Assembly: GCF_009935865.1 (NCBI RefSeq)
Contig: NZ_QWEL01000003.1
Span: forward strand, 248,001 to 312,000
Origin: Odoribacter sp. Z80
Lineage (GTDB): Bacteria > Bacteroidota > Bacteroidia > Bacteroidales > Marinifilaceae
Direction: 5' to 3'
Length of the DNA: 64,000 bases
Below the pieces are notes generated by a model that saw nothing but the letters and a program-made list of their open reading frames with translations, was not told the origin of the DNA and searched no databases. A program made the translations under genes and the position numbers. Positions 1 to 64,000 of this stretch are shown piece after piece (positions within the stretch are counted from its first letter, which is position 1; each line of letters opens with the position of its first letter).

Positions 1-2
1 TG

Positions 3-734
3 TTTAAAAAGAAAGCGAAAGAATTCGGTGCTTTAAACAACTATCATAACCGAAACGGCCAGGCTCCAATGGCCGATTCGGCAGTCCGGGAGAAGCATTA
101 CCGGGAGATTCAGGATAAATACGGAGTTCGCCAGAATCAATCCGTTCCTTTATACCATCCGACTAATCTGACAATCCCGGCACGATACGGGCGAGACGGA
201 AGTTTGGTTGCTATTGACCGGGATTCTGCCGGTTATTTATGGATACGTATGGCTAAATTAGAAGGGAAATGGATTGTTCCGGCAAAATATGTAGAACGAC
301 TGGAAAAGACAGATTTTCAGAAATTAATTTTTATAGACCGGACTAACCAAAACATAGTCACTCTGGAAAAAGGTACTACCGCATGGTTAATTCGCAGCAT
401 GAATCCGGTAACTACCGGCATGAAGCGACCTCCATATCATTGGGAAACTCCGACAGGAATTTATGTCGTACGGGGAAAATTGGAGAAGATGTATTATTTG
501 AATGACGGTAACCATGAAATTGCTGGCTATGCTCCCTGGGCTACCCGCTTTTCAGGAGGTGCTTATTTACATGGTGTTCCGGTTGCCTACCCTAACCGGA
601 AAGTGTATGAATGGAGCGGGTCATTGGGAACCACACCCCGTTCCCATATGTGCGTAAGAAACGCTACTTCACATGCAAAGTTTATTTTTGATTGGGCTCC
701 AGTAGGAAAAACCCTTGTTATTGTATATGATTAA
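3..734 (+). CDS. L,D-transpeptidase (YkuD-type) domain protein, 5' end outside window
   Basis: The reading frame is open from the first bases of the window, so the true start lies upstream; an internal Met at 69 is not preferred. The C-terminal half looks like a YkuD catalytic domain, which cross-links or anchors peptidoglycan stem peptides in the periplasm. It has an early ETPTGIYVV strand, a conserved His in YLHGVP, and the catalytic segment SHMCVRN (Cys about residue 195 counted from the Met at 69). The family consensus there is SHGCVR, so Gly is replaced by Met. The next gene, 6 bases downstream, is another cell-wall enzyme of the same broad class, suggesting a two-gene cell-envelope unit. 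Confidence 0.8.
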   Translation, partial: FKKKAKEFGALNNYHNRNGQAPMADSAVREKHYREIQDKYGVRQNQSVPLYHPTNLTIPARYGRDGSLVAIDRDSAGYLWIRMAKLEGKWIVPAKYVERLEKTDFQKLIFIDRTNQNIVTLEKGTTAWLIRSMNPVTTGMKRPPYHWETPTGIYVVRGKLEKMYYLNDGNHEIAGYAPWATRFSGGAYLHGVPVAYPNRKVYEWSGSLGTTPRSHMCVRNATSHAKFIFDWAPVGKTLVIVYD

Positions 735-740
735 ACAAAA

Positions 741-1403
741 ATGAAAAAAATTAAATTCTTATTTTTATTGGTGTGCTGTTATAAATTTGTATGGGGCAAT
801 CATCTGCCGGGAACCATGCAAACCGAAAGTCAGAAATTATATCAAGAGTTGAAATTAGAGGGAATTATCGGCTTTCCTGCCTTCCAACAGGCCATCGCCG
901 GTTACAATAAATTCTCCGGAAATAAAAAGAATCATTTATTGGCTCTGATTGATTTTACCAAACCATCTACCGAAAAAAGATTTTGTGTTATTGATTTGAA
1001 ACAGAAGAAAATACTGTTTCCCTCTTATGTTGCTCACGGCAGGGGAAGCGGAGAAAAATACGCAGTTTCATTTTCCAACCAACCCGGTTCTTATAAAAGC
1101 TCTCTGGGATTTTACCGGACCGGAAACACTTATTCGGGTAAAAACGGTTATTCTTTACTGTTAGACGGTCTGGAGAAAGGAGTTAACGATAAAGCACGCG
1201 AACGGGCAATCGTCATCCACGGTGCCGCCTATGCCGATCCGACCGTATTAAACACCCAAAACCGTCTGGGCCGCAGTCTGGGATGTCCGGCTCTTCCCCC
1301 TGCCATCAGCCGGCAAGTCATTGACACAATCAAAGAAGGTGCTTTACTTTACATTCATGGAATAAACAACCCCCATTTTTATTCATCTTCTCTGTCCGGA
1401 TAA
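741..1403 (+). CDS. Murein L,D-transpeptidase catalytic domain family protein (YkuD_2)
   Basis: This 220-residue exported protein starts with a signal peptide (MKKIKFLFLLVCCYKFVWG). The body resembles the YkuD_2 family: FCVIDLKQKK early, then AHGRGSGEKYA, VIHGAAYAD and the nucleophile motif GRSLGCPALP with Cys at about residue 182. Proteins of this type are predicted to act on peptidoglycan in the periplasm, but the exact substrate is not established from sequence. It follows the preceding L,D-transpeptidase by 6 bases and is probably cotranscribed. The ATG at 741 is chosen because the signal peptide begins there. Confidence 0.82.
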   Translation: MKKIKFLFLLVCCYKFVWGNHLPGTMQTESQKLYQELKLEGIIGFPAFQQAIAGYNKFSGNKKNHLLALIDFTKPSTEKRFCVIDLKQKKILFPSYVAHGRGSGEKYAVSFSNQPGSYKSSLGFYRTGNTYSGKNGYSLLLDGLEKGVNDKARERAIVIHGAAYADPTVLNTQNRLGRSLGCPALPPAISRQVIDTIKEGALLYIHGINNPHFYSSSLSG

Positions 1404-1443
1404 CTATCTGTGTTTTAAATCGTAATAATTTTCTAACGACACC

Positions 1444-1474
1444 TTTAAATTGTCAATTAATTACAGTAGATTTG
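1444..1474 (+). promoter_or_regulatory. Candidate promoter of speA
   Basis: TAGATTTG at 1467-1474 matches the Bacteroidetes -7 element TAnnTTTG. A weak -33 element (TTTA, 1444-1447) lies 19 bases upstream. The start of speA is 44 bases downstream. The -33 box is imperfect, so this is a moderate call. Confidence 0.5.
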
Positions 1475-1517
1475 CACGAAATTTAAAAAACAATTTTATC
1501 GACATCAACACAGGGAA

Positions 1518-3407
1518 ATGAGAAAATGGAGTATTGACGATTCAACAGAACTTTACAACATCAATGGTTGGGGGTTGAATTATTTTTCAATTAATGAAAA
1601 AGGGCATGTTGCAGTGACACCAAAATCAGGCGGACCTTCAATTGATTTAAAGGAATTAATGGAAGAATTACAGGTCCGCGATGTAGCAGCTCCGGTACTC
1701 TTAAGATTTCCGGACATCCTTGACAATCGAATAGAAAAAATCTCCAATTGTTTTGAATTTGCAGCCAAAGAATACGGATATACAGCCAAGAATTTTATTA
1801 TCTATCCCATTAAAGTCAACCAAATGCGTCCGGTGGTGGAAGAAATTGTCAGCCACGGAAATAAATTCAATATAGGACTTGAAGCCGGTTCTAAACCTGA
1901 ACTGCACGCAGTTCTCTCTATTGACATCGACGATGATGCCATGATTATTTGTAACGGCTATAAAGACGAAAGCTATATCGAATTAGCTCTGTTAGCCCAA
2001 AAAATGGGGAAACGCATCTTTTTAGTTGTAGAAAAATTGATAGAGTTAAAGACGATTGCACGCCTGGCGAAGAAAATGAATATAAAACCCAACATCGGCA
2101 TTCGCATAAAATTAGCCAGTTCCGGTAGTGGAAAATGGGAAGAATCAGGAGGAGATGTCAGTAAATTCGGAGTAAATTCAAGCGAATTGCTGGAAGCTCT
2201 GGAGATTCTGAAGAAAAATAAAATGTCGGATTGTCTGCAATTGATTCATTTCCATATCGGTAGCCAGGTTACCAATATCCGGCGTATTAAAACTGCTTTG
2301 AAAGAAGCCTCCCAATTCTATGTAGAACTCAAAAAAATAGGTTACAATATTCATTTCGTAGACATAGGAGGCGGATTGGGAGTAGATTATGACGGTACCC
2401 GCTCGGCAACTTCCAACAGCATGAATTATTCCATCCAGGAATATGTCAATGATGCCGTTTCTTCAATTGTTGATGCCTGTGAGAAAAACGAATTACCTCA
2501 ACCGAATATCATTACAGAATCCGGTCGTTCCTTGACAGCCCATCACTCAGTGTTAGTATTCGAAGCCCTTGCCAGCACCAGTCTGCCTGCTTTTGACGAA
2601 AATGAAGAAGTAGAACAAGATGCCCATGAATTAGTCAAAGAACTTTATGACCTTTGGGAAAATCTGAACCAGCCGCGTTTACTGGAAACCTGGCATGACG
2701 CTTTGCAATGCCGGGAGGATGCCCTCAACCTGTTTAATCTGGGCCTGATTGACTTACGGACCCGGGCCCAGGTGGAAAGACTCTTTTGGTCAGTAGCCCG
2801 TGAAGTATATGAAATGGCTGAAACAACCAAACACGCCCCGGATGAATTAAAAAAAATTGCCAAGATGTTACCGGATAAATATTTTTGTAATTTTTCTTTA
2901 TTCCAATCTTTACCCGATTCCTGGGCAATAGACCAAATATTCCCCATTATGCCGATTTCCCGTTTGAATGAACAACCGACTAAATCAGCTACAATTCAAG
3001 ATATTACGTGTGACTCGGACGGAAAAATCAATAATTTCATCTCTACCCGTAATTTCTCCTACCATCTGCCTGTTCATGAACTGAACAGCAAAGAACCCTA
3101 TTACTTCGGAGTTTTTCTGGTAGGCGCCTATCAGGAAATATTGGGTGATTTACACAATTTGTTCGGAGATACCAACGCCGTGCACATCAAAGTAAAGAAC
3201 GGAGAATATATCATAGATAAGATTATTGAAGGAGAAACCGTTGCAGATGTACTTGAATATGTTCAATTTACACCTAAGAAAATGGCCCGTACAGTAGAAG
3301 TGTGGGTAACCACCTCTATGAAGAAAGGAATTATCTCACCGGAAGAAGGCCGGGAATTTCTTTCCAACTATCGTTCAGGACTATACGGATATACTTATCT
3401 GGAATAA
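1518..3407 (+). CDS. speA: Biosynthetic arginine decarboxylase
   Basis: This 629-residue, PLP-dependent enzyme decarboxylates arginine to agmatine, the first step of the agmatine route to putrescine and spermidine. The length fits the SpeA family. The N-terminal alanine-racemase-like barrel carries the PLP lysine in YPIKVNQ (Lys about 99). The substrate and cofactor region shows LIHFHIGSQ and VDIGGGLGVDY, followed by the family's long C-terminal beta domain. The gene stands alone, with a candidate promoter just upstream and a hairpin terminator just downstream. Cytoplasmic. No polyamine genes adjoin it. Confidence 0.95.
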   Translation: MRKWSIDDSTELYNINGWGLNYFSINEKGHVAVTPKSGGPSIDLKELMEELQVRDVAAPVLLRFPDILDNRIEKISNCFEFAAKEYGYTAKNFIIYPIKVNQMRPVVEEIVSHGNKFNIGLEAGSKPELHAVLSIDIDDDAMIICNGYKDESYIELALLAQKMGKRIFLVVEKLIELKTIARLAKKMNIKPNIGIRIKLASSGSGKWEESGGDVSKFGVNSSELLEALEILKKNKMSDCLQLIHFHIGSQVTNIRRIKTALKEASQFYVELKKIGYNIHFVDIGGGLGVDYDGTRSATSNSMNYSIQEYVNDAVSSIVDACEKNELPQPNIITESGRSLTAHHSVLVFEALASTSLPAFDENEEVEQDAHELVKELYDLWENLNQPRLLETWHDALQCREDALNLFNLGLIDLRTRAQVERLFWSVAREVYEMAETTKHAPDELKKIAKMLPDKYFCNFSLFQSLPDSWAIDQIFPIMPISRLNEQPTKSATIQDITCDSDGKINNFISTRNFSYHLPVHELNSKEPYYFGVFLVGAYQEILGDLHNLFGDTNAVHIKVKNGEYIIDKIIEGETVADVLEYVQFTPKKMARTVEVWVTTSMKKGIISPEEGREFLSNYRSGLYGYTYLE

Positions 3408-3439
3408 AAACAAAAACACCATTTTCACCCAAAATAAGA

Positions 3440-3465
3440 ATGGGACTGGTGAAAACCAGTCCCAT
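3440..3465. terminator. Bidirectional intrinsic terminator between speA and the M20 peptidase
   Basis: Two perfect 10-base arms (ATGGGACTGG / CCAGTCCCAT) flank a six-base loop. AT-rich sequence follows on both sides. It sits between two converging genes and can serve both. Confidence 0.75.
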
Positions 3466-3483
3466 ATTTATTTTAAAGAATTT

Positions 3484-4848
3484 CTATTTCTCTGTAAAGT
3501 ACTTATAGAACAAAGGAATCGTGCGAATCCCGTTAAAAAATTGTTCCAGCGGATAATTTTCATTCGGAGAATGAATGGCATCCGAACCCAGACCAAAGCC
3601 CATCAAAATAGATTTTATCCCCAATACTTCCTCAAAAGTAGCAATGATAGGAATGCTACCTCCTGAACGAACCGGAACAGGCTGTTTTCCATATACTTCT
3701 TCATAAGCTTTTTCAGCAGCCTGATAAGCCGGTAAATCAATCGGGCATACATAAGAAGGACCGCCATGCAGATATTTCACCTTGGCTGTAACATATTCCG
3801 GGGTAATCGAGGTGAAATAATCCTGAAATAATTTCGCTATCTTTTCATGCTTTTGGTTGGGAACCAAACGGCAACTTACTTTGGCATGAGCAACAGACGG
3901 CAAAACCGTTTTCGCTCCTTCTCCTGTATATCCTCCCCAAATACCACAGATGTCAAATGTTGGACGAATACCAGTTCTTTCGTTTGTTGAAAAACCTTCT
4001 TCGCCATGTACGGATTTAATACCTAAAGATTTTTCATAAGCTTTCAGTTCAAAAGGTGCTTTTGCCATTTTAGCCCGTTCTTCCGGACTCACTTCAAGAA
4101 CATCATCGTAAAAGCCGGGTATGGTGATATGTCCTTTATCGTCAATCATCTCTCCCAGCATTTTACAAAGTACATTAATGGGATTTGCCACGGCTCCGCC
4201 AAAAATACCTGAATGTAAATCAGCATTTGGTCCGGTCATCTCAATTTCCCAATAGGCCAAACCTCTCAACCCTGTTGTTATAGAAGGAACATCCGGAGCT
4301 ATCATACTGGTATCCGAAACTAATATGATGTCTGCTTTCAACATCTCTTTATGCATCCTGCAAAATTCCGGTAAACTGGGAGATCCGATTTCTTCTTCCC
4401 CTTCCAACATAAACTTCACATTGCATTTCAGGTTTCCCGTTTTTACCATATATTCAAAAGCCTTCGCATGCATAAAAGCCTGTCCTTTGTCATCATCCGC
4501 CCCTCTGGCCCAAATCTTCCCATCCTGAATAACCGGTTCAAAAGGATCTGTCCGCCACTGCTCGACAGGATCTACAGGCATCACATCCATGTGCCCGTAT
4601 ACCAGGACAGTAGGCAAAGACGGGTCTATAATTTTCTCACCATAAGTAACGGGATTTCCTTTTGTTTCATAAACTTCGGCCTTATCAGCTCCTGCCTCCA
4701 ATAACAATGACTTCCACTTTTCAGCACATTTATACATGTCTGCCTTATGTTCCACCTCAGAAGAGATGGAAGGAATCCGGATAAGTTCAAACAGTTCCTT
4801 CAAAAACCGTTCCTTATTCTCTTCAATGTAATTTTCTATTGTCTTCAT
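3484..4848 (-). CDS. M20 family metallodipeptidase
   Basis: This 454-residue cytoplasmic enzyme belongs to the M20 family of zinc-dependent dipeptidases and carboxypeptidases. Metal and catalytic motifs are clear: VYGHMDVMP (zinc His and catalytic Asp), RGADDDKGQ (bridging Asp) and LEGEEEIGSP (catalytic base and zinc Glu), with a dimerisation domain inserted in the middle. The length matches the dipeptidase branch (PepV/CNDP-like) rather than shorter acetylornithine deacetylases. Substrate specificity cannot be read from the sequence. The gene is divergent from prs and converges on speA. Confidence 0.88.
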   Translation of the reverse strand: MKTIENYIEENKERFLKELFELIRIPSISSEVEHKADMYKCAEKWKSLLLEAGADKAEVYETKGNPVTYGEKIIDPSLPTVLVYGHMDVMPVDPVEQWRTDPFEPVIQDGKIWARGADDDKGQAFMHAKAFEYMVKTGNLKCNVKFMLEGEEEIGSPSLPEFCRMHKEMLKADIILVSDTSMIAPDVPSITTGLRGLAYWEIEMTGPNADLHSGIFGGAVANPINVLCKMLGEMIDDKGHITIPGFYDDVLEVSPEERAKMAKAPFELKAYEKSLGIKSVHGEEGFSTNERTGIRPTFDICGIWGGYTGEGAKTVLPSVAHAKVSCRLVPNQKHEKIAKLFQDYFTSITPEYVTAKVKYLHGGPSYVCPIDLPAYQAAEKAYEEVYGKQPVPVRSGGSIPIIATFEEVLGIKSILMGFGLGSDAIHSPNENYPLEQFFNGIRTIPLFYKYFTEK

Positions 4849-4987
4849 CAGTTATAATTTAAAAATAAAATTCCTGGCTACGGGTATAAAGATAAAATAA
4901 AAAGGAGAAAATAAAAAGGAATTGCTTTTCCCTTTTGAACAAGCCACCGGAATTCCTTAAGAGACATAAATTATTTTCAATATTCAA

Positions 4988-5018
4988 TTTCCAATTTCTA
5001 ATTTATTACTTACTTTTG
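4988..5018 (+). promoter_or_regulatory. Candidate promoter of prs
   Basis: TACTTTTG (5011-5018) matches TAnnTTTG, with TTTC (4988-4991) 19 bases upstream as a near-consensus -33 element. It lies 48 bases before the prs start. Confidence 0.55.
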
Positions 5019-5066
5019 TTGAACTATTAGAGCGTCTTTATAACAAATATTTGAAACGGCTAAATT

Positions 5067-6005
5067 ATGTCAGATCTTTCCGAAGTTAAAATTTTTTCCG
5101 GGGAAAACAGCAAATACATTGCTGAGAAAATAGCTAAATCCATAAACCTGGAACTCGGTCAAAAAACTTTATTACATTTCAGTGACGGAGAATTCGCAAC
5201 AGCTTATGATGAAACAGTCCGAGGAGACCATGTTTTCATTGTACAATCTACTTTTCCGCCCAGTGATAACCTTATGGAGTTATTAATGATGATTGATGCT
5301 GCCAAACGGGCATCGGCCTATAAAGTTGTCGCTGTAATTCCTTATTTCGGCTTTGCACGCCAGGACCGCAAAGATCGTCCCCGTGTAGCAATCGGAGCCA
5401 AATTAGTTGCAAATTTATTACATGCAGCCGGTGTGGACCGCATTATGACCATGGACCTTCACGCTGACCAGATTCAGGGATTTTTCGATATTCCGGTAGA
5501 CCACTTGTACGGTTCTTCTGTATTAGCTCCCTATATCCGTTCATTAAAATTAGAAGACCTGGCTATTGCTTCTCCGGACATCGGTGGTTCTAAACGAGCC
5601 AATTCGTGGGCAAAATTTTTCGACTCCGGGTTGATTATTTGCCACAAAACCCGCGAAAGACCCAATGAAGTAGCTGATATGAAAGTCATCGGAGACGTTA
5701 AGGGTAAGAATATCGTCATTGTAGACGATATGATAGACACAGCCGGTACCATCTGTAAAGCTGCCGGTATTCTGAAAGATAAAGGAGCTAAAAGTGTACG
5801 TGCTGTAGCAACACATGCCGTCCTTTCCGGCAAAGCCTATGAAAATATAGAAAAATCAGCTTTAGACGAAGTGGCGTTTACTGATTCCATTCCATTGAAA
5901 CAGGAATGTTCAAAAATCAAGATCATCTCCGTTGCCGATATATTTGCAGAGACTATCCGCAATGTGGTTGAGCATAAATCCATCAGTGACCACTTTATTC
6001 TTTAA
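5067..6005 (+). CDS. prs: Ribose-phosphate pyrophosphokinase (PRPP synthetase)
   Basis: This 312-residue cytoplasmic enzyme transfers pyrophosphate from ATP to ribose 5-phosphate, giving PRPP for purine, pyrimidine, histidine, tryptophan and NAD synthesis. Diagnostic segments are FARQDRKDRPR, the metal/ATP region MDLHADQIQGFFDIP, and the PRPP-binding loop VIVDDMIDTAGT. Length is typical of class I enzymes. It is monocistronic, with its own candidate promoter and a strong terminator directly after the stop. Confidence 0.97.
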   Translation: MSDLSEVKIFSGENSKYIAEKIAKSINLELGQKTLLHFSDGEFATAYDETVRGDHVFIVQSTFPPSDNLMELLMMIDAAKRASAYKVVAVIPYFGFARQDRKDRPRVAIGAKLVANLLHAAGVDRIMTMDLHADQIQGFFDIPVDHLYGSSVLAPYIRSLKLEDLAIASPDIGGSKRANSWAKFFDSGLIICHKTRERPNEVADMKVIGDVKGKNIVIVDDMIDTAGTICKAAGILKDKGAKSVRAVATHAVLSGKAYENIEKSALDEVAFTDSIPLKQECSKIKIISVADIFAETIRNVVEHKSISDHFIL

Positions 6006-6024
6006 GAAACCTGATATCCAACAA

Positions 6025-6056
6025 AAAGCGAAGCCTTACAGCTTCGCTTTCTTTTT
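6025..6056 (+). terminator. Intrinsic terminator of prs
   Basis: Ten-base perfect arms AAAGCGAAGC / GCTTCGCTTT with a six-base loop are followed by CTTTTT. The stem begins 19 bases after the prs stop codon. Confidence 0.85.
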
Positions 6057-6098
6057 ATAGTGAATTTTCATATTTTTGTGAAAAGCAAATAACTCATT

Positions 6099-6968
6099 AT
6101 GATAAGTACAGAGGATAAAGCCCGGTTCTTAAAATTTCAAATTAACGAAATAACCGAATATCACATCTATAAACGCCTTGCCCAATTTCATAAGAAAGAA
6201 GAAAACAGGCAAATTCTGGCGGAATTATCCAAAGAAGAATTGAGTCATTATCAACTTTTAAAAAAGTTTACCGGTGAACTTCCTCCCCCAAAGATGGGAA
6301 GAGTCCGTCTATATACCTGGATTGCCCGATTCTTCGGACTTACATTCAGTATCAAACTAATGGAAAGGGGAGAAAAAATGGCCCAACAAGCCTATAGCAC
6401 TCATAATGAATGGAAAGAATTACAACAAATAGCAAATGAAGAAAAGACTCATGAAACCAAACTCATTGCACTCATAAATGAAGAAGGTTTGAATTACATG
6501 GGCTCTGTAGTTTTGGGACTAAATGACGCACTGGTGGAATTTACCGGGGCTTTGGCCGGATATACATTTGCCTTGCAACATTCCAAACTGGTTGCCCTTA
6601 CAGGCGCCATTACCGGCATAGCTGCCGCATTATCCATGGCGGCCTCCGAATATCTCTCTACCCGAACAGAAAATGACCCCGCTAAAAATGCCATCAAAGC
6701 CGCTGTCTATACGGGTATTGCCTATATTATCACAGTAACCGTCCTTATTTTGCCTTTCGTATTGCTGAACAATGTTTACTGGGGATTAGGCATTTGTCTT
6801 CTGGGGGCACTGCTGATTATAGCCATTTTCAATTATTACTATTCAGTAGTAAAAAGTGAAAACTTCAAACAACGTTTTATAGAAATGAGTTGTATCAGTT
6901 TAGGTATTGCAACAATCAGTTTCTTTATCGGATATGCCCTGAGAATATTTACAGGAATAGAATTATAA
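6099..6968 (+). CDS. Ferritin-like/VIT1-CCC1 fusion, putative iron or manganese transporter
   Basis: The 289-residue protein joins two parts. Residues about 1-130 resemble a rubrerythrin/ferritin-like helical bundle, with acidic and His metal-ligand candidates in NEITEYHIY, EELSHYQLL and NEEKTHETK. Residues about 135-289 form a VIT1/CCC1-type membrane domain with DALVEFTGALAG and several hydrophobic helices. Family members are predicted to move Fe(II) or Mn(II) across the cytoplasmic membrane, with the soluble domain binding metal. TATTTTTG at 6071-6078 is a possible -7 box, overlapping the end of the prs terminator region. The direction of transport and the metal are inference. Confidence 0.85.
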   Translation: MISTEDKARFLKFQINEITEYHIYKRLAQFHKKEENRQILAELSKEELSHYQLLKKFTGELPPPKMGRVRLYTWIARFFGLTFSIKLMERGEKMAQQAYSTHNEWKELQQIANEEKTHETKLIALINEEGLNYMGSVVLGLNDALVEFTGALAGYTFALQHSKLVALTGAITGIAAALSMAASEYLSTRTENDPAKNAIKAAVYTGIAYIITVTVLILPFVLLNNVYWGLGICLLGALLIIAIFNYYYSVVKSENFKQRFIEMSCISLGIATISFFIGYALRIFTGIEL

Positions 6969-6969
6969 A

Positions 6970-7365
6970 CTATTTCACAGGATATACCCAGGTAAGTTCT
7001 TTCCCCTCTTCCCGAACAATCCGGTTTAAAGCCACCTGGGCTTCTTCCCGGGTTTCATAACCGTCATAAGTCACCATGTTCAGGTTATAAAAAGGCAATA
7101 TTCTGGAATCATATCCCTCATTCAACAATTTATCATGTAAACGGTCGGCATTCTCCTGAATTTTAAAACAACCGGCAACCAAATAATAATTTGCCTGTTT
7201 TACGACAGGTTGAGGTTCTTCTTTTTCTTCTTCAACAGGCACTGTTTTCTCTATTTCCACAACCTCAACTTGCTTTGGCGTCAATACTTCCTTAGCTTTT
7301 TTCTTCTTACAAGAACTAAACAGTCCGAAAACAGAGAGAACCAATAAAATAGCAATTATTCTCAT
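6970..7365 (-). CDS. SPOR-domain lipoprotein
   Basis: This 131-residue protein begins with a lipoprotein signal (MRIIAILLVLSVFGLFSSC, lipobox Cys about 19), a Lys-rich stretch and a Glu/Pro/Val-rich linker. A C-terminal SPOR domain covers residues about 60-131 (YYLVAGCFKIQENADRL at its start). SPOR domains bind denuded glycan strands at division sites, so an envelope or septal role is likely. It converges tail-to-tail with the VIT1-type gene, one base apart. A second SPOR lipoprotein lies at 28.85 kb. Confidence 0.85.
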   Translation of the reverse strand: MRIIAILLVLSVFGLFSSCKKKKAKEVLTPKQVEVVEIEKTVPVEEEKEEPQPVVKQANYYLVAGCFKIQENADRLHDKLLNEGYDSRILPFYNLNMVTYDGYETREEAQVALNRIVREEGKELTWVYPVK

Positions 7366-7486
7366 AATAAAATCATTTATTCTATCTTACGCATTTATGG
7401 CGATAAAGATAATACTATAAAATAATTTTAACAAATAAGAGAACTGAGAATTCTTGAAATCCTTTAAAATTATTGAGAAAAAGGAC

Positions 7487-8923
7487 TTAACGGCTTTGCC
7501 GAATCAGCCAAAGGCCCATAAAACAGAGAAGTCCGTTTAATAAAAGAATCTCAAAACCAAAACAATAACCCCATAAAAATTGTTCCGAAAAGCGGTCTAT
7601 CCCATAAGATAAAAGAGGGCATATCATACACACCCAAAATAAATAACGGGATTTGACTTCATATTTAGTCAACAAACCAAAAGCAAACAAACCAAGAATA
7701 GGACCATACGTATAACCCACAGCCTTTAATACAGCATTTACCACACTACTGTTATTGAGTTCCCGAAATAAAATAATAACCAAGCACATCAGAAACGAAA
7801 AAGACAAATGCACCAGTATTCTTTTCCATTTTTGGTTTCCGGCTTTAGGATTAATTTTCAGAAAATCTATTGAAAACGAGGTGGTCAAAGCCGTTAAGGA
7901 AGAATCTACTGAAGAATAAGCAGCAGCAGTAATTCCCAATAAAAAAAATACAGCAATAACTACCCCGAAGTGATTCATCGCCAAAAAAGCAAAAACATCA
8001 TCCGTTTTGCCCGGTAAAGCAATTCCCCTGAACGAAGCGAAAAGATATAGCAAAGCTCCCAAAACCAAAAATAAAACATTCGCCCCCAAGAACATAACAG
8101 AAAAAGAAAACATATTCCTCTGGCAATCCCTCAAAGATTTACAGGTCAGATTTTTCTGCATTATATTTTGGTCCAATCCGTTTATGGCAATAGTAATTGC
8201 AATTCCAGCCACAAACTGCTTTATGATGTTATGTTCCGAACGCCAATTAAAATCCATAACTCTGCACCAGGCACTCTCCTGGAGAGTAGCCGTTATAAAT
8301 TTGAAATCATAATCCAAGGCCCGGCAAATGACCAGAATAGTCAACACAACAGAAACCAACATAAATATAGTCTGCAATGCATCCGTCCAGACAATGGTTT
8401 TGATACCGCCACGGAAGGTATAAATCCAAACTAAAACAATAGTAATAAAAACAGTTGCAGCAAAAGGGATGCCGGCTCTGTCAAAAAAAGCCAACTGCAA
8501 CACACCTACAACCAAAAACAGGCGAAAGGAAGCCCCGACCAATTGAGAAATGATAAAGAAAAAAGAACCTATTAAACGGGCCTTTTCTCCGAAACGGGTC
8601 TCTAACCACGTATAAATAGACACTAATTCCAACTTATAAAATAAAGGTAACAAAACCAATGCAATCACCACATATCCAACGCAATTACCTATTACGACCG
8701 GTAAATATGTCCAACCACTATTCCCTACTTCGCCAGGAATGGATATGAAAGTAACCCCCGACAGAGAGGTTCCGATCATTCCAAAAGCGACCAAATACCA
8801 GGGAGAGGTATGACGGGCTGTAAAAAAAGTTTCATTGTCTGCCTTCCGGGAAGTCAGAAAACTAATTATAATCAATAATCCGAAATACCCCAGTAAAATC
8901 GCCAACACAGATTCTGATGACAT
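7487..8923 (-). CDS. Sodium:solute symporter (SSS/SLC5 family)
   Basis: This 478-residue integral membrane protein has about 13 hydrophobic segments. The SSS-family pattern is visible: an N-terminal SRKADNETFFTA segment, then a Gly/Ser-rich helix (GMIGTSLSGVTFISIPG), and later a helix with AAYSSVDSSLTALTTS resembling the sodium-site region. Such proteins couple sodium entry to uptake of sugars, amino acids, vitamins or other organic solutes. The substrate cannot be predicted, and no catabolic gene adjoins it. It is divergent from leuS. Confidence 0.88.
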   Translation of the reverse strand: MSSESVLAILLGYFGLLIIISFLTSRKADNETFFTARHTSPWYLVAFGMIGTSLSGVTFISIPGEVGNSGWTYLPVVIGNCVGYVVIALVLLPLFYKLELVSIYTWLETRFGEKARLIGSFFFIISQLVGASFRLFLVVGVLQLAFFDRAGIPFAATVFITIVLVWIYTFRGGIKTIVWTDALQTIFMLVSVVLTILVICRALDYDFKFITATLQESAWCRVMDFNWRSEHNIIKQFVAGIAITIAINGLDQNIMQKNLTCKSLRDCQRNMFSFSVMFLGANVLFLVLGALLYLFASFRGIALPGKTDDVFAFLAMNHFGVVIAVFFLLGITAAAYSSVDSSLTALTTSFSIDFLKINPKAGNQKWKRILVHLSFSFLMCLVIILFRELNNSSVVNAVLKAVGYTYGPILGLFAFGLLTKYEVKSRYLFWVCMICPLLSYGIDRFSEQFLWGYCFGFEILLLNGLLCFMGLWLIRQSR

Positions 8924-9106
8924 CCTTTTCTTTAATCAGATTTCACATATGGAAAGACGAAAATAATTATTTTTTCAGCCACTTCCCAAATTACTACAAT
9001 AAAAACAAAACAATCCTTATTCCTTTAGCATACAGAGTATAGTATTTCGTCTTTTTCTTTTATACCTTTGTACGCTAAATAAAATCATAAATAAACCAGT
9101 CATATT

Positions 9107-11875
9107 ATGGAATACAATTTTAAAGAAGTAGAACAAAAGTGGCAAAACTATTGGAAAAAAAACCAAACATATAAAGTTGATATAGACCCGTCAAAACCCA
9201 AATATTATGTATTGGATATGTTTCCTTACCCGTCCGGAGCAGGCCTTCATGTAGGACATCCACTGGGTTACATTGCTTCAGATATTTATTCCAGGTATAA
9301 ACGACTGAAAGGTTTTAACGTTTTACACCCGATGGGATTTGACGCCTACGGATTACCGGCAGAACAGTATGCCATCCAGACAGGGCAGCACCCTGCTGTC
9401 ACCACAGAAAAAAATATAACTCGGTATCGGGAACAATTGGATAAGATAGGATTCTCTTTCGACTGGGACAGGGAAGTAAGGACTTGTGACCCTCATTACT
9501 ATAAATGGACTCAATGGGCTTTCATCCAGATGTTCAACCATTGGTTTAATAAAACCACACAAAAAGCAGAACCCATTACCCAATTGGCATCCGTTTTCGA
9601 AAAAGAAGGGAACCTGAATGTCCATGCTGCCGGTTCTGAAGTTCCCCCATTTACCGCCGAGGCATGGAAAAAAATGAATGAGAAAGAGCAGCAAGCCGTT
9701 TTACTGAACTACCGCATCGCATATCTGGCAGATACGATGGTAAACTGGTGCCCGCAATTAGGTACGGTATTAGCCAATGATGAAGTAAAAGACGGTTTGT
9801 CCGTCAGAGGAGGATTTCCGGTCGTGCAAAAAAATATGCGGCAATGGTCCTTGCGGGTTTCCGCCTATGCACAAAGATTATTGGACGGCCTGGATAAATT
9901 GGAATGGTCAGATTCCCTGAAAGATATACAACGCAATTGGATCGGACGCTCCCAAGGTGCCGATATTATCTTTGAAGTAAAAGACTCAGATGTCCGGTTA
10001 AAAATATTCACCACCCGTCCCGATACCATCCACGGGGTCAGTTTTATGGTACTGGCACCGGAAAGCGATTATGTCAGCCAGCTCACTACCCCCGGACAGG
10101 AGAAAGCTGTACACGAATATCTGGATTATGTGGCAAAACGGACAGAACGTGAACGGCAAAGCGAAGTAAAAACCGTTACCGGTGTATTTACCGGAAGTTA
10201 TGCCATCAACCCCTTTACCAACGAAGCCATTCCGGTATGGATCAGTGAATATGTCCTGGCCGGGTATGGTACCGGCGCCATTATGGCTGTACCTGCACAT
10301 GATAGCCGTGATTATGCTTTCGCCCGAAAATTCCAGTTGCCTATCATCCCTGTTATTGATAACGGCCAACCCATCGACTTGAGTGAAAGTTCTTACGATG
10401 CCAAAGAAGGTAAAATGATTAATAGCGGTATAATCAATGGAATGGAAGTGAAAAAAGCCATCCAGACCATCGCTGAAGAAGTGGAAAAACGAGGAATTGG
10501 CAAAAGTAAAATCAATTATCGTTTACGGGATGCTATTTTTAGCCGCCAACGATACTGGGGTGAACCGTTTCCGGTATATTACAAAAACGATATGCCCTAC
10601 ATGATGGAAGAGTCGTGTCTGCCTCTGGAATTGCCTGAAATTGACAAGTATCTGCCGACAGAAAGCGGAGAACCTCCCTTGGGCCGGGCTAAAAACTGGA
10701 AAACAAAAGAAGGTTATCCCATTGAGTTGAATACTATGCCCGGATTTGCCGGCTCTTCAGCCTACTATCTCCGTTATATGGACCCTCATAATGAAAAAGC
10801 CCTGGTCAGCCACGAGGCTGACACCTATTGGCGGAATGTAGACCTTTATCTGGGAGGTGCCGAACATGCCACAGGCCATCTGATTTACTCCCGTTTCTGG
10901 AATATGTTTTTGTATGATTTAGGAATTGTATGCGAACCGGAACCTTTTCAAAAACTGATTAACCAGGGTATGATTCAGGGGCGTTCTAATTTTGTATACC
11001 GCATTGTAGGTTCCAACACTTTCGTTTCTGCCGGTTTAAGCAACCAATACGAAACCACCGAAATTCATGTAGACGTTAATATCGTCCATAATGATATTCT
11101 GGATACCGAAGCCTTTAAAAAATGGATGCCCGAATATGCCAATGCCGAATTCATTCTGGAAGAGGGTAAATATATCTGTGGATGGGCTGTTGAAAAAATG
11201 TCCAAATCCATGTTTAATGTAGTGAATCCCGATGACATCATAGAACAATTCGGAGCAGATACTCTCCGTTTGTATGAGATGTTCCTCGGACCGCTGGAAG
11301 CTCATAAGCCGTGGGATACCCAAGGTATCGACGGAGTATATAAGTTCTTACGCAAATTCTGGCGCTTATTTTTCCAGGAAGAAAAATTCCTGGTCAGTGA
11401 TGAAAATCCAAATCGTGAAGAACTGAAGGTACTGCATAAAACGCTCCGGAAAGTAGAATACGATATAGAAAATTTCTCCTTCAATACCTCTATTCCGGCT
11501 TTCATGATTTGTACCAACGAACTAATGGCCTTGAAATGCCGTAAAAGAGCTATTCTGGAACCTCTGGTCATCGCCATTGCTCCGTATGCCCCGCATATAG
11601 CCGAAGAATTGTGGCATCTCCTGGAACATACCACCAGTGTCACGACCGCAACCTTTCCACAATGGGAAGAAAAATATTTGATAGAAGACCATTTCGAATA
11701 TCCGGTATCTTTCAACGGTAAGGTCCGTTTCAAACTTTCCATGCCTTTAACAGCTACTCAGGCCGACATCGAACTGGCTGTCAAAAATGCTCCGGAATCC
11801 GCACGTTGGTTGGAAGGAAAAGAAATCCGGAAAATGATTGTCGTTCCCCAAAAAATTATCAACGTCGTATTATAA
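9107..11875 (+). CDS. leuS: Leucine-tRNA ligase
   Basis: This 922-residue class I synthetase charges tRNA-Leu. The HIGH-type motif is in [16 protein letters not shown]. An editing (CP1) domain includes [13 protein letters not shown] and [15 protein letters not shown]. The KMSKS motif is at about residue 697 ([16 protein letters not shown]), followed by the anticodon-binding domain. Length is typical of Bacteroidetes LeuRS. TACCTTTG at 9063-9070 is a candidate -7 box. No T-box or leader peptide is seen in the upstream 180 bases. A hairpin follows the stop. Confidence 0.97.
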
Positions 11876-11891
11876 ACAGACTTCCTTGATT

Positions 11892-11927
11892 ATGGCCGAA
11901 TATTATCCTAATGAAATATTCGGCCAT
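11892..11927. terminator. Hairpin between leuS and the DUF454 gene
   Basis: Perfect 13-base arms (ATGGCCGAATATT / AATATTCGGCCAT) enclose a ten-base loop between two converging genes. There is no long T-run, so termination efficiency is uncertain. Confidence 0.6.
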
Positions 11928-11934
11928 TTAAATA

Positions 11935-12318
11935 TCAGTCTTTGGCTGTAGGCACAATCAACAATATACTGCCACTACCTATTATTCCCAATCCCAAAAG
12001 CACTATCCTTATCTGCCAACTTTCAATAAACAAAAACGCTGAAATACACACCATCATCCACATACAGATAATAGACAAGAATTTCGACAACAACGACACT
12101 CCTTTCCGAGACTCATAATGACGGATATACTTTCCTAAAGGAGAACGATGCAAACGGTCATGTAAGCTTTTCGAACTCTTATAAAACAACCATGAACTCA
12201 ATAACAGAAAAGGGGTAGTAGGCAAACCCGGAACAAAAATACCAACGATACCCAAAATGACCGAAAGAATACCCACTCCAATAAAAACAACTTTTTTTAT
12301 CTGTTCCATATCCGGCAA
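11935..12318 (-). CDS. YbaN-like DUF454 membrane protein
   Basis: This 127-residue protein has about three hydrophobic segments and the DUF454 hallmark near the N-terminus: a Gly/Ile-rich helix, then FVPGLPTTPFLLLSSWLFYKSS. The C-terminal half has another long hydrophobic stretch. The function of the family is not established. The start is only four bases after the stop of the upstream dihydrouridine synthase gene, so the two probably form an operon. Confidence 0.85.
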   Translation of the reverse strand: MPDMEQIKKVVFIGVGILSVILGIVGIFVPGLPTTPFLLLSSWLFYKSSKSLHDRLHRSPLGKYIRHYESRKGVSLLSKFLSIICMWMMVCISAFLFIESWQIRIVLLGLGIIGSGSILLIVPTAKD

Positions 12319-12322
12319 ATGT

Positions 12323-13258
12323 TCATTTCATCCATTTAACACACTCTTTATACTGGCTTAACCTCGTCGCTTTCCGGATTTTCTTTAATATTTTCCGGTC
12401 AGTAGAAGGCAAAAAATACTCCCACAAAGCTTTCATCCTGGATAAAAGCTGAGATTCTCCCTGAAGTACACCGGAATAAGCAAAAAACAACTCTTCATGA
12501 AAGTCGGAACAGAGGGACATACGTTTTTCTTCAGAAAAAGTTTCATTCCTTTTAAACTCATTAGCCAGCAAGGGCGAAGACAATAATCCTCTACCTATCA
12601 AAACACCCCTTAGCACAGGAAATTTTCCAAAAATCCTCTCCACATCCTGTCTGCAACGAATGTCTCCATTATAAAACAAAGGGTGACGAATCATTTCAGA
12701 AAAACGCGCAAAAGCCTCCTCATCAACCACCCCTTTATATTGCTGCTTGCCAGTACGGGCATGAACCGTTATGTGGTCTAAGCGAACACTATTAAACACA
12801 CTGCTCAAAAATTGGCATTCGCAAACATTTTCCCAACCTAATCTTATCTTAAGAGAAAACCGGATATCAGGATATTCATTTACGGTTTGCAACACCTCCT
12901 GAACTTGTTCGGGATAAGGCAACATCCCGGCTCCTTTTCGTTTGCCGGCAATCAAAGGGAAAGGACAGCCCAGATTAATATCTATTTCAGTATAACCGTT
13001 ATCCCGGACAATTTCAGTAAGTAACCGAAATTCCTGAGAAGAGCCCGGCAATATCTGGGGAATAAGACGGGGCACCGTATTTAACCCGGCCTGTATATCT
13101 CTCAGGTCCTTATTTCTGACCTTTCCATTTTCCAGCCGGATAAAGGGCGTATAATAAGCGTCAACTCCCCCGAAATACTTCTCAAAAGCATTCCGGAAAA
13201 TATAATCAGTAAAGCCTTGTAAAGGGGCCAAATGTATTTCATAAGAGTTTCCTTCCAT
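12323..13258 (-). CDS. tRNA-dihydrouridine synthase (Dus family, DusC-like)
   Basis: This 311-residue FMN enzyme is expected to reduce specific uridines in tRNA to dihydrouridine. The Dus barrel begins HLAPLQGFTDYIFRNAF. The catalytic Cys lies in DINLGCPFP, and HARTGKQQYKG and GDIRCRQD supply FMN and substrate contacts. It is shorter than, and clearly different from, the DusB-type gene at 46.6 kb, so the genome has at least two Dus enzymes. DusC-like is a guess based on length and N-terminus; target positions are unknown. Confidence 0.85.
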   Translation of the reverse strand: MEGNSYEIHLAPLQGFTDYIFRNAFEKYFGGVDAYYTPFIRLENGKVRNKDLRDIQAGLNTVPRLIPQILPGSSQEFRLLTEIVRDNGYTEIDINLGCPFPLIAGKRKGAGMLPYPEQVQEVLQTVNEYPDIRFSLKIRLGWENVCECQFLSSVFNSVRLDHITVHARTGKQQYKGVVDEEAFARFSEMIRHPLFYNGDIRCRQDVERIFGKFPVLRGVLIGRGLLSSPLLANEFKRNETFSEEKRMSLCSDFHEELFFAYSGVLQGESQLLSRMKALWEYFLPSTDRKILKKIRKATRLSQYKECVKWMK

Positions 13259-13483
13259 TCTGTATCCCTATCCTAAAGATAATTTCTCTTTTTATAAAAT
13301 CATTGTTAACCAAACAACATAAAATGCATCATTTGGTAGTGCGATTACTGTTTTTAAGGTAGTAGAATATTGACTTCGCCATTACTGGACAAGGGAAAAT
13401 AAAAGAGCAGAAATCCCAGCCTCCAGAGATACCGAAACCGAACCTTTCTGCCCCTTTACATAGACAAAATCCAGGATATTCAG

Positions 13484-15100
13484 CTATTCTCCCATTCCTT
13501 TATTCTTTAAAGCTTTCTGAAAAGTAACATCCTCTTGATAAATAATCGGATAAAAACCTTCATCATCCAGGGCATGGCGACCGATATAAGCCTTAAGGGA
13601 ATTATTCAACACAGGATAGGAATCCCGAATACCCTTCGGATCCCGTTTCACACCCCGCTTTTCAGCATAATCAGCCATCATTTCCACTAAATCAAATTTA
13701 CTCAGGTATTTCAGTAATTGCTTATAATCTTCAATATCTTTCATCTCATCCCGATGCAAATCCATAAATTCAAAAGTAAACTCATAAGGTAATTGTCCCT
13801 TCCGGTTCAATTCTGCCAGATATTTAGAATACCCCAGAGTATCTTCCGGAACAAAAATATCAGGCATAATCCCTCCTCCTCCGTACACCGTACGTCCTCC
13901 GAGCGTCTTATATTTCAATTTTTCATCAAAATGAATGCTGTCCTTCTGACCAAATTCGCCATGCAACAAACGCTGATATATATCTTCATAATATTTTTCT
14001 TTCCCTTGATCGTAAGGTTTTTGTATGGAACGCCCCGAAGGAATATAATACCGGGCTACCGTTAATCTTAAAGCCGAACTGTCAGGTAATAGACGCTGCT
14101 CCTGTACCAATCCTTTACCAAAAGAACGACGCCCGATAATAATTCCCCGGTCATTATCCTGAATCGCTCCGGCAAAAATCTCACTGGCAGAAGCACTGAA
14201 CTCGTTAATCAACACCACTACTGCAATGTCCTGAAATTTTCCCCTTCCGTTTGAATTATAATCCATACGGGGAGAAGCTTTCCCCTCAGTATACAAAATC
14301 AATCTCCCTTCCGGAAGAAATTCATTGATCATTTTTATGGCAATCGGAAGAATACCCCCTTCATTTCCCCGTAAATCAATAATCACTTTCCGCATTCCCT
14401 GTTTATGCAGTCTCTGGAGAGATTGCATAAATTCATCGTAAGTATTCAAACCGAAAGTCTTCACTCGAATCACTCCCGTGGTATCATTGGCCATATAAGC
14501 AATGTCCACGCTTTTAATGGGTATATTTCCCCTCGTTATTTTCTTGATAATGGGTTTATCCACTCCCCTCCTTTTTAAAGTCAACTCAACATCAGTGCCA
14601 ACTTCCCCCCTCATCATTCCCATAATCTTATCTGTACTCAGCTTCTTCCCCGCAACAAGAGAATCATTTACTTTTACAATACGGTCGCCATCCTTTAAAC
14701 CTGCCCCGGCAGAAGGTCCTCCCGGCACTACTTTCACCACCGTAACCGTATCCTGGTATTTATAAAATTGTACACCTATACCTCCAAAATTGCCCAACAT
14801 CTCTTCGTTTACCCTTGACATGTCTTTCGCAGGAATATAAACTGTATGAGGGTCCAGGTCCTTGATCAATAATGGAATTGCTTTTTCCTCAATATCTTTT
14901 ACATTAACGGTATCTACATAAGAAAAATTAATCATATTCAGAATCATATCCAACTTACTTCCCTGTACCGGTATAAAAGTGTTCTGCACAGCCCTCACCA
15001 TCTGGGGATGATAAAACAAGGTATTCAACCACATACCCACCACAATAGCCAATGCAATGATCATTGGCAAAAGAATTGCCTTCCATTTATTATTATACAT
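13484..15100 (-). CDS. S41 family C-terminal processing protease (CtpA-like)
   Basis: This 538-residue protein has an N-terminal signal anchor (hydrophobic residues about 9-30), so the protease faces the periplasm. A PDZ domain follows (GIGVQFYKYQDTVTVVKVV, then GGPSAGAGLKDGDRIVKVN). The S41 catalytic domain has the Ser in NEFSASASEIFAG and the Lys in GRRSFGKGLVQ, the Ser/Lys dyad of tail-specific proteases. A C-terminal extension is helical. Likely roles are periplasmic protein processing or quality control. It is the last of three leftward genes (15.6-13.5 kb) with short gaps. Confidence 0.93.
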   Translation of the reverse strand: MYNNKWKAILLPMIIALAIVVGMWLNTLFYHPQMVRAVQNTFIPVQGSKLDMILNMINFSYVDTVNVKDIEEKAIPLLIKDLDPHTVYIPAKDMSRVNEEMLGNFGGIGVQFYKYQDTVTVVKVVPGGPSAGAGLKDGDRIVKVNDSLVAGKKLSTDKIMGMMRGEVGTDVELTLKRRGVDKPIIKKITRGNIPIKSVDIAYMANDTTGVIRVKTFGLNTYDEFMQSLQRLHKQGMRKVIIDLRGNEGGILPIAIKMINEFLPEGRLILYTEGKASPRMDYNSNGRGKFQDIAVVVLINEFSASASEIFAGAIQDNDRGIIIGRRSFGKGLVQEQRLLPDSSALRLTVARYYIPSGRSIQKPYDQGKEKYYEDIYQRLLHGEFGQKDSIHFDEKLKYKTLGGRTVYGGGGIMPDIFVPEDTLGYSKYLAELNRKGQLPYEFTFEFMDLHRDEMKDIEDYKQLLKYLSKFDLVEMMADYAEKRGVKRDPKGIRDSYPVLNNSLKAYIGRHALDDEGFYPIIYQEDVTFQKALKNKGMGE

Positions 15101-15133
15101 ATCTGTTTCTCTGTATCTGTGAAAAATTAAAAA

Positions 15134-15583
15134 TCAAATCTTAACCAAGTCTACTTGTACTCCTGCCTTTTCTAATAATTCCAATCCATCACTGCACCGA
15201 TAAAGCTCCGAATAAACCACCCTTATTATCCCTGCCTGAATGATCAGTTTGGCGCATTCGATACAAGGCGAAGCAGTAACATATAACGTGGCTCCATCAC
15301 TGCTATTTCCGGATTTTGCAACCTTGGTAATAGCGTTCGCTTCTGCATGTAATACGTAAGGTTTGGTATGATCGTTCTCATCCTCACATAAATTCTCAAA
15401 ACCCGAAGGTGTACCGTTATAACCGTCCGATATAATGGATTTATGCTTTACTATCAAAGCCCCGACCTGGCGGCGTTTACAATATGAATTTTCCGACCAG
15501 ATCCGTGCCATTCGCAAATACCGCTCATCCAATAATCTCTGTTTCGAAAGCTCTTCCATACTTGTCGCTGATTTAAAATCCAT
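15134..15583 (-). CDS. dCMP/cytidine deaminase family protein (ComEB-like)
   Basis: This 149-residue zinc enzyme probably deaminates dCMP to dUMP, feeding thymidylate synthesis. The zinc and catalytic motif HAEANAI and the downstream SPCIECAK (PCxxC) are intact, as is the N-terminal SYCKRRQVGALIV strand. Length fits dCMP deaminases rather than cytidine deaminases. It lies between the polyprenyl synthase gene (8 bases upstream) and the S41 protease gene, consistent with cotranscription. Confidence 0.88.
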   Translation of the reverse strand: MDFKSATSMEELSKQRLLDERYLRMARIWSENSYCKRRQVGALIVKHKSIISDGYNGTPSGFENLCEDENDHTKPYVLHAEANAITKVAKSGNSSDGATLYVTASPCIECAKLIIQAGIIRVVYSELYRCSDGLELLEKAGVQVDLVKI

Positions 15584-15591
15584 CGTTATTT

Positions 15592-16566
15592 TTATTTTTT
15601 ACGCTCCCCAATATAATCAATCATTTCATAAAAACACTTTTTACGCTCTTCCGGTACATCAACCTTCTGTAAAGCCAGACGGCTTTTTTCCAGATAAGTG
15701 TCTATTTTGGCTTTTACAACTTCTTTTATTCCTGCCCGATTATAAATTTCAGTCACTTCTTTTATTTTCTGAACCGGATCAAAATTTTCTTTTTTCATCC
15801 AATTTTTCAACGAAATTTTATCCTTTCCTTCTGCCAACTCCAATGCCTTAATCAAAAGATAAGTTTTCTTGTTACACAAAATGTCACCACCTATTTTCTT
15901 TCCAAACTCTTCCACATCCCCATACACATCCAAATAATCATCCTGCAACTGAAAAACCAGTCCCAGATACCCTCCGAAATCATACAAAGCCTTATACTCA
16001 TGTTCCGGCGCACCGGCAATCAAAGCCCCATGCCGCATACTACCCGCAATCAATACTGCAGTTTTCAGATAAATCATCTGGATATACTCTTCCTCCGCAA
16101 CATCTTCTCTATCCTCAAACTCCATATCATACTGCTGTCCTTTGCATACATCCATCGCCACCTGATTGAAACCATCGATCACCCGGCGTAAATAACGGTC
16201 TTCACAGGTCTCTATATACTTATAGGCAGTAATTGCAGCAGCATCTCCGCTTAAAATAGCCACATTACTATTCCATTTTTTGTGAACAGTCTGGCGGCCG
16301 CGCCGCAATTCGGCATCGTCCATTACATCATCATGCAATAAAGTATAATTGTGAAAGATTTCTATGCCAATAGCCGATTTTAAAGCTTTCTCAACATCAT
16401 CCCGGTAAAGGTTATAAGCCAGTAAAGCCAGAACAGGACGCAAACGCTTGCCTCCATCTTCCATAATGTATTGAATGGGTTCAAACAAAGAATAAGGTTC
16501 TTCTACATATTCCTGTTTTTCCAATTCAATTCTGATAATATCCCTGAGTTGTTCAATCGTATACAT
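15592..16566 (-). CDS. Polyprenyl (trans-isoprenyl) diphosphate synthase
   Basis: This 324-residue enzyme condenses isopentenyl diphosphate with allylic diphosphates to make long-chain prenyl precursors, for example for menaquinone. The two Asp-rich metal motifs are visible: LLHDDVMDDAELRRGR (first) and QLQDDYLDVYGD (second), plus GGKRLRPVL near the N-terminus. Product chain length cannot be set from sequence. It heads a leftward set with the dCMP deaminase and S41 protease genes. Confidence 0.92.
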   Translation of the reverse strand: MYTIEQLRDIIRIELEKQEYVEEPYSLFEPIQYIMEDGGKRLRPVLALLAYNLYRDDVEKALKSAIGIEIFHNYTLLHDDVMDDAELRRGRQTVHKKWNSNVAILSGDAAAITAYKYIETCEDRYLRRVIDGFNQVAMDVCKGQQYDMEFEDREDVAEEEYIQMIYLKTAVLIAGSMRHGALIAGAPEHEYKALYDFGGYLGLVFQLQDDYLDVYGDVEEFGKKIGGDILCNKKTYLLIKALELAEGKDKISLKNWMKKENFDPVQKIKEVTEIYNRAGIKEVVKAKIDTYLEKSRLALQKVDVPEERKKCFYEMIDYIGERKK

Positions 16567-16671
16567 AACTTCTCCTGTTAATTTAGTAAGGTGCTAAATT
16601 AACAAAAGAAGCTGTAAAAACAGCGGAAAGAACTACATTTTTCAATAGGGACCGATAACAAAGAATATCTT

Positions 16672-17820
16672 TTATTTACAATGTTCCAGAATTTCCCGTG
16701 CAAGTACGCCAGTAACATCTCCATCTTCCCCAAAACCGACCTTACGTTCATTGAAGCGCCGTTCTATCTCCAATATAGTATCGTCTCCGATTTGAACATC
16801 CCCCAAGCGGGTAGGTAATCCCAGACTACGGAAGAACGCCTCGGTTTTCTCAATCGCACTATTTACCCTTTCCTCTTCAGAACCTTCCGTAATTCCCCAA
16901 ATCCGCTCACCGTATTGCAATAGTTTAGCCTGTTTCTTGGATTTCAGGGTCCTCCATAAACCCGGCAACACAATGGTCAGGGTTGCCCCATGAGTCAAAC
17001 CATGTAAAGCAGTCAATTCATGACCTATCATGTGTGTCGCCCAATCCTGCCGAACTCCCAAAGCAATAAACCCATTCAACCCCATCGTCGCACTCAGCAT
17101 AAAATCCGCCATCAGGTCATAATTATCCTGTTTTTCTACAATTTTCGGAGCAATCTCTACCAACGTATGTATAATTCCCTCCGCCCAACGGTCCATCAAA
17201 CGGGACTGCCCGGGAATCGTCATATACTGCTCCATAACATGAATAAAAGTATCAGCAATACCACAAGCAACCTGATAAGGAGGTAAAGTTGCGGTTACTG
17301 CCGGGTCAAGGACAGAAAAAACCGGATAATTCGAATAAAAAGGATATTTTTCCGCAGTCTCTTTCCGGGAAATAACAGCCCCCCGGTTCATTTCCGAACC
17401 GGTAGCCGGCAGAGTCAGCACAGCACCCATCGGTATGGTACGAGTCATTTCCCCCTTCAAAACCAACTCCCAAGCATCCCCTTCGTAAAGTAAACCGGCC
17501 GAAATCAGCTTAGTTCCATCCAAAACAGAACCCCCACCTACTGCCAGCAAGAAATCAACCCTATGCTCTTTTCCCAACTGAATCGCTTTCCGTAAGGTCT
17601 CTATGGCAGGATTGGATTCTATCCCCCAGAATTCGATAAAATCACGTCCTTCCAATGCTTGTCTTACCTGCTCATACACTCCGTTCTTCTTTACACTCCC
17701 TCCTCCGAAAGTAACCATCACTTTCTTTCCTTCCGGAATCTCTTTGGCAATCCGTGCTATCATTCCTTTACCAAAAATTATCTTTGTAGGATTCTGAAAT
17801 ACAAAATTTTCCATAATCAA
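16672..17820 (-). CDS. Iron-containing (type III) alcohol dehydrogenase
   Basis: This 382-residue NAD(P)-dependent oxidoreductase resembles the BdhA/YqhD branch (butanol dehydrogenase-like). Features are the N-terminal FQNPTKIIFGKG, the nucleotide-binding GGGSVLDGTK, and the metal site with ligands in ADTFIHVMEQY, HELTALHGLTHGATL. It starts MIMENF; the second Met is an equally plausible start. The physiological substrate is unknown. It stands alone between an operon end and a divergent GNAT gene. Confidence 0.92.
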   Translation of the reverse strand: MIMENFVFQNPTKIIFGKGMIARIAKEIPEGKKVMVTFGGGSVKKNGVYEQVRQALEGRDFIEFWGIESNPAIETLRKAIQLGKEHRVDFLLAVGGGSVLDGTKLISAGLLYEGDAWELVLKGEMTRTIPMGAVLTLPATGSEMNRGAVISRKETAEKYPFYSNYPVFSVLDPAVTATLPPYQVACGIADTFIHVMEQYMTIPGQSRLMDRWAEGIIHTLVEIAPKIVEKQDNYDLMADFMLSATMGLNGFIALGVRQDWATHMIGHELTALHGLTHGATLTIVLPGLWRTLKSKKQAKLLQYGERIWGITEGSEEERVNSAIEKTEAFFRSLGLPTRLGDVQIGDDTILEIERRFNERKVGFGEDGDVTGVLAREILEHCK

Positions 17821-17906
17821 CTTTTTATTCTAAAATATACATTATCTATAAGACAAATATACCATAAATTTAAAATGATTCCATATCTTCGTAGAAACAT
17901 TCAGTC

Positions 17907-18209
17907 ATGGAAATTATTCACAATATAGAAAACCATAAATTCATCACAGAAACAGAGGGCTACACCGCTTATGTCAGTTACCGCATTGAAAACGGTGCAC
18001 TGGACATTCGCCATACCATAGTTCCACCTCCGATTTCAGGCCGGGGTATTGCCGCTCAGTTGGTAAAAGCCGCTTACGACTATGCCTTAGAACATCATTT
18101 AAAATGCATAGCAACATGCTCCTATGCCATAGTCTGGCTACAACGCCATCCTGAATATCAGGGAGAAGTCGGCAAAGATTACAATGGACAAAATCATTGT
18201 TGTTTATAG
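17907..18209 (+). CDS. Small GNAT-like N-acetyltransferase (YjdJ/GCN5-related type)
   Basis: This 100-residue protein has the short GNAT-like fold of the YidJ/YjdJ family. An N-terminal strand set (YTAYVSYRIENGALDI) precedes the acetyl-CoA loop region ISGRGIAAQLVKAAYDYA, then CSYAIVWLQRHPEY. Standard GNATs are longer, and this short family often lacks a defined substrate. It is followed by a hairpin and the oppositely oriented tRNA-Arg gene. Confidence 0.82.
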   Translation: MEIIHNIENHKFITETEGYTAYVSYRIENGALDIRHTIVPPPISGRGIAAQLVKAAYDYALEHHLKCIATCSYAIVWLQRHPEYQGEVGKDYNGQNHCCL

Positions 18210-18263
18210 AAAACAGAACTTAAGATTGAAGTATTTATATATCTGAACACTTACAAAAATAAG

Positions 18264-18299
18264 AAATGGAATGCAAGTAAAACCTGCATTCCATTTTTT
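18264..18299. terminator. Terminator between the GNAT gene and tRNA-Arg
   Basis: Twelve-base arms (AAATGGAATGCA / TGCATTCCATTT) with a nine-base loop are followed by T6 on the plus strand. On the minus strand, a T-rich stretch follows the stem, just past the 3' end of the tRNA. It probably terminates both genes. Confidence 0.8.
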
Positions 18300-18300
18300 G

Positions 18301-18372
18301 TAGTCGCGCCGGGAATCGAACCCGAATTTAAAGTTTAGGAAACTTCCGTTCTATCCATTGAACTACGCAACC
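18301..18372 (-). tRNA. tRNA-Arg (anticodon CCT)
   Basis: Read on the minus strand, the cloverleaf folds completely: acceptor GGTTGCG pairs with CGCGACT (with G-T/T-G wobbles), D stem GTTC/GAAC, anticodon stem GAAGT/ACTTT around loop TTCCTAA, and T stem TCGGG/CCCGG around TTCGAAT. The anticodon is CCT, reading AGG arginine codons. The discriminator is A and the CCA end is not encoded. Confidence 0.95.
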
Positions 18373-18467
18373 AAATATGCATGCAAAAGTACAGTAAATT
18401 ATATTGAGTTCCAAAATTACCTCTATAAATATAAGCAAATAAATATCTTTGTACTAAAATTATAAAA

Positions 18468-18920
18468 ATGAAAATAGTTATTCAACGCGTCCTGGAAGCC
18501 AGCGTCAGTGTAAAAGGACAAATTCATTCTTGCATCGGACCAGGCATGCTGATATTTATCGGCATACAGGCTGATGACACCGCAGAAGATATCCAATGGT
18601 TAACCGGAAAAATTTGTAATTTACGGATTTTCAACGATGAAAACGGGGTAATGAACCGTTCTGTATTAGAAACTGGCGGAGAAATTTTGGCCGTTAGTCA
18701 ATTCACCCTTATGGCACGAACTAAAAAGGGAAACCGCCCTTCCTATATTGATGCCGCCCCACCGAATATCTCCGTTCCTATTTATGAAGATTTCCTGACA
18801 GCATTAGGCGAAGCTATGCAAAAGGAGATAAAATCCGGCATCTTCGGCGCCGACATGAAAGTAGCATTAACAAACGACGGCCCGGTGACCATTCTCATAG
18901 ACTCTAAAAACCGAAATTAA
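18468..18920 (+). CDS. dtd: D-aminoacyl-tRNA deacylase
   Basis: This 150-residue protein hydrolyses D-amino acids mischarged onto tRNA (D-Tyr and others). The two conserved motifs are present: LAVSQFTLMA in the middle and NDGPVTILIDS near the C-terminus, which together form the active site at the dimer interface. Length is typical. TATCTTTG at 18444-18451 may be its -7 promoter element. The MazG-like gene follows by six bases, a pairing that suggests an operon. Confidence 0.96.
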   Translation: MKIVIQRVLEASVSVKGQIHSCIGPGMLIFIGIQADDTAEDIQWLTGKICNLRIFNDENGVMNRSVLETGGEILAVSQFTLMARTKKGNRPSYIDAAPPNISVPIYEDFLTALGEAMQKEIKSGIFGADMKVALTNDGPVTILIDSKNRN

Positions 18921-18926
18921 ATTCAG

Positions 18927-19250
18927 ATGGAAATTAAAGAATTACAGGAAAAAGTAGATCATTGGATAAAAGAATACGGTGTCCGTTACTTTAACGAACT
19001 GACCAATATGGCTATTCTGACTGAAGAAGTTGGGGAACTGGCACGGATTATGGCCAGAAAATATGGAGAACAATCTTTTAAAGCCGGAGAAAAAGAGAAT
19101 CTGGCAGACGAAATGGCAGATGTACTCTGGGTATTAACCTGCCTGGCCAACCAAACCGGTGTGGATTTGACCCAGGCTATGGAAGAAAATTTTGCAAAAA
19201 AAACGACGAGAGACGGAAAAAGACACAAAAACAATACTAAAATTCAATAG
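18927..19250 (+). CDS. MazG-like nucleotide pyrophosphohydrolase
   Basis: This 107-residue all-alpha NTP pyrophosphohydrolase has the metal-binding signature ILTEEVGELARI and DEMADVLWVL (EExxE...ExxxD). Family members hydrolyse canonical or damaged nucleoside triphosphates to monophosphates. It is a single-domain form, much shorter than classical MazG. It lies directly after dtd and just before the MMPL gene. Confidence 0.87.
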   Translation: MEIKELQEKVDHWIKEYGVRYFNELTNMAILTEEVGELARIMARKYGEQSFKAGEKENLADEMADVLWVLTCLANQTGVDLTQAMEENFAKKTTRDGKRHKNNTKIQ

Positions 19251-19300
19251 CTTTGAATATTCTTGCTAAATTTGTCCGCAACATGCAATCAACGCTTCCA

Positions 19301-19317
19301 GTGTGTTCATAACACAC
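19301..19317. repeat. Perfect 17-base inverted repeat upstream of the MMPL gene
   Basis: GTGTGTT-CAT-AACACAC has 7-base arms and a 3-base spacer, 15 bases before the preferred ATG of the exporter gene. Its position, just after the candidate -7 box TAAATTTG (19267-19274), would suit an operator or an mRNA hairpin, but nothing identifies a binding factor. Confidence 0.5.
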
Positions 19318-19332
19318 TTTATAATTAATAAT

Positions 19333-21717
19333 ATGTGGACAAAGATAGCAGGGATCATACTCCGTAACCGGATTGCTTTCATCACAGGCGTTTTACTCGG
19401 TACTGTTTTTATGGGATTTCAGGCCAGACATATCCAGATGTCCTATGAAAGTGCTGACCTATTACCCAAAACTGACACAGCCTATCTGGATTATGCCAAA
19501 TTCCGGGAAACTTTCGGCCAGGAAGGAAATATTATGGTCTTCGCCATTCAGGATTCTAATTTTTACGACCTCGCAAAAATCAATGACTGGATAGCGATGG
19601 GCAATAACATCAAAGCCCTGAAAGGGGTAACGGCTTTAATGTCAATTACCCATACTTTCAACCTACATAAAAATACAGAGCTAAAAAAATTCGAAATACA
19701 GCCTATCTTTCCCCATCATATTTCTTCAAAAGCAGAGCTGGACAGCCTCTCCTTCATCGCTGAGAATCTGCCTTTTTACGACGGACTATTGCTTAATAAG
19801 CAAAAACATACTTATAATATGATGATTACCGTATCGGCAGAAGTCATGAATTCTCCGGCACGGGTAAAACTGGTTCAGGACGTACTGAAAATAACAGAAC
19901 AGTTTACCGGAAAACATCACCTGAAAATGCATTATTCCGGTATGCCTTACATACGGGTTATCAATGCTGAAAACATAAAAGGGGAAATGTATATGTTCAT
20001 AGCATTATCCCTCCTTATCACTGCCATCATTTTATATCTGTTTTTCCGTTCTTTCCGGATTGTGGGTTTTTGTGTGGGCATCATCGGGCTTAGTGTCATC
20101 TGGGCTATCGGTTTCATGGCTATTTTAGGAATTAAAATTACCCTGTTAACGGCCATGCTTCCCCCCTTGCTGATTGTTATAGGTATACCGAATTGCGTAT
20201 ACATGGTTAATAAATATCATACAGAATATGTCCGGCACGGTAACAAAATCAAAGCCTTACAACGGATGATACAAAAAGTGGGTAACGCCTCGTTGCTCTC
20301 CAATCTCACAACTGCTGCAGGCTTTGCCACTTTCATCATTACTTCCAGCCGGATTTTGGTTGAGTTCGGATTAATCGCTTTTATCAGTATCACCTGCGTT
20401 TTTCTGATTTGCCTGATTCTGATTCCGACAGTTTTCAGTTATCTGCCAGTGCCCGACACAAAACAAACCAAACACCTGTACAATCCTTTCATAAATCATA
20501 TCATTGAAAAAATAATCTATTGGGTTATCAATAAACGCCATACAATATATTACATCACTGCCATCCTTGTCTTGGCAGGAATTTACGGCATTACCCAAAT
20601 GAAAACAACCGGTTATATGGTTGATGACCTGAAAGATACCGATCCCATCCGGCAGGACCTGGCTTTTTTTGAATCAAATTTCGACGGTTTAATGCCATTG
20701 GAAATCACCATTGATTTCGGTAAACCCAACCAGGTATTTAAACTCAGCAACTTGGAAAAACTGGACCTATTGGACAAAGAATTGTCTCAAGACCCGGACC
20801 TTTCTAAAGCGTTGTCCGTAGTCGAAGCTGCTAAATTTGCCAACCAGGCTTATTACAACGGCAAGGCTGCTTATTACAAACTTCCCAATAATATGACTAA
20901 AAATTTCATCATGAAATATGTCATGGAATCAACCGGAGGAATGAGTGACATGGCAAAATCATTCGTAGATTCAACCTTAAGGGAAGTGAGACTAAGTTTC
21001 CGGGTAAAAGATATCGGTACAAAAAAAATGGAAGCCAAAGAAGATTCCTTATATCAAACCATCACCCGCATTTTTCCGGAAGATAAACATAAAATCAGTG
21101 TGACGGGTTCCAGTATCATCTTCTTCAAAGGCAACCAATACCTGCTTCGTAATCTTTTCTCTTCCCTGGCATTGGCCATCATACTGATAGCAGGATTTAT
21201 GGCCTGGATGTTTAAAAGCAAACGGATGGTATTCATAGCTCTGCTACCCAATGTAATCCCTCAGATTATTACAGCTGCCATTATGGGCTATATCGGCATT
21301 CCCATCAAAGCCTCCACCATCCTTGTATTCAGCGTCGCATTCGGTATTTCCGTAGACAATACGATTCACTATCTGGCCAAATACCGTCAGGAATTGCAAG
21401 CCACAAACTGGAGCATACGATCGTCCGTCGTCCTCGCCCTGCAAGAAACAGGCCAGAGTATGATTTACACCTCCATCATATTGTTTTTCGGTTTCAGCAT
21501 TTTCTGCCTGTCAAGTTTCGGAGGTACATTTGCTTTAGGTTTATTGACTTCCATTACATTGTTTGGTGCAATGCTCGCTAATCTGCTTTTGCTCCCCTCT
21601 TTATTGCTAACTATGGAACACAGCATTACCAAACGGACTTTCCGCGCAGAACCGTTATTGCAAATTTTTAATGAAGAAGAGGATATTGACGAGAATAAAC
21701 TGGAAATTAAAGTATAA
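19333..21717 (+). CDS. MMPL/RND-superfamily exporter
   Basis: This protein of about 794 residues shows the duplicated RND/MMPL layout: a first transmembrane helix, a large periplasmic domain, five helices, and then the same order again. It lacks partner genes for a membrane fusion protein or outer membrane channel, as expected for MMPL/hopanoid-associated or lipid exporters rather than drug-efflux HAE pumps. Conserved segments include MLPPLLIVIGIPNCVYMVN and VFSVAFGISVDNTIHYLAKY, which carries a membrane Asp. A GTG at 19303 would extend the N-terminus but lies in an inverted repeat, so ATG at 19333 (MWTKIAG) is preferred. The substrate is unknown. Confidence 0.87.
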   Translation: MWTKIAGIILRNRIAFITGVLLGTVFMGFQARHIQMSYESADLLPKTDTAYLDYAKFRETFGQEGNIMVFAIQDSNFYDLAKINDWIAMGNNIKALKGVTALMSITHTFNLHKNTELKKFEIQPIFPHHISSKAELDSLSFIAENLPFYDGLLLNKQKHTYNMMITVSAEVMNSPARVKLVQDVLKITEQFTGKHHLKMHYSGMPYIRVINAENIKGEMYMFIALSLLITAIILYLFFRSFRIVGFCVGIIGLSVIWAIGFMAILGIKITLLTAMLPPLLIVIGIPNCVYMVNKYHTEYVRHGNKIKALQRMIQKVGNASLLSNLTTAAGFATFIITSSRILVEFGLIAFISITCVFLICLILIPTVFSYLPVPDTKQTKHLYNPFINHIIEKIIYWVINKRHTIYYITAILVLAGIYGITQMKTTGYMVDDLKDTDPIRQDLAFFESNFDGLMPLEITIDFGKPNQVFKLSNLEKLDLLDKELSQDPDLSKALSVVEAAKFANQAYYNGKAAYYKLPNNMTKNFIMKYVMESTGGMSDMAKSFVDSTLREVRLSFRVKDIGTKKMEAKEDSLYQTITRIFPEDKHKISVTGSSIIFFKGNQYLLRNLFSSLALAIILIAGFMAWMFKSKRMVFIALLPNVIPQIITAAIMGYIGIPIKASTILVFSVAFGISVDNTIHYLAKYRQELQATNWSIRSSVVLALQETGQSMIYTSIILFFGFSIFCLSSFGGTFALGLLTSITLFGAMLANLLLLPSLLLTMEHSITKRTFRAEPLLQIFNEEEDIDENKLEIKV

Positions 21718-21722
21718 TCAAA

Positions 21723-22601
21723 TCATTCCACTTTCATTTTCAGTGCTTTGATTTCCTTCACGACATCATCCATAAGCATCGAAGCACCGATACGAAAATA
21801 ATAAGGAGTAAGCCATTCGCTTCCCAGAACATGGTTTACAATAGTCACATAGCGAATCGCATTCTGCGCTTTAGATACTCCTCCGGCAACCTTCAACCCT
21901 ACCCGTCGGCCTGTCTGGGCAAAATATTGCTTAATGGCCTCACACATCACGTATACCGATTCAGGAGTCGCATTGACAGGCACTTTACCTGTTGAGGTTT
22001 TTATAAAATCAGCACCAGCATATGCAGCAATCAAAGAAGCATAAAATATGGTTTCAACATCTTTGAGTTCTCCGGTTTCCAAAATTACCTTTAAACGAAC
22101 CGTCTCGCAAACTTTACGGATGGCCTTCAACTCACGGAATACTTTCTCATAATTCTTCTCCAGCATATCTCCCACAGAAATAACAACATCCACTTCCTGG
22201 GCTCCGGCACTTATCGCCATTTTACACTCAGCCAACTTTATTTCCGTGAAAGTCTGAGAACTCGGAAAATTTCCGGCAACCACTGCAGTCTGTATTCCGG
22301 TCTCTTGTAAAGCCTCCCGCACCACTCTGGCAAAGTTCGGAAATACACATACAGCAGCTACTTCCCTCAGATTGAATTTTTTCAACTTTTTCAATAATTC
22401 TGTCACAAAAACCTTTACTGATTTCTCCGTGTCCGTCAACTTCAAAGTTGTATAATCTATGCAGGAAAGACAAAATTCCAGATTCTCAGCACAATAAACC
22501 TGCTTTATTTCCTTCTCAACAACACCATCCAACTCAAACTGAATTCTTTCATCCAGATTGACACAATTATAAGCCGTTAAAATTTTCGCTATATTATCCA
22601 T
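21723..22601 (-). CDS. deoC: Deoxyribose-phosphate aldolase
   Basis: This 292-residue class I aldolase cleaves 2-deoxyribose 5-phosphate to acetaldehyde and glyceraldehyde 3-phosphate in deoxynucleoside salvage. The Schiff-base lysine lies in DFIKTSTGKVP, and the second conserved lysine in VGLKVAGGVS. The protein is longer than the E. coli enzyme, matching the long Bacteroidetes form. It converges with the MMPL gene, five bases apart, and the upstream neighbour is an MmcQ/YjbR gene in the same direction. Confidence 0.93.
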   Translation of the reverse strand: MDNIAKILTAYNCVNLDERIQFELDGVVEKEIKQVYCAENLEFCLSCIDYTTLKLTDTEKSVKVFVTELLKKLKKFNLREVAAVCVFPNFARVVREALQETGIQTAVVAGNFPSSQTFTEIKLAECKMAISAGAQEVDVVISVGDMLEKNYEKVFRELKAIRKVCETVRLKVILETGELKDVETIFYASLIAAYAGADFIKTSTGKVPVNATPESVYVMCEAIKQYFAQTGRRVGLKVAGGVSKAQNAIRYVTIVNHVLGSEWLTPYYFRIGASMLMDDVVKEIKALKMKVE

Positions 22602-22633
22602 TATTTTGATTATTTTTTATCACATCCTGTGAG

Positions 22634-22981
22634 TTATAAACCCAGATTCTTCCGTGCAACCTGAGACAATTTACAGACTACCAGCTCATACGATTTCTTA
22701 ATCCAGTCCCGAAGCATATGGTCGCTTACAGAACCATCTATTAATACGGTATTCCAATATTTTTTGTTCATATGAAATCCCGGTAATACTGAAGCAAACC
22801 TTTCACGCAATTCGACCGCTTCATCCGGAGCACATTTCAAATTCATCCTCAAACTCTCATCCAACGGAACAAAGCAAAACATTTTCCCCCCCACCTTAAA
22901 TACCAGCACATTTTCCCATAAAATCTCCGTTGTCACCTCTTTTAAAGACTGGCAATATTCCGTTAATTCTTCTACGTTCAT
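22634..22981 (-). CDS. MmcQ/YjbR family protein
   Basis: This small protein (115 residues from Met at 22981, MNVEELTEYC) has the MmcQ/YjbR fold: an N-terminal helix, a beta sheet with FKVGGKMFCFVPL, then LKCAPDEAVELRERF and a C-terminal helix with SYELVVCKLS. The fold is DNA-binding-like (CyaY-like), but the family role is not settled. A longer frame with an upstream ATG at 22999 exists, but the six extra residues are atypical. It is divergent from mutS and upstream of deoC. Confidence 0.85.
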   Translation of the reverse strand: MNVEELTEYCQSLKEVTTEILWENVLVFKVGGKMFCFVPLDESLRMNLKCAPDEAVELRERFASVLPGFHMNKKYWNTVLIDGSVSDHMLRDWIKKSYELVVCKLSQVARKNLGL

Positions 22982-23156
22982 GGAAACAAAATTACACAAT
23001 GTTTGCGAGGTTTTAAACTTTTCTCCCCGAAATTATTTATCTTTGAAAGCAGTTGTGGTAAACTATAAAAATGAAATTATTTCGTACAGGTACAAAGATA
23101 GTTACAAATAATTTCCGTGGGAAAAAGATAACAAAACATAACAAATAAGAAAAAAT

Positions 23157-25772
23157 ATGGCTAAAAAAGAAGGCAACGAAACCCCGTTGATGAAGCAATA
23201 TTATGCAACAAAAGCCAAATATCCGGATGCTATTTTACTTTACCGGATGGGGGACTTTTATGAAACTTTCGGAGAAGATGCCATCCTTACAGCAAAAATT
23301 CTGGGAATTACATTGACGAAACGTTCATCCGGTTCGCCAGGTACCGTCGAATTGGCCGGTTTCCCTCACCATGCCATAGATACCTACCTCCCTAAATTAA
23401 TCCGGGCAGGACAACGGGTTGCCATTTGTGAACAATTGGAAGATCCTAAAAAAACAAAATTTCTGGTAAAAAGAGGAGTGATTGAACTGGTCACCCCCGG
23501 AGTATCTTACAGCGAATATACAACAGATACCCGAAGCAATGTTTTTCTGGCTTCTGTGTATTTCAACAAAACAGAGGCAGGATTGTCCCTCCTGGATCTC
23601 TCTACCGGTGAATTCCTGGTCACTGAAGGTAGCCATGCCACCATAGATAAATTGCTGAACAGTTTCCAACCTAAAGAAATCATTTATCCCAAAGGCGAGG
23701 AAAACCGTTTTCATGAACTCTTCGGAAATAAATTCTACATCTACCCCATTGAAGAATGGTTTTTTGAACGGGATGCAGCTGCCGATCGTCTGATGAAACA
23801 CTTTGAGGTAAACTCCCTGAAAGGGTTCGGCATAGAAAAAATGGGTTGTGGCATTTCCGCTGCCGGAGCCGTCCTCAGCTATCTGGAGATGACCAAACAC
23901 GATATGATTTCGCACCTCACCTCTATCGCCCGAATTGATGAATCACATTGTGTTTTACTGGATAAATTCACGCTGCGCAATTTAGAACTTTTGCACTCCA
24001 CTTACGAAGAAGGACGCTCGTTGGTGGATATCATCGACCGGACCATCACTCCCATGGGAGGACGTACCCTGCGTCGCTGGATTTGTATGCCTTTAAAATC
24101 TCCGGAAGAAATTAATCAGCGTCTGGACGTTGTTGACTGCTTTATCCAACACGAAAAAGAACGTCTGGAAATTGAAAGCCTTCTGGAAAACATTGGCGAC
24201 CTGGAACGATTGGCCTCCAAAATCGGAGTAGCCCGCATTACACCCCGCGAAATGAACCAGCTTAAAACAGCACTTTCGTGTATTGTCCCCCTGAAAAACC
24301 AATGTCAGCAAACTGCAACCCCTATCCTGGAAAAAATGGTAGAAAACCTGGACCCCTGTACGGCTTTATTTGACAAAATCAATAAACAGTTACAGGAAAA
24401 TGCTCCCCACCAGGTCAATAAAGGAAATGTCATAGCCGAAGGAGTAAATGCCGAGCTGGACGAATTGCGTCATATTTCCAGTCACGGGAAAGAAAAATTG
24501 CTCGAAATCCAGCAAAGAGAAATAGAGGCAACCGGTATTCCTTCCTTAAAAATCGGTTTCAACAACGTATTCGGTTACTACATAGAAGTTACTAAAGCAC
24601 ACAAAGATAAAGCTCCCGACACTTGGATACGAAAACAGACACTTGTCAACGGAGAACGGTATATTACTCCCGAATTGAAAGAATACGAGGACAAAATTTT
24701 AGGAGCAGAAGACAGAATCCTGACCATTGAAACCGAACTTTATAATGCTTTGCTGCAAGAAGCAGCCCATTATATCCGTCCTCTGCAAGCCAATGCTAAA
24801 ATCTTGGCCGCCATAGATGTATTGATATCTTTTGCAGCAATCTCCATGGCTAATCATTATCATCGGCCCGTTCTGAATGACTCCGATGTGATTGATGTTC
24901 ACGAAGGACGCCATCCGGTCATTGAAAAGCAACTGCCCCCGGGAGAAGAATATATTTCCAATAATGTCTATTTAGACAGCCAAAAACAGCAGATTATCAT
25001 TATCACAGGTCCTAATATGGCGGGTAAATCAGCCCTTCTCCGCCAAACGGCACTCATTGTTATTATGGCACAGGCAGGCTGTTTTGTCCCCGCAGAAACG
25101 GCTACAATCGGATATGTTGATAAAATTTTCACACGCGTAGGAGCCTCCGACAATATTTCACAGGGAGAATCCACTTTTATGGTCGAGATGAACGAAGCAG
25201 CCAATATCCTGAATAATATTTCAGACCGCAGTTTAGTGTTGTTTGACGAACTGGGACGCGGAACCTCCACCTATGACGGCATTTCCATCGCATGGGCCAT
25301 TGTCGAATATCTGCACGAACATCCCAAATACCGGGCAAAAACCTTATTTGCCACACACTATCACGAACTGAACGAAATGGAGCGCTCATTCAAAAAAATC
25401 AAGAATTACAATGTTTCTGTCAAAGAAGTCGGGAATAAGGTGATTTTTTTGCGCAAATTGGTTCAAGGAGGTTCTAACCATTCCTTTGGTATACAGGTAG
25501 GTAAAATGGCCGGCCTGCCCCAGTCTGTCATTAAAAGGGCAGACGAAATACTGAAACAATTAGAAAACAACCGGGATAAAAACGATACTATCCAAAAGAA
25601 CATGGAACACATTGCTTCAGAAAGAGAGGGAATGCAACTCAGTTTCTTTCAGTTGGATGACCCGGTGCTCATGCAAATCCGGGACGAAATCGCCGGCCTT
25701 GATATCAATAGCCTGACCCCCTTAGAAGCCCTGAATAAACTCAGTGAAATCAAGAAAATCACAGGCATTTGA
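23157..25772 (+). CDS. mutS: DNA mismatch repair ATPase MutS
   Basis: This 871-residue protein recognises mismatches and small loops. The Phe-x-Glu mismatch wedge is in [13 protein letters not shown] near the N-terminus. The connector, lever and clamp domains follow. The ATPase has Walker [14 protein letters not shown] (from residue about 618), Walker [17 protein letters not shown] and the LFATHYHEL segment. It acts with MutL, which is not in this window. TATCTTTG at 23038-23045 is a candidate -7 box. Confidence 0.97.
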
Positions 25773-25903
25773 CCATTTTGAGTAGTAGCAGTAACTTATG
25801 ATTTTGACCACTATAACGATTATTGTTAATATTTTATATTGTTAATTTAAAATATATTCATATCTTTATAAAGCTAAACTTAGTAAAATCTAAATTGCTC
25901 ACT

Positions 25904-26637
25904 ATGAAAAAACAGTTTCTTTCATTAACAATTGCTCTGGCAACAACTATATCTTTGTTCTTTGCCTGTAGCCAAGATGCAAATCCCCCTAACGGTCATT
26001 TGCAAACAGATGCGGATCGTTTATTAGCGTCACCGGAATATTAACTATTTTCCACTGAAATTCATCAGTTTTTTAACAAAATCGACCAAGCATTAACCTC
26101 TCTTTCACCGGAAAAACAAAAAAGGAAAGATGAAATATGTGCAACCATCCTGACATGTAAAGACCGGAAAAAATTCAGTGCACTCGCAGAGGAACTGGTG
26201 ACTATTCTGGATATAGACTACGATCAACATATCCAGAAAATAAACAAATTGTCTGAGAATCTTTTCAAAGGTCAAAAATTTACAGTAGAGGAATTGACCA
26301 AAGCTGTACAGAAACGCACCTTTCTACAAAGTTCCGTTCTTTCCACAAAAGCAGATTCCGACACTCCGACAACAACAACTTTACTTGAAGCCTGTCTTCA
26401 AGGCTGCTCCCAAGCACAAGAGACAGCAGCAATGCTTTGCCAAAAGAATCACCAACACACAACTCCGGAAGAAATAAGGGGATGTGAGTTAGAAAGATTA
26501 GCCCTTGTCGTAGTATGTCATGAAAAATGCCAGACACTCTATGCAACAACACCAGTTGAGCCGACACTACCAAACCCGCAGAACCTGTAGAACCTGTAAA
26601 ACCCGTAGATCCAACAAAACCAACCAATAATTTATAA
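25904..26637 (+). pseudogene. Broken Cys-rich lipoprotein gene (in-frame stop plus frameshift)
   Basis: A lipoprotein start (MKKQFLSLTIALATTISLFF, then AC) runs into an in-frame TAA at 26042-26044 after ASPEY. The same frame then stays open for 181 more sense codons to 26587, with coding-like sequence (SLSPEKQKRKDE, LEACLQGCSQAQETAAMLC). It ends with PTLPNPQNL and a stop at 26588-26590. Shifted at about 26564-26569 into another frame, it becomes a Pro-rich tail (EPVEPVKPVDPTKPTNNL, stop at 26635-26637) that fits much better. So there is one nonsense and one single-base frameshift lesion, unless either is a sequencing error. A near-consensus promoter (TTG, 19 bases, TATCTTTA at 25861-25868) remains. 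The family is not recognised. Confidence 0.7.
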
Positions 26638-26650
26638 TCTAATACAACAT

Positions 26651-26677
26651 AGAGGTGTATCGTTTTGATACACCTCT
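26651..26677 (+). terminator. Hairpin after the broken lipoprotein gene
   Basis: Perfect 11-base arms (AGAGGTGTATC / GATACACCTCT) surround a five-base loop. No clear T-run follows, and the next gene begins 18 bases later. It may be a terminator, an attenuator or an mRNA-stabilising hairpin. Confidence 0.5.
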
Positions 26678-26694
26678 CATTGACTAATATAAAT

Positions 26695-27063
26695 ATGTAT
26701 AAAATTATTATCGCTTTTTCATTATTACTAACTGCATGTCAACATTCCCAAAAACCTATACTACAATTATCCACCTATTGTTATAACTTTTATGAATTAC
26801 AGAAAAACAAAAATTATTTGGGGAATGTAATGATTAACAATACCGGTAACGATACTTTAAAAATATTTCAAATCGGTACTTCTTGTGGTTGTACCGACGC
26901 ATCCATCACCCAAAAATTACTTCAACCTCAGGATTCCTGCACATTAAATTTCACCTACAATACCCAAAATAAACAAGGAATCCAAGAAGAATATATTAGC
27001 ATTTACACTAATACTGACTCTTTGGTACATCTGCTAAAAATCAAAGCATTTGTAAGCGAATAA
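26695..27063 (+). CDS. DUF1573-type lipoprotein
   Basis: This protein of about 122 residues has a lipoprotein signal (MYKIIIAFSLLLTAC, lipobox Cys 15). A compact beta domain follows with VMINNTGNDTLKIFQIGTSC and SCGCTDASI, the Cys-Gly-Cys hallmark of DUF1573, an immunoglobulin-like domain common in Bacteroidetes. Function is not established; these proteins are periplasmic or surface-anchored. ATG at 26695 is chosen over an upstream ATG at 26665 because it starts the signal peptide. It lies directly after the broken lipoprotein gene and may have belonged to the same unit. Confidence 0.8.
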   Translation: MYKIIIAFSLLLTACQHSQKPILQLSTYCYNFYELQKNKNYLGNVMINNTGNDTLKIFQIGTSCGCTDASITQKLLQPQDSCTLNFTYNTQNKQGIQEEYISIYTNTDSLVHLLKIKAFVSE

Positions 27064-27099
27064 TCCAACAAAAGATACTGAAACAGTCTGTAATAAGAA

Positions 27100-27909
27100 T
27101 CACTTTCTTTTCAGTTTAGTGCCCAAAATTATCACATCCTGAAGGGGTCTGTCATGCTCATCTGTCGGAAGAGCAGCAATACGGTCCAGCACATCCAACC
27201 CTTCAACCACTTCACCAAAAACCGTATAATCGCCATCCAAAAAAGGAGTGCCCCCGACCGATTTATACAACTCCCGGATTTCCGGAGAAAAGCGAAACGG
27301 ATTCTCACCGGAAAATCGTTCCTCAATTTTTGCATTAATTACTTTCACTATACTATCAGCCTGCTGCACCTGTCCTCTGCGGAGATAAGTCTGATGTTCC
27401 TGTTGTACTGCCTGGTACAACTCGCCTCCCAATTTGTTTCTTGCCCGAAGCAACCGTCGTTGCTCCAATAAATCGAGTTGTTGGTCTGTATAGGTTTTAC
27501 CTTGTACGATATAAAACTGCTCACCGGAAGACTTCTTTTCCGGATTCACCTCATCCCCTTGACGGGCTGCAGCTAAAGCTCCTTTCACATGAGGATGTCC
27601 GGGCAAAATCTCAGCATCAATCGTATATCCCAGTTCCGCCATTCCAACCATCTTCCCTTCAGGGGCATTTTTAGAATCAGAAGCTCCTCCCTGAATCATG
27701 AAATCCTGAATAACACGATGAAAAAGCAAACCATCGTAATGCTTTTCTTTTACCCATTTTAAAAAATTCTCACTATGCTTAGGCGTATCTTCATATAACC
27801 TGACTTTAATCACTCCCAGATTGGTTTGAATTTCCACCAGCTTATACTTTTTAGCCCCCGCAGAGAAACTGATTAAAAACAAAAGTACTGAATATAAGAG
27901 ATATTTCAT
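27100..27909 (-). CDS. Exported cyclophilin-type peptidyl-prolyl isomerase (copy 1)
   Basis: This 269-residue protein has a signal peptide (MKYLLYSVLLFLISFSAGA). The cyclophilin fold is recognisable from FLKWVKEKHYDGLLFHRV, IQDFMIQGG, GEQFYIVQG and YTVFGEVVEGLDVLDRI. An insert of about 70 residues between QGK and the C-terminal strand (charged, helical) is shared with the neighbouring paralogue. It catalyses cis-trans proline isomerisation in the periplasm. It follows the second cyclophilin gene by about 30 bases, so the two are likely cotranscribed. Confidence 0.92.
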   Translation of the reverse strand: MKYLLYSVLLFLISFSAGAKKYKLVEIQTNLGVIKVRLYEDTPKHSENFLKWVKEKHYDGLLFHRVIQDFMIQGGASDSKNAPEGKMVGMAELGYTIDAEILPGHPHVKGALAAARQGDEVNPEKKSSGEQFYIVQGKTYTDQQLDLLEQRRLLRARNKLGGELYQAVQQEHQTYLRRGQVQQADSIVKVINAKIEERFSGENPFRFSPEIRELYKSVGGTPFLDGDYTVFGEVVEGLDVLDRIAALPTDEHDRPLQDVIILGTKLKRK

Positions 27910-27940
27910 GAGTATTCCTCCTGTTTTACTTTAAAACCAA

Positions 27941-28741
27941 TTATTCAATCACAACATCCAGAATAACGGCATCCCTTTCCGGCCGATAATTTTCGTCTAC
28001 TTTCAATGCTGCAATTCGGTCCACGACATCCAAGCCCTCTATAACCTCACCAAATACAGTATATTCTCCATCCAAATGAGGTGCTCCTCCTATGGAACTA
28101 TAGACTTGCCGCTGTTCATCCGAAAGTTTCAGCTTTACATCTTCAAATTGTCTTCGGGTTGCTTCCGAAAGTTCCTCGTTCACCCGCATCAGATTCTCAT
28201 AGTCATTGACTAATTGATACTTTGCAATTTCTCCTTCCCGCTGTTTTTTCAAACGATTAAAAAGAGCCGTATAACGTTTGTTATTCACCCGTTCCACCTC
28301 CTGAGCCAATGTTTGTTCGGAAAATACTTTACCTTGCACAATATAAAAATGAGACCCGCTGGATTTCCGTTCGGGATTCACCTCATCACTTTCACGGGCA
28401 GCAGCCAACGCACCCCGCTTATGATAATAGTCCGGGCGGATTTCAGCCTCCAGAGTGTAGCCATTATCTTTATCTCCCAACAACATCCCAAAACGCGCCC
28501 CTTTGGAAGAAGGGTCTCCGGCCTGTATCATAAAATTGTGGATAACACGATGAAACAACATACCCTTGTAATAGCCTTCCCGGACGAGCTTTACAAAATT
28601 ATCCCGGTGAATGGGGGTTTCATCATACAACCTCAGGCGGATCACACCAAAATCAGTCTCCATACGAACCACCGTATTCCGGGGATGATGACAGGCTCCG
28701 ACCAATAATATCAATACAAAAAACAAAAAAAATCTCTGCAT
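27941..28741 (-). CDS. Lipoprotein cyclophilin-type peptidyl-prolyl isomerase (copy 2)
   Basis: This 266-residue paralogue of the adjacent gene has a lipobox (LILLVGAC, Cys about 17), so it should be membrane-anchored while its neighbour is not obviously lipidated. Core motifs match: FVKLVREGYYKGMLFHRV, IHNFMIQAGDPSSKG, GSHFYIVQG and YTVFGEVIEGLDVVDRIA. It carries the same charged helical insert between the third motif and the last strand. Tandem duplication followed by divergence of localisation is the simplest reading. Confidence 0.92.
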   Translation of the reverse strand: MQRFFLFFVLILLVGACHHPRNTVVRMETDFGVIRLRLYDETPIHRDNFVKLVREGYYKGMLFHRVIHNFMIQAGDPSSKGARFGMLLGDKDNGYTLEAEIRPDYYHKRGALAAARESDEVNPERKSSGSHFYIVQGKVFSEQTLAQEVERVNNKRYTALFNRLKKQREGEIAKYQLVNDYENLMRVNEELSEATRRQFEDVKLKLSDEQRQVYSSIGGAPHLDGEYTVFGEVIEGLDVVDRIAALKVDENYRPERDAVILDVVIE

Positions 28742-28849
28742 ATTTCCATCACGAATTACGAATATCAGTGCAAAATTAATTTATCCATGAAATAAACTCA
28801 TCTATTTTTATTAAATTTGTCACAGAAAGTATATTCAAAATTTTCTGCC

Positions 28850-29266
28850 ATGAAATTAAATTCCATTTTCATTATATTATTGTTCTGCCTCGGAGGATGT
28901 CATAACAAAGAACTTCCCGACAAATATCTCAGTCATCTTTCCGTCGTCCGCGAAACAGAAAACAACCACAAGACAGAATCCGTACAGAGCCAACCCAAAA
29001 CATACGTTTCCCAACCATCACATCCCCGCTCTTCGGCCCGGTACCATATCATTGTAGCCAGTTTTAGTTACGCTGAAAAAGCAAGGGCAGAAAAACTGGT
29101 TTCCCGGTTAAAAGCAAAAAATTATCCTGCCACACTGATTCATTCGGCACAACGCTACCGCGTAAGTATTGAAAATTTTGCTACTGAAGCGGAAGCAAAT
29201 TCTGCCCGCGACGAATATCGTATTGCCACCGACCGACAGGACATTTGGGTTCACAAAGTAGATTAA
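28850..29266 (+). CDS. SPOR-domain lipoprotein
   Basis: This protein of about 138 residues starts at ATG 28850 (MKLNSIFIILLFCLGGC, a lipoprotein signal). A longer TTG start lacks a signal at its N-terminus and is rejected. A low-complexity Gln/Ser/Pro linker leads to a SPOR domain at residues about 65-138 (YHIIVASFSYAEKARAEKL at its start, RYRVSIENFATEAEAN later). It is likely to bind peptidoglycan at division sites or elsewhere in the wall. It overlaps no neighbour and is convergent with the PAP2-like gene. Confidence 0.85.
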   Translation: MKLNSIFIILLFCLGGCHNKELPDKYLSHLSVVRETENNHKTESVQSQPKTYVSQPSHPRSSARYHIIVASFSYAEKARAEKLVSRLKAKNYPATLIHSAQRYRVSIENFATEAEANSARDEYRIATDRQDIWVHKVD

Positions 29267-29866
29267 TCACAACAATATTCCGGTAATAAAACCAAATCCG
29301 AATAAAAAACCGGCATATACTTGGGCTGGAGTATGTTTTTTCAAATATAAACGACAAACGCCCAATAAGCCGGAAAGCAAGAGGACAATCATAAAAATCC
29401 CTCTCAACTGACCGGGATAATGCATTCCTATGCTCAGCATAAAACCGCACAATCCTCCAATAGCCGTCATATGCATACTCATTTTCCAACGTAAAGTGAC
29501 AATGGAAAACAAAGACAATAAAATAACTAAAATCAGATACAATTGCTGTACAATTTGGGTATGACTCACTCCACGTAAAAGCCAGAACCCCAGAAAGGCA
29601 AAACCAACGGCAATTAAAATCGGATAAACCCGTTCTTGCTTCTCTTCCAATTTATAATTCCGGATCAGATGAAAATGTCTGAAAACGGGTAAACTCACCA
29701 AAGGCATAATCAGCAAAGTAAACACAACCACCGCATAACAATAATACTGTATATTTTTAGGAATAAGAGCAAAAACAGTATCTCCCTGAAAAATAAAAAG
29801 AAGAAAATAAACAGGCATACACAAAGGATGTAACAAATAAGAAACACCCCGGGCAAAATATCTCAT
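29267..29866 (-). CDS. PAP2-related membrane protein with degenerate motif
   Basis: This 199-residue protein has about six hydrophobic segments. It resembles the PAP2 (lipid phosphatase) superfamily in layout, with RVYPILIAVGFAF, MSMHMTAIGGLCG and RLYLKKHTPAQVYAGF in the expected order. However, the canonical PSGH is SMHM and the final HxxxD has Gln/Ala in place of the Asp, so the catalytic set looks incomplete. It may be a non-catalytic or divergent family member. It lies four bases after the stop of rpoN's start region, on the same strand, and probably belongs to the rpoN transcript. Confidence 0.6.
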   Translation of the reverse strand: MRYFARGVSYLLHPLCMPVYFLLFIFQGDTVFALIPKNIQYYCYAVVVFTLLIMPLVSLPVFRHFHLIRNYKLEEKQERVYPILIAVGFAFLGFWLLRGVSHTQIVQQLYLILVILLSLFSIVTLRWKMSMHMTAIGGLCGFMLSIGMHYPGQLRGIFMIVLLLSGLLGVCRLYLKKHTPAQVYAGFLFGFGFITGILL

Positions 29867-29873
29867 ATCAAAA

Positions 29874-31379
29874 TTATATTTCTCTTCTCAAACGTGCCAC
29901 CGGAATATCCAGCATCTGACGATATTTAGCTATAGTACGACGGGCTATCTGATAGCCTTTCTTTCCCATCATCTCCACCAGTTCATCATCCGTAAAAGGC
30001 CTCCTTTTATCCTCTTCATCTATTAATATCTTCAACGCATTTTTCAATTCTCCCGTACTGACTTCCTCCCCATCAGTAGTTTGCATACTACCAGAGAAAA
30101 AGTCTTTCAATGCATAAATACCAAACCAAGTCTGTACATATTTGGAGTTAGAAACCCGGGACACGGTAGACACATCTAATCCGGTTATATCCGCAATATC
30201 CTTTAAAATCATCGGTTTCAACATACTCTCATCTCCCGACAGAAAAAAATGTTTCTGAAATTGTACGATAGCCGTCATCGTCAGCATCAAGGTATTGTTT
30301 CTTTGATGTACAGCATCAATAAAGGAGCGGGCAGAGTTTAACTTATACTTCACAAAAAAAACTACATCTTTTTTATTTTTAGGTGATTCATTCTTCTGAT
30401 AATATTCCAGCATATTCAAATAAGACCTGTTAATCCTTAACTCCGGCACATCTCCGGTATTCAAACTCAATTGCAATTCCCCGTCTACCAGGTCCAAAAT
30501 AAAATCAGGAATAATTTTTTCTGCCTCATGTCCATACAAGGAGGAATCTCCGGCCACTCCACCAGGTTTCGGATTCAGTTTCAGAATTTCGTCAATTGCC
30601 TGTTTCAACTCTTCATCTTCCAAACGCAATTTACGGGCAATCTTCTCGTAATGTTTACGGGAGAACTCTTCAAAACAATCCTCCAAGACAGCTTTAGCCG
30701 ATAATAAAATCTTATTATCCGGATTTTCCGCAAGCCTGTGTTCCACCTGCAACAAAAGACACTCCCGTAAATCTCTGGCTCCCACCCCCGCAGGTTCAAA
30801 CTCCTGAATAACCTTTAAAAGATATAATAATTTATCCTCTGACACTTCAATGCCGGCACCGAATGCCAAATCATCCGCAATATTTTCTAAATCTCTCCGT
30901 AAATAACCGTCATCATCCATATTCCCAATGATGTATTCAGCTATATGACGGTCTTCTTCCGTTAAAGTACGTGTCCCCAATTGTGCTATCAGGCTTTCTC
31001 GGAAAGAGGCCCCCTGAGAAATAATAAAATCCCTGTTTTCATCCTCTCTGGAAGCATTGGAAGAAGATAAACGATATTCAGGAATATCATCACCATCATC
31101 TCCCATATAATCTTCCAGGGAAAATTCATCTTCACCACCACGCTCTTCTTCCTCTTCCGATTCATATTCCTCCCGTTCGTCCGGAGAATCTTCCAATGAG
31201 GAAGATTCTGCACTCAATTCATGCTCCTCTTCTCCCTCTTCCAACAGAGGATTTTGCTCCAATTCCTCCTTTATCCGTTGCTCAAGCTGATAAGTGGGAA
31301 GTTCCAACAGTTTAATCAACTGTATCTGGAGCGGATTAATCTTCAGCCCCAACTTCTGCTGTAAACCCTGCTTGAGCAC
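29874..31379 (-). CDS. rpoN: RNA polymerase sigma-54 factor
   Basis: This 501-residue protein directs RNA polymerase to -24/-12 promoters that need enhancer-binding ATPases. Region I is Gln/Leu-rich (QLIKLLELPTYQLEQRI), followed by a long acidic linker (DEREEYESEEEEERGGEDEF) and the core-binding region. The C-terminus has the helix-turn-helix and the RpoN box ARRTIAKYR at residues about 479-487. Length is typical. It ends 8 bases before the PAP2-like gene and lies downstream of asnS, on the same strand. Confidence 0.96.
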   Translation of the reverse strand: MLKQGLQQKLGLKINPLQIQLIKLLELPTYQLEQRIKEELEQNPLLEEGEEEHELSAESSSLEDSPDEREEYESEEEEERGGEDEFSLEDYMGDDGDDIPEYRLSSSNASREDENRDFIISQGASFRESLIAQLGTRTLTEEDRHIAEYIIGNMDDDGYLRRDLENIADDLAFGAGIEVSEDKLLYLLKVIQEFEPAGVGARDLRECLLLQVEHRLAENPDNKILLSAKAVLEDCFEEFSRKHYEKIARKLRLEDEELKQAIDEILKLNPKPGGVAGDSSLYGHEAEKIIPDFILDLVDGELQLSLNTGDVPELRINRSYLNMLEYYQKNESPKNKKDVVFFVKYKLNSARSFIDAVHQRNNTLMLTMTAIVQFQKHFFLSGDESMLKPMILKDIADITGLDVSTVSRVSNSKYVQTWFGIYALKDFFSGSMQTTDGEEVSTGELKNALKILIDEEDKRRPFTDDELVEMMGKKGYQIARRTIAKYRQMLDIPVARLRREI

Positions 31380-31406
31380 CTGAGCCTGTTTTAGATTTAT
31401 AACCGA

Positions 31407-32852
31407 TTAAAACTCTGCATTCTTTGGCGTACGAGGGAAAGGAATAACATCCCGGATATTTCCCATTCCGGTCACAAAAAGCAACAAACGTTCAAATCCC
31501 AATCCGAATCCACTATGAACTGCAGAACCGAATCGGCGGGTATCCAGATAATACTGCATGGACTCAACCGGAATACCAACTTCCTTCATTCGGTTCAACA
31601 ATTTATTTAGGTTCTCTTCACGCTGGGAACCGCCGATGATTTCCCCAATCTGAGGGAACAGCACATCCATGGCAGCAACAGTTTTACCATCCGGATTCTG
31701 TTTCATGTAAAATGCCTTAATCTCTTTCGGATAGCCTGTGAGGATAACCGGTTTCTTAAAATGCTTCTCCACCAAATAACGCTCGTGCTCGCTCTGCAAA
31801 TCCACTCCCCAACCATCCACCGGATATTGAAATTTCCCGTTTTTATTGGGCTTGCTGTTTTTCAATATATCAATGGCATCGGTATAAGAAACCCGTTCAA
31901 AATCATGCGTTAACACGAAATTCAATTTTTCAATCAACTCCATGGAGCGTTCTTCTGCCTTCTTATTTTTCTCTTCCTCCTGCAAACGGGCGCTCAAGAA
32001 CTTCAAATCATCCATACAATTATCCAAAGCATATCGGATCAGATACTTCAGAAAATCTTCGGCCAAATCCATATTGTCATTCAGGTCATAAAAAGCAGCC
32101 TCCGGCTCTATCATCCAGAATTCAGACAAATGGCGGGTCGTATTGGAATTTTCCGCACGGAAAGTAGGACCAAAAGTATAAATCTTTCCCAAAGCCATAG
32201 CTCCTAATTCCCCTTCCAATTGTCCGCTTACCGTTAAATTGGTTGCTTTACCAAAAAAATCCTGCTTGAAATCCACATCTCCCTCTTCCGTCAAAGGAGG
32301 ATTTTTAGGATCCAGCGTTGTCACCCGAAACATCTCTCCCGCCCCTTCACAATCCGAAGCCGTAATTAAAGGAGTATGCAAATAAAAGAAACCATTCCGG
32401 TTAAAATACTGGTGAATAGCAAAAGCCATTGCATGACGAATCCGGAATATCGCACCAAAAGTATTCGTACGAAAACGCAAATGGGCCACTTCACGCAAGA
32501 ATTCCAAGCTATGTTTTTTGGGCTGTATCGGATATTTGTCCGGATCAGCCTCACCCAACACCTCCAGCGAAGAAGCCTGAATTTCGCGAGCCTGACCACT
32601 GCCGGCACTTTCTACCAACTCTCCACTGACATGAATAGCAGCACCAGTAGTCACCTTTTTCATCAGTTCCTCGGAAAAATGATTCATATCCACCACAATC
32701 TGTATATTGTTTACAGTCGAACCATCATTTAAAGCAATAAAATTTACTTGTTTGTTGCCCCGTTTGGTCCTTACCCAACCACTGATTTCCACTTCTTTAC
32801 CGCAATCATCCGATTGCAAAAGTTCTTTGACTGACAATTTTTTTGTGCTCAT
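31407..32852 (-). CDS. asnS: Asparagine-tRNA ligase
   Basis: This 481-residue class IIb synthetase charges tRNA-Asn. An N-terminal OB-fold ([20 protein letters not shown]) binds the anticodon. The catalytic domain shows class II motif 2 ([21 protein letters not shown]) and motif 3 ([21 protein letters not shown]). The C-terminus [11 protein letters not shown] is typical of AsnRS rather than AspRS. It precedes rpoN by 27 bases and may share its transcript. Confidence 0.97.
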
Positions 32853-33088
32853 CTTTTTTTATTTACACAGTTAATCTTGTTATCTCCACCTCACCCTCCT
32901 CCTCCTCAGAATTGCAAAAGTAATAATTAACCAGCAAATCACAAACAAAGTTCTCCCACCTAAACCACAAAACTCCTTAATCGTTTTTCAAACAAAACCA
33001 TAAAATTTTATACGCACTTGATTCACTGTACTATTTACTCAGTAAAATATTTCCTTGCTTTTATGATTTTATCTATTTATATATCAGG

Positions 33089-34213
33089 CTAAACAACAAA
33101 TAATTCCGCTAAAACAGCATCAGATAAAAGCCAGCCTCTTTCAGTCATCCGGATACGCCCATCCGGACACGGCTTCATTAATCCCTGCCTTATATAATTC
33201 CGGATTTTTCCCTCTGTTTCTCTCCACCAAAAGGGTTGCATTCGGGCCAAATCATCCGGGGCTATTCCCCAGCAGGTACGAAAATTAGTCATACAATATT
33301 CGTTATACTGATCTTCAAGACGAAGATCCTCTTGTTCAAATGATAAAATCCCATTATTTATACTTTCAATATAGGTTTTTACATTCGCAACATTCCATTG
33401 CCTGGAATGTCCGTTATAAGAATGTGCTGCTGCTCCCAATCCAATATAAGATTGTTGTTGCCAATAGGAGGTATTGTGTTTGGAATATTTAAAGTTTTTA
33501 GCAAAATTAGAAATTTCATAATGTTCAAATCCAATATTTTTCAAGTAATCACAAACGAATAAATATTGTTCGGCCAGCGTATCATCATCCAAGGGCCGGA
33601 ATTTCCCTTTTTTCGCTAACTTTTCAAAAACAGAATTTGAATCAATACTTAAAATATATACTGATACATGCGAGACAGACAGATTATTTAATATCTCCAA
33701 GTCATGAACCAAACTCTCCGGATGGCTACCAGGCAAACCAATAATTAAATCAATACCTACATTCTGAAAACCGCTGTTTACTGCCCTTTCTACCGCTTCA
33801 ACAGCCATTTTCCCAGTATGCCTTCTGTTTATCCGTTTCAAAAGTTCATCATTAAAAGATTGAATACCAATAGTTATACGATTAAATCCAAGCTCTTTCA
33901 ATACCTTTAATTTATCCGTAGACACATCTTCAGGATTCATCTCTATAGAACACTCTGCATCACTATTCAAAACCCAAGTTTCATGTATTTTATGAACAAT
34001 AATTTCAAGTTCATCTTTATCTAAGAGAGAAGGAGTGCCACCACCCAAATACAAACTTTCCATCCCACTGCCTGGCAAATAATTTTTTCTCCATTCCATT
34101 TCCCGACACAAAGCCGCAATATAAGCCTCTTTCCATTGCAAAGAAACTACAGAATAAAAACCGCAGTAAAAACACTTACTCCGACAAAAAGGTATATGTA
34201 CATAAATTCCCAT
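33089..34213 (-). CDS. hemW: HemW-like radical SAM protein (heme chaperone family)
   Basis: This 374-residue radical SAM protein has the iron-sulfur motif CRSKCFYCGF (CxxxCxYC) near the N-terminus and YLGGGTPSLL. HemW-type segments follow (GVQSFNDELLKRINRRHT-like, here GIQSFNDELLKRINR, and NFAKNFKYSKHNTSYWQ). HemW inserts or handles heme; the family is often mislabelled coproporphyrinogen III oxidase (HemN). The HemN-specific features are not apparent. It is divergent from rplM. Confidence 0.9.
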   Translation of the reverse strand: MGIYVHIPFCRSKCFYCGFYSVVSLQWKEAYIAALCREMEWRKNYLPGSGMESLYLGGGTPSLLDKDELEIIVHKIHETWVLNSDAECSIEMNPEDVSTDKLKVLKELGFNRITIGIQSFNDELLKRINRRHTGKMAVEAVERAVNSGFQNVGIDLIIGLPGSHPESLVHDLEILNNLSVSHVSVYILSIDSNSVFEKLAKKGKFRPLDDDTLAEQYLFVCDYLKNIGFEHYEISNFAKNFKYSKHNTSYWQQQSYIGLGAAAHSYNGHSRQWNVANVKTYIESINNGILSFEQEDLRLEDQYNEYCMTNFRTCWGIAPDDLARMQPFWWRETEGKIRNYIRQGLMKPCPDGRIRMTERGWLLSDAVLAELFVV

Positions 34214-34584
34214 CTCAATGCCCTATATTTTTTTTTTACAAATCTAAAAATCATATTTATCCCGACAAAATGCAGGTGACTCAAAATAAAGCATTATTCC
34301 GGATGTTTGCATAATCTACCACCATTTCGAAAAAACAGCATGAAAACAAATAATATTTTAAAGGCAAACCGTTTGATTATAAATAAACTTTGATTAAATT
34401 TGCCCCTCATTTTGAAGTGGTATGCTCTTTAAACTGCAAGGTTGAACCTTAGCCATTTACCTTACAGGCACATTTTCAGGGAATAGGATTTTGGTCTGCC
34501 CGACTATGCGTTTTTCTTATTTCCAGTCAATTGCAAGAGTCCCACGACAAAAGGCAAACAGATGTTTAATTAAAATTAAAAAAA
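34214..34584 (+). promoter_or_regulatory. rplM promoter and long 5' leader
   Basis: TTTG (34372-34375), 19 bases, then TAAATTTG (34395-34402) is an exact Bacteroidetes promoter. Transcription should begin near 34409, giving a leader of about 175 bases before the rplM start. Ribosomal protein operons often carry such leaders for autoregulation. A short self-complementary AAGG/CCTT element occurs, but I cannot draw a convincing fold. Upstream bases 34214-34371 hold no gene I can support. Confidence 0.75.
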
Positions 34585-35040
34585 GTGGATCAAGTAAGTT
34601 ACAAAACGACTTATGTCAACAAAGCCACAGCACAAAAAGAGTGGGTTGTTGTTGATGCAGAAAATCAGGTTTTGGGACGCCTTGCCGCTAAAGTTGCGAA
34701 ACTTTTAAGAGGCAAATACAAACCGTCCTTTACCCCGTTTGAAGATTGCGGTGATAATGTGATCATCATCAACGCAGAGAAAGTAGTGTTAACCGGAAAT
34801 AAGTTAACCGACAAAGTGTATACCCGTCACACCGGATATCCGGGAGGACAGCGTCACACTTCTCCGGCAGCCGTATTAAAGGTACATCCGGAAAGAGTAA
34901 TCGAACATGCCGTTCGTGGTATGCTTCCAAAAAATCGTCTGGGAAGAGCTGTGCTGAAAAATCTTCATTTGTATGCAGGTGCTGCACACAAACATGAAGC
35001 TCAACAGCCTAAAGTAATTGATTTAAATTCTTTAAACTAA
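34585..35040 (+). CDS. rplM: 50S ribosomal protein L13
   Basis: This 151-residue large-subunit protein carries the L13 hallmarks WVVVDAENQVLGRLAAKVA, GDNVIIINAEKV, and AVRGMLPKNRLGR. The start is GTG at 34585: no ATG lies between the upstream in-frame stop (34567-34569) and the conserved YKTTYVNK region. First of four translation genes (rplM, rpsI, rpsB, tsf) transcribed together, six bases before rpsI. The long leader and GTG start may relate to expression control. Confidence 0.96.
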   Translation: MDQVSYKTTYVNKATAQKEWVVVDAENQVLGRLAAKVAKLLRGKYKPSFTPFEDCGDNVIIINAEKVVLTGNKLTDKVYTRHTGYPGGQRHTSPAAVLKVHPERVIEHAVRGMLPKNRLGRAVLKNLHLYAGAAHKHEAQQPKVIDLNSLN

Positions 35041-35046
35041 CAGATC

Positions 35047-35433
35047 ATGGAAGTAATTAACGCAATCGGTAGAAGAAAAGCAGCAGTCGCTCGCGTTTAC
35101 GTAAGTGAAGGAAAAGGAAATATCACTATCAACAAACGTCCGTTGGAAGAATATTTCACTTTACCCACTCTGCAGTACATTGTAAAACAACCTCTCGAAC
35201 TGTTGGGAGTTACCGGTCAGTATGACATCAAGGTAAATCTGGACGGTGGCGGTTTCAAAGGCCAGGCAGAAGCTCTGCGTCTGGGTATCGCAAGAGCATT
35301 GGTTGAAATCAATGCAGAAGACAAAGCTAAATTAAGAGCAGCAGGTTTCGTAACACGTGATCCCCGCGAAGTGGAACGTAAGAAACCAGGTCAGCCCAAA
35401 GCACGTAAGAGATTCCAGTTCTCTAAACGTTAA
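35047..35433 (+). CDS. rpsI: 30S ribosomal protein S9
   Basis: This 128-residue small-subunit protein shows the S9 N-terminus [14 protein letters not shown] and a C-terminus ending in the basic [11 protein letters not shown] that reaches the P-site tRNA. The central [19 protein letters not shown] segment is diagnostic. It follows rplM by six bases, the near-universal L13-S9 pair. Confidence 0.97.
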
Positions 35434-35526
35434 TTTCAGTTTAGTATCTAAATTGGCGGGACTCCTTCAGTGGGACTACCTGGCAATTGCTTAAATGAAG
35501 AATGTAAACTTTTTAAAAACATCAAA

Positions 35527-36309
35527 ATGTCAAATACAAATTTCGACGAATTATTAAATGCAGGTTGTCATTTCGGACACCTGACCCGTAAATGGAATCC
35601 TAAAATGGCTCCGTACATTTTTATGGAGCGTAATGATATCCACATCATAGACCTGAACAAAACAGCCATTATGCTGGACAAAGCAACTGCTGCACTGAAG
35701 CAAATTGCCAAATCAGGTCGTAAAATTCTGTTTGTTGCAACAAAAAAACAGGCTAAGGACATTGTTGCTGAAAAAATTTCCAATATTAACATGCCTTATG
35801 TTACAGAAAGATGGCCGGGCGGTATGCTGACTAATTTCCCGACAATCCGTAAGGCAGTGAAAAAAATGACCACCATCGACAAGATGGAGAAAGACGGAAC
35901 ATTTGACCATCTTTCAAAACGAGAAAAACTTCAAATTGCGCGTCAGCGTGCAAAACTGGACAAGAACTTAGGAAGTATTGCCGACCTGACACGTCTGCCG
36001 GCAGCTCTCTTTGTTGTTGACGTTATGAAAGAATACATTGCCGTAAAAGAAGCCCGGACTTTGGGAATTCCGGTATTTGCCATGGTAGATACCAATTCAG
36101 ATCCGAATGGTATTGACTTTGTTATTCCGTGTAACGATGATGCCTCTACTTCAATCAGTCTGGTGATGGATAAAGTTGCTGAAGCTATTAAAGAAGGCCT
36201 TTCTGAACGTAAAGCTGAAAAAGACAAAGAAGGAACCGATAAAAAAACGGTAACCTCCAAAGCTGAAAAAGTAGCAGAAGACGAAGTTGAAGAAGCAACT
36301 GAAGAATAA
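35527..36309 (+). CDS. rpsB: 30S ribosomal protein S2
   Basis: This protein of about 260 residues has the S2 signatures LLNAGCHFGHLTRKWNPKM, VTERWPGGMLTNF and DTNSDPNGIDFVIPCNDDA. It ends with a charged Lys/Glu tail. ATG at 35527 (MSNTNFDELL) is preferred; an upstream ATG at 35470 adds a non-conserved Cys-rich stretch. The 93 bases between rpsI and this start contain a possible outer helix (AATTG 35451-35455 with CAATT 35484-35488) that could belong to an S2-type leader, a weak signal. Confidence 0.96.
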   Translation: MSNTNFDELLNAGCHFGHLTRKWNPKMAPYIFMERNDIHIIDLNKTAIMLDKATAALKQIAKSGRKILFVATKKQAKDIVAEKISNINMPYVTERWPGGMLTNFPTIRKAVKKMTTIDKMEKDGTFDHLSKREKLQIARQRAKLDKNLGSIADLTRLPAALFVVDVMKEYIAVKEARTLGIPVFAMVDTNSDPNGIDFVIPCNDDASTSISLVMDKVAEAIKEGLSERKAEKDKEGTDKKTVTSKAEKVAEDEVEEATEE

Positions 36310-36320
36310 ACTGATTTCAG

Positions 36321-36360
36321 ATTTACAGTTCCGGGTTATTGTAAATCCGGAATTGTAAAT
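36321..36360 (+). promoter_or_regulatory. Hairpin in the rpsB-tsf spacer
   Basis: Fourteen-base arms (ATTTACAGTTCCGG and CCGGAATTGTAAAT, one G-T pair) flank a 12-base loop. No T-run follows, so it is not a standard terminator. It may be an RNA-processing or translational control element between rpsB and tsf. Confidence 0.55.
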
Positions 36361-36383
36361 TTAAATCCTAAATCAAAATTAAA

Positions 36384-37202
36384 ATGGAAATAAAAGCAGC
36401 CGATGTAATGAAGTTGCGCCACGCAACTAATGCAGGAATGATGGACTGTAAAAAGGCCCTTCAGGAAGCTGAAGGCGATTTCGATAAAGCTGTTGACATC
36501 ATCCGCAAACGTGGCCTTATCGTAGCCAGCAAACGTGCTGACCGGGAAGCAAAAGAAGGTTGCGTACTGGCTCATGCAGAAGGTAAAAAAGGAGTAATGG
36601 TAAGTCTGAACTGCGAAACCGATTTCGTAGCTAAGAATGAAAACTTCATCAACTTTACCCGCCAAATCCTGGATGCCGCTTTTGCTAATATGCCTGCAAC
36701 TAAAGAAGAGTTGATGGCTATACAAATTGACGGCCGTTCAATTGCCGATCAAATTGCAGAACAAACCGGTGTAATCGGTGAAAAACTGGAACTGGCTTAT
36801 TACGGCAAAGTAGAAGCCGAAGCAACCATTGCCTATATTCACCCGGGTAATAAACTGGCAACAGTAGTCGGATTCAACAAAGAAGCCGATGTTCAAGCAA
36901 AAAAAGACGTTGCGATGCAGGCAGCAGCAATGGCTCCTATTGCTGTTGACAAAAACGACGTTCCTCAAGATGTTATTGCTCATGAACTGGAAATCGGTCG
37001 TGAAAAAGCACGTGAAGAAGGAAAACCAGAAAATATGCTTGATAAAATTGCTGAAGGCCGTTTGAATAAATTCTATCAGGAATCTACCCTATTGAATCAA
37101 GCTTTTGTAAAAGACGGAAAACAAACCGTAAAAGCTTATTTAGCCGGTGTCGACAAAGACCTAACAGTGACTGGATTCATTCGCTTTACTCTGAATGATT
37201 AA
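36384..37202 (+). CDS. tsf: Elongation factor Ts
   Basis: This 272-residue guanine nucleotide exchange factor recycles EF-Tu-GDP. The N-terminal UBA-like region (VMKLRHATNAGMMDCKKAL) and the core motif SLNCETDFVAKNENF are present, with a second subdomain containing EIGREKAREEGKPENML. The last gene of the operon, it is followed by a strong terminator. Confidence 0.97.
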   Translation: MEIKAADVMKLRHATNAGMMDCKKALQEAEGDFDKAVDIIRKRGLIVASKRADREAKEGCVLAHAEGKKGVMVSLNCETDFVAKNENFINFTRQILDAAFANMPATKEELMAIQIDGRSIADQIAEQTGVIGEKLELAYYGKVEAEATIAYIHPGNKLATVVGFNKEADVQAKKDVAMQAAAMAPIAVDKNDVPQDVIAHELEIGREKAREEGKPENMLDKIAEGRLNKFYQESTLLNQAFVKDGKQTVKAYLAGVDKDLTVTGFIRFTLND

Positions 37203-37223
37203 TCCCCTTCACAATTCATGAAA

Positions 37224-37258
37224 AAATAGAGGAGAGACTTTCTCTCCTCTATTTTTTT
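37224..37258 (+). terminator. Intrinsic terminator of the rplM-tsf operon
   Basis: Fourteen-base perfect arms (AAATAGAGGAGAGA / TCTCTCCTCTATTT) with a three-base loop end in seven T residues. It begins 21 bases after the tsf stop. Confidence 0.92.
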
Positions 37259-37671
37259 GTCGCTTTCACCAATAAATCACTCCATCCCGTCTACTACTCT
37301 ATTTTCCCTGTCTTTTCTTCTTCCTTCTTATTTAAAGTTTTATACCGCCAAATTTCTACTTCATTTTCATCTCTTAGTTCTCCTCACCCAAAGAACGGGG
37401 TATTTCTGTTATCTGTTATGTATAATACTATTTTTACATTTTACGAATACCCATGCCATTATAATTCTGCTCATTATTCTCATTTTTTAACTTTCTATTT
37501 ATGAATTAAATTTATATAACAGATTCAGAAAAATAAGATAAAAAGAGTAACTATGCCCTATAAAAGATAAATAAAAAATTAAAATTTCTATTCATTTTTA
37601 TCTAAAAAAATAAAAATACTTTTCCTAAAAGTAAAATTACTATCTTAATTAAAAAAATAACTTCTCTAAAA

Positions 37672-37702
37672 TATGAACAAAATATTATTGTTTTTGTTCA
37701 TA
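37672..37702. repeat. Inverted repeat in the AT-rich gap
   Basis: Perfect 11-base arms TATGAACAAAA and TTTTGTTCATA flank a nine-base loop. No protein-coding context explains it. Confidence 0.6.
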
Positions 37703-37880
37703 ATAAAGCCCCAATAAATACGGAATAAAAATGGAGTAGATTGCTAAATAGTTGAAAAATTAATATATTGAAGATTACTATATTATCATATTTAAAGTCT
37801 ATAAAAAAATTAGATAATACATATCTCTGATTTTTAGCTCAATTTTTCTTTTTTATCCGTTTTATATTTTAATAAAGAAT

Positions 37881-37941
37881 ATCTGAAAAGATAAAATAGA
37901 TAATATATTCGCCTATTATTTAACTATTAAGCTTTTCAGAT
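37881..37941. repeat. Long imperfect hairpin in the AT-rich gap
   Basis: Three nested helices stack: ATCTGAAAAG with CTTTTCAGAT (10 pairs), AATAG with CTATT (5) and ATAATA with TATTAT (6), closing on the loop TATTCGCC. Outside the stem the plus strand is T-rich, so a terminator role is possible. Confidence 0.65.
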
Positions 37942-38309
37942 TCAAATTTTCTTTTTCCATATCCAATTCTAAAATAACTTTCCTAAAAATTGATCCTTAT
38001 GTATTTCCTAATATGCTTATATAGAGAATTTATACATTAAAAAAATCCGTGTCTATTATAATCGTATTTTAATCACAATTTTTTGCTGATTAGTAGTTGT
38101 ACCCTATCTAAATCCACAACCTGACAACGCACTTTACATTTTCCTCCTTGATTATCAGAAACTTTATTCTTGAGATTCAAAACTTTCAGCCTTTTCCCGT
38201 TTTACAGCCTTGTCACCCGTATCATCCCTTAATCACAGTCTGATCTCCTTTGAACAAACATATTCCAAACCTTATTCCAGTTGAATTCATCCCACTAATT
38301 TGTACCTAT

Positions 38310-38340
38310 CAAAAGTATTCTGTACTGTAAACAGAACAAA
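38310..38340 (-). promoter_or_regulatory. Leftward consensus promoter in the gap
   Basis: On the minus strand TTTG (38340-38337), 19 bases, TACTTTTG (38317-38310) matches the Bacteroidetes consensus exactly. Transcription would start near 38303 and run left into the gap, away from pyrH. The first ATG downstream (38290) opens only a 22-codon frame. Confidence 0.6.
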
Positions 38341-38542
38341 AGAAGTAACAGCAATATACCCGAAAGCTTAGGGTTAATTTTATAAAATAAACCAAAACCA
38401 TTCGCACATTCATTTCCAGCATAAAAAATCAGAACAAGGGTTTTGAAATATTTTCAAATACTTCATCTCAAAATTGGGTAAAATTAATTAGCTTTGTTCT
38501 ACTTTTTCATAACTGAAATATTTTTCATTTTGATTAAATATA

Positions 38543-39259
38543 ATGAATAAACTTATGAAATACAATCGAATATTACTGAAACTCAGTGGAGAATCCTTAA
38601 TGGGAGATCAAAAATACGGAATAGATGCCTCCCGGGTAGAAAGCTATGCACGTCAGATCAAAGAAGTCACCGAAACAGGAATACAAGTGGGCATCGTCAT
38701 TGGCGGAGGAAATATCTTCCGGGGACTCAGCGGAACTACCAAAGGATTTGACCGGGTTAAAGGTGATAGCATGGGAATGTTAGCCACAGTCATCAATAGT
38801 TTGGCCCTTAGTTCGGCCTTAGATAATGAAAATTGTAAAAATAAAGTACTGACTGCAATCCGAATGGAACCCATAGGTGAATTTTATTCGAAAGCCAAAG
38901 CAGTGGAATACCTGGAAAACGGATACGTTACCATATTCAGTGCGGGAACCGGTAATCCTTTCTTTACCACAGATACGGGCAGCAGCTTGAGAGCTATAGA
39001 AATTGAAGCCGACGCTATGTTCAAAGGTACGCGTGTAGACGGTATTTATACTGCCGACCCGGAAAAAGACCCGGCCGCAACTAAATTCGATGAAATTACT
39101 TATGATGAAATTTATCAGAAAGGTTTAAAAGTCATGGATTTAACAGCCACAACCATGTGTAAGGAGAACCATCTTCCGATTGTTGTTTTCAACATGGATG
39201 TGGAAGGTAATCTGAAAAAAATAATAAAAGGCGAAAAAATAGGAACCGTTGTTTACTAA
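38543..39259 (+). CDS. pyrH: UMP kinase
   Basis: This 238-residue kinase phosphorylates UMP to UDP in pyrimidine synthesis. It belongs to the amino acid kinase fold: RILLKLSGESLMG at the N-terminus, VIGGGNIFRGL, and TGSSLRAIEIEADAM with GVDGIYTADPEKDP-like ATP-binding sequence (here VDGIYTADPEKDP). ATG at 38555 is an alternative start, only four codons later. It follows the AT-rich gap and precedes dxs by 54 bases. Confidence 0.96.
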   Translation: MNKLMKYNRILLKLSGESLMGDQKYGIDASRVESYARQIKEVTETGIQVGIVIGGGNIFRGLSGTTKGFDRVKGDSMGMLATVINSLALSSALDNENCKNKVLTAIRMEPIGEFYSKAKAVEYLENGYVTIFSAGTGNPFFTTDTGSSLRAIEIEADAMFKGTRVDGIYTADPEKDPAATKFDEITYDEIYQKGLKVMDLTATTMCKENHLPIVVFNMDVEGNLKKIIKGEKIGTVVY

Positions 39260-39313
39260 AGAATCTTTCCCTGTCTTAACTTGGCTGACTTGAAGCACTA
39301 AAAAAACAAATTT

Positions 39314-41221
39314 ATGGGTATTCTTGATTCTATCAACATCCCGACTGATTTAAAAAAAGTACCGGAAGATTCTCTAATACAACTATGTGAAGAAGTCCGG
39401 CGCAAAATAATTGATGATTGTGCAGAGAATCCCGGTCATTTAGGTTCCAGTTTAGGGGTAGTTGAACTGACTGTAGCCCTTCACTATGTTTTTAATACTC
39501 CTTATGACAATTTAATCTGGGATGTGGGTCATCAGTCTTACGCCCATAAAATCCTTACCGGCCGGAAAGAACAATTTAAAAACAAACGGCAGTATGGAGG
39601 AATCAGCGGTTTTCCGAAAATAGCAGAAAGTGAATACGATTCTTTCGGAACCGGACATTCTTCCACCTCTATTTCTGCAGCCCTGGGAATGGCGGTCGCC
39701 GCTAAAATACAGGGAGAAACTCATCGTCAAACCATTGCTGTTATCGGAGATGGGGCCATGACCGGAGGAATGGCTTTTGAAGCGTTGAATAATGCGGGGG
39801 TATATGACTCAAATCTCCTCATCATTCTCAATGATAATAACATGGCGATAGACCCGAATGTAGGCGGTTTAAATGAATATCTGCTTGACATCAGTACTTC
39901 AAAAACCTACAATAAAATCAAAGAGGACGTCTGGAATGTTCTGGGAAAATTAAACCGGATCAGTCCCCGCATGAGAAATTTTATCCAAAACATAGATAAC
40001 AGTATTAAAGCCATATTACTCAAACGCAGCAACTTGTTTGAGGCCATGGGGATGCGTTATTTCGGCCCCGTTGACGGACATGATATAAACCACCTGATAA
40101 AAGTACTCCGGGATTTAAAAGCAATCAACGGTCCCAAAATCCTTCATTGCATTACCGTCAAAGGTAAAGGTTTCAAGGAAGCTGAAACCCATCAAACTCT
40201 TTGGCATGCTCCGGGGAAATTTAATAAAGTGACGGGAGAGCGGATTAAAGAGGTAAATACAAACCTGCCGGCAAAATTTCAGGATGTTTTTGGAAATACA
40301 ATACTGGAGCTGGCGAAGAGTAATAAAAAGATAATTGGGATTACCCCTGCGATGCCTACGGGATGCTCCTTAAACATCATGATGCATGAAATGCCAGAAC
40401 GTTGTTTTGATGTAGGAATTGCTGAACAGCATGCAGTCACCTTCTCCGCAGGGTTGGCTGCCAAAGGCTTTGTCCCGTTTTGCAACATCTACTCTTCGTT
40501 CATGCAAAGGGCCTATGATCAGGTAATCCATGATGTTGCCTTACAAAATCTGAATGTCATCCTTTGTCTGGACAGGGCGGGTTTTGTCGGTTCGGACGGA
40601 GCCACCCACCACGGAGCCTATGACCTGGCTTATTTCCGGTGCATTCCGAATATGACCATAGCAGCTCCTCTGAACGAAGAGGAGTTAAGAAACATGATGT
40701 ACACAGCTCAATTGCCGAATCAGGGACCTTTTTCTATTCGTTATCCCAGAGGTCGTGGGTACCTTACAGATTGGCACACTCCTTTTCGGAAAATGGAAAT
40801 AGGAAAAGGCCGGTGTCTGATAGAAGGCAACAAAATAGCTATTTTGTCTATCGGTGCGATAGGCAATGTAGCGAAGAGTGTTGTAGAGAATATGCAAACT
40901 CAAGACGTCGCCCTCTATGACATGAGGTTTTTAAAACCCATTGACATCAACTTATTGCATGACGTATTTCATAAATTTTCCCGCATTATCACTCTCGAAG
41001 ACGGATGCATCCAAGGAGGATTAGGCAGTGCCGTACTTGAATTTATGGCCGACCATCATTATCAGGCCCAGGTTAAAAGATTAGGCATACCCGATAGTTT
41101 TATCGAACACGGTACCCAGGAACAACTTTATGCAGAATGTGGATTTGACCAAAAAGGCATCCTAAATGCCATCCATGAAATGTCCGTAACAGAAACCCAA
41201 TTTCAACAAACAGAGCATTAA
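39314..41221 (+). CDS. dxs: 1-deoxy-D-xylulose-5-phosphate synthase
   Basis: This 635-residue thiamine diphosphate enzyme makes DXP from pyruvate and glyceraldehyde 3-phosphate, the first step of the MEP isoprenoid pathway. The ThDP motif begins VIGDGAMTGGMAFEALNNA and ends at LNDNNMAIDPN. The transketolase central domain has DVGIAEQHAVTFSAGLA and DRAGFVGSDGATHHGAYD. Its stop codon abuts the ATG of the Crp/Fnr gene with no spacer (TAAATG), which suggests translational coupling. Confidence 0.97.
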   Translation: MGILDSINIPTDLKKVPEDSLIQLCEEVRRKIIDDCAENPGHLGSSLGVVELTVALHYVFNTPYDNLIWDVGHQSYAHKILTGRKEQFKNKRQYGGISGFPKIAESEYDSFGTGHSSTSISAALGMAVAAKIQGETHRQTIAVIGDGAMTGGMAFEALNNAGVYDSNLLIILNDNNMAIDPNVGGLNEYLLDISTSKTYNKIKEDVWNVLGKLNRISPRMRNFIQNIDNSIKAILLKRSNLFEAMGMRYFGPVDGHDINHLIKVLRDLKAINGPKILHCITVKGKGFKEAETHQTLWHAPGKFNKVTGERIKEVNTNLPAKFQDVFGNTILELAKSNKKIIGITPAMPTGCSLNIMMHEMPERCFDVGIAEQHAVTFSAGLAAKGFVPFCNIYSSFMQRAYDQVIHDVALQNLNVILCLDRAGFVGSDGATHHGAYDLAYFRCIPNMTIAAPLNEEELRNMMYTAQLPNQGPFSIRYPRGRGYLTDWHTPFRKMEIGKGRCLIEGNKIAILSIGAIGNVAKSVVENMQTQDVALYDMRFLKPIDINLLHDVFHKFSRIITLEDGCIQGGLGSAVLEFMADHHYQAQVKRLGIPDSFIEHGTQEQLYAECGFDQKGILNAIHEMSVTETQFQQTEH

Positions 41222-41920
41222 ATGAGCACAGGCACATTACCCGATATTGATTTGTGTTGCCAAAAACTGAAACATACTTTCACCAGCCTTTCTTCCGAGG
41301 AATTAAAAAGCCTGCTGAGTCTCCGAAATATTTGTTATTACCCAAAAGGAAGTCTTCTTTATGAAGAAGGAACCCGGACAAAGGGTTGTTATTTCGTTTA
41401 CAGCGGAATCATCAAAATTTATCAGACCGGTCATGAAGGTAAAGAACAAATCATCAAATTCGACCAGGAGGGAGATATTTTTGGTTACCGTTCGATTATC
41501 CGGCATGAACCCGCTTGTACTTCAGCCAAAACACACACGGACAGCATACTTTACCACATCCCGGACACACTTCTGATGCATCTGATAAAAAACAGTTCCA
41601 ATTTTGCTCATGACATGATTCAGATAGCCTGTAAAGAACTGGGTGATTCCAATCGCTATATACGTGACATTGCTCAAAAATCCGTAAAAGAACGGTTAGC
41701 TGAAATCCTCTTACTTTTGGCAGAAGATTTCGGTATCGAAAAAGATAAGACACTGAAAATCAACATTACACGTGAAGAACTGAGTAATTTTATCGGTACA
41801 GCAACCGAAACAGTGATCCGTCTCCTGTCAGAATTGAAGACTGAGAACATGGTTGAATCCAAAGGACGCCAAATAAAATTATTAAATCCCGAAAAACTGA
41901 AAACGCTTGCCGGTTTATAA
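41222..41920 (+). CDS. Crp/Fnr family transcriptional regulator
   Basis: This 232-residue protein has an N-terminal cyclic-nucleotide-binding-like effector domain (residues about 20-140, with YPKGSLLYEEGTRTKGCYFV) and a C-terminal winged helix-turn-helix (residues about 160-225, TREELSNFIGTATETVIRLL as recognition region). No four-cysteine FNR iron-sulfur cluster is apparent. The ligand and regulon are unknown. It immediately follows dxs without a gap, so it is probably cotranscribed with it, which is not an obvious functional pair. Confidence 0.9.
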   Translation: MSTGTLPDIDLCCQKLKHTFTSLSSEELKSLLSLRNICYYPKGSLLYEEGTRTKGCYFVYSGIIKIYQTGHEGKEQIIKFDQEGDIFGYRSIIRHEPACTSAKTHTDSILYHIPDTLLMHLIKNSSNFAHDMIQIACKELGDSNRYIRDIAQKSVKERLAEILLLLAEDFGIEKDKTLKINITREELSNFIGTATETVIRLLSELKTENMVESKGRQIKLLNPEKLKTLAGL

Positions 41921-41971
41921 AAAATTTGTACCTTGAGGGACATTTATATACTGAACCTTCAATTTTATTTT

Positions 41972-43186
41972 ATGTTACAAATTTCAGAAAAAGGCAAACA
42001 CATTCCTGCTTCTCCTATCCGGAAACTGGTTCCGTATGCCGATCAGGCAAAACTAAAAGGGATAAAAGTATATCATTTAAACATCGGCCAACCGGATATT
42101 CGGACTCCTCACCTCGCTCTTGAGGTTGTACGCCGAACCCGTTTATCCGTAATTGAATATACTCCCTCTGCAGGTAACCTTTCCCTGCGGCAAAAACTGG
42201 CCCATTACTATCAGAAACTGAATATCCCCGTTACCACAGAAGATATCCTGATTACTACCGGAGGTTCGGAAGCCATTCTTTTTGCATTTTTAAGTACTTT
42301 AAATGAAGGAGACGAACTCATCATTCCTGAACCTTATTATGCCAATTACACTGCTTTTGCCACAATGGTCGGAGTCAAAATTAAAAGTGTAACGGCAAAA
42401 ATAGAAAACAACTTCGCCCTTCCTCCCATCAGCGAATTTGAAAAACAAATCACTCCACGAACCAAAGGGATTGTAATTATCAATCCCAATAATCCTACCG
42501 GTTACCTTTATTCTCAAAAAGAGTTGGAGGACTTGGCGAATATTGTAAAAAAATACGACTTGTATCTCTATTCGGATGAGGTGTACAGACGATATTGTTA
42601 TGATGGTCTGAAACACTATTCTGTTATGAATCTGGCCGGCATAGAACAAAACACCATCCTTTTTGACTCTATGTCCAAAAGATACAGCGAATGCGGAATC
42701 CGTATCGGAGCAATCATCACCCGCAACAAAGCTGTTTTAGAAGCAGCACTAAAATTCGGCATGGCTCGTCTTTGTCCGCCAGCACTCGGCCAGATTGCCG
42801 CAGAAGCTTCCCTCGACACATCAGAAGAATATTTCACCAGTGTATACCAGGAATACATTCAGAGAAGGAATTACATGGTTGAAACCTTAAATGAAATGCC
42901 TGGTGTCGTTTGTCCTATGCCCAAAGGAGCTTTCTATTCTATTGTCCGGCTACCGGTAGATGATGCAGAAAAATTTTCCCGATGGCTTCTGGAAGAATTC
43001 AGTTACGAAGGAGAAACCGTTATGTTGGCACCGGCAAGCGGATTTTACCATTCCCCCGGTCTGGGTAAAAACGAAGTACGCATAGCCTATGTCCTTAAAA
43101 TCAGTGAACTAAAGAAAGCAATGAAAATATTAGCAATAGCCTTAAAAGAATATCCAGGCAGAATAAACGAAAATCATTCCCATTAA
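41972..43186 (+). CDS. PLP-dependent class I/II aminotransferase
   Basis: This protein of about 404 residues has the fold type I aminotransferase layout: YTPSAGNLSLRQKLAHYY, ITTGGSEAILFAF, NPNNPTGYLYS, and the PLP lysine in DSMSKRYSECGIRIGA. It looks like the aspartate/aromatic aminotransferase group but specificity is not clear. ATG at 41972 (MLQISEKGKH) is preferred over a TTG at 41933. It is a different branch from the aminotransferase in the aromatic operon at 51.2-52.4 kb. Confidence 0.88.
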   Translation: MLQISEKGKHIPASPIRKLVPYADQAKLKGIKVYHLNIGQPDIRTPHLALEVVRRTRLSVIEYTPSAGNLSLRQKLAHYYQKLNIPVTTEDILITTGGSEAILFAFLSTLNEGDELIIPEPYYANYTAFATMVGVKIKSVTAKIENNFALPPISEFEKQITPRTKGIVIINPNNPTGYLYSQKELEDLANIVKKYDLYLYSDEVYRRYCYDGLKHYSVMNLAGIEQNTILFDSMSKRYSECGIRIGAIITRNKAVLEAALKFGMARLCPPALGQIAAEASLDTSEEYFTSVYQEYIQRRNYMVETLNEMPGVVCPMPKGAFYSIVRLPVDDAEKFSRWLLEEFSYEGETVMLAPASGFYHSPGLGKNEVRIAYVLKISELKKAMKILAIALKEYPGRINENHSH

Positions 43187-43323
43187 AACAAACATACAGA
43201 ACAAGTTAAACTACATTTAACGGAAGTTTTAGCCATTAGCTTTCAGCTTTTAGCTTTATAGTTTTATCTTTGTGGCAAAATAGGGAAGTGTGCCCGCAAT
43301 AACAGCAATAAAAAAACAAAATC

Positions 43324-44454
43324 ATGACATCGGATTCTGAATTTGATCATATCAGACCATATTGTGGCAAAGAAATGGAAGCAGCCAGGGATCGGCTCTG
43401 CCAATCCGCAGAATTTTTAACTCTGTTTTCTCAATTGACAAGACTGGAGAAAGGCACAATCATTGATTCTTTAAAAAGCATCCGGACAAGAAATGAATTT
43501 CAGCAACAATTTTTCGGTCCGGCAATCCAATTGCTGATGGCAAGCACGACAGATGGGGTTACGGTAGAAGGCATGGATCTGGTGCGTCCCGATACCTCCT
43601 ATCTTTTCATGTCCAATCATCGGGATATTATCCTGGATTCTGCCATCCTTAACGTATTGTTGCGGCAACACTCCAACAAATATACCCGGGCAGCTATCGG
43701 TAGTAATCTACTGATTAACGAATGGGTCACCGACTTAGTCAAACTAAATTCCTGTTTTGTCATTGAACGAGATATAACGGTGAGGGAAATGCTCACCAGT
43801 TCAGCAATCCGTTCCCGATATATCCGGGAAGTCATACATGAAAATGAAGACTCTGTATGGATAGCCCAGCGTGAAGGGAGAACCAAAGACGGAAATGACC
43901 GCACCCAGCAGAGCCTTCTGAAAATGTTGAAAATGAGCGGTCCTGCCAATTTTGTAGATAATTTTAAAGAACTGCATATTATGCCTCTTTCCATTTCTTA
44001 TGAATGGGAACCTTGCGATGCTTTAAAAACTTCGGAATTATATACCAAAACCGTCGGAGAATACATCAAAACTCCGGAAGCTGACATGAACAGTATGCTT
44101 ACAGGCCTCAGTGATTATAAAGGACGTGTGCATTTCCACATGGACCATATCACCGAAGAAGAGTGGGCACAAATATCCCCTCTTTCCAGCAACGGAGAAA
44201 GAATTCAAGCATTAGCAGACCTGATTGACTCAAAAATATATAAGAATTTCAAATTATGGCCTAACAATTATATTGCTTACGACCTTTTGCATTCAGGAAA
44301 TAAGTTTGTCCAATATTACACTCCTGAGGAAAAACAAAAATTTATTCAGGTAATGACTACTAAAATGGATAAATTGGAAGGCAATATATCCCTTTTGAAT
44401 AATATATTCTTAGAAATTTATGCAAATCCTGTAAAAAATAAATTAAATTTATAA
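43324..44454 (+). CDS. Glycerol-phosphate acyltransferase (PlsC-like superfamily)
   Basis: This 376-residue protein has a lysophospholipid acyltransferase-type catalytic block: FMSNHRDIILDSAILN (a variant of the acidic-His HxxxxD motif), WIAQREGRTKDGNDRTQ and a phosphate-binding region. Such enzymes acylate glycerol 3-phosphate or lysophosphatidate in phospholipid synthesis. The protein is longer than standard PlsC and may be a Bacteroidetes-specific form. TATCTTTG (43265-43272) may be its -7 box. Confidence 0.78.
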   Translation: MTSDSEFDHIRPYCGKEMEAARDRLCQSAEFLTLFSQLTRLEKGTIIDSLKSIRTRNEFQQQFFGPAIQLLMASTTDGVTVEGMDLVRPDTSYLFMSNHRDIILDSAILNVLLRQHSNKYTRAAIGSNLLINEWVTDLVKLNSCFVIERDITVREMLTSSAIRSRYIREVIHENEDSVWIAQREGRTKDGNDRTQQSLLKMLKMSGPANFVDNFKELHIMPLSISYEWEPCDALKTSELYTKTVGEYIKTPEADMNSMLTGLSDYKGRVHFHMDHITEEEWAQISPLSSNGERIQALADLIDSKIYKNFKLWPNNYIAYDLLHSGNKFVQYYTPEEKQKFIQVMTTKMDKLEGNISLLNNIFLEIYANPVKNKLNL

Positions 44455-44471
44455 TCCTTGCATACATCAGA

Positions 44472-44511
44472 GCGAACGAACTGTTAAAAAATGAACAGAC
44501 ACACCGTTCGC
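44472..44511. repeat. Two-tier hairpin between the acyltransferase and a small ORF
   Basis: GCGAACG (44472-44478) pairs with CGTTCGC (44505-44511), and inside it CTGTT (44481-44485) pairs with AACAG (44494-44498). No T-run follows on the plus strand. It could be a processing or regulatory hairpin. Confidence 0.5.
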
Positions 44512-44543
44512 CGTAAAAAATCCCTATATACAGAAAATTAAAA

Positions 44544-44741
44544 ATGATAAAACTACATTCTATGAAAATTATCCGGCTACTTATTATACTGACGGCATTC
44601 CTGATTATGATTTCAAGTGCTTTTTCCTTATACGCTCCCGGTGACAGGACATCCGTATATCTCAACATAGCTGCAATGGCGTGCCTTATTGGAATTATTA
44701 CACTTTTAAACTTCCAGAACAAGGATAAAAATAACCGCTGA
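44544..44741 (+). CDS. Small membrane protein, unknown
   Basis: This 65-residue product has two hydrophobic segments (KIIRLLIILTAFLIMISSAF and LNIAAMACLIGIITLLNF) with a short polar loop between, so it is probably a small inner membrane protein. ATG at 44562 is an alternative start. Its stop overlaps the start of the next gene in TGATG, pointing to coupling. Family not recognised. Confidence 0.6.
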   Translation: MIKLHSMKIIRLLIILTAFLIMISSAFSLYAPGDRTSVYLNIAAMACLIGIITLLNFQNKDKNNR

Positions 44742-45001
44742 TGTATAAGGTCAAACGTACAATTTATGTAGACAACCAAGCCATCGATATATGGCTGGGC
44801 TTAGTCAGTAAAACCAAAAATGGTAAAAACGGGAAATATACAGTATATCTGCTCACAGATACTCCTACAAATCCCTTAAACCATGCAGAACCCATCCTCA
44901 GTAATATCACTTCTAAAGACACAGCCATAAAAAAAGGAATAGAGTACGTCAAAACATTATTCCACGATATTTTAAATCAATCATCAGAAGAAAATAAATA
45001 A
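44741..45001 (+). CDS. Small hypothetical protein upstream of gltX
   Basis: This 86-residue soluble product is not a family I recognise. It is polar with alternating strands and a C-terminal helix ([14 protein letters not shown]) and no signal peptide. It overlaps the preceding small membrane protein gene (TGATG) and stops four bases before gltX, so all three are likely in one operon. Confidence 0.6.
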
Positions 45002-45005
45002 AGCA

Positions 45006-46526
45006 ATGGAAAGAAAAGTCAGAGTAAGATTTGCTCCCAGTCCGACAGGGGCACTTCACCTCGGAGGAGTCCGGACAGCCCTGTTTAATTACTTATTTGC
45101 CCGCCATTACGGGGGAGATTTTCTTTTAAGAATTGAAGATACCGACCAAACCAGATATGTGCCGGGAGCAGAAGAATATATCATAGAATCTTTAAAATGG
45201 TGTGGTCTAAAAGTGGATGAAGGAGTCGGAGCCGGCGGAGAATATGGCCCTTATCGTCAAAGTGAACGTAAAGCAATTTATAAAGCCTATGCAGAACAAC
45301 TGATAGCTTCCGGAAATGCTTACTATTCTTTTGATACAGCCGAAGAATTGGATGCCTTGCGCAAAGCATGCGAAGAGCAAGGAGAAACATTTATTTACAA
45401 TGCCCGGAGTAGGAAAAAACTCAAAAATTCTTTAAACCTATCTCCCGAAGAAGTAGAAAAACTACTGAATAACGGAACTTCTTACGTCATTCGTTTTAAA
45501 ATGCCGGAAAATGAAGAACTCTGTCTGCATGATGTCATCCGGGGAGAAGTTCATTTCAACAGTTCCTTATTGGATGACAAAGTGCTTTACAAATCCGATG
45601 GTATGCCCACTTATCATCTGGCGAATATTGTCGACGACCATTTAATGAAAATCACTCACGTTATCCGCGGAGAGGAGTGGCTTCCTTCCTTGCCTTTACA
45701 TGTATTACTTTACAAAGCTTTCGGCTGGGAAGATACAATGCCCGTATTTGCCCACCTTCCCCTAATCCTTAAACCTGTCGGTAATGGCAAGTTGAGTAAG
45801 CGCGACGGCAATAAAATGGGGTTCCCGGTATTCCCCATGGAATTTACAGATCCCGCCACTGGAGAAAAATGGCACGGATATAAAGAAGACGGTTATTTTC
45901 CGGAAGCTTTTATCAATATGTTAGCTCTTTTAGGCTGGAATCCGGGGACTGAACAGGAAATTTTCAGTATGCAAGAACTCTGTGAACTGTTTACATTAGA
46001 CAGAGTAAAGAAATCGGGAGCCAAATTTGACCCGGAAAAAACCAAATGGTTTAACCACAAATACCTGGTAGCTAAATCAGATGCAGAATTAGCAACTTTA
46101 GTCGGCGAAACGCTGACTGCCGAGCAATTGGAATTCAATCGTTCCAAAGTAGAAAGAATCTGCGGACTGATGAAAGAACGGTATAATTTTGTGAAAGACC
46201 TATACGAAGACTGCCGGTTTTTCTTTGTTGCTCCTACGGAATACAATGAAAAAGACTGTAAAAAATATTGGAAAGACGATGCTCCTGTTTTAATGAAAGA
46301 ATTACTGGAACTCTTAAAATCCATTAATGACTATTCATTCCAAAATACGGAAAAAGTGATTTCCGCCTGGATTACGGAAAAACAACTGGGCTTCGGAAAA
46401 GTCATGAATCCTTTCCGGGTAGCGATTGTAGGAGCTGCCAAAGGACCGCATATGTTTGATGTCATTGAAATTATAGGCAAAGAAGAAACCATTCGTCGTA
46501 TGGAAAAAGCTATTGCAACATTATAA
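45006..46526 (+). CDS. gltX: Glutamate-tRNA ligase
   Basis: This 506-residue class I synthetase charges tRNA-Glu, and may also serve tRNA-Gln if the genome lacks glnS. HIGH-type motif: [24 protein letters not shown]-type motif: [13 protein letters not shown], followed by the helical anticodon-binding domain. A terminator follows its stop. It is preceded by two small overlapping genes. Confidence 0.97.
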
Positions 46527-46548
46527 TGGCATAGAAACATCACAAATA

Positions 46549-46588
46549 AAAATCTCCTTTAACAAGACTGTTTAAAGGAGATTTTTTA
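46549..46588. terminator. Terminator between gltX and dusB
   Basis: Twelve-base arms (AAATCTCCTTTA / TAAAGGAGATTT) with an 11-base loop are followed by a T-run on the plus strand. It lies between two converging genes. Confidence 0.8.
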
Positions 46589-46591
46589 TGT

Positions 46592-47572
46592 TCAAATCTC
46601 TGCATAACGCTCCCGGATTTCATCGAAAACCTTCCATAACTCCTCAACAGAAGGAGCTTGCAACATTCGGATTCTCAGTTCCCGGAAATGAGGTAATCCT
46701 TTAAACATAGCAGCCATATGGCGCCGCATATGCAATAATCCACGAACCTCATCAATCCAATCCACCGAAAGCAAAATCTGTTCTTTAATCACTTCAATCT
46801 GCTCTGCAACAGATAAGTCCGGCAATATCTCTCCCGTAGCAAAATAATGCTTTATTTGTTGAAAAATCCAGGGACGACCGATGGTAGCCCTTCCGATCAT
46901 CACCCCATCCACTCCGTATTTATCAAAAGCCTCCTTTGCCTTCTGCGGAGAAGTAATATCTCCGTTACCGAGAATCGGAATCCGGATCCTCGGATTATTT
47001 TTTACACGGGCTATAGGCTCCCAGTCAGCCTCACCCGTATACATCTGAGCCCTTGTTCGGCCATGAATAGCCAAAGCCTGAATACCCACATCCTGTAAAC
47101 GTTCTGCAATATCTTCAATAAGAATATGTTCGCTATCCCACCCCAAACGAGTTTTGGCCGTCACCGGAATCCGGACAGCACGGACAATTTCTTTTGCCAT
47201 CTCAACCATTAAAGGAACATCCCGCAACAATCCGGCTCCTGCTCCTTTCTGGGCAACCCTCTTCACAGGACAACCAAAATTAATATCTATAAAATCCGGC
47301 TGCACTTGCTCCACAATCCGGGCCGCTTCCACCATTGAATCTACATAGCGTCCATAAATCTGGATGGTCACAGGACGCTCACATTCGTCTATAGTCAGCT
47401 TCTTTAACGATTTATTGACAGAACGTACCAAAGCATCCGCAGAAACAAACTCCGAATACAACCAATCAGCTCCATATTTTTTACAGAATTTTCTGAACGG
47501 CGGATTCGTAACATCCTCCATCGGAGCTAATATCAAAGGACGTTCGCCCATTTCCTTTCCGGCAACTTTCAT
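46592..47572 (-). CDS. dusB: tRNA-dihydrouridine synthase B-type
   Basis: This 326-residue FMN-dependent enzyme reduces uridines in tRNA. It shows LAPMEDVTNPPFRKF at the N-terminus, the catalytic Cys in DINFGCPVKRV, IHGRTRAQMYTG and NGDITSPQKAK. It resembles DusB more than the other Dus gene at 12.3 kb. It is monocistronic and convergent with gltX. Confidence 0.92.
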   Translation of the reverse strand: MKVAGKEMGERPLILAPMEDVTNPPFRKFCKKYGADWLYSEFVSADALVRSVNKSLKKLTIDECERPVTIQIYGRYVDSMVEAARIVEQVQPDFIDINFGCPVKRVAQKGAGAGLLRDVPLMVEMAKEIVRAVRIPVTAKTRLGWDSEHILIEDIAERLQDVGIQALAIHGRTRAQMYTGEADWEPIARVKNNPRIRIPILGNGDITSPQKAKEAFDKYGVDGVMIGRATIGRPWIFQQIKHYFATGEILPDLSVAEQIEVIKEQILLSVDWIDEVRGLLHMRRHMAAMFKGLPHFRELRIRMLQAPSVEELWKVFDEIRERYAEI

Positions 47573-47725
47573 CCAAATACAAATTACTTCTACACACTAA
47601 ACTCAGATTATCAGAGAAGTATTTATACTATTTATATTTTATACTCTACAGATATTCTAAAATTCTTATAAATTTACCACAAAAATAACAGAAAGCCCTA
47701 TCAATCACAAATAATTCAATATCTC

Positions 47726-48247
47726 ATGATGCCATTACTCCGACTGCTCTTCCTCTTAACCGCTTTCTTTCCCGGTTCAATCCCATGGGAACGCATCACC
47801 ACAGACCAAATCTCTTTTCTTTTCCCCAATCATCCGCAAAAACTGGAGAAATTAATCAACAACATACCTTCAACCATTTATCAAACCAAAGATTTAACCT
47901 GTGTTCTGGGCGTTGTCTGTTCCGACATCTCCGTCACAGGTATTTCTATTACTCCGGAAAATATCCCGCCGCTATATGAAGAATTCAAGAAAGGAAGTTT
48001 GCTTCGGGAAACTGCTAAATTAAAAAATGAAACAAACATACCCTCCGATAGCATATTTATTAAAGAAATTGAATATACTATTATAAAAGAAAATCATGAA
48101 ATGACATACTTTAAAAGATTTATCTTCAAGAATAAATATATTTTTCAAATCTCGATAGGCGGCCGTTCCCGCCATCGGGATATTATCGAAGCAGAGAAAG
48201 ATATTTTTTTCAATTCCATCTCTTTCCCTTCTTCTGATAAAGAGTAA
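47726..48247 (+). CDS. Exported hypothetical protein
   Basis: This 173-residue product has a signal peptide (MMPLLRLLFLLTAFFPGS) and a mature alpha/beta domain with two cysteines (TCVLGVVCSD). No family recognised. It lies upstream of the next exported gene, 59 bases away, and they may be cotranscribed. Confidence 0.6.
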   Translation: MMPLLRLLFLLTAFFPGSIPWERITTDQISFLFPNHPQKLEKLINNIPSTIYQTKDLTCVLGVVCSDISVTGISITPENIPPLYEEFKKGSLLRETAKLKNETNIPSDSIFIKEIEYTIIKENHEMTYFKRFIFKNKYIFQISIGGRSRHRDIIEAEKDIFFNSISFPSSDKE

Positions 48248-48306
48248 AATAAAGCTTCAGCTTTTCGTTATGATTCAATTCTAAAATCAACCAAAACAAT
48301 AAAATC

Positions 48307-49179
48307 ATGAAATCAGATTTAATACTTCTCTGTATTCTGTTCAGTTTATCGCTATCTGCACAAAACAACGATGTGACTAAAGATACTTTAAGGCACAACG
48401 AATCCGCAACAATTATTCTCCGGCATCAGAAAACAACACCTCAAGACACTTCCATCTATCAAAAAGAAAATCAGGATAAAAAAGAACTTACGGCATCAGA
48501 ACTTTTTATGCTTGGAAAAAAAGCTTCTCCCAATAGATATTATTCATCTTTCAAAGGACATTGGAGCGGATTCCAGTATGGATTTGTAAATTTTACTCAT
48601 ATTCCTTCTCCTTGGGAAGATTTAGAATTGGATTGGTGTCGTTCATTTGCAATGCAATTTAATCTGTTCAAATATGACATTAATCTTTCCTGTCGTGACA
48701 ACTTAGGGTTATTGACCGGTTTAGGGTTGGAATATCAGAGACTTCGGTTTAATAAAGATGATATTTCCATCACGAAACAAGATGGAGATTTAATCATGTA
48801 TCATCCGACCGAACACGACAACAATATCGGATCTGTCCGTCGCAGTTGTTTCAAAACACTTTACCTAACTATCCCGCTTTTAATGGAAGTTCAATTCCCC
48901 GCCAGAAATAAAAAACGTATGTATGTTTCCGCAGGCTTTATGGGAGGTTTCCGGATGCATTCCAAAACAAAAATTGTTTATAAAGACGAAGAAGGAGAAA
49001 AACATAAAAAGAAAGAGAAAGGAAACTTCAACATGATACCCTTCAAAGCAGATGCTATCGCAAGAATAGGTTACCACCATGTGAACGTATGGGGCAGCTA
49101 TACACTGACCAATATGTTCAAATCCGGCGACACCCCCAAATTACATGCTTATACTGTAGGGCTTGGCCTCTCTTTCTGA
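48307..49179 (+). CDS. Outer membrane beta-barrel-like protein, unknown
   Basis: This 290-residue product has a signal peptide (MKSDLILLCILFSLSLSAQ). The mature part has alternating amphipathic strands and a C-terminal aromatic residue (TVGLGLSF), the pattern of PorT/OmpW-like outer membrane barrels. No ligand or partner is evident. A bidirectional terminator follows, separating it from the aromatic operon. Confidence 0.68.
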   Translation: MKSDLILLCILFSLSLSAQNNDVTKDTLRHNESATIILRHQKTTPQDTSIYQKENQDKKELTASELFMLGKKASPNRYYSSFKGHWSGFQYGFVNFTHIPSPWEDLELDWCRSFAMQFNLFKYDINLSCRDNLGLLTGLGLEYQRLRFNKDDISITKQDGDLIMYHPTEHDNNIGSVRRSCFKTLYLTIPLLMEVQFPARNKKRMYVSAGFMGGFRMHSKTKIVYKDEEGEKHKKKEKGNFNMIPFKADAIARIGYHHVNVWGSYTLTNMFKSGDTPKLHAYTVGLGLSF

Positions 49180-49184
49180 AAAAT

Positions 49185-49210
49185 AAAGGAGTGTCTTGCG
49201 ACACTCCTTT
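49185..49210. terminator. Terminator at the end of the aromatic operon
   Basis: Perfect 11-base arms (AAAGGAGTGTC / GACACTCCTTT) with a TTGC loop sit between the barrel gene and the last gene of the leftward aromatic operon. T-rich sequence follows on both strands. Confidence 0.85.
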
Positions 49211-49213
49211 TGA

Positions 49214-50308
49214 TTATTCATTCATAATTTTGGTCTGACGGTCAATAGAAGCCTGATGAATAGCCTTGAATATCTTTTCCAGAAACTCATTATCCAAACC
49301 TTTTTGATTTCCCTTCTCAAACACTTTACCCAAGATGGTGTCCCAACGCCCCGGCTGTAATATCGTAATATTATTTTGCTTCTTGTATTTTCCGATTTCA
49401 TCAGACACCCTCATCCGGCTTGCCAATAACTCCAGCAAATCATTATCAAGCACATCTATCCTGGCCCGCAATTCATCAATATTTTCTTTATATTCCACAT
49501 TTTCCGAATCAATATCCCGAATCACCAACTTATCCAATATTTCGGACAAAGCCATCGGAGTAACTTGTTGTGCAGCATCACTCAAAGCAATTTCCGGGCA
49601 AATATGAGACTCCACAATCAAACCGTCAAACCCCAAATCCATAGCCTGTTGGGAAATCTCCTGTATATATTCCCGCTTACCGGAGATATGACTCGGATCG
49701 CAAATCATTAACATTTCGGGAAAACGTCTCTTAATCTCAATCGGCAGCTGCCATTGCGGTACATTCCTGTACTTCGTTTTCCCATAAGTAGAAAATCCCC
49801 GGTGTATCACACCCATTTTTTTCAAACCCGCCATATTTAAACGTTCCAGCGCTCCAATCCACAATTCCACATCCGGATTCACAGGATTTTTTACCAGTAC
49901 CGGAATATCTGTACCCTTTAAAGCATCAGCAATTTCTTGCATCGCAAAAGGATTGGCAGTCGTCCGGGCACCAATCCACAACATATCCATTCCGGCCTTT
50001 AAAGCTTCGTAAACATGTTTTACATTCGCAACTTCAGTAGAAATTTTCATTCCCAACTCCCGTTGAACCCGCTGCATCCATGACAAACCTTCCGAACCGA
50101 CACCTTCAAAACAATTAGGACGGGTACGCGGTTTCCATATTCCCGCACGTAACACTTCCACTCCGGCATTCTTCAAAGCTTTCGCGGTTTCAAAAATTTG
50201 CTGTTCACTTTCCGCACTGCATGGCCCGGCAATAATAACCGGCTTTCTCATATCAGAAAACAGTCCCCATTTTTCCGTCTGGATTAAATCTAATTTTGTA
50301 GCTGTCAT
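49214..50308 (-). CDS. Bifunctional DAHP synthase / chorismate mutase
   Basis: This 364-residue protein fuses two activities. Residues about 1-265 form a DAHP synthase of the AroF/KDO8P-synthase-like family (GPCSAESEQQIFETAKAL, RAGIWKPRTRPNCFEGVG, CDPSHISGKREY). Residues about 270-364 form a helical AroQ-type chorismate mutase (ELRARIDVLDNDLLELLASR). It thus supplies both the first step of the shikimate pathway and prephenate formation. It is the last gene of the operon and probably a target of feedback at the protein level, as in related fusions. Confidence 0.95.
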   Translation of the reverse strand: MTATKLDLIQTEKWGLFSDMRKPVIIAGPCSAESEQQIFETAKALKNAGVEVLRAGIWKPRTRPNCFEGVGSEGLSWMQRVQRELGMKISTEVANVKHVYEALKAGMDMLWIGARTTANPFAMQEIADALKGTDIPVLVKNPVNPDVELWIGALERLNMAGLKKMGVIHRGFSTYGKTKYRNVPQWQLPIEIKRRFPEMLMICDPSHISGKREYIQEISQQAMDLGFDGLIVESHICPEIALSDAAQQVTPMALSEILDKLVIRDIDSENVEYKENIDELRARIDVLDNDLLELLASRMRVSDEIGKYKKQNNITILQPGRWDTILGKVFEKGNQKGLDNEFLEKIFKAIHQASIDRQTKIMNE

Positions 50309-50336
50309 ACTTTTTATCGTTTTATGTGTTTTATTT

Positions 50337-51200
50337 CTACCGGATAATTCTCTTTATCTTATTCGCCTTATGAATCAATTTTTTTATCCCCTCCTCATCA
50401 TACTCTTCAATATGGTGCTTAAACTCTTGCAATTTCTCCATATAAGTATCCAGAACCGTTAATACATTCTCTTTATTCTGAGAAAAAATAGGAGCCCACA
50501 TATCAGCATTACTCTTAGCCAAACGCACCGTGGAAGAAAATCCCCCGGAAGCCAGGTCAAAAATATTCTTTTCATTTTTCTCCTTCTCCAAAACTGTTAA
50601 CGCCAACGCAAAAGAAGTAATATGAGAAATATGAGAAACATAAGCCGTATGTACATCATGATGGGCCGCACGCATAAAAATGATCCGCATATTCAAACAA
50701 TCATACATCTGCTTTATCAATTCCACTGCCCGGATATCCGAATCTTCCGCATTACAGATAATTCCCGCCCGGCCATCGAATAAACCGGGCAAAGCAGCCC
50801 AGGGACCTGAATATTCAGTTCCCGCCATAGGATGGGCTGCTACAAAATTTTTCCGGTTCGGATGGTACCGGACCAGATCGTTAATTTTTTCTTTTGTGGA
50901 ACAAACATCGGTTACCACCTGACGGTCCACCTTATCCAAAATATCGGGAATAATCCGGATTGCAGCACTTACCGGTACAGCAACCACAATAATATCACTG
51001 GTGGCAACACATGTTTCATAATCCACAATTTCATCCACCAATCCCAGTTCCTGTGCCGCCGCCGCATGCAAAGCATCCTGTTCCACACCGACTACCCGGT
51101 CGGCAAATCCCCTTTTTTTCAAATCCACAGCCATAGAACCGCCAATCAGACCTATTCCTATAATTCCTACTTGCATATCTTCCCTATTTAATTTCAGCAT
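50337..51200 (-). CDS. tyrA: Prephenate dehydrogenase
   Basis: This 287-residue NAD(P)-dependent enzyme converts prephenate to 4-hydroxyphenylpyruvate for tyrosine. The N-terminal Rossmann motif is GIIGIGLIGGSMAVDL, with AHPMAGTEYSGPWAALPG and AAHHDVHTAYVSHISHI as substrate and catalytic segments (the latter with the conserved His). It begins one base after the aminotransferase stop, so translation is tightly coupled. ATG at 51176 is an alternative, shorter start. Confidence 0.94.
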   Translation of the reverse strand: MLKLNREDMQVGIIGIGLIGGSMAVDLKKRGFADRVVGVEQDALHAAAAQELGLVDEIVDYETCVATSDIIVVAVPVSAAIRIIPDILDKVDRQVVTDVCSTKEKINDLVRYHPNRKNFVAAHPMAGTEYSGPWAALPGLFDGRAGIICNAEDSDIRAVELIKQMYDCLNMRIIFMRAAHHDVHTAYVSHISHITSFALALTVLEKEKNEKNIFDLASGGFSSTVRLAKSNADMWAPIFSQNKENVLTVLDTYMEKLQEFKHHIEEYDEEGIKKLIHKANKIKRIIR

Positions 51201-51201
51201 A

Positions 51202-52395
51202 CTAACAAAATGACCCGTGTTTAAAAGGAGATAACCGCAAAGCTTTCCGAATCCGGTTTAAAGCTTCCGATAAAACTTCTTGTGTCGCACACAAGGAAAT
51301 TCTGATATAATGTTCCCCATTGCTTCCAAAAATAAATCCGGGAGTGATGAATACCCTGGCTTCCTGCAAAATATAATCCGATAACTCTTCCCCGTTTTTC
51401 CAGCAATCACTAACTCTTCCCCATAGAAACATACCTCCGCTGTTTTTATCATATTTCACTTCCAATAAATCAAAAATCTCTCCGGCCAGTCTCTGCCTCT
51501 TGCGGTATTCGGCATTCAATTGGAAGTACCAATCCTTCCCCTGGGATAATGCAACGGTAGCAGCCAATTGCAAAGGTTTAAACATACCCGAATCCATATT
51601 ACTCTTTACTTTCAGGACATTGGCTATTATATCAGCCTCCCCGGCTATCATTCCGATACGCCATCCCGACATATTATGGGCTTTACTCAAAGAGTTCAAC
51701 TCCACACAACACTCCTTCGCCCCGGGAACACTGAGAATGCTCAATTGTTCTTCATTCAAAATAAAACTATAAGGATTATCATTACAAATCAAAATACCAT
51801 GTTTTAATCCGAATGCAACCAAACGTTCATACAATTGCCTGTCAGCTCTGGCACCTGTAGGCATATTGGGATAATTCGTCCACATCATTTTAACACCGGA
51901 TAAATCCATCGCTTCCAATTGCCCGAAATCGGGAAACCAACCGTTTTCCTCTTTTAAATCGTAAGGAATAATTTCTGCTTCAGCCAGCAAGGAAGCAGAA
52001 GAATAAGTCGGATAACCCGGATTGGGAACCAATACTTTGTCCCCTCTATTCAAAAAAGCCAGCGACAACAACAGAATTCCTTCTTTAGAACCCGCCAGCG
52101 GCTGAATTTCTGTAAACGGATTCAGCTCCACATCATAATACTTTTTATACCAATCAGCAAACCCCTCCCTCAGCGAAGCAATTCCTTTATAGCTCTGGTA
52201 GGCATGATTCGCAGGATTCCGAGCCTCTTTAATCAAAGCAAGGATAGCTTCTTCGGGAGGCATACGGTCCGGAGCTCCGATACCCAAATTAATCACCGGT
52301 ATGCCCTGCCGGTTCATGGCTTCAATCTCCTGCAACTTCCTGGAGAAATAATACTCACTAACACAATTCGTCCGGTTGGCGGGTTTAATAATCAT
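51202..52395 (-). CDS. Aromatic-type pyridoxal phosphate aminotransferase
   Basis: This 397-residue fold type I aminotransferase sits between pheA and tyrA in the operon, so it probably transaminates phenylpyruvate and 4-hydroxyphenylpyruvate; that role is inferred from context. Motifs are NPGYPTYSSAS, NYPNMPTGARAD and the PLP lysine in LSKAHNMSGWRIGM. Sequence features also overlap LL-diaminopimelate aminotransferases, so that alternative stays open. Confidence 0.88.
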   Translation of the reverse strand: MIIKPANRTNCVSEYYFSRKLQEIEAMNRQGIPVINLGIGAPDRMPPEEAILALIKEARNPANHAYQSYKGIASLREGFADWYKKYYDVELNPFTEIQPLAGSKEGILLLSLAFLNRGDKVLVPNPGYPTYSSASLLAEAEIIPYDLKEENGWFPDFGQLEAMDLSGVKMMWTNYPNMPTGARADRQLYERLVAFGLKHGILICNDNPYSFILNEEQLSILSVPGAKECCVELNSLSKAHNMSGWRIGMIAGEADIIANVLKVKSNMDSGMFKPLQLAATVALSQGKDWYFQLNAEYRKRQRLAGEIFDLLEVKYDKNSGGMFLWGRVSDCWKNGEELSDYILQEARVFITPGFIFGSNGEHYIRISLCATQEVLSEALNRIRKALRLSPFKHGSFC

Positions 52396-52411
52396 AATAT
52401 TTATATTTTTA

Positions 52412-53230
52412 TCAACAATAACTTTTATACTCTCCCATAACGGTAATGTTTTCCAATAAAGGCTTTACTGCATTTATGGCTTCCCGGTAATGCCCGTAAT
52501 CTTCAAATTTCAGATCCACATAGAAAAAATACTGCCATTCCCGGCCGGGAATAGGTAATGACTGTATTTTCGTCAGATTCAGGTCATAGTAAGTAAAGAT
52601 TGAAAGCACTTGTGACAAACTTCCTTTTTTGTGTGGAAGAGTAAAGCAAATAGACGACTTATCCCTGTCCTTTTCAGGTACATCAATATGTTCGTCCAGA
52701 ATCAGAAAACGAGTATAATTCTGTTTATGGGTTTCTATACTGGCCTGTAAAACCTCCAAACCAAAAAGTTCTGCAGCCAATCCGGAAGCAATCGCTCCGG
52801 TATGCTTCAATCCCCGGATTGCAATATCCGCCGCACTTTTTGCCGTATCTTCCGATTCCACCAAACGAATATGCGGATATTGTTTAAAAAATTCCCGGGT
52901 CTGGGCAATAGCCATATAATGGGAATGTACTTCCCGAATATCCTCTATCCGTTGTCCGGGCAAAGCCATCAAATTTTGTTGAATACGCAGGAACACCTCC
53001 CCTTTAATCGGACAACCGTATTTATGAAGTAACGAATAATTCGGCAATAATCCTCCGGCTACGGTATTTTCAATAGCCATAACCGCCCCGTTCGCTTTTT
53101 GCTGCTCTAAACTCAGAAACAGATCCTCAAAACTCAGGCATTCACAAACTTCAATCTGATTCCCGTAAAACAAACGCGCAGCCTGCTCGTGAAAACATCC
53201 GTGTACACCTTGAATTGCAATTTTTGTCAT
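52412..53230 (-). CDS. pheA: Prephenate dehydratase
   Basis: This protein of about 272 residues makes phenylpyruvate from prephenate. Start ATG at 53230 (MTKIAIQGVHGCFHEQAA) is preferred: the longer frame would cover the second attenuator terminator. The catalytic domain shows AIENTVAGGLLPNYSLL and SEDTAKSAADIAIRG. A C-terminal ACT domain (residues about 190-272, FTLPHKKGSLSQVLSIF with the ESRP-equivalent region) is likely to bind Phe as feedback inhibitor. First gene of the operon and controlled by the tandem attenuators directly upstream. Confidence 0.95.
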   Translation of the reverse strand: MTKIAIQGVHGCFHEQAARLFYGNQIEVCECLSFEDLFLSLEQQKANGAVMAIENTVAGGLLPNYSLLHKYGCPIKGEVFLRIQQNLMALPGQRIEDIREVHSHYMAIAQTREFFKQYPHIRLVESEDTAKSAADIAIRGLKHTGAIASGLAAELFGLEVLQASIETHKQNYTRFLILDEHIDVPEKDRDKSSICFTLPHKKGSLSQVLSIFTYYDLNLTKIQSLPIPGREWQYFFYVDLKFEDYGHYREAINAVKPLLENITVMGEYKSYC

Positions 53231-53251
53231 CTTTTTTTCGTTTTTATTCTC

Positions 53252-53280
53252 AAAAAAACCCCGGACATCAAGCCGGGGTT
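53252..53280 (-). terminator. Attenuator 2 terminator (before pheA)
   Basis: On the minus strand AACCCCGG and CCGGGGTT form an eight-base stem with an eight-base loop, followed by T7. It ends 22 bases before the pheA ATG. CCGGCT at the end of its 5' arm is complementary to AGCCGG in leader peptide 2 (codons 24-25). Confidence 0.88.
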
Positions 53281-53301
53281 CATATATATTATCATACAGA
53301 T

Positions 53302-53397
53302 TCAGGACAAAATATACAGCCACCGGCTACTTCTTCTAAAATAAAAGTAGAAATAAAAATAAAACCAGTTGCTAAATCGAAAATATTTCTCCATCAT
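53302..53397 (-). CDS. Leader peptide 2 of the aromatic operon (Phe/Tyr-rich)
   Basis: This 31-codon frame starts ATGATG and reads MMEKYFRFSNW, then FYFYFYFYF, then RRSSRWLYILS. It has 7 Phe, 6 Tyr and 2 Trp. Nine alternating Phe/Tyr codons in a row have no explanation other than ribosome stalling on charged-tRNA supply. The codons after the run hold AGCCGG, complementary to the terminator's 5' arm. It ends 22 bases before the terminator stem. Confidence 0.9.
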   Translation of the reverse strand: MMEKYFRFSNWFYFYFYFYFRRSSRWLYILS

Positions 53398-53405
53398 ATC
53401 GTCAT

Positions 53406-53434
53406 AAAAAAAAGCCCTGAAATTTTCAGGGCTT
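53406..53434 (-). terminator. Attenuator 1 terminator
   Basis: On the minus strand AAGCCCTGAA and TTCAGGGCTT form a ten-base stem with a three-base loop, ending in T8. Its 5' arm AAGCCCT is complementary over seven bases to AGGGCTT (53471-53465), the sequence immediately after leader peptide 1's stop codon. Confidence 0.9.
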
Positions 53435-53471
53435 ACTTATCATATTTTTTTATTCATCATACGGAAGCCCT

Positions 53472-53528
53472 TTACTTTCTGCTAAAAAAGTAGAAATAAA
53501 AGTAATATGCATTCCAAAATGATTTCAT
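53472..53528 (-). CDS. Leader peptide 1 of the aromatic operon (Phe/Tyr-rich)
   Basis: This 18-codon frame encodes MKSFWNAYYFYFYFFSRK: 5 Phe, 4 Tyr and 1 Trp in 18 residues, with eight aromatic codons consecutively. Its TAA stop abuts AGGGCTT, the predicted antiterminator strand. The ATG lies about 14 bases from the predicted transcription start of the promoter at 53549-53579. Confidence 0.9.
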   Translation of the reverse strand: MKSFWNAYYFYFYFFSRK

Positions 53529-53548
53529 TTCTTTCAATTTTATGGCCT

Positions 53549-53579
53549 CAAAGATACAAACAAAACATTCCCTTCCAAA
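53549..53579 (-). promoter_or_regulatory. Promoter of the aromatic amino acid operon
   Basis: On the minus strand TTTG (53579-53576), a 19-base spacer, and TATCTTTG (53556-53549) match the Bacteroidetes consensus. Transcription should begin near 53542, about 310 bases before the pheA ATG. Confidence 0.85.
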
Positions 53580-53770
53580 TATCAAAAGCCGTTTTTTATG
53601 GGAAATATTGATTTTTTTTCAATAATCACCCAAAATGTTTAAAATAACACACACCTATAAATTTACCGGTATATTTTACCTCATATCCGCATAATGTTAT
53701 TCTTTGGAATTCATTCGCTTTTTACACGGTTTTCCTGTAAATTTGCCACTAAAACATCACAAAATACAAT
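53580..53770. other. Divergent region between the pheA promoter and polA
   Basis: No gene is visible here. TAAATTTG just upstream of polA could be its -7 box, but a good -33 partner is lacking. The divergent promoter for the aromatic operon lies at the left end. Confidence 0.5.
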
Positions 53771-56461
53771 ATGCCTGATTCCAAAACTTTATTTCTGCTG
53801 GACGCTTATGCGCTCATATACCGCTCGTATTATGCTTTTATCAATAATCCCCGGATTACCACAACAGGTATCAATACTTCTGCTACTTTCGGTTTTTGTA
53901 ATTTTCTGGTTGAACTGCTGGAACTGGAAAAACCCACCCACATTGCAGTAGTTTTCGACCCGGCAGGTCCAACCTTCCGCCATGAAATGTACGCGCCCTA
54001 TAAAGCCCAGCGTCCGCCCATGCCTGAAGACTTGAGGAAATCAGTTCCTTACATAAAAAATATCATTGAAGGATTAGGCATTTCGTGCATTGACGCCCCC
54101 GGCTACGAAGCCGATGACCTCATTGGCACCCTGGCCAAAAAAGCTGAAAAAGAGGGTTATACCGTTTATATGATCACGCCTGATAAAGATTACGCCCAGT
54201 TAGTCAGTGAAAAAGTCTTTATGTATAAACCGGGACGCTCCGGAAATAAATCAGAAGTCTGGGGTATCGCAGAAGTTCTGGATCACTTTGGTATAGAACG
54301 GGTGGACCAGGTGGTTGATATATTAGGCTTAATGGGCGATACTGCCGACAATGTGCCCGGATGCTCCGGTATCGGTCCGAAAAGTGCAGCCTCACTGGTT
54401 TATAAATATGGCGACATTGATGGTATTTATACCCACATCGATGAACTGAAAGGCAAACAGCGTCAAAACTTGCTGGACTGCCAGCCTACAGTTCAACTTT
54501 CCCGCACATTGGTTACCATTTGCACAGAAGTACCCACCGATATTGTTCCGGACAACCTGGAAAAAAAGCCCTTGGATGTGAAAGTATTGGAACCGATTTT
54601 CAAGGAACTTGAATTATTTTCTTTGGTCCGGAGAGTTCTGAACACCGAATCCGAAGAAGACATTGCTACTGAATTGCCTGATATCAAGGTAATTTATACC
54701 GACCGCAGTCAGGACATCCCAGCCCTTATCAAAGAATTGAAAGACTCGGACCTATTTGCTCTGTATACAGAACTCCAGGCAGATTCCTTGTATGAGTCCT
54801 GGCCCTCCCGTCTTTGTTTCGGGACCAAACCTCATGAAGTAAATTATATCTGTCTTCCGGGACTTCCGGAAAAAGCATTGGAAATACTTCTCCAATTTAA
54901 ACCGGTATTTGAAGACAGTTCCAAAACGTTGATTTCCGAAGATGTAAAAAATAACATAATCTGGTTGAAAAGGGCCGGCATTGCCGTACGAAACACAATC
55001 TTTGATGTTAAAATCGCCCATTATGTATTACACCCGGACATGTCTCACGACCTCAACCGAATTGCCCTGGAATACCTGAACTATAAACTGGCGGGCAACA
55101 AAGTAAAGGAAGAACAGCAATTGAGCCTGCAATTTGATGAAGAATTACCGGAGGAAAACGATTTTGCAGAAAACACCAATATCATTTTCCAATTGTATGA
55201 AAAACTGCGTGATGAACTTCAACAGACCGGTTTACTTACCCTTTACAACAATATTGAAATGCCTCTGGTATTTGTACTGGCAGATATGGAATACGAAGGA
55301 GTAAGTATCGATTGTGACGAACTGAAAAACATTACCCAGGAACTTAACGGAAAGATTTATGTCATTGAAAAAGAAATTTATGATTTAGCCGGCCAGGTAT
55401 TTAATATCAGTTCCCCGAAACAATTGGGGGAAATCCTGTTTGATAAACTGAAAATCGACAGTACCCATAAAAAAACCAAATCAGGACAATACAGTACTTC
55501 GGAACAAGTATTGGCCAAATTGGAAGAGGAACATCCCATAATCACCAAAATATTAGATTACAGAGGATTAAAGAAACTGGTGTCTACCTATACAGAAACT
55601 TTACCCACCTTTATAGACCGGGGAACAGGAAAAATCCATACCCATTTCAACCAGGCCGAAGCTGCTACGGGACGCCTGAGTAGTCTGAATCCCAATTTAC
55701 AGAACATCCCCATCCGTACTGAAGAAGGACGTAAAATCCGAAAAGCTTTCGTGACCGGAGATAAAGATTATGTATTCTTTTCTGCAGATTATTCACAGGT
55801 AGAACTCCGTCTAATGGCCCACCTGAGTCAGGACAAGGAATTGATCAATGCCTTCAATCATGGAATAGATGTCCATACTGCTACGGCTTCTAAAATTTAC
55901 CATGTTCCTCTCGAAGAAGTGACCAGCGAAATGCGACGCCGGGCGAAAACGGCCAATTTTGGTATTATTTACGGCATTTCCGCCTGGGGACTTGCCGAAC
56001 GTCTCCACATCAGCCGGAAAGAAGGCAAGGAACTAATAGACGGCTATTTCAAGCTCTATCCCGACGTAAAAAAATACATGGAAGAATCCGTCGAAAAAGC
56101 CCGGAAAAAAGAGTACGTAGAAACCATTATGGGGAGACGTCGTTATCTCCGCGATATAAACTCACGGAATGCAGTAATCCGGGGAATGGCCGAACGCAAC
56201 GCCATCAATGCCCCCATTCAGGGTTCCGCTGCAGACATCATCAAAATGGCTATGATTTGCATCAACAAACGCATCCGGGAAGAAGGCCTTTTGTCACGAA
56301 TGATCATTCAGGTACATGACGAATTGAATTTCAAATGTCACAAATCTGAACAACATCTCCTTCAAAGTTTAGTCACCAATTGTATGGAACAGGTAGTAAA
56401 ACTCTCCGTTCCTTTGACTGTAAGCACAGGATTCGGAGAAAACTGGTATGAGGCCCATTAA
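53771..56461 (+). CDS. polA: DNA polymerase I, proofreading site apparently inactive
   Basis: This 896-residue polymerase has three domains. Residues about 1-290 form the 5'-3' nuclease used in primer removal (YEADDLIGTLAKKAEKEG, GDTADNVPGCSGIGPKSA). Residues about 310-500 align with the 3'-5' exonuclease fold, but the metal carboxylates appear lost: Asp355 of E. coli is Tyr332, Asp424 is Asn395 and Asp501 is Asn468 (only Glu357, here Glu334, remains). Residues about 510-896 form the polymerase, with motif A DYSQVELRLMAHLS, motif B RRRAKTANFGIIYGIS and motif C VHDELNF intact. So it should replicate and repair DNA without proofreading. Confidence 0.94.
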   Translation: MPDSKTLFLLDAYALIYRSYYAFINNPRITTTGINTSATFGFCNFLVELLELEKPTHIAVVFDPAGPTFRHEMYAPYKAQRPPMPEDLRKSVPYIKNIIEGLGISCIDAPGYEADDLIGTLAKKAEKEGYTVYMITPDKDYAQLVSEKVFMYKPGRSGNKSEVWGIAEVLDHFGIERVDQVVDILGLMGDTADNVPGCSGIGPKSAASLVYKYGDIDGIYTHIDELKGKQRQNLLDCQPTVQLSRTLVTICTEVPTDIVPDNLEKKPLDVKVLEPIFKELELFSLVRRVLNTESEEDIATELPDIKVIYTDRSQDIPALIKELKDSDLFALYTELQADSLYESWPSRLCFGTKPHEVNYICLPGLPEKALEILLQFKPVFEDSSKTLISEDVKNNIIWLKRAGIAVRNTIFDVKIAHYVLHPDMSHDLNRIALEYLNYKLAGNKVKEEQQLSLQFDEELPEENDFAENTNIIFQLYEKLRDELQQTGLLTLYNNIEMPLVFVLADMEYEGVSIDCDELKNITQELNGKIYVIEKEIYDLAGQVFNISSPKQLGEILFDKLKIDSTHKKTKSGQYSTSEQVLAKLEEEHPIITKILDYRGLKKLVSTYTETLPTFIDRGTGKIHTHFNQAEAATGRLSSLNPNLQNIPIRTEEGRKIRKAFVTGDKDYVFFSADYSQVELRLMAHLSQDKELINAFNHGIDVHTATASKIYHVPLEEVTSEMRRRAKTANFGIIYGISAWGLAERLHISRKEGKELIDGYFKLYPDVKKYMEESVEKARKKEYVETIMGRRRYLRDINSRNAVIRGMAERNAINAPIQGSAADIIKMAMICINKRIREEGLLSRMIIQVHDELNFKCHKSEQHLLQSLVTNCMEQVVKLSVPLTVSTGFGENWYEAH

Positions 56462-56487
56462 AATTACTTTTCAGGGCCTTTTATCTG

Positions 56488-59400
56488 CTACCGGATAAGA
56501 ATGACATATCCTTTCTTATGCCCGTTCTCTCCGGTCCACACCGAACCGTCAATAAAAATGGCATTTGCTTCCCAAGTATATAATCTTCCCGGCAAAGGCT
56601 CCCCTTTAAAGGTTCCATCCCAAGCTTCTGCCGGATGTCCTTCCGACAACTTATCCGAACTCCAGACGCAAGTCCCGGATTGGTCGTATACCTTTATTTC
56701 ATAAGATAGCAATCCGATTCCTTTAGGCTGGAAAAGGGCCACACCCGGATTTTCCACCACTCCCGCTCCCGGAGCAAAAGCATTGGGGATAAACAATCCC
56801 TTTACGGCATCCACCGACACTCTGTCTATCACGGAATCACAACATCCATAAGGAGTACAAACCAGTAAACGGACTCCGTATTGCCCATTATTATCAAAAT
56901 AATGTTCCGGCTCATCCACACCCGCTATTTCTGACCCATCTCCAAAACTCCAGAAGGATTCCAATTTCATATTTGAAAAACCATAGCTATCTACAAAAGA
57001 ATGGTTTTTAAACCGAATGCTCCCGTTCTTCACATTCGGCAATGTACTCAAGTCAAGACGTCCATCCAGTTCTTCCGGAATAAACTGCCCGTCTTCATAC
57101 GAGAAATCCGCAACAGGAAGGGGATAAACCTTCACTGTTTTCTCCAAAGAATCAGCACACCCGGCAGCATTAGCCACAACAGCTTTCAATCTATAAATGC
57201 CAGGCTCATCATAAACATAGGAAAAAGTGTCCTGTTCCCATACACTTCCGTCTCCCAACTCCCAACGGACCTGCTCTCCATATACAGAAACATTCAGCAA
57301 ATCCACCGGAACACCCAAACATACGGCACTATCCACCCTGATATCAGGTTGCACCTGATGCCCCGATACCACTTGCCGGACAGCCTTCGTCCGGCAACCA
57401 TTTTCATGATGCACAGCCAGTAGCTCAATCCGAATCTCTCCAAACTCATTGTTCAATTTCAGGCTATCGGGATTTTCCATTCTGGAAAACGGAGTCCGGT
57501 CATTATAAGACCACTCATAGGAAAACAATTGAGGGCTCTTTGTCTGATTCCTTAAACCGATACTCAAATTACCATCCGAGGAACAAAACTGACCCGCAGA
57601 AACCTCAAAAGCAGGCTCCGGACTTTCCATCACCGTAATCACTTTGAAAGCAGTATCTATACAACCTTCCGGTGAAGTCAATCGCAACAAAACCGGATAA
57701 ACGCCCGGTTCGCCGAAAAGGACTTGTTGAACTACCGGGTCTGTGGATGTCCCTGCATTCTGAAAATCCCAGAATATCTGTTCATCTCCTTCTCCGCCCC
57801 GGGAAAATTGTTCTATTACATGCGGATGACATCCTTCCGAAGCACCTTGCATTTCAATAAAAGCATCAGGGGTCTGATTCACTTTCAACATCAACACCGG
57901 AGCAGTCACAGGACAATTCCCTTCCGAAAGGGCATTAGCCGTTAAAGTCACAGGATACGTCCCTCTGTGTCTATAAACTTTCCTCACAGAATCCATCCCT
58001 TTCTGAACCTCTCCATCTCCCAAATCCCATTCAAAACCAGTGAAACGCTCTCTGACATCAGTCCTTACTTTCATCGTTACTTCCTGATTGCTGCAATAAG
58101 GTTCTTCACTAATGGAAAAAGCAAGAGAGCGGTCGCCCAATATCCGAACAGGAACGACATCAGAAGTATCCGAATTACAACGGTCCGTCATAACCAGAAA
58201 AACCGGGTAAGTACCGGGAACATCAAACCGGTGTGAGAATTCCTCTTTATTCTCACGCAGAGGGGTATCTGAATCAAAATACCACCAGGCCTGAACATCT
58301 TCAGCAAAACCAAAAGATTGATTTTTAAAAACAATCTCATTCCCGAAACACACCCTGGTATCACTCAAGGTAAGTTCCGTACTAATCACACTCGGCAAAA
58401 GAGACACGGAATCTTTATATATCTCCTTATGACAACTGTTGGCAGCTGTCAAAGTAACCGCATATTTCCTCACCCGAGTGTCCGGGTTATGGTATGAATG
58501 ATAGACAGGGAAAGGATAAAATTCAGTAAATACTTGATCCTTAGTCCCATCTCCCCAGGAAAAAGTATAACTATCCGCATCTCCTTCCGTACGGTTGGAA
58601 AAACCTTTGTTCAACTGTTTCCCTTCACAGCCTTCTTTATCCGGACTAATCACAAATCGCGGCGACAACAAAGAAATCACTTTTACTTCCTTCGTAAACT
58701 GAGATGTTCCCGCTTTATTCGTCACCTGAAGTGTGATATGATATACCGAATCTTTATAATCAGGAGGATATACAAGGTTCGCAGGAACTGTATCTACCGA
58801 GGTATACCCATTCCCCAGATTCCAATAAAAATCCAGGTTCTCGCCAGTAGAAACATTTTTCAGTTCAACCTCTCCGCTACAAGGATCAAAACGTGTAACT
58901 TCAAATTCGGCCCGGGGCTTACCGACAACTTTCAATGTATGCGTCTTCGCAGCACGGCAGCCATTGATATCCGTCACAGTCAACGTAACATCAGCAAACA
59001 AGGAAGATACCCCTTTACAGTCATAACGACGCACATACACGCCTCCTTCATCGCGCACCTCTGTTCCATATCCGTGGAAATCCCAGCCATAAGAAACCGT
59101 ACCAGGGGTTATATTCGTAAAATGCACTTCATTTCCGTCACCTACAATAGAATCCGGAACACTCACAAAATCAGTCTGTGGCAATGAATGTACCGTCATC
59201 TGTTTTTCTAAAAAGCGCGGACACTTCCCATTCAAAGTAACCGTCAATCGGACACGGTGCTCTCCCGCTTCAGAAAAAGTTTTCCGGAAAGAACTCCATT
59301 CCCGGGAAACCTCCGCACCATCCAATGCCCAAACGGCTGAACCTCCCGAAGGACAATCTTCTGCCACCTGCCGAATCTCCAGTTCCTCTCCGATACAGCT

Positions 59401-62400
59401 CACAGCAGGAATAGTAAACTCAGGCAAATCTGCCTTCAAGACATGAACCTCCACCTGAGTTGAAATCTCAGGACAAACAGAAAGCCCCTTCACTTTCAAA
59501 AGCAAATTCCGGCGTCCGGACGTTTCTCCGGGAAAATATTGTGAAGTCAACGTATTCGCATCCTTTAGCTCTCCGGCACTTCCGTTCAAGGCCCACTGGA
59601 TGCTTTGATAATCGGATACCGACACAATGTCGGATGAAAACCGTAAACTGTCTCCCTGGCACATTTCTGCCTGCAAACTACCTGAAATGGAAGGAAGCTG
59701 TTGTACAGTGACACACATTTCGTTCGATAATATCTTATCCTTACAAGGCAACTGAGGTGTAATTTCTGCCACTATGCGGATTTTTCCGTCCACGACATCT
59801 TCCGTTTTATAGTGATAGGTAACTTCAGACTCTGCAGCAGTCACTTGAAAAACACGTCCATTTGCCTTCCAGGCAATAGATTGCATTTGTGAAGACTTGG
59901 CAAAACCAAAGGTAAGCTCTCCATTCTCACACATCAAAGTGTCCCGCAATACCAAAACAGGTTTTTCCAGAATATCGAATTCCTTAGTAATGGTTTCGAC
60001 AGGTAAACACCCATGCGGAGGGGTAATCAGCATAGACAGGGCAGCTTTCCCTGTTCCGGTAGCCGTAAATTTCGGTTTTTTCAAATCCGACTGGTCCACC
60101 GTACCTCCTTGTGCCAGCCACGAAAAACTCTTACATCGCGAATCCAACGTAACTTGCTCCACCTCAAACTCACCCCCTTCACATACAGTCGAGGGAACCT
60201 CAAAACTCCCGTTCATCGGGGTCAGCTTCGTAATATAAATCGTATCTCCGATATCCTCCCATTTCTTACAAGTACCAAAGTCGGGAGTTACAATTAACCT
60301 GGCCTCAGTCACCCCCTCCTGTAAAGTAAATTCCGGGAAATCACCGCTCAATCCGATACTCCGGTTCGCCACCATATTCAACATAGTACAATTGGCCTCA
60401 CTGAAATTTTCTCCGGCAATCCAATCCCGTTTATACACATACTTCTGTTCGTCCACACAAAGGGTATCATGTGATATTTCATGTCCCCGTCCATCTTGTA
60501 AATGGAAACGGGGTTTCCGGTATAAATGCACCGTACCGGCAGCAGATGTCCGATATTCCGCCGAAACACCATCATAAAGTGTAAACACTTTGGAAACATC
60601 CAGTTTCAATGTAGTTACCGGGTCTACAACTCCTGCCTGATATTGAAGCTGGCCAAAACTATTCACAAACTGACCATTTCCATCCGGCGTACTCCAACTC
60701 AAACGCAAAAAACCATCTTCCCCTTTTATCTGATAACCAGTATCTACCCTAACGCTACTCCCGTCACAAAGATCAAAGTCACTCATACTCACTACAGGAG
60801 GCATCACACCACAGACAATCACCCGGGATTCTATTTCCGGACACCCTTTCAATCCCCGGAATTTTACGTTAAAATTAGCTGTATAATTTTCCTCATCGTA
60901 AGGCAAGCCCAAATAAAATCTTCCACTGACAAAACTGGCATTCATCCCTCCGTCACCGGCCCAATCCCAGGTAATGTCCGCACTATTCGCTTCACCGGCA
61001 TTCGCAACTCCGCTCCGGAAAGTCCGTATATCATCTATGACCAAAGTACGGCCACTTTCCTCACCTGCTTTCAAATATAAAGTGTCCGGAAATATATTCT
61101 TAGCAGGCTTATTCACTTTCAGAAAAACAGTATCCGTCAATACCTTCCCGGTCTGGCTTAAATCATACTGATTCCATCCTTTCACTTCTATTTTTACCGT
61201 ATCTGCCTTCCAGGCATCCGTACCTGGCACATATTTCACCAGTTCTCCCACAGTCCCTGTCAGGCTACCCAAAGAGAGCCCGTTTTTATCCGGTAAAAGA
61301 GTCCACTTCAAAGTGGACGGATTAATAAATTTACCGGAGGTTTTGCCTTGGTCAGGCCCCCACAATAAATATCCGGGGTCATTGACACATATTGTATCCG
61401 AATGCGCCCATAACTGCTCCCGGGACAAATATACCACCAAAGTATCTCTTAGCATCTCTTTGCACGCACTGGAACCAGATAACTCAAACTCCAAAAAATC
61501 TTTTTGATGGTCCCTTTCCTGCAACAGATAGGACATCTCCATATTATGCCCCAAAACCTGATTCCCCGTTTTATCCAATAAAGTCCAGGTAATCCGTTGG
61601 TCCTTAATATCTGCCGTATCAATTGTATAAGTCAGACCGTTCTTTTTCAATTCATACCGGTCATTATCCCCTCCCCGGAGGGTATCACTTCCCCTTATTT
61701 CCAGTAAAGGTTTCCATACTTTCAAAGCCAGCGTATCGAACACCATACAATCGCCGAAGCCCGGAGTAACCCTTTTATTTTTACCTTCATAAATCAAACG
61801 TACCGTATCTTTGCTTTCCCGGTTCAATTCCACGTCTTTCTTCACCTTCACCGACTGAGACACATCATAAATCAAGTGATAGACATCCACCTGTTCCTGA
61901 TAAATTTTCAAATCAATATCCGGATTTGTATACCCGTTAAACGACTGAATAAAAGGAGTTGTATAATCACTGCTACCCAATGTGACATCAGCGCATTTCT
62001 CCAGATTTTTCTGTTTCAAAACCAAGTCCGGCTTTTCAACAGGCAAGAACACCACTTTATCTTCCCGGCGACATCCTTTCGAACTATAAGAAACCAATTG
62101 TAAGGAATCTTCCTGAACAGCACTCAAAAGCCACGAACGGTTAAAAGCATCCGGATAATCCCGGACTACAGCCTCTTCATTAAATTTCCATTCCACATAA
62201 CTGAAACCGGGATTTTCATTCTGAAATAATTGTTTCGCCTCCAAAGTCAGAAAATCTTCACAGTGCCAAACCGTATCCTTGTAAAAAGAACCGTCAGGAG
62301 GTGATACAATAGCCAGAGAATCTTTAAGTTCCTGTAAACAGGACGGATTTTTAGTATTCCAAATCTGATAATATTCACAAATTCGATTGGAAGGATGATT

Positions 62401-64000
62401 ATACTTCACTCTGCCAACCCGGGGAATATCGCCTCCTTCCGTAGAAGCTAATATTGCATCATACCCCAGTGACACCAAAGAACCGTTCACTTCCACATCC
62501 CTTTGCCACAATCCCCTCACCGAGTAATGTTGAGGCATATTCCCCACCCAATAATACTCATACTCCACTCCCACACATAAAGAATCATTCTTTTCGACGG
62601 AATCCCTCCACAGCGAAACCTGGGGAACAACATCCGTATACAATTCAAGTTCTTCGGGCAAACTCCAGCCACAGTAATTCCGGGCCCTTAAGCGGATATA
62701 ATTTTTATGATCGCCCAAAGAATCAAAGGCATATTGCCGGAGCACCCCCAACTCCTGATACAAGGTATCTACACGAGATTTTTTTTCAAAATACCACCCG
62801 ATAGAATCCACCTCAAACATCCGTTCATCCATATCAATTTCAGGCAGCGTATAAACATATTCCCCGCAAGACCGGAAAGGCTCCGTCTTTGTAACCCCCA
62901 ATTGGGTCCAAAGAACATCTTGCGGCAAAAGCGGCACATCACCGATACTCACCGCATGGGAGTATTCAACAGGATCCCCACAATAATTACTCCGGCTCAC
63001 GGTTACCTCATAAGCCCCCAATTCATAAAGCCGGAATTGTAATCTGGTAGAATCACACCCCATCGTACTAGCCTCAAAAACACTATAAGGATTCCCGTCT
63101 TTATAACAAATGATTTCCGGTGCATTTCTTAATTTAACCGTATCGGTTTTCCCCTCAAACGTGCGTAAAATACTAAAATCATATGCAGGAGATGCGTCCC
63201 AGGCAAACCTAAAACTGCGATCCATTATGGTGATCACCACCCCCTCATCCGGAACTCCGCAAAACCGGTCTTCTTTACACTCAAAGGTATTTTTGCCGTT
63301 CTGATATACTTTTATCAACTGTTTTTTTTCCGTCCATCTTAAATCTTCCGTAGAAAGGAAAGTCCGTCCACAGACATTCTCCGCCACCATTTCTATCTTA
63401 TAGAAACCAGGATAATTAAAAAGCATATCAACCGTATCTACCATAGATTTATCAGAAGTGACATTCACCCAATCGGTTTGATTAACCGAGTCTTTCCGGT
63501 AATATTGTACATCAAAATTGTAGCGTTCTCTGTACATCGGTGAGCCGTCCGCATAAGCAAACTTAATATTCCTCAACGAATCAAATTTCATCGGTTCAAA
63601 TTCACTTCCGGTACATAATTCCAGATATTGAAACGGATAATCCCGAGATTCGTCTTTTAATGTATCCTTATAATGAAATATTTCATGTAAATCGGGTTTA
63701 CTGTAAACATATACCTTTCGGGCTTCTGTTGAACCTCGTTTAACAAAACGGGAATCTTCATTCTCCTTGTAGGTCATATTGACCTGAATCATGGCTCCGA
63801 AATTTCCGGTCGGCTCGTAAAATACCACATACACGGAATCCGTAATATTTTGTGTAGCCGGAAATGAACCCCACAACCGGTCTGTGACAGGGGCCATACA
63901 TTGCACCTCTACCGAATATTGTGTCCCTTTGGGATTAATTTCATGATTATGGATGCGCACCAAAAAAGTGTCCGCCCCATCTTCCATACAACCGTTTCTC
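56488..64000 (-). CDS. Giant PKD-repeat protein with T9SS type B sorting domain, 5' end outside window
   Basis: More than 2,500 codons stay open to the right edge of the window, with no stop before the Met at 63987, so the N-terminus lies outside. The C-terminal half has about nine PKD-like domains, seen in cores such as FEWDLGDGEVQ, VRWELGDGSVW and FWSFGDGSEI. The N-terminal half has Ig-like beta modules rich in Asp and Cys. The last 100 residues (GLFIPNAFAPGAG, KVYDQSGTCVWSS, WDGTFKGEPLPG, KKGYVILIR) form a gliding-motility-type C-terminal domain, the type B signal for type IX secretion to the cell surface. It is likely a surface adhesin or scaffold. Confidence 0.9.
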   Translation of the reverse strand, partial: RNGCMEDGADTFLVRIHNHEINPKGTQYSVEVQCMAPVTDRLWGSFPATQNITDSVYVVFYEPTGNFGAMIQVNMTYKENEDSRFVKRGSTEARKVYVYSKPDLHEIFHYKDTLKDESRDYPFQYLELCTGSEFEPMKFDSLRNIKFAYADGSPMYRERYNFDVQYYRKDSVNQTDWVNVTSDKSMVDTVDMLFNYPGFYKIEMVAENVCGRTFLSTEDLRWTEKKQLIKVYQNGKNTFECKEDRFCGVPDEGVVITIMDRSFRFAWDASPAYDFSILRTFEGKTDTVKLRNAPEIICYKDGNPYSVFEASTMGCDSTRLQFRLYELGAYEVTVSRSNYCGDPVEYSHAVSIGDVPLLPQDVLWTQLGVTKTEPFRSCGEYVYTLPEIDMDERMFEVDSIGWYFEKKSRVDTLYQELGVLRQYAFDSLGDHKNYIRLRARNYCGWSLPEELELYTDVVPQVSLWRDSVEKNDSLCVGVEYEYYWVGNMPQHYSVRGLWQRDVEVNGSLVSLGYDAILASTEGGDIPRVGRVKYNHPSNRICEYYQIWNTKNPSCLQELKDSLAIVSPPDGSFYKDTVWHCEDFLTLEAKQLFQNENPGFSYVEWKFNEEAVVRDYPDAFNRSWLLSAVQEDSLQLVSYSSKGCRREDKVVFLPVEKPDLVLKQKNLEKCADVTLGSSDYTTPFIQSFNGYTNPDIDLKIYQEQVDVYHLIYDVSQSVKVKKDVELNRESKDTVRLIYEGKNKRVTPGFGDCMVFDTLALKVWKPLLEIRGSDTLRGGDNDRYELKKNGLTYTIDTADIKDQRITWTLLDKTGNQVLGHNMEMSYLLQERDHQKDFLEFELSGSSACKEMLRDTLVVYLSREQLWAHSDTICVNDPGYLLWGPDQGKTSGKFINPSTLKWTLLPDKNGLSLGSLTGTVGELVKYVPGTDAWKADTVKIEVKGWNQYDLSQTGKVLTDTVFLKVNKPAKNIFPDTLYLKAGEESGRTLVIDDIRTFRSGVANAGEANSADITWDWAGDGGMNASFVSGRFYLGLPYDEENYTANFNVKFRGLKGCPEIESRVIVCGVMPPVVSMSDFDLCDGSSVRVDTGYQIKGEDGFLRLSWSTPDGNGQFVNSFGQLQYQAGVVDPVTTLKLDVSKVFTLYDGVSAEYRTSAAGTVHLYRKPRFHLQDGRGHEISHDTLCVDEQKYVYKRDWIAGENFSEANCTMLNMVANRSIGLSGDFPEFTLQEGVTEARLIVTPDFGTCKKWEDIGDTIYITKLTPMNGSFEVPSTVCEGGEFEVEQVTLDSRCKSFSWLAQGGTVDQSDLKKPKFTATGTGKAALSMLITPPHGCLPVETITKEFDILEKPVLVLRDTLMCENGELTFGFAKSSQMQSIAWKANGRVFQVTAAESEVTYHYKTEDVVDGKIRIVAEITPQLPCKDKILSNEMCVTVQQLPSISGSLQAEMCQGDSLRFSSDIVSVSDYQSIQWALNGSAGELKDANTLTSQYFPGETSGRRNLLLKVKGLSVCPEISTQVEVHVLKADLPEFTIPAVSCIGEELEIRQVAEDCPSGGSAVWALDGAEVSREWSSFRKTFSEAGEHRVRLTVTLNGKCPRFLEKQMTVHSLPQTDFVSVPDSIVGDGNEVHFTNITPGTVSYGWDFHGYGTEVRDEGGVYVRRYDCKGVSSLFADVTLTVTDINGCRAAKTHTLKVVGKPRAEFEVTRFDPCSGEVELKNVSTGENLDFYWNLGNGYTSVDTVPANLVYPPDYKDSVYHITLQVTNKAGTSQFTKEVKVISLLSPRFVISPDKEGCEGKQLNKGFSNRTEGDADSYTFSWGDGTKDQVFTEFYPFPVYHSYHNPDTRVRKYAVTLTAANSCHKEIYKDSVSLLPSVISTELTLSDTRVCFGNEIVFKNQSFGFAEDVQAWWYFDSDTPLRENKEEFSHRFDVPGTYPVFLVMTDRCNSDTSDVVPVRILGDRSLAFSISEEPYCSNQEVTMKVRTDVRERFTGFEWDLGDGEVQKGMDSVRKVYRHRGTYPVTLTANALSEGNCPVTAPVLMLKVNQTPDAFIEMQGASEGCHPHVIEQFSRGGEGDEQIFWDFQNAGTSTDPVVQQVLFGEPGVYPVLLRLTSPEGCIDTAFKVITVMESPEPAFEVSAGQFCSSDGNLSIGLRNQTKSPQLFSYEWSYNDRTPFSRMENPDSLKLNNEFGEIRIELLAVHHENGCRTKAVRQVVSGHQVQPDIRVDSAVCLGVPVDLLNVSVYGEQVRWELGDGSVWEQDTFSYVYDEPGIYRLKAVVANAAGCADSLEKTVKVYPLPVADFSYEDGQFIPEELDGRLDLSTLPNVKNGSIRFKNHSFVDSYGFSNMKLESFWSFGDGSEIAGVDEPEHYFDNNGQYGVRLLVCTPYGCCDSVIDRVSVDAVKGLFIPNAFAPGAGVVENPGVALFQPKGIGLLSYEIKVYDQSGTCVWSSDKLSEGHPAEAWDGTFKGEPLPGRLYTWEANAIFIDGSVWTGENGHKKGYVILIR

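Follow-up and report, generated by a model that had tools for sequence, protein, structure and literature searches.

Tandem Phe/Tyr leader-peptide attenuators predicted upstream of the pheA operon of Odoribacter sp. Z80 and recurrent among Bacteroidota

The window, a stretch of 64,000 nucleotides from Odoribacter sp. Z80 (contig NZ_QWEL01000003.1, positions 248,001 to 312,000), encodes on its minus strand an operon for synthesis of both phenylalanine and tyrosine, in the order pheA, aminotransferase, tyrA and DAHP synthase/chorismate mutase. The products are a 272-aa prephenate dehydratase (pheA, 52412-53230; Pfam PDT, 5.5e-51, and ACT), a class I/II aminotransferase (51202-52395; Pfam PF00155, Aminotran_1_2, 8.1e-55), prephenate dehydrogenase (tyrA, 50337-51200; Pfam PDH_N/PDH_C; NCBIfam NF006307 at 351 bits, cut-off 295) and a DAHP synthase/chorismate mutase (49214-50308; Pfam DAHP_synth_1 and CM_2). 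The ATG at 53230 was taken as the start of pheA; a longer reading from a GTG (to 53323), which would cross the second terminator described below, was not preferred. On the far side of the same intergenic region, a long open reading frame that reads like DNA polymerase I runs divergently on the plus strand (53771-56461).

Upstream of pheA, all on the minus strand, lie a promoter and two leader peptides, each with its own terminator. By sequence, the promoter is an exact TTTG-N19-TAnnTTTG (TTTG-N19-TATCTTTG, 53549-53579), with the -33 TTTG at 53579-53576, a spacer of 19 nt and TATCTTTG at 53556-53549. Leader peptide 1 (MKSFWNAYYFYFYFFSRK and stop, 53472-53528), read from the sequence, has an F/Y run that starts at 53507; it is followed by the 5' strand of antiterminator 1 (AGGGCTT, 53465-53471), whose partner AAGCCCT (53434-53428) is the 5' arm of terminator 1 (53406-53434), a 10-bp stem AAGCCCTGAA/TTCAGGGCTT (53434-53412) with a 3-nt loop and a T8 tract ending at 53406. 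Leader peptide 2 ((M)MEKYFRFSNWFYFYFYFYFRRSSRWLYILS and stop, 53302-53397, with a second ATG at 53394) contains the run FYFYFYFYF (53364-53338) and, within its coding sequence, the 5' strand of antiterminator 2 (AGCCGG, 53323-53328), whose partner CCGGCT (53276-53271) comprises 5' arm and loop of terminator 2 (53252-53280), an 8-bp stem AACCCCGG/CCGGGGTT (53280-53257) with an 8-nt loop and a T7 tract ending at 53252, about 20 nt from the start of pheA. Every element named in the sequence-only reading was recovered in its place when the sequence was re-read, and the operon genes were confirmed by Pfam.

Each stage combines a leader ORF rich in codons for the operon's products, an intrinsic terminator before the first gene, and an antiterminator mutually exclusive with it. 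F/Y runs of at least six residues are found on the minus strand of the window in leaders 1 and 2 only, and on its plus strand in a single FFFFFF. Both terminators fold much more stably than shuffled sequences (z of -4.56 for terminator 1 and -3.50 for terminator 2), as do the two halves of the leader folded whole (z of -2.9 and -3.9).

Comparison with relatives indicates that the arrangement has been retained. Three more genomes from the same genus, together with a sister genus (L003-L007, PheA 80-83% identical), have both leaders and both terminators; in them leader 1 takes the form MKSF(W/E)xAYYFYFYFF (L003-L005) or MK(S/P)FxxAYYFYYYFF (L006-L007) and leader 2 is likewise conserved. Peptide conservation outside the F/Y run is confined to such close relatives. 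In g2, another genus of the family (L026, L031, L160, L161, L163 and L164), both leaders are FY-rich; in genera g10-g14 (PheA about 50% identical) both are poly-Phe, for example MNRVHTNRFFFFFSM and MRTIFSFSFFFSFFFFGDEKDRILMV; and other genera have a single FY leader (L008-L010, L029). The FY runs are conserved among close relatives, as the original proposal required, and so are both terminators and both antiterminator pairings; this supports tandem Phe/Tyr leader-peptide attenuators as the best reading of the locus.

Each antiterminator strand is matched to the terminator of its own stage. In the window, own pairing is more stable than cross pairing at stage 1 (-11.8 versus -8.5 kcal/mol) and at stage 2 (-14.3 versus -9.8 kcal/mol), and in nearly all of the tandem pairs both strands favour their own terminator over that of the other stage. 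Over 148 attenuators, the strand pairs with its own terminator 5' arm at a median of -15.6 kcal/mol, versus -10.4 kcal/mol for strands taken from other loci (p = 2e-25), and 91% of strands beat shuffled sequences at z < -1.64. Antiterminator 1 is paired in six of six relatives with one two-sided change, from A-U to G-C in L004, where one position is altered in all three stage-1 segments together (terminator U-A to C-G, antiterminator A-U to G-C); the covariation amounts to a single event. Antiterminator 2 does not vary in the alignment of seven relatives, GTAGCCGG and CCCCGGC being among the invariant columns, and hence gives no covariation signal. Pairing of the antiterminator strand with the upstream leader (the 1:2 or protector helix) beats mismatched combinations over the data set (p = 2e-13); in the stage 2 family alignment this helix is 71% paired with no two-sided change, and covariation support for it was not found.

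The strand lies a median of 38 nt (148 attenuators) or 41 nt (234 attenuators) beyond the start of the F/Y run. Given the usual ribosome footprint, an early stall in the run would leave a strand about 40 nt downstream free, so the observed spacing fits a strand that is available for pairing when the ribosome stalls early in the run.

A survey of pheA loci, picked by similarity to the PheA of the window from whole genomes and named contigs, combined folding-based detection of terminators and aromatic-density detection of leaders with hand curation, which included the tandem list. Most loci in the sample are from Bacteroidales and some from Chitinophaga, Saprospiraceae and further lineages of Bacteroidia, and the fractions apply to this sample. 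Of 243 distinct Bacteroidota loci with enough upstream sequence, 160 have a single leader-terminator pair, 54 have tandem pairs and 29 have no detected pair; control flanking DNA yielded 8 pairs in 1.41 Mb, or about 0.004 per 650 nt, rising to 0.018 per 650 nt at the looser density threshold used in the survey. An FY leader is obvious at seven loci (L025, L139, L147, L162, L165, L212 and L247) where no hairpin with a U-tract was detected; these may use another mode of termination or have a terminator that the finder missed. A single mixed Phe/Tyr leader before pheA is near-universal in the surveyed Bacteroidota loci, and tandem loci are scattered over many separate lineages: in a FastTree phylogeny of PheA, which represents one gene and on which gains are indistinguishable from losses, the tandem or single state changes at least 14 times and there are 15 tandem-only clades (mean 48, minimum 43, with shuffled labels). 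The tandem arrangement first noted in the window is real and is not a peculiarity of this one genome.

The codons of the leaders follow the content of the operon. Leader sets of loci with a same-strand tyrA no more than 5.5 kb downstream all contain Tyr codons (76 of 76, median Y share 0.42), whereas at eight of the nine loci with no aminotransferase, tyrA or DAHP synthase within 5.5 kb downstream the leader contains at most one Tyr (p = 5e-7). Six of these nine pheA-alone loci belong to one clade and three (L112, L121 and L173) to seemingly separate lineages, giving about four independent cases. At L270, where the next gene downstream is convergent, pheA clearly stands alone. This match, in which Tyr codons appear to have been lost where pheA stands apart from tyrA, resembles a natural experiment and supports a function for the leaders. 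F and Y are also interleaved beyond chance (735 transitions versus 586±15.5 in permuted sequences, over 180 runs, with an effect size inflated by the non-independence of related leaders), so shortage of either amino acid should stall the ribosome, as would befit an either-amino-acid sensor.

In the same family, hisG is preceded by leaders with His runs, and trpE of several genera by Trp leaders, with a terminator after each. In genus g2 (L300, L305, L311, L312 and L315) hisG has two His-run leaders, for example MIFTRLHHHHFFLPQVSR and MTFIARHHHHHHLYLLQVNW, each with a terminator, and tandem attenuation is therefore not limited to pheA; hisG in other genera of the family has one His leader. The trpE loci of genera g2 and g10-g14 (L331-L354) have a single Trp leader each, such as KYWWWHN/C, followed by a strong terminator, and no such leader-terminator pair was found at the trpE loci of genera g7, g8 and g1 (L325-L330). 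The genome from which the window derives (99.8% complete) was searched for HisG, IlvD and the TrpE N-terminal domain, none of which was found, and its sole chorismate-binding enzyme looks like an isochorismate synthase. The organism probably lacks the capacity to synthesise His, Ile/Val or Trp, yet it retains a doubly guarded Phe/Tyr operon.

The two stages appear to share a promoter. TAnnTTTG occurs within 80 nt upstream of leader 1 at 25 of 40 tandem loci and upstream of the leader at 121 of 155 single loci, against 5.5% expected from shuffled sequences, and between terminator 1 and leader 2 in none of the 40 tandem pairs; a separate promoter for stage 2 was rejected on this count. The median distance from hairpin 1 to the start of leader 2 is 23.5 nt. 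With so short a gap and no promoter box within it, one transcript should carry both attenuators.

Judged from these features of sequence, the locus very probably comprises two classical ribosome-mediated transcription attenuators that act in series on a single transcript and both sense charged tRNA-Phe and tRNA-Tyr. With Phe and Tyr plentiful, a ribosome would traverse leader 1, the antiterminator 1 strand would be unavailable, and terminator 1 would halt RNA polymerase; polymerases leaking past it would be tested again in the same way at stage 2. In a shortage of Phe or Tyr, the ribosome would stall in the F/Y run, the strand about 40 nt downstream would anneal to the 5' arm of the terminator of its own stage, and polymerase would proceed. 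Each stage would act as an OR of Phe and Tyr shortage, and pheA would be reached only after both stages had been passed. The leaders are presumably translated, with stalling in the runs, and transcription presumably terminates at the hairpins. Two such stages would reduce basal leak multiplicatively and may give the steeper or multi-level response proposed in the sequence-only reading: with each terminator halting 90-95% of polymerases in rich medium conditions (numbers chosen for illustration), leak would be 0.25-1% instead of 5-10%. Modelling of single attenuators relates a large number of regulatory codons to high sensitivity (PMC1183508); tandem or serial stages were looked for in that study and not found.

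The stages differ in where translation would end. Leader 2 extends further past its own antiterminator strand than leader 1 does in 35 of 39 pairs (median stop at +22 versus +1 nt, p = 1e-7; the first ORF of L015, one of the 35, is misassigned). Tallied by hand, about 11 of the 13 tandem clades that had data show this pattern. In the window, leader 1 stops at the start of the strand (0) and leader 2 at +27. A natural idea is that the terminating ribosome itself would cover the strand at stage 1, and that translation would pass through the strand at stage 2. The second stage would have the tRNA pools re-tested by a fresh ribosome, and it is possible, if rather speculative, that a two-stage starvation checkpoint of unlike stages has arisen repeatedly in Bacteroidota, with the second ribosome, arriving seconds later, providing proofreading, lower leak and a noise filter beyond mere redundancy.

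Both F and Y are encoded by TTT/TAT-rich sequence, and low-complexity, T-rich DNA in an AT-rich spacer might mimic such codons by chance. This explanation is refuted: a background of 0.0037 pairs per 650 nt, set against pairs at 214 of the 243 pheA loci, excludes chance, the Tyr content follows operon content, and hisG and trpE carry His and Trp runs instead. Specialisation of the stages, one for Phe and one for Tyr, would make the leader an AND of two different signals, as might suit an operon that makes both amino acids and as the known tandem system of mgtCBR, which senses two signals, might suggest (PMC3641672). F and Y alternate in both leaders of the window, however, and Tyr occurs in 37 first and 35 second leaders of the 40 tandem pairs, with similar mean F/Y contents (4.7/3.3 versus 6.0/3.6); the split was rejected on these codon counts and is highly improbable. 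An equally slight chance attaches to hairpins that affect pheA translation or the stability of the RNA, or to leader peptides that act in trans, in place of transcription termination in cis. The end of stage 2, about 20 nt before the start of pheA, would be well placed for the former, and peTrpL of Sinorhizobium is reported as a trans-acting leader peptide (PMC7298713), but both hairpins have T7-T8 tracts and a mutually exclusive partner strand, and the peptides outside the F/Y run are conserved among close relatives only.

Somewhat less improbable, though still unlikely, is that just one of the attenuators functions, the other being left over from a duplication or redundant and in the course of loss. 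Single-stage loci are three times as common as tandem ones (160 versus 54), and in the poly-Phe clade the first leader has just 4-5 Phe codons, followed by a hairpin of lower stability (about -8 to -10 kcal/mol); against this, the closest relatives of the window keep both leaders, both terminators and both antiterminator pairings, and in the poly-Phe clade both leaders track the loss of tyrA from the operon. Two functional attenuators in series are the preferred reading.

Among the closest known systems is the leader of enterobacterial pheA (pheL; Rfam RF01859, Phe_leader), which shares with it a leader peptide with Phe codons and a mutually exclusive antiterminator and terminator before pheA; the window leader differs in its mixed Phe/Tyr codons, in being doubled, and in controlling a four-gene operon for both Phe and Tyr. 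No Rfam family matches the leader at its gathering score, and a known riboswitch or T-box was rejected on that ground; Phe_leader heads the sub-threshold list with a match to stage 1 over the full model length (33.7 bits, E of 0.0011, gathering score 55), and does not match stage 2. Bacteroid-trp (RF01692, PMC2864571) is also a cis-regulatory leader of an aromatic amino acid operon in Bacteroidetes, of trp instead of phe/tyr, and has no match in the window at gathering score, nor around the leader at E ≤ 10. In Flavobacterium psychrophilum, of the same phylum, a structured 5' element without an Rfam hit lies upstream of the same gene, pheA, and "strong clues" of leader-peptide attenuation are reported at amino-acid biosynthesis operons (PMC9723704); the main text of that report concerns Flavobacteriaceae and is without a tandem form, codon-to-operon matching or a phylum-wide survey. 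Leader-peptide-like sORFs in long 5' UTRs are described from the transcriptome of B. thetaiotaomicron (PMC7366714).

Tandem control has precedents of other kinds. The mgtCBR operon of Salmonella has tandem leader-ORF attenuators for two different signals, ATP and proline (PMC3641672), and resembles the window in having two leader ORFs in one leader mRNA, each acting on transcription into the operon; unlike those of mgtCBR, which the same paper contrasts with a system of two intrinsic terminators, the two stages in the window would sense one and the same pair of amino acids, with an intrinsic terminator for each. The tandem riboswitches of B. clausii metE (cited in PMC3641672) share with the window two regulated terminators in series before one gene; their RNA senses ligands directly, for two different signals and with no leader peptide. 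No description of a same-signal tandem Phe/Tyr array was found in the literature searched. Such an array is a classical mechanism in a new and recurrent form, and not a new category; newness is claimed for the tandem form, the single form having possibly been predicted earlier. The study of attenuation in bacteria by Lopatovskaya et al. (2010; cited in PMC4833913) may include pheA attenuators of Bacteroidetes.

Leader-peptide attenuation is textbook biology in enterobacteria and is thinly documented in Bacteroidota, a dominant gut phylum. From the survey, it would seem to be the standard means of controlling Phe/Tyr synthesis in Bacteroidota and, in the family of the window, His synthesis as well. 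Recurrence of a tandem for the same signal poses the testable question of whether attenuators in series sharpen the response, lower its leak or reduce its noise, and the difference between stages in leader stop position poses a second. Two loci carrying labels from outside the phylum, L088 (Lentisphaerae) and L095 (Sericytochromatia), encode PheA about 53% identical to that of the window and have short aromatic leaders with terminators; they are likely mis-binned Bacteroidota DNA, with transfer as a conceivable alternative.
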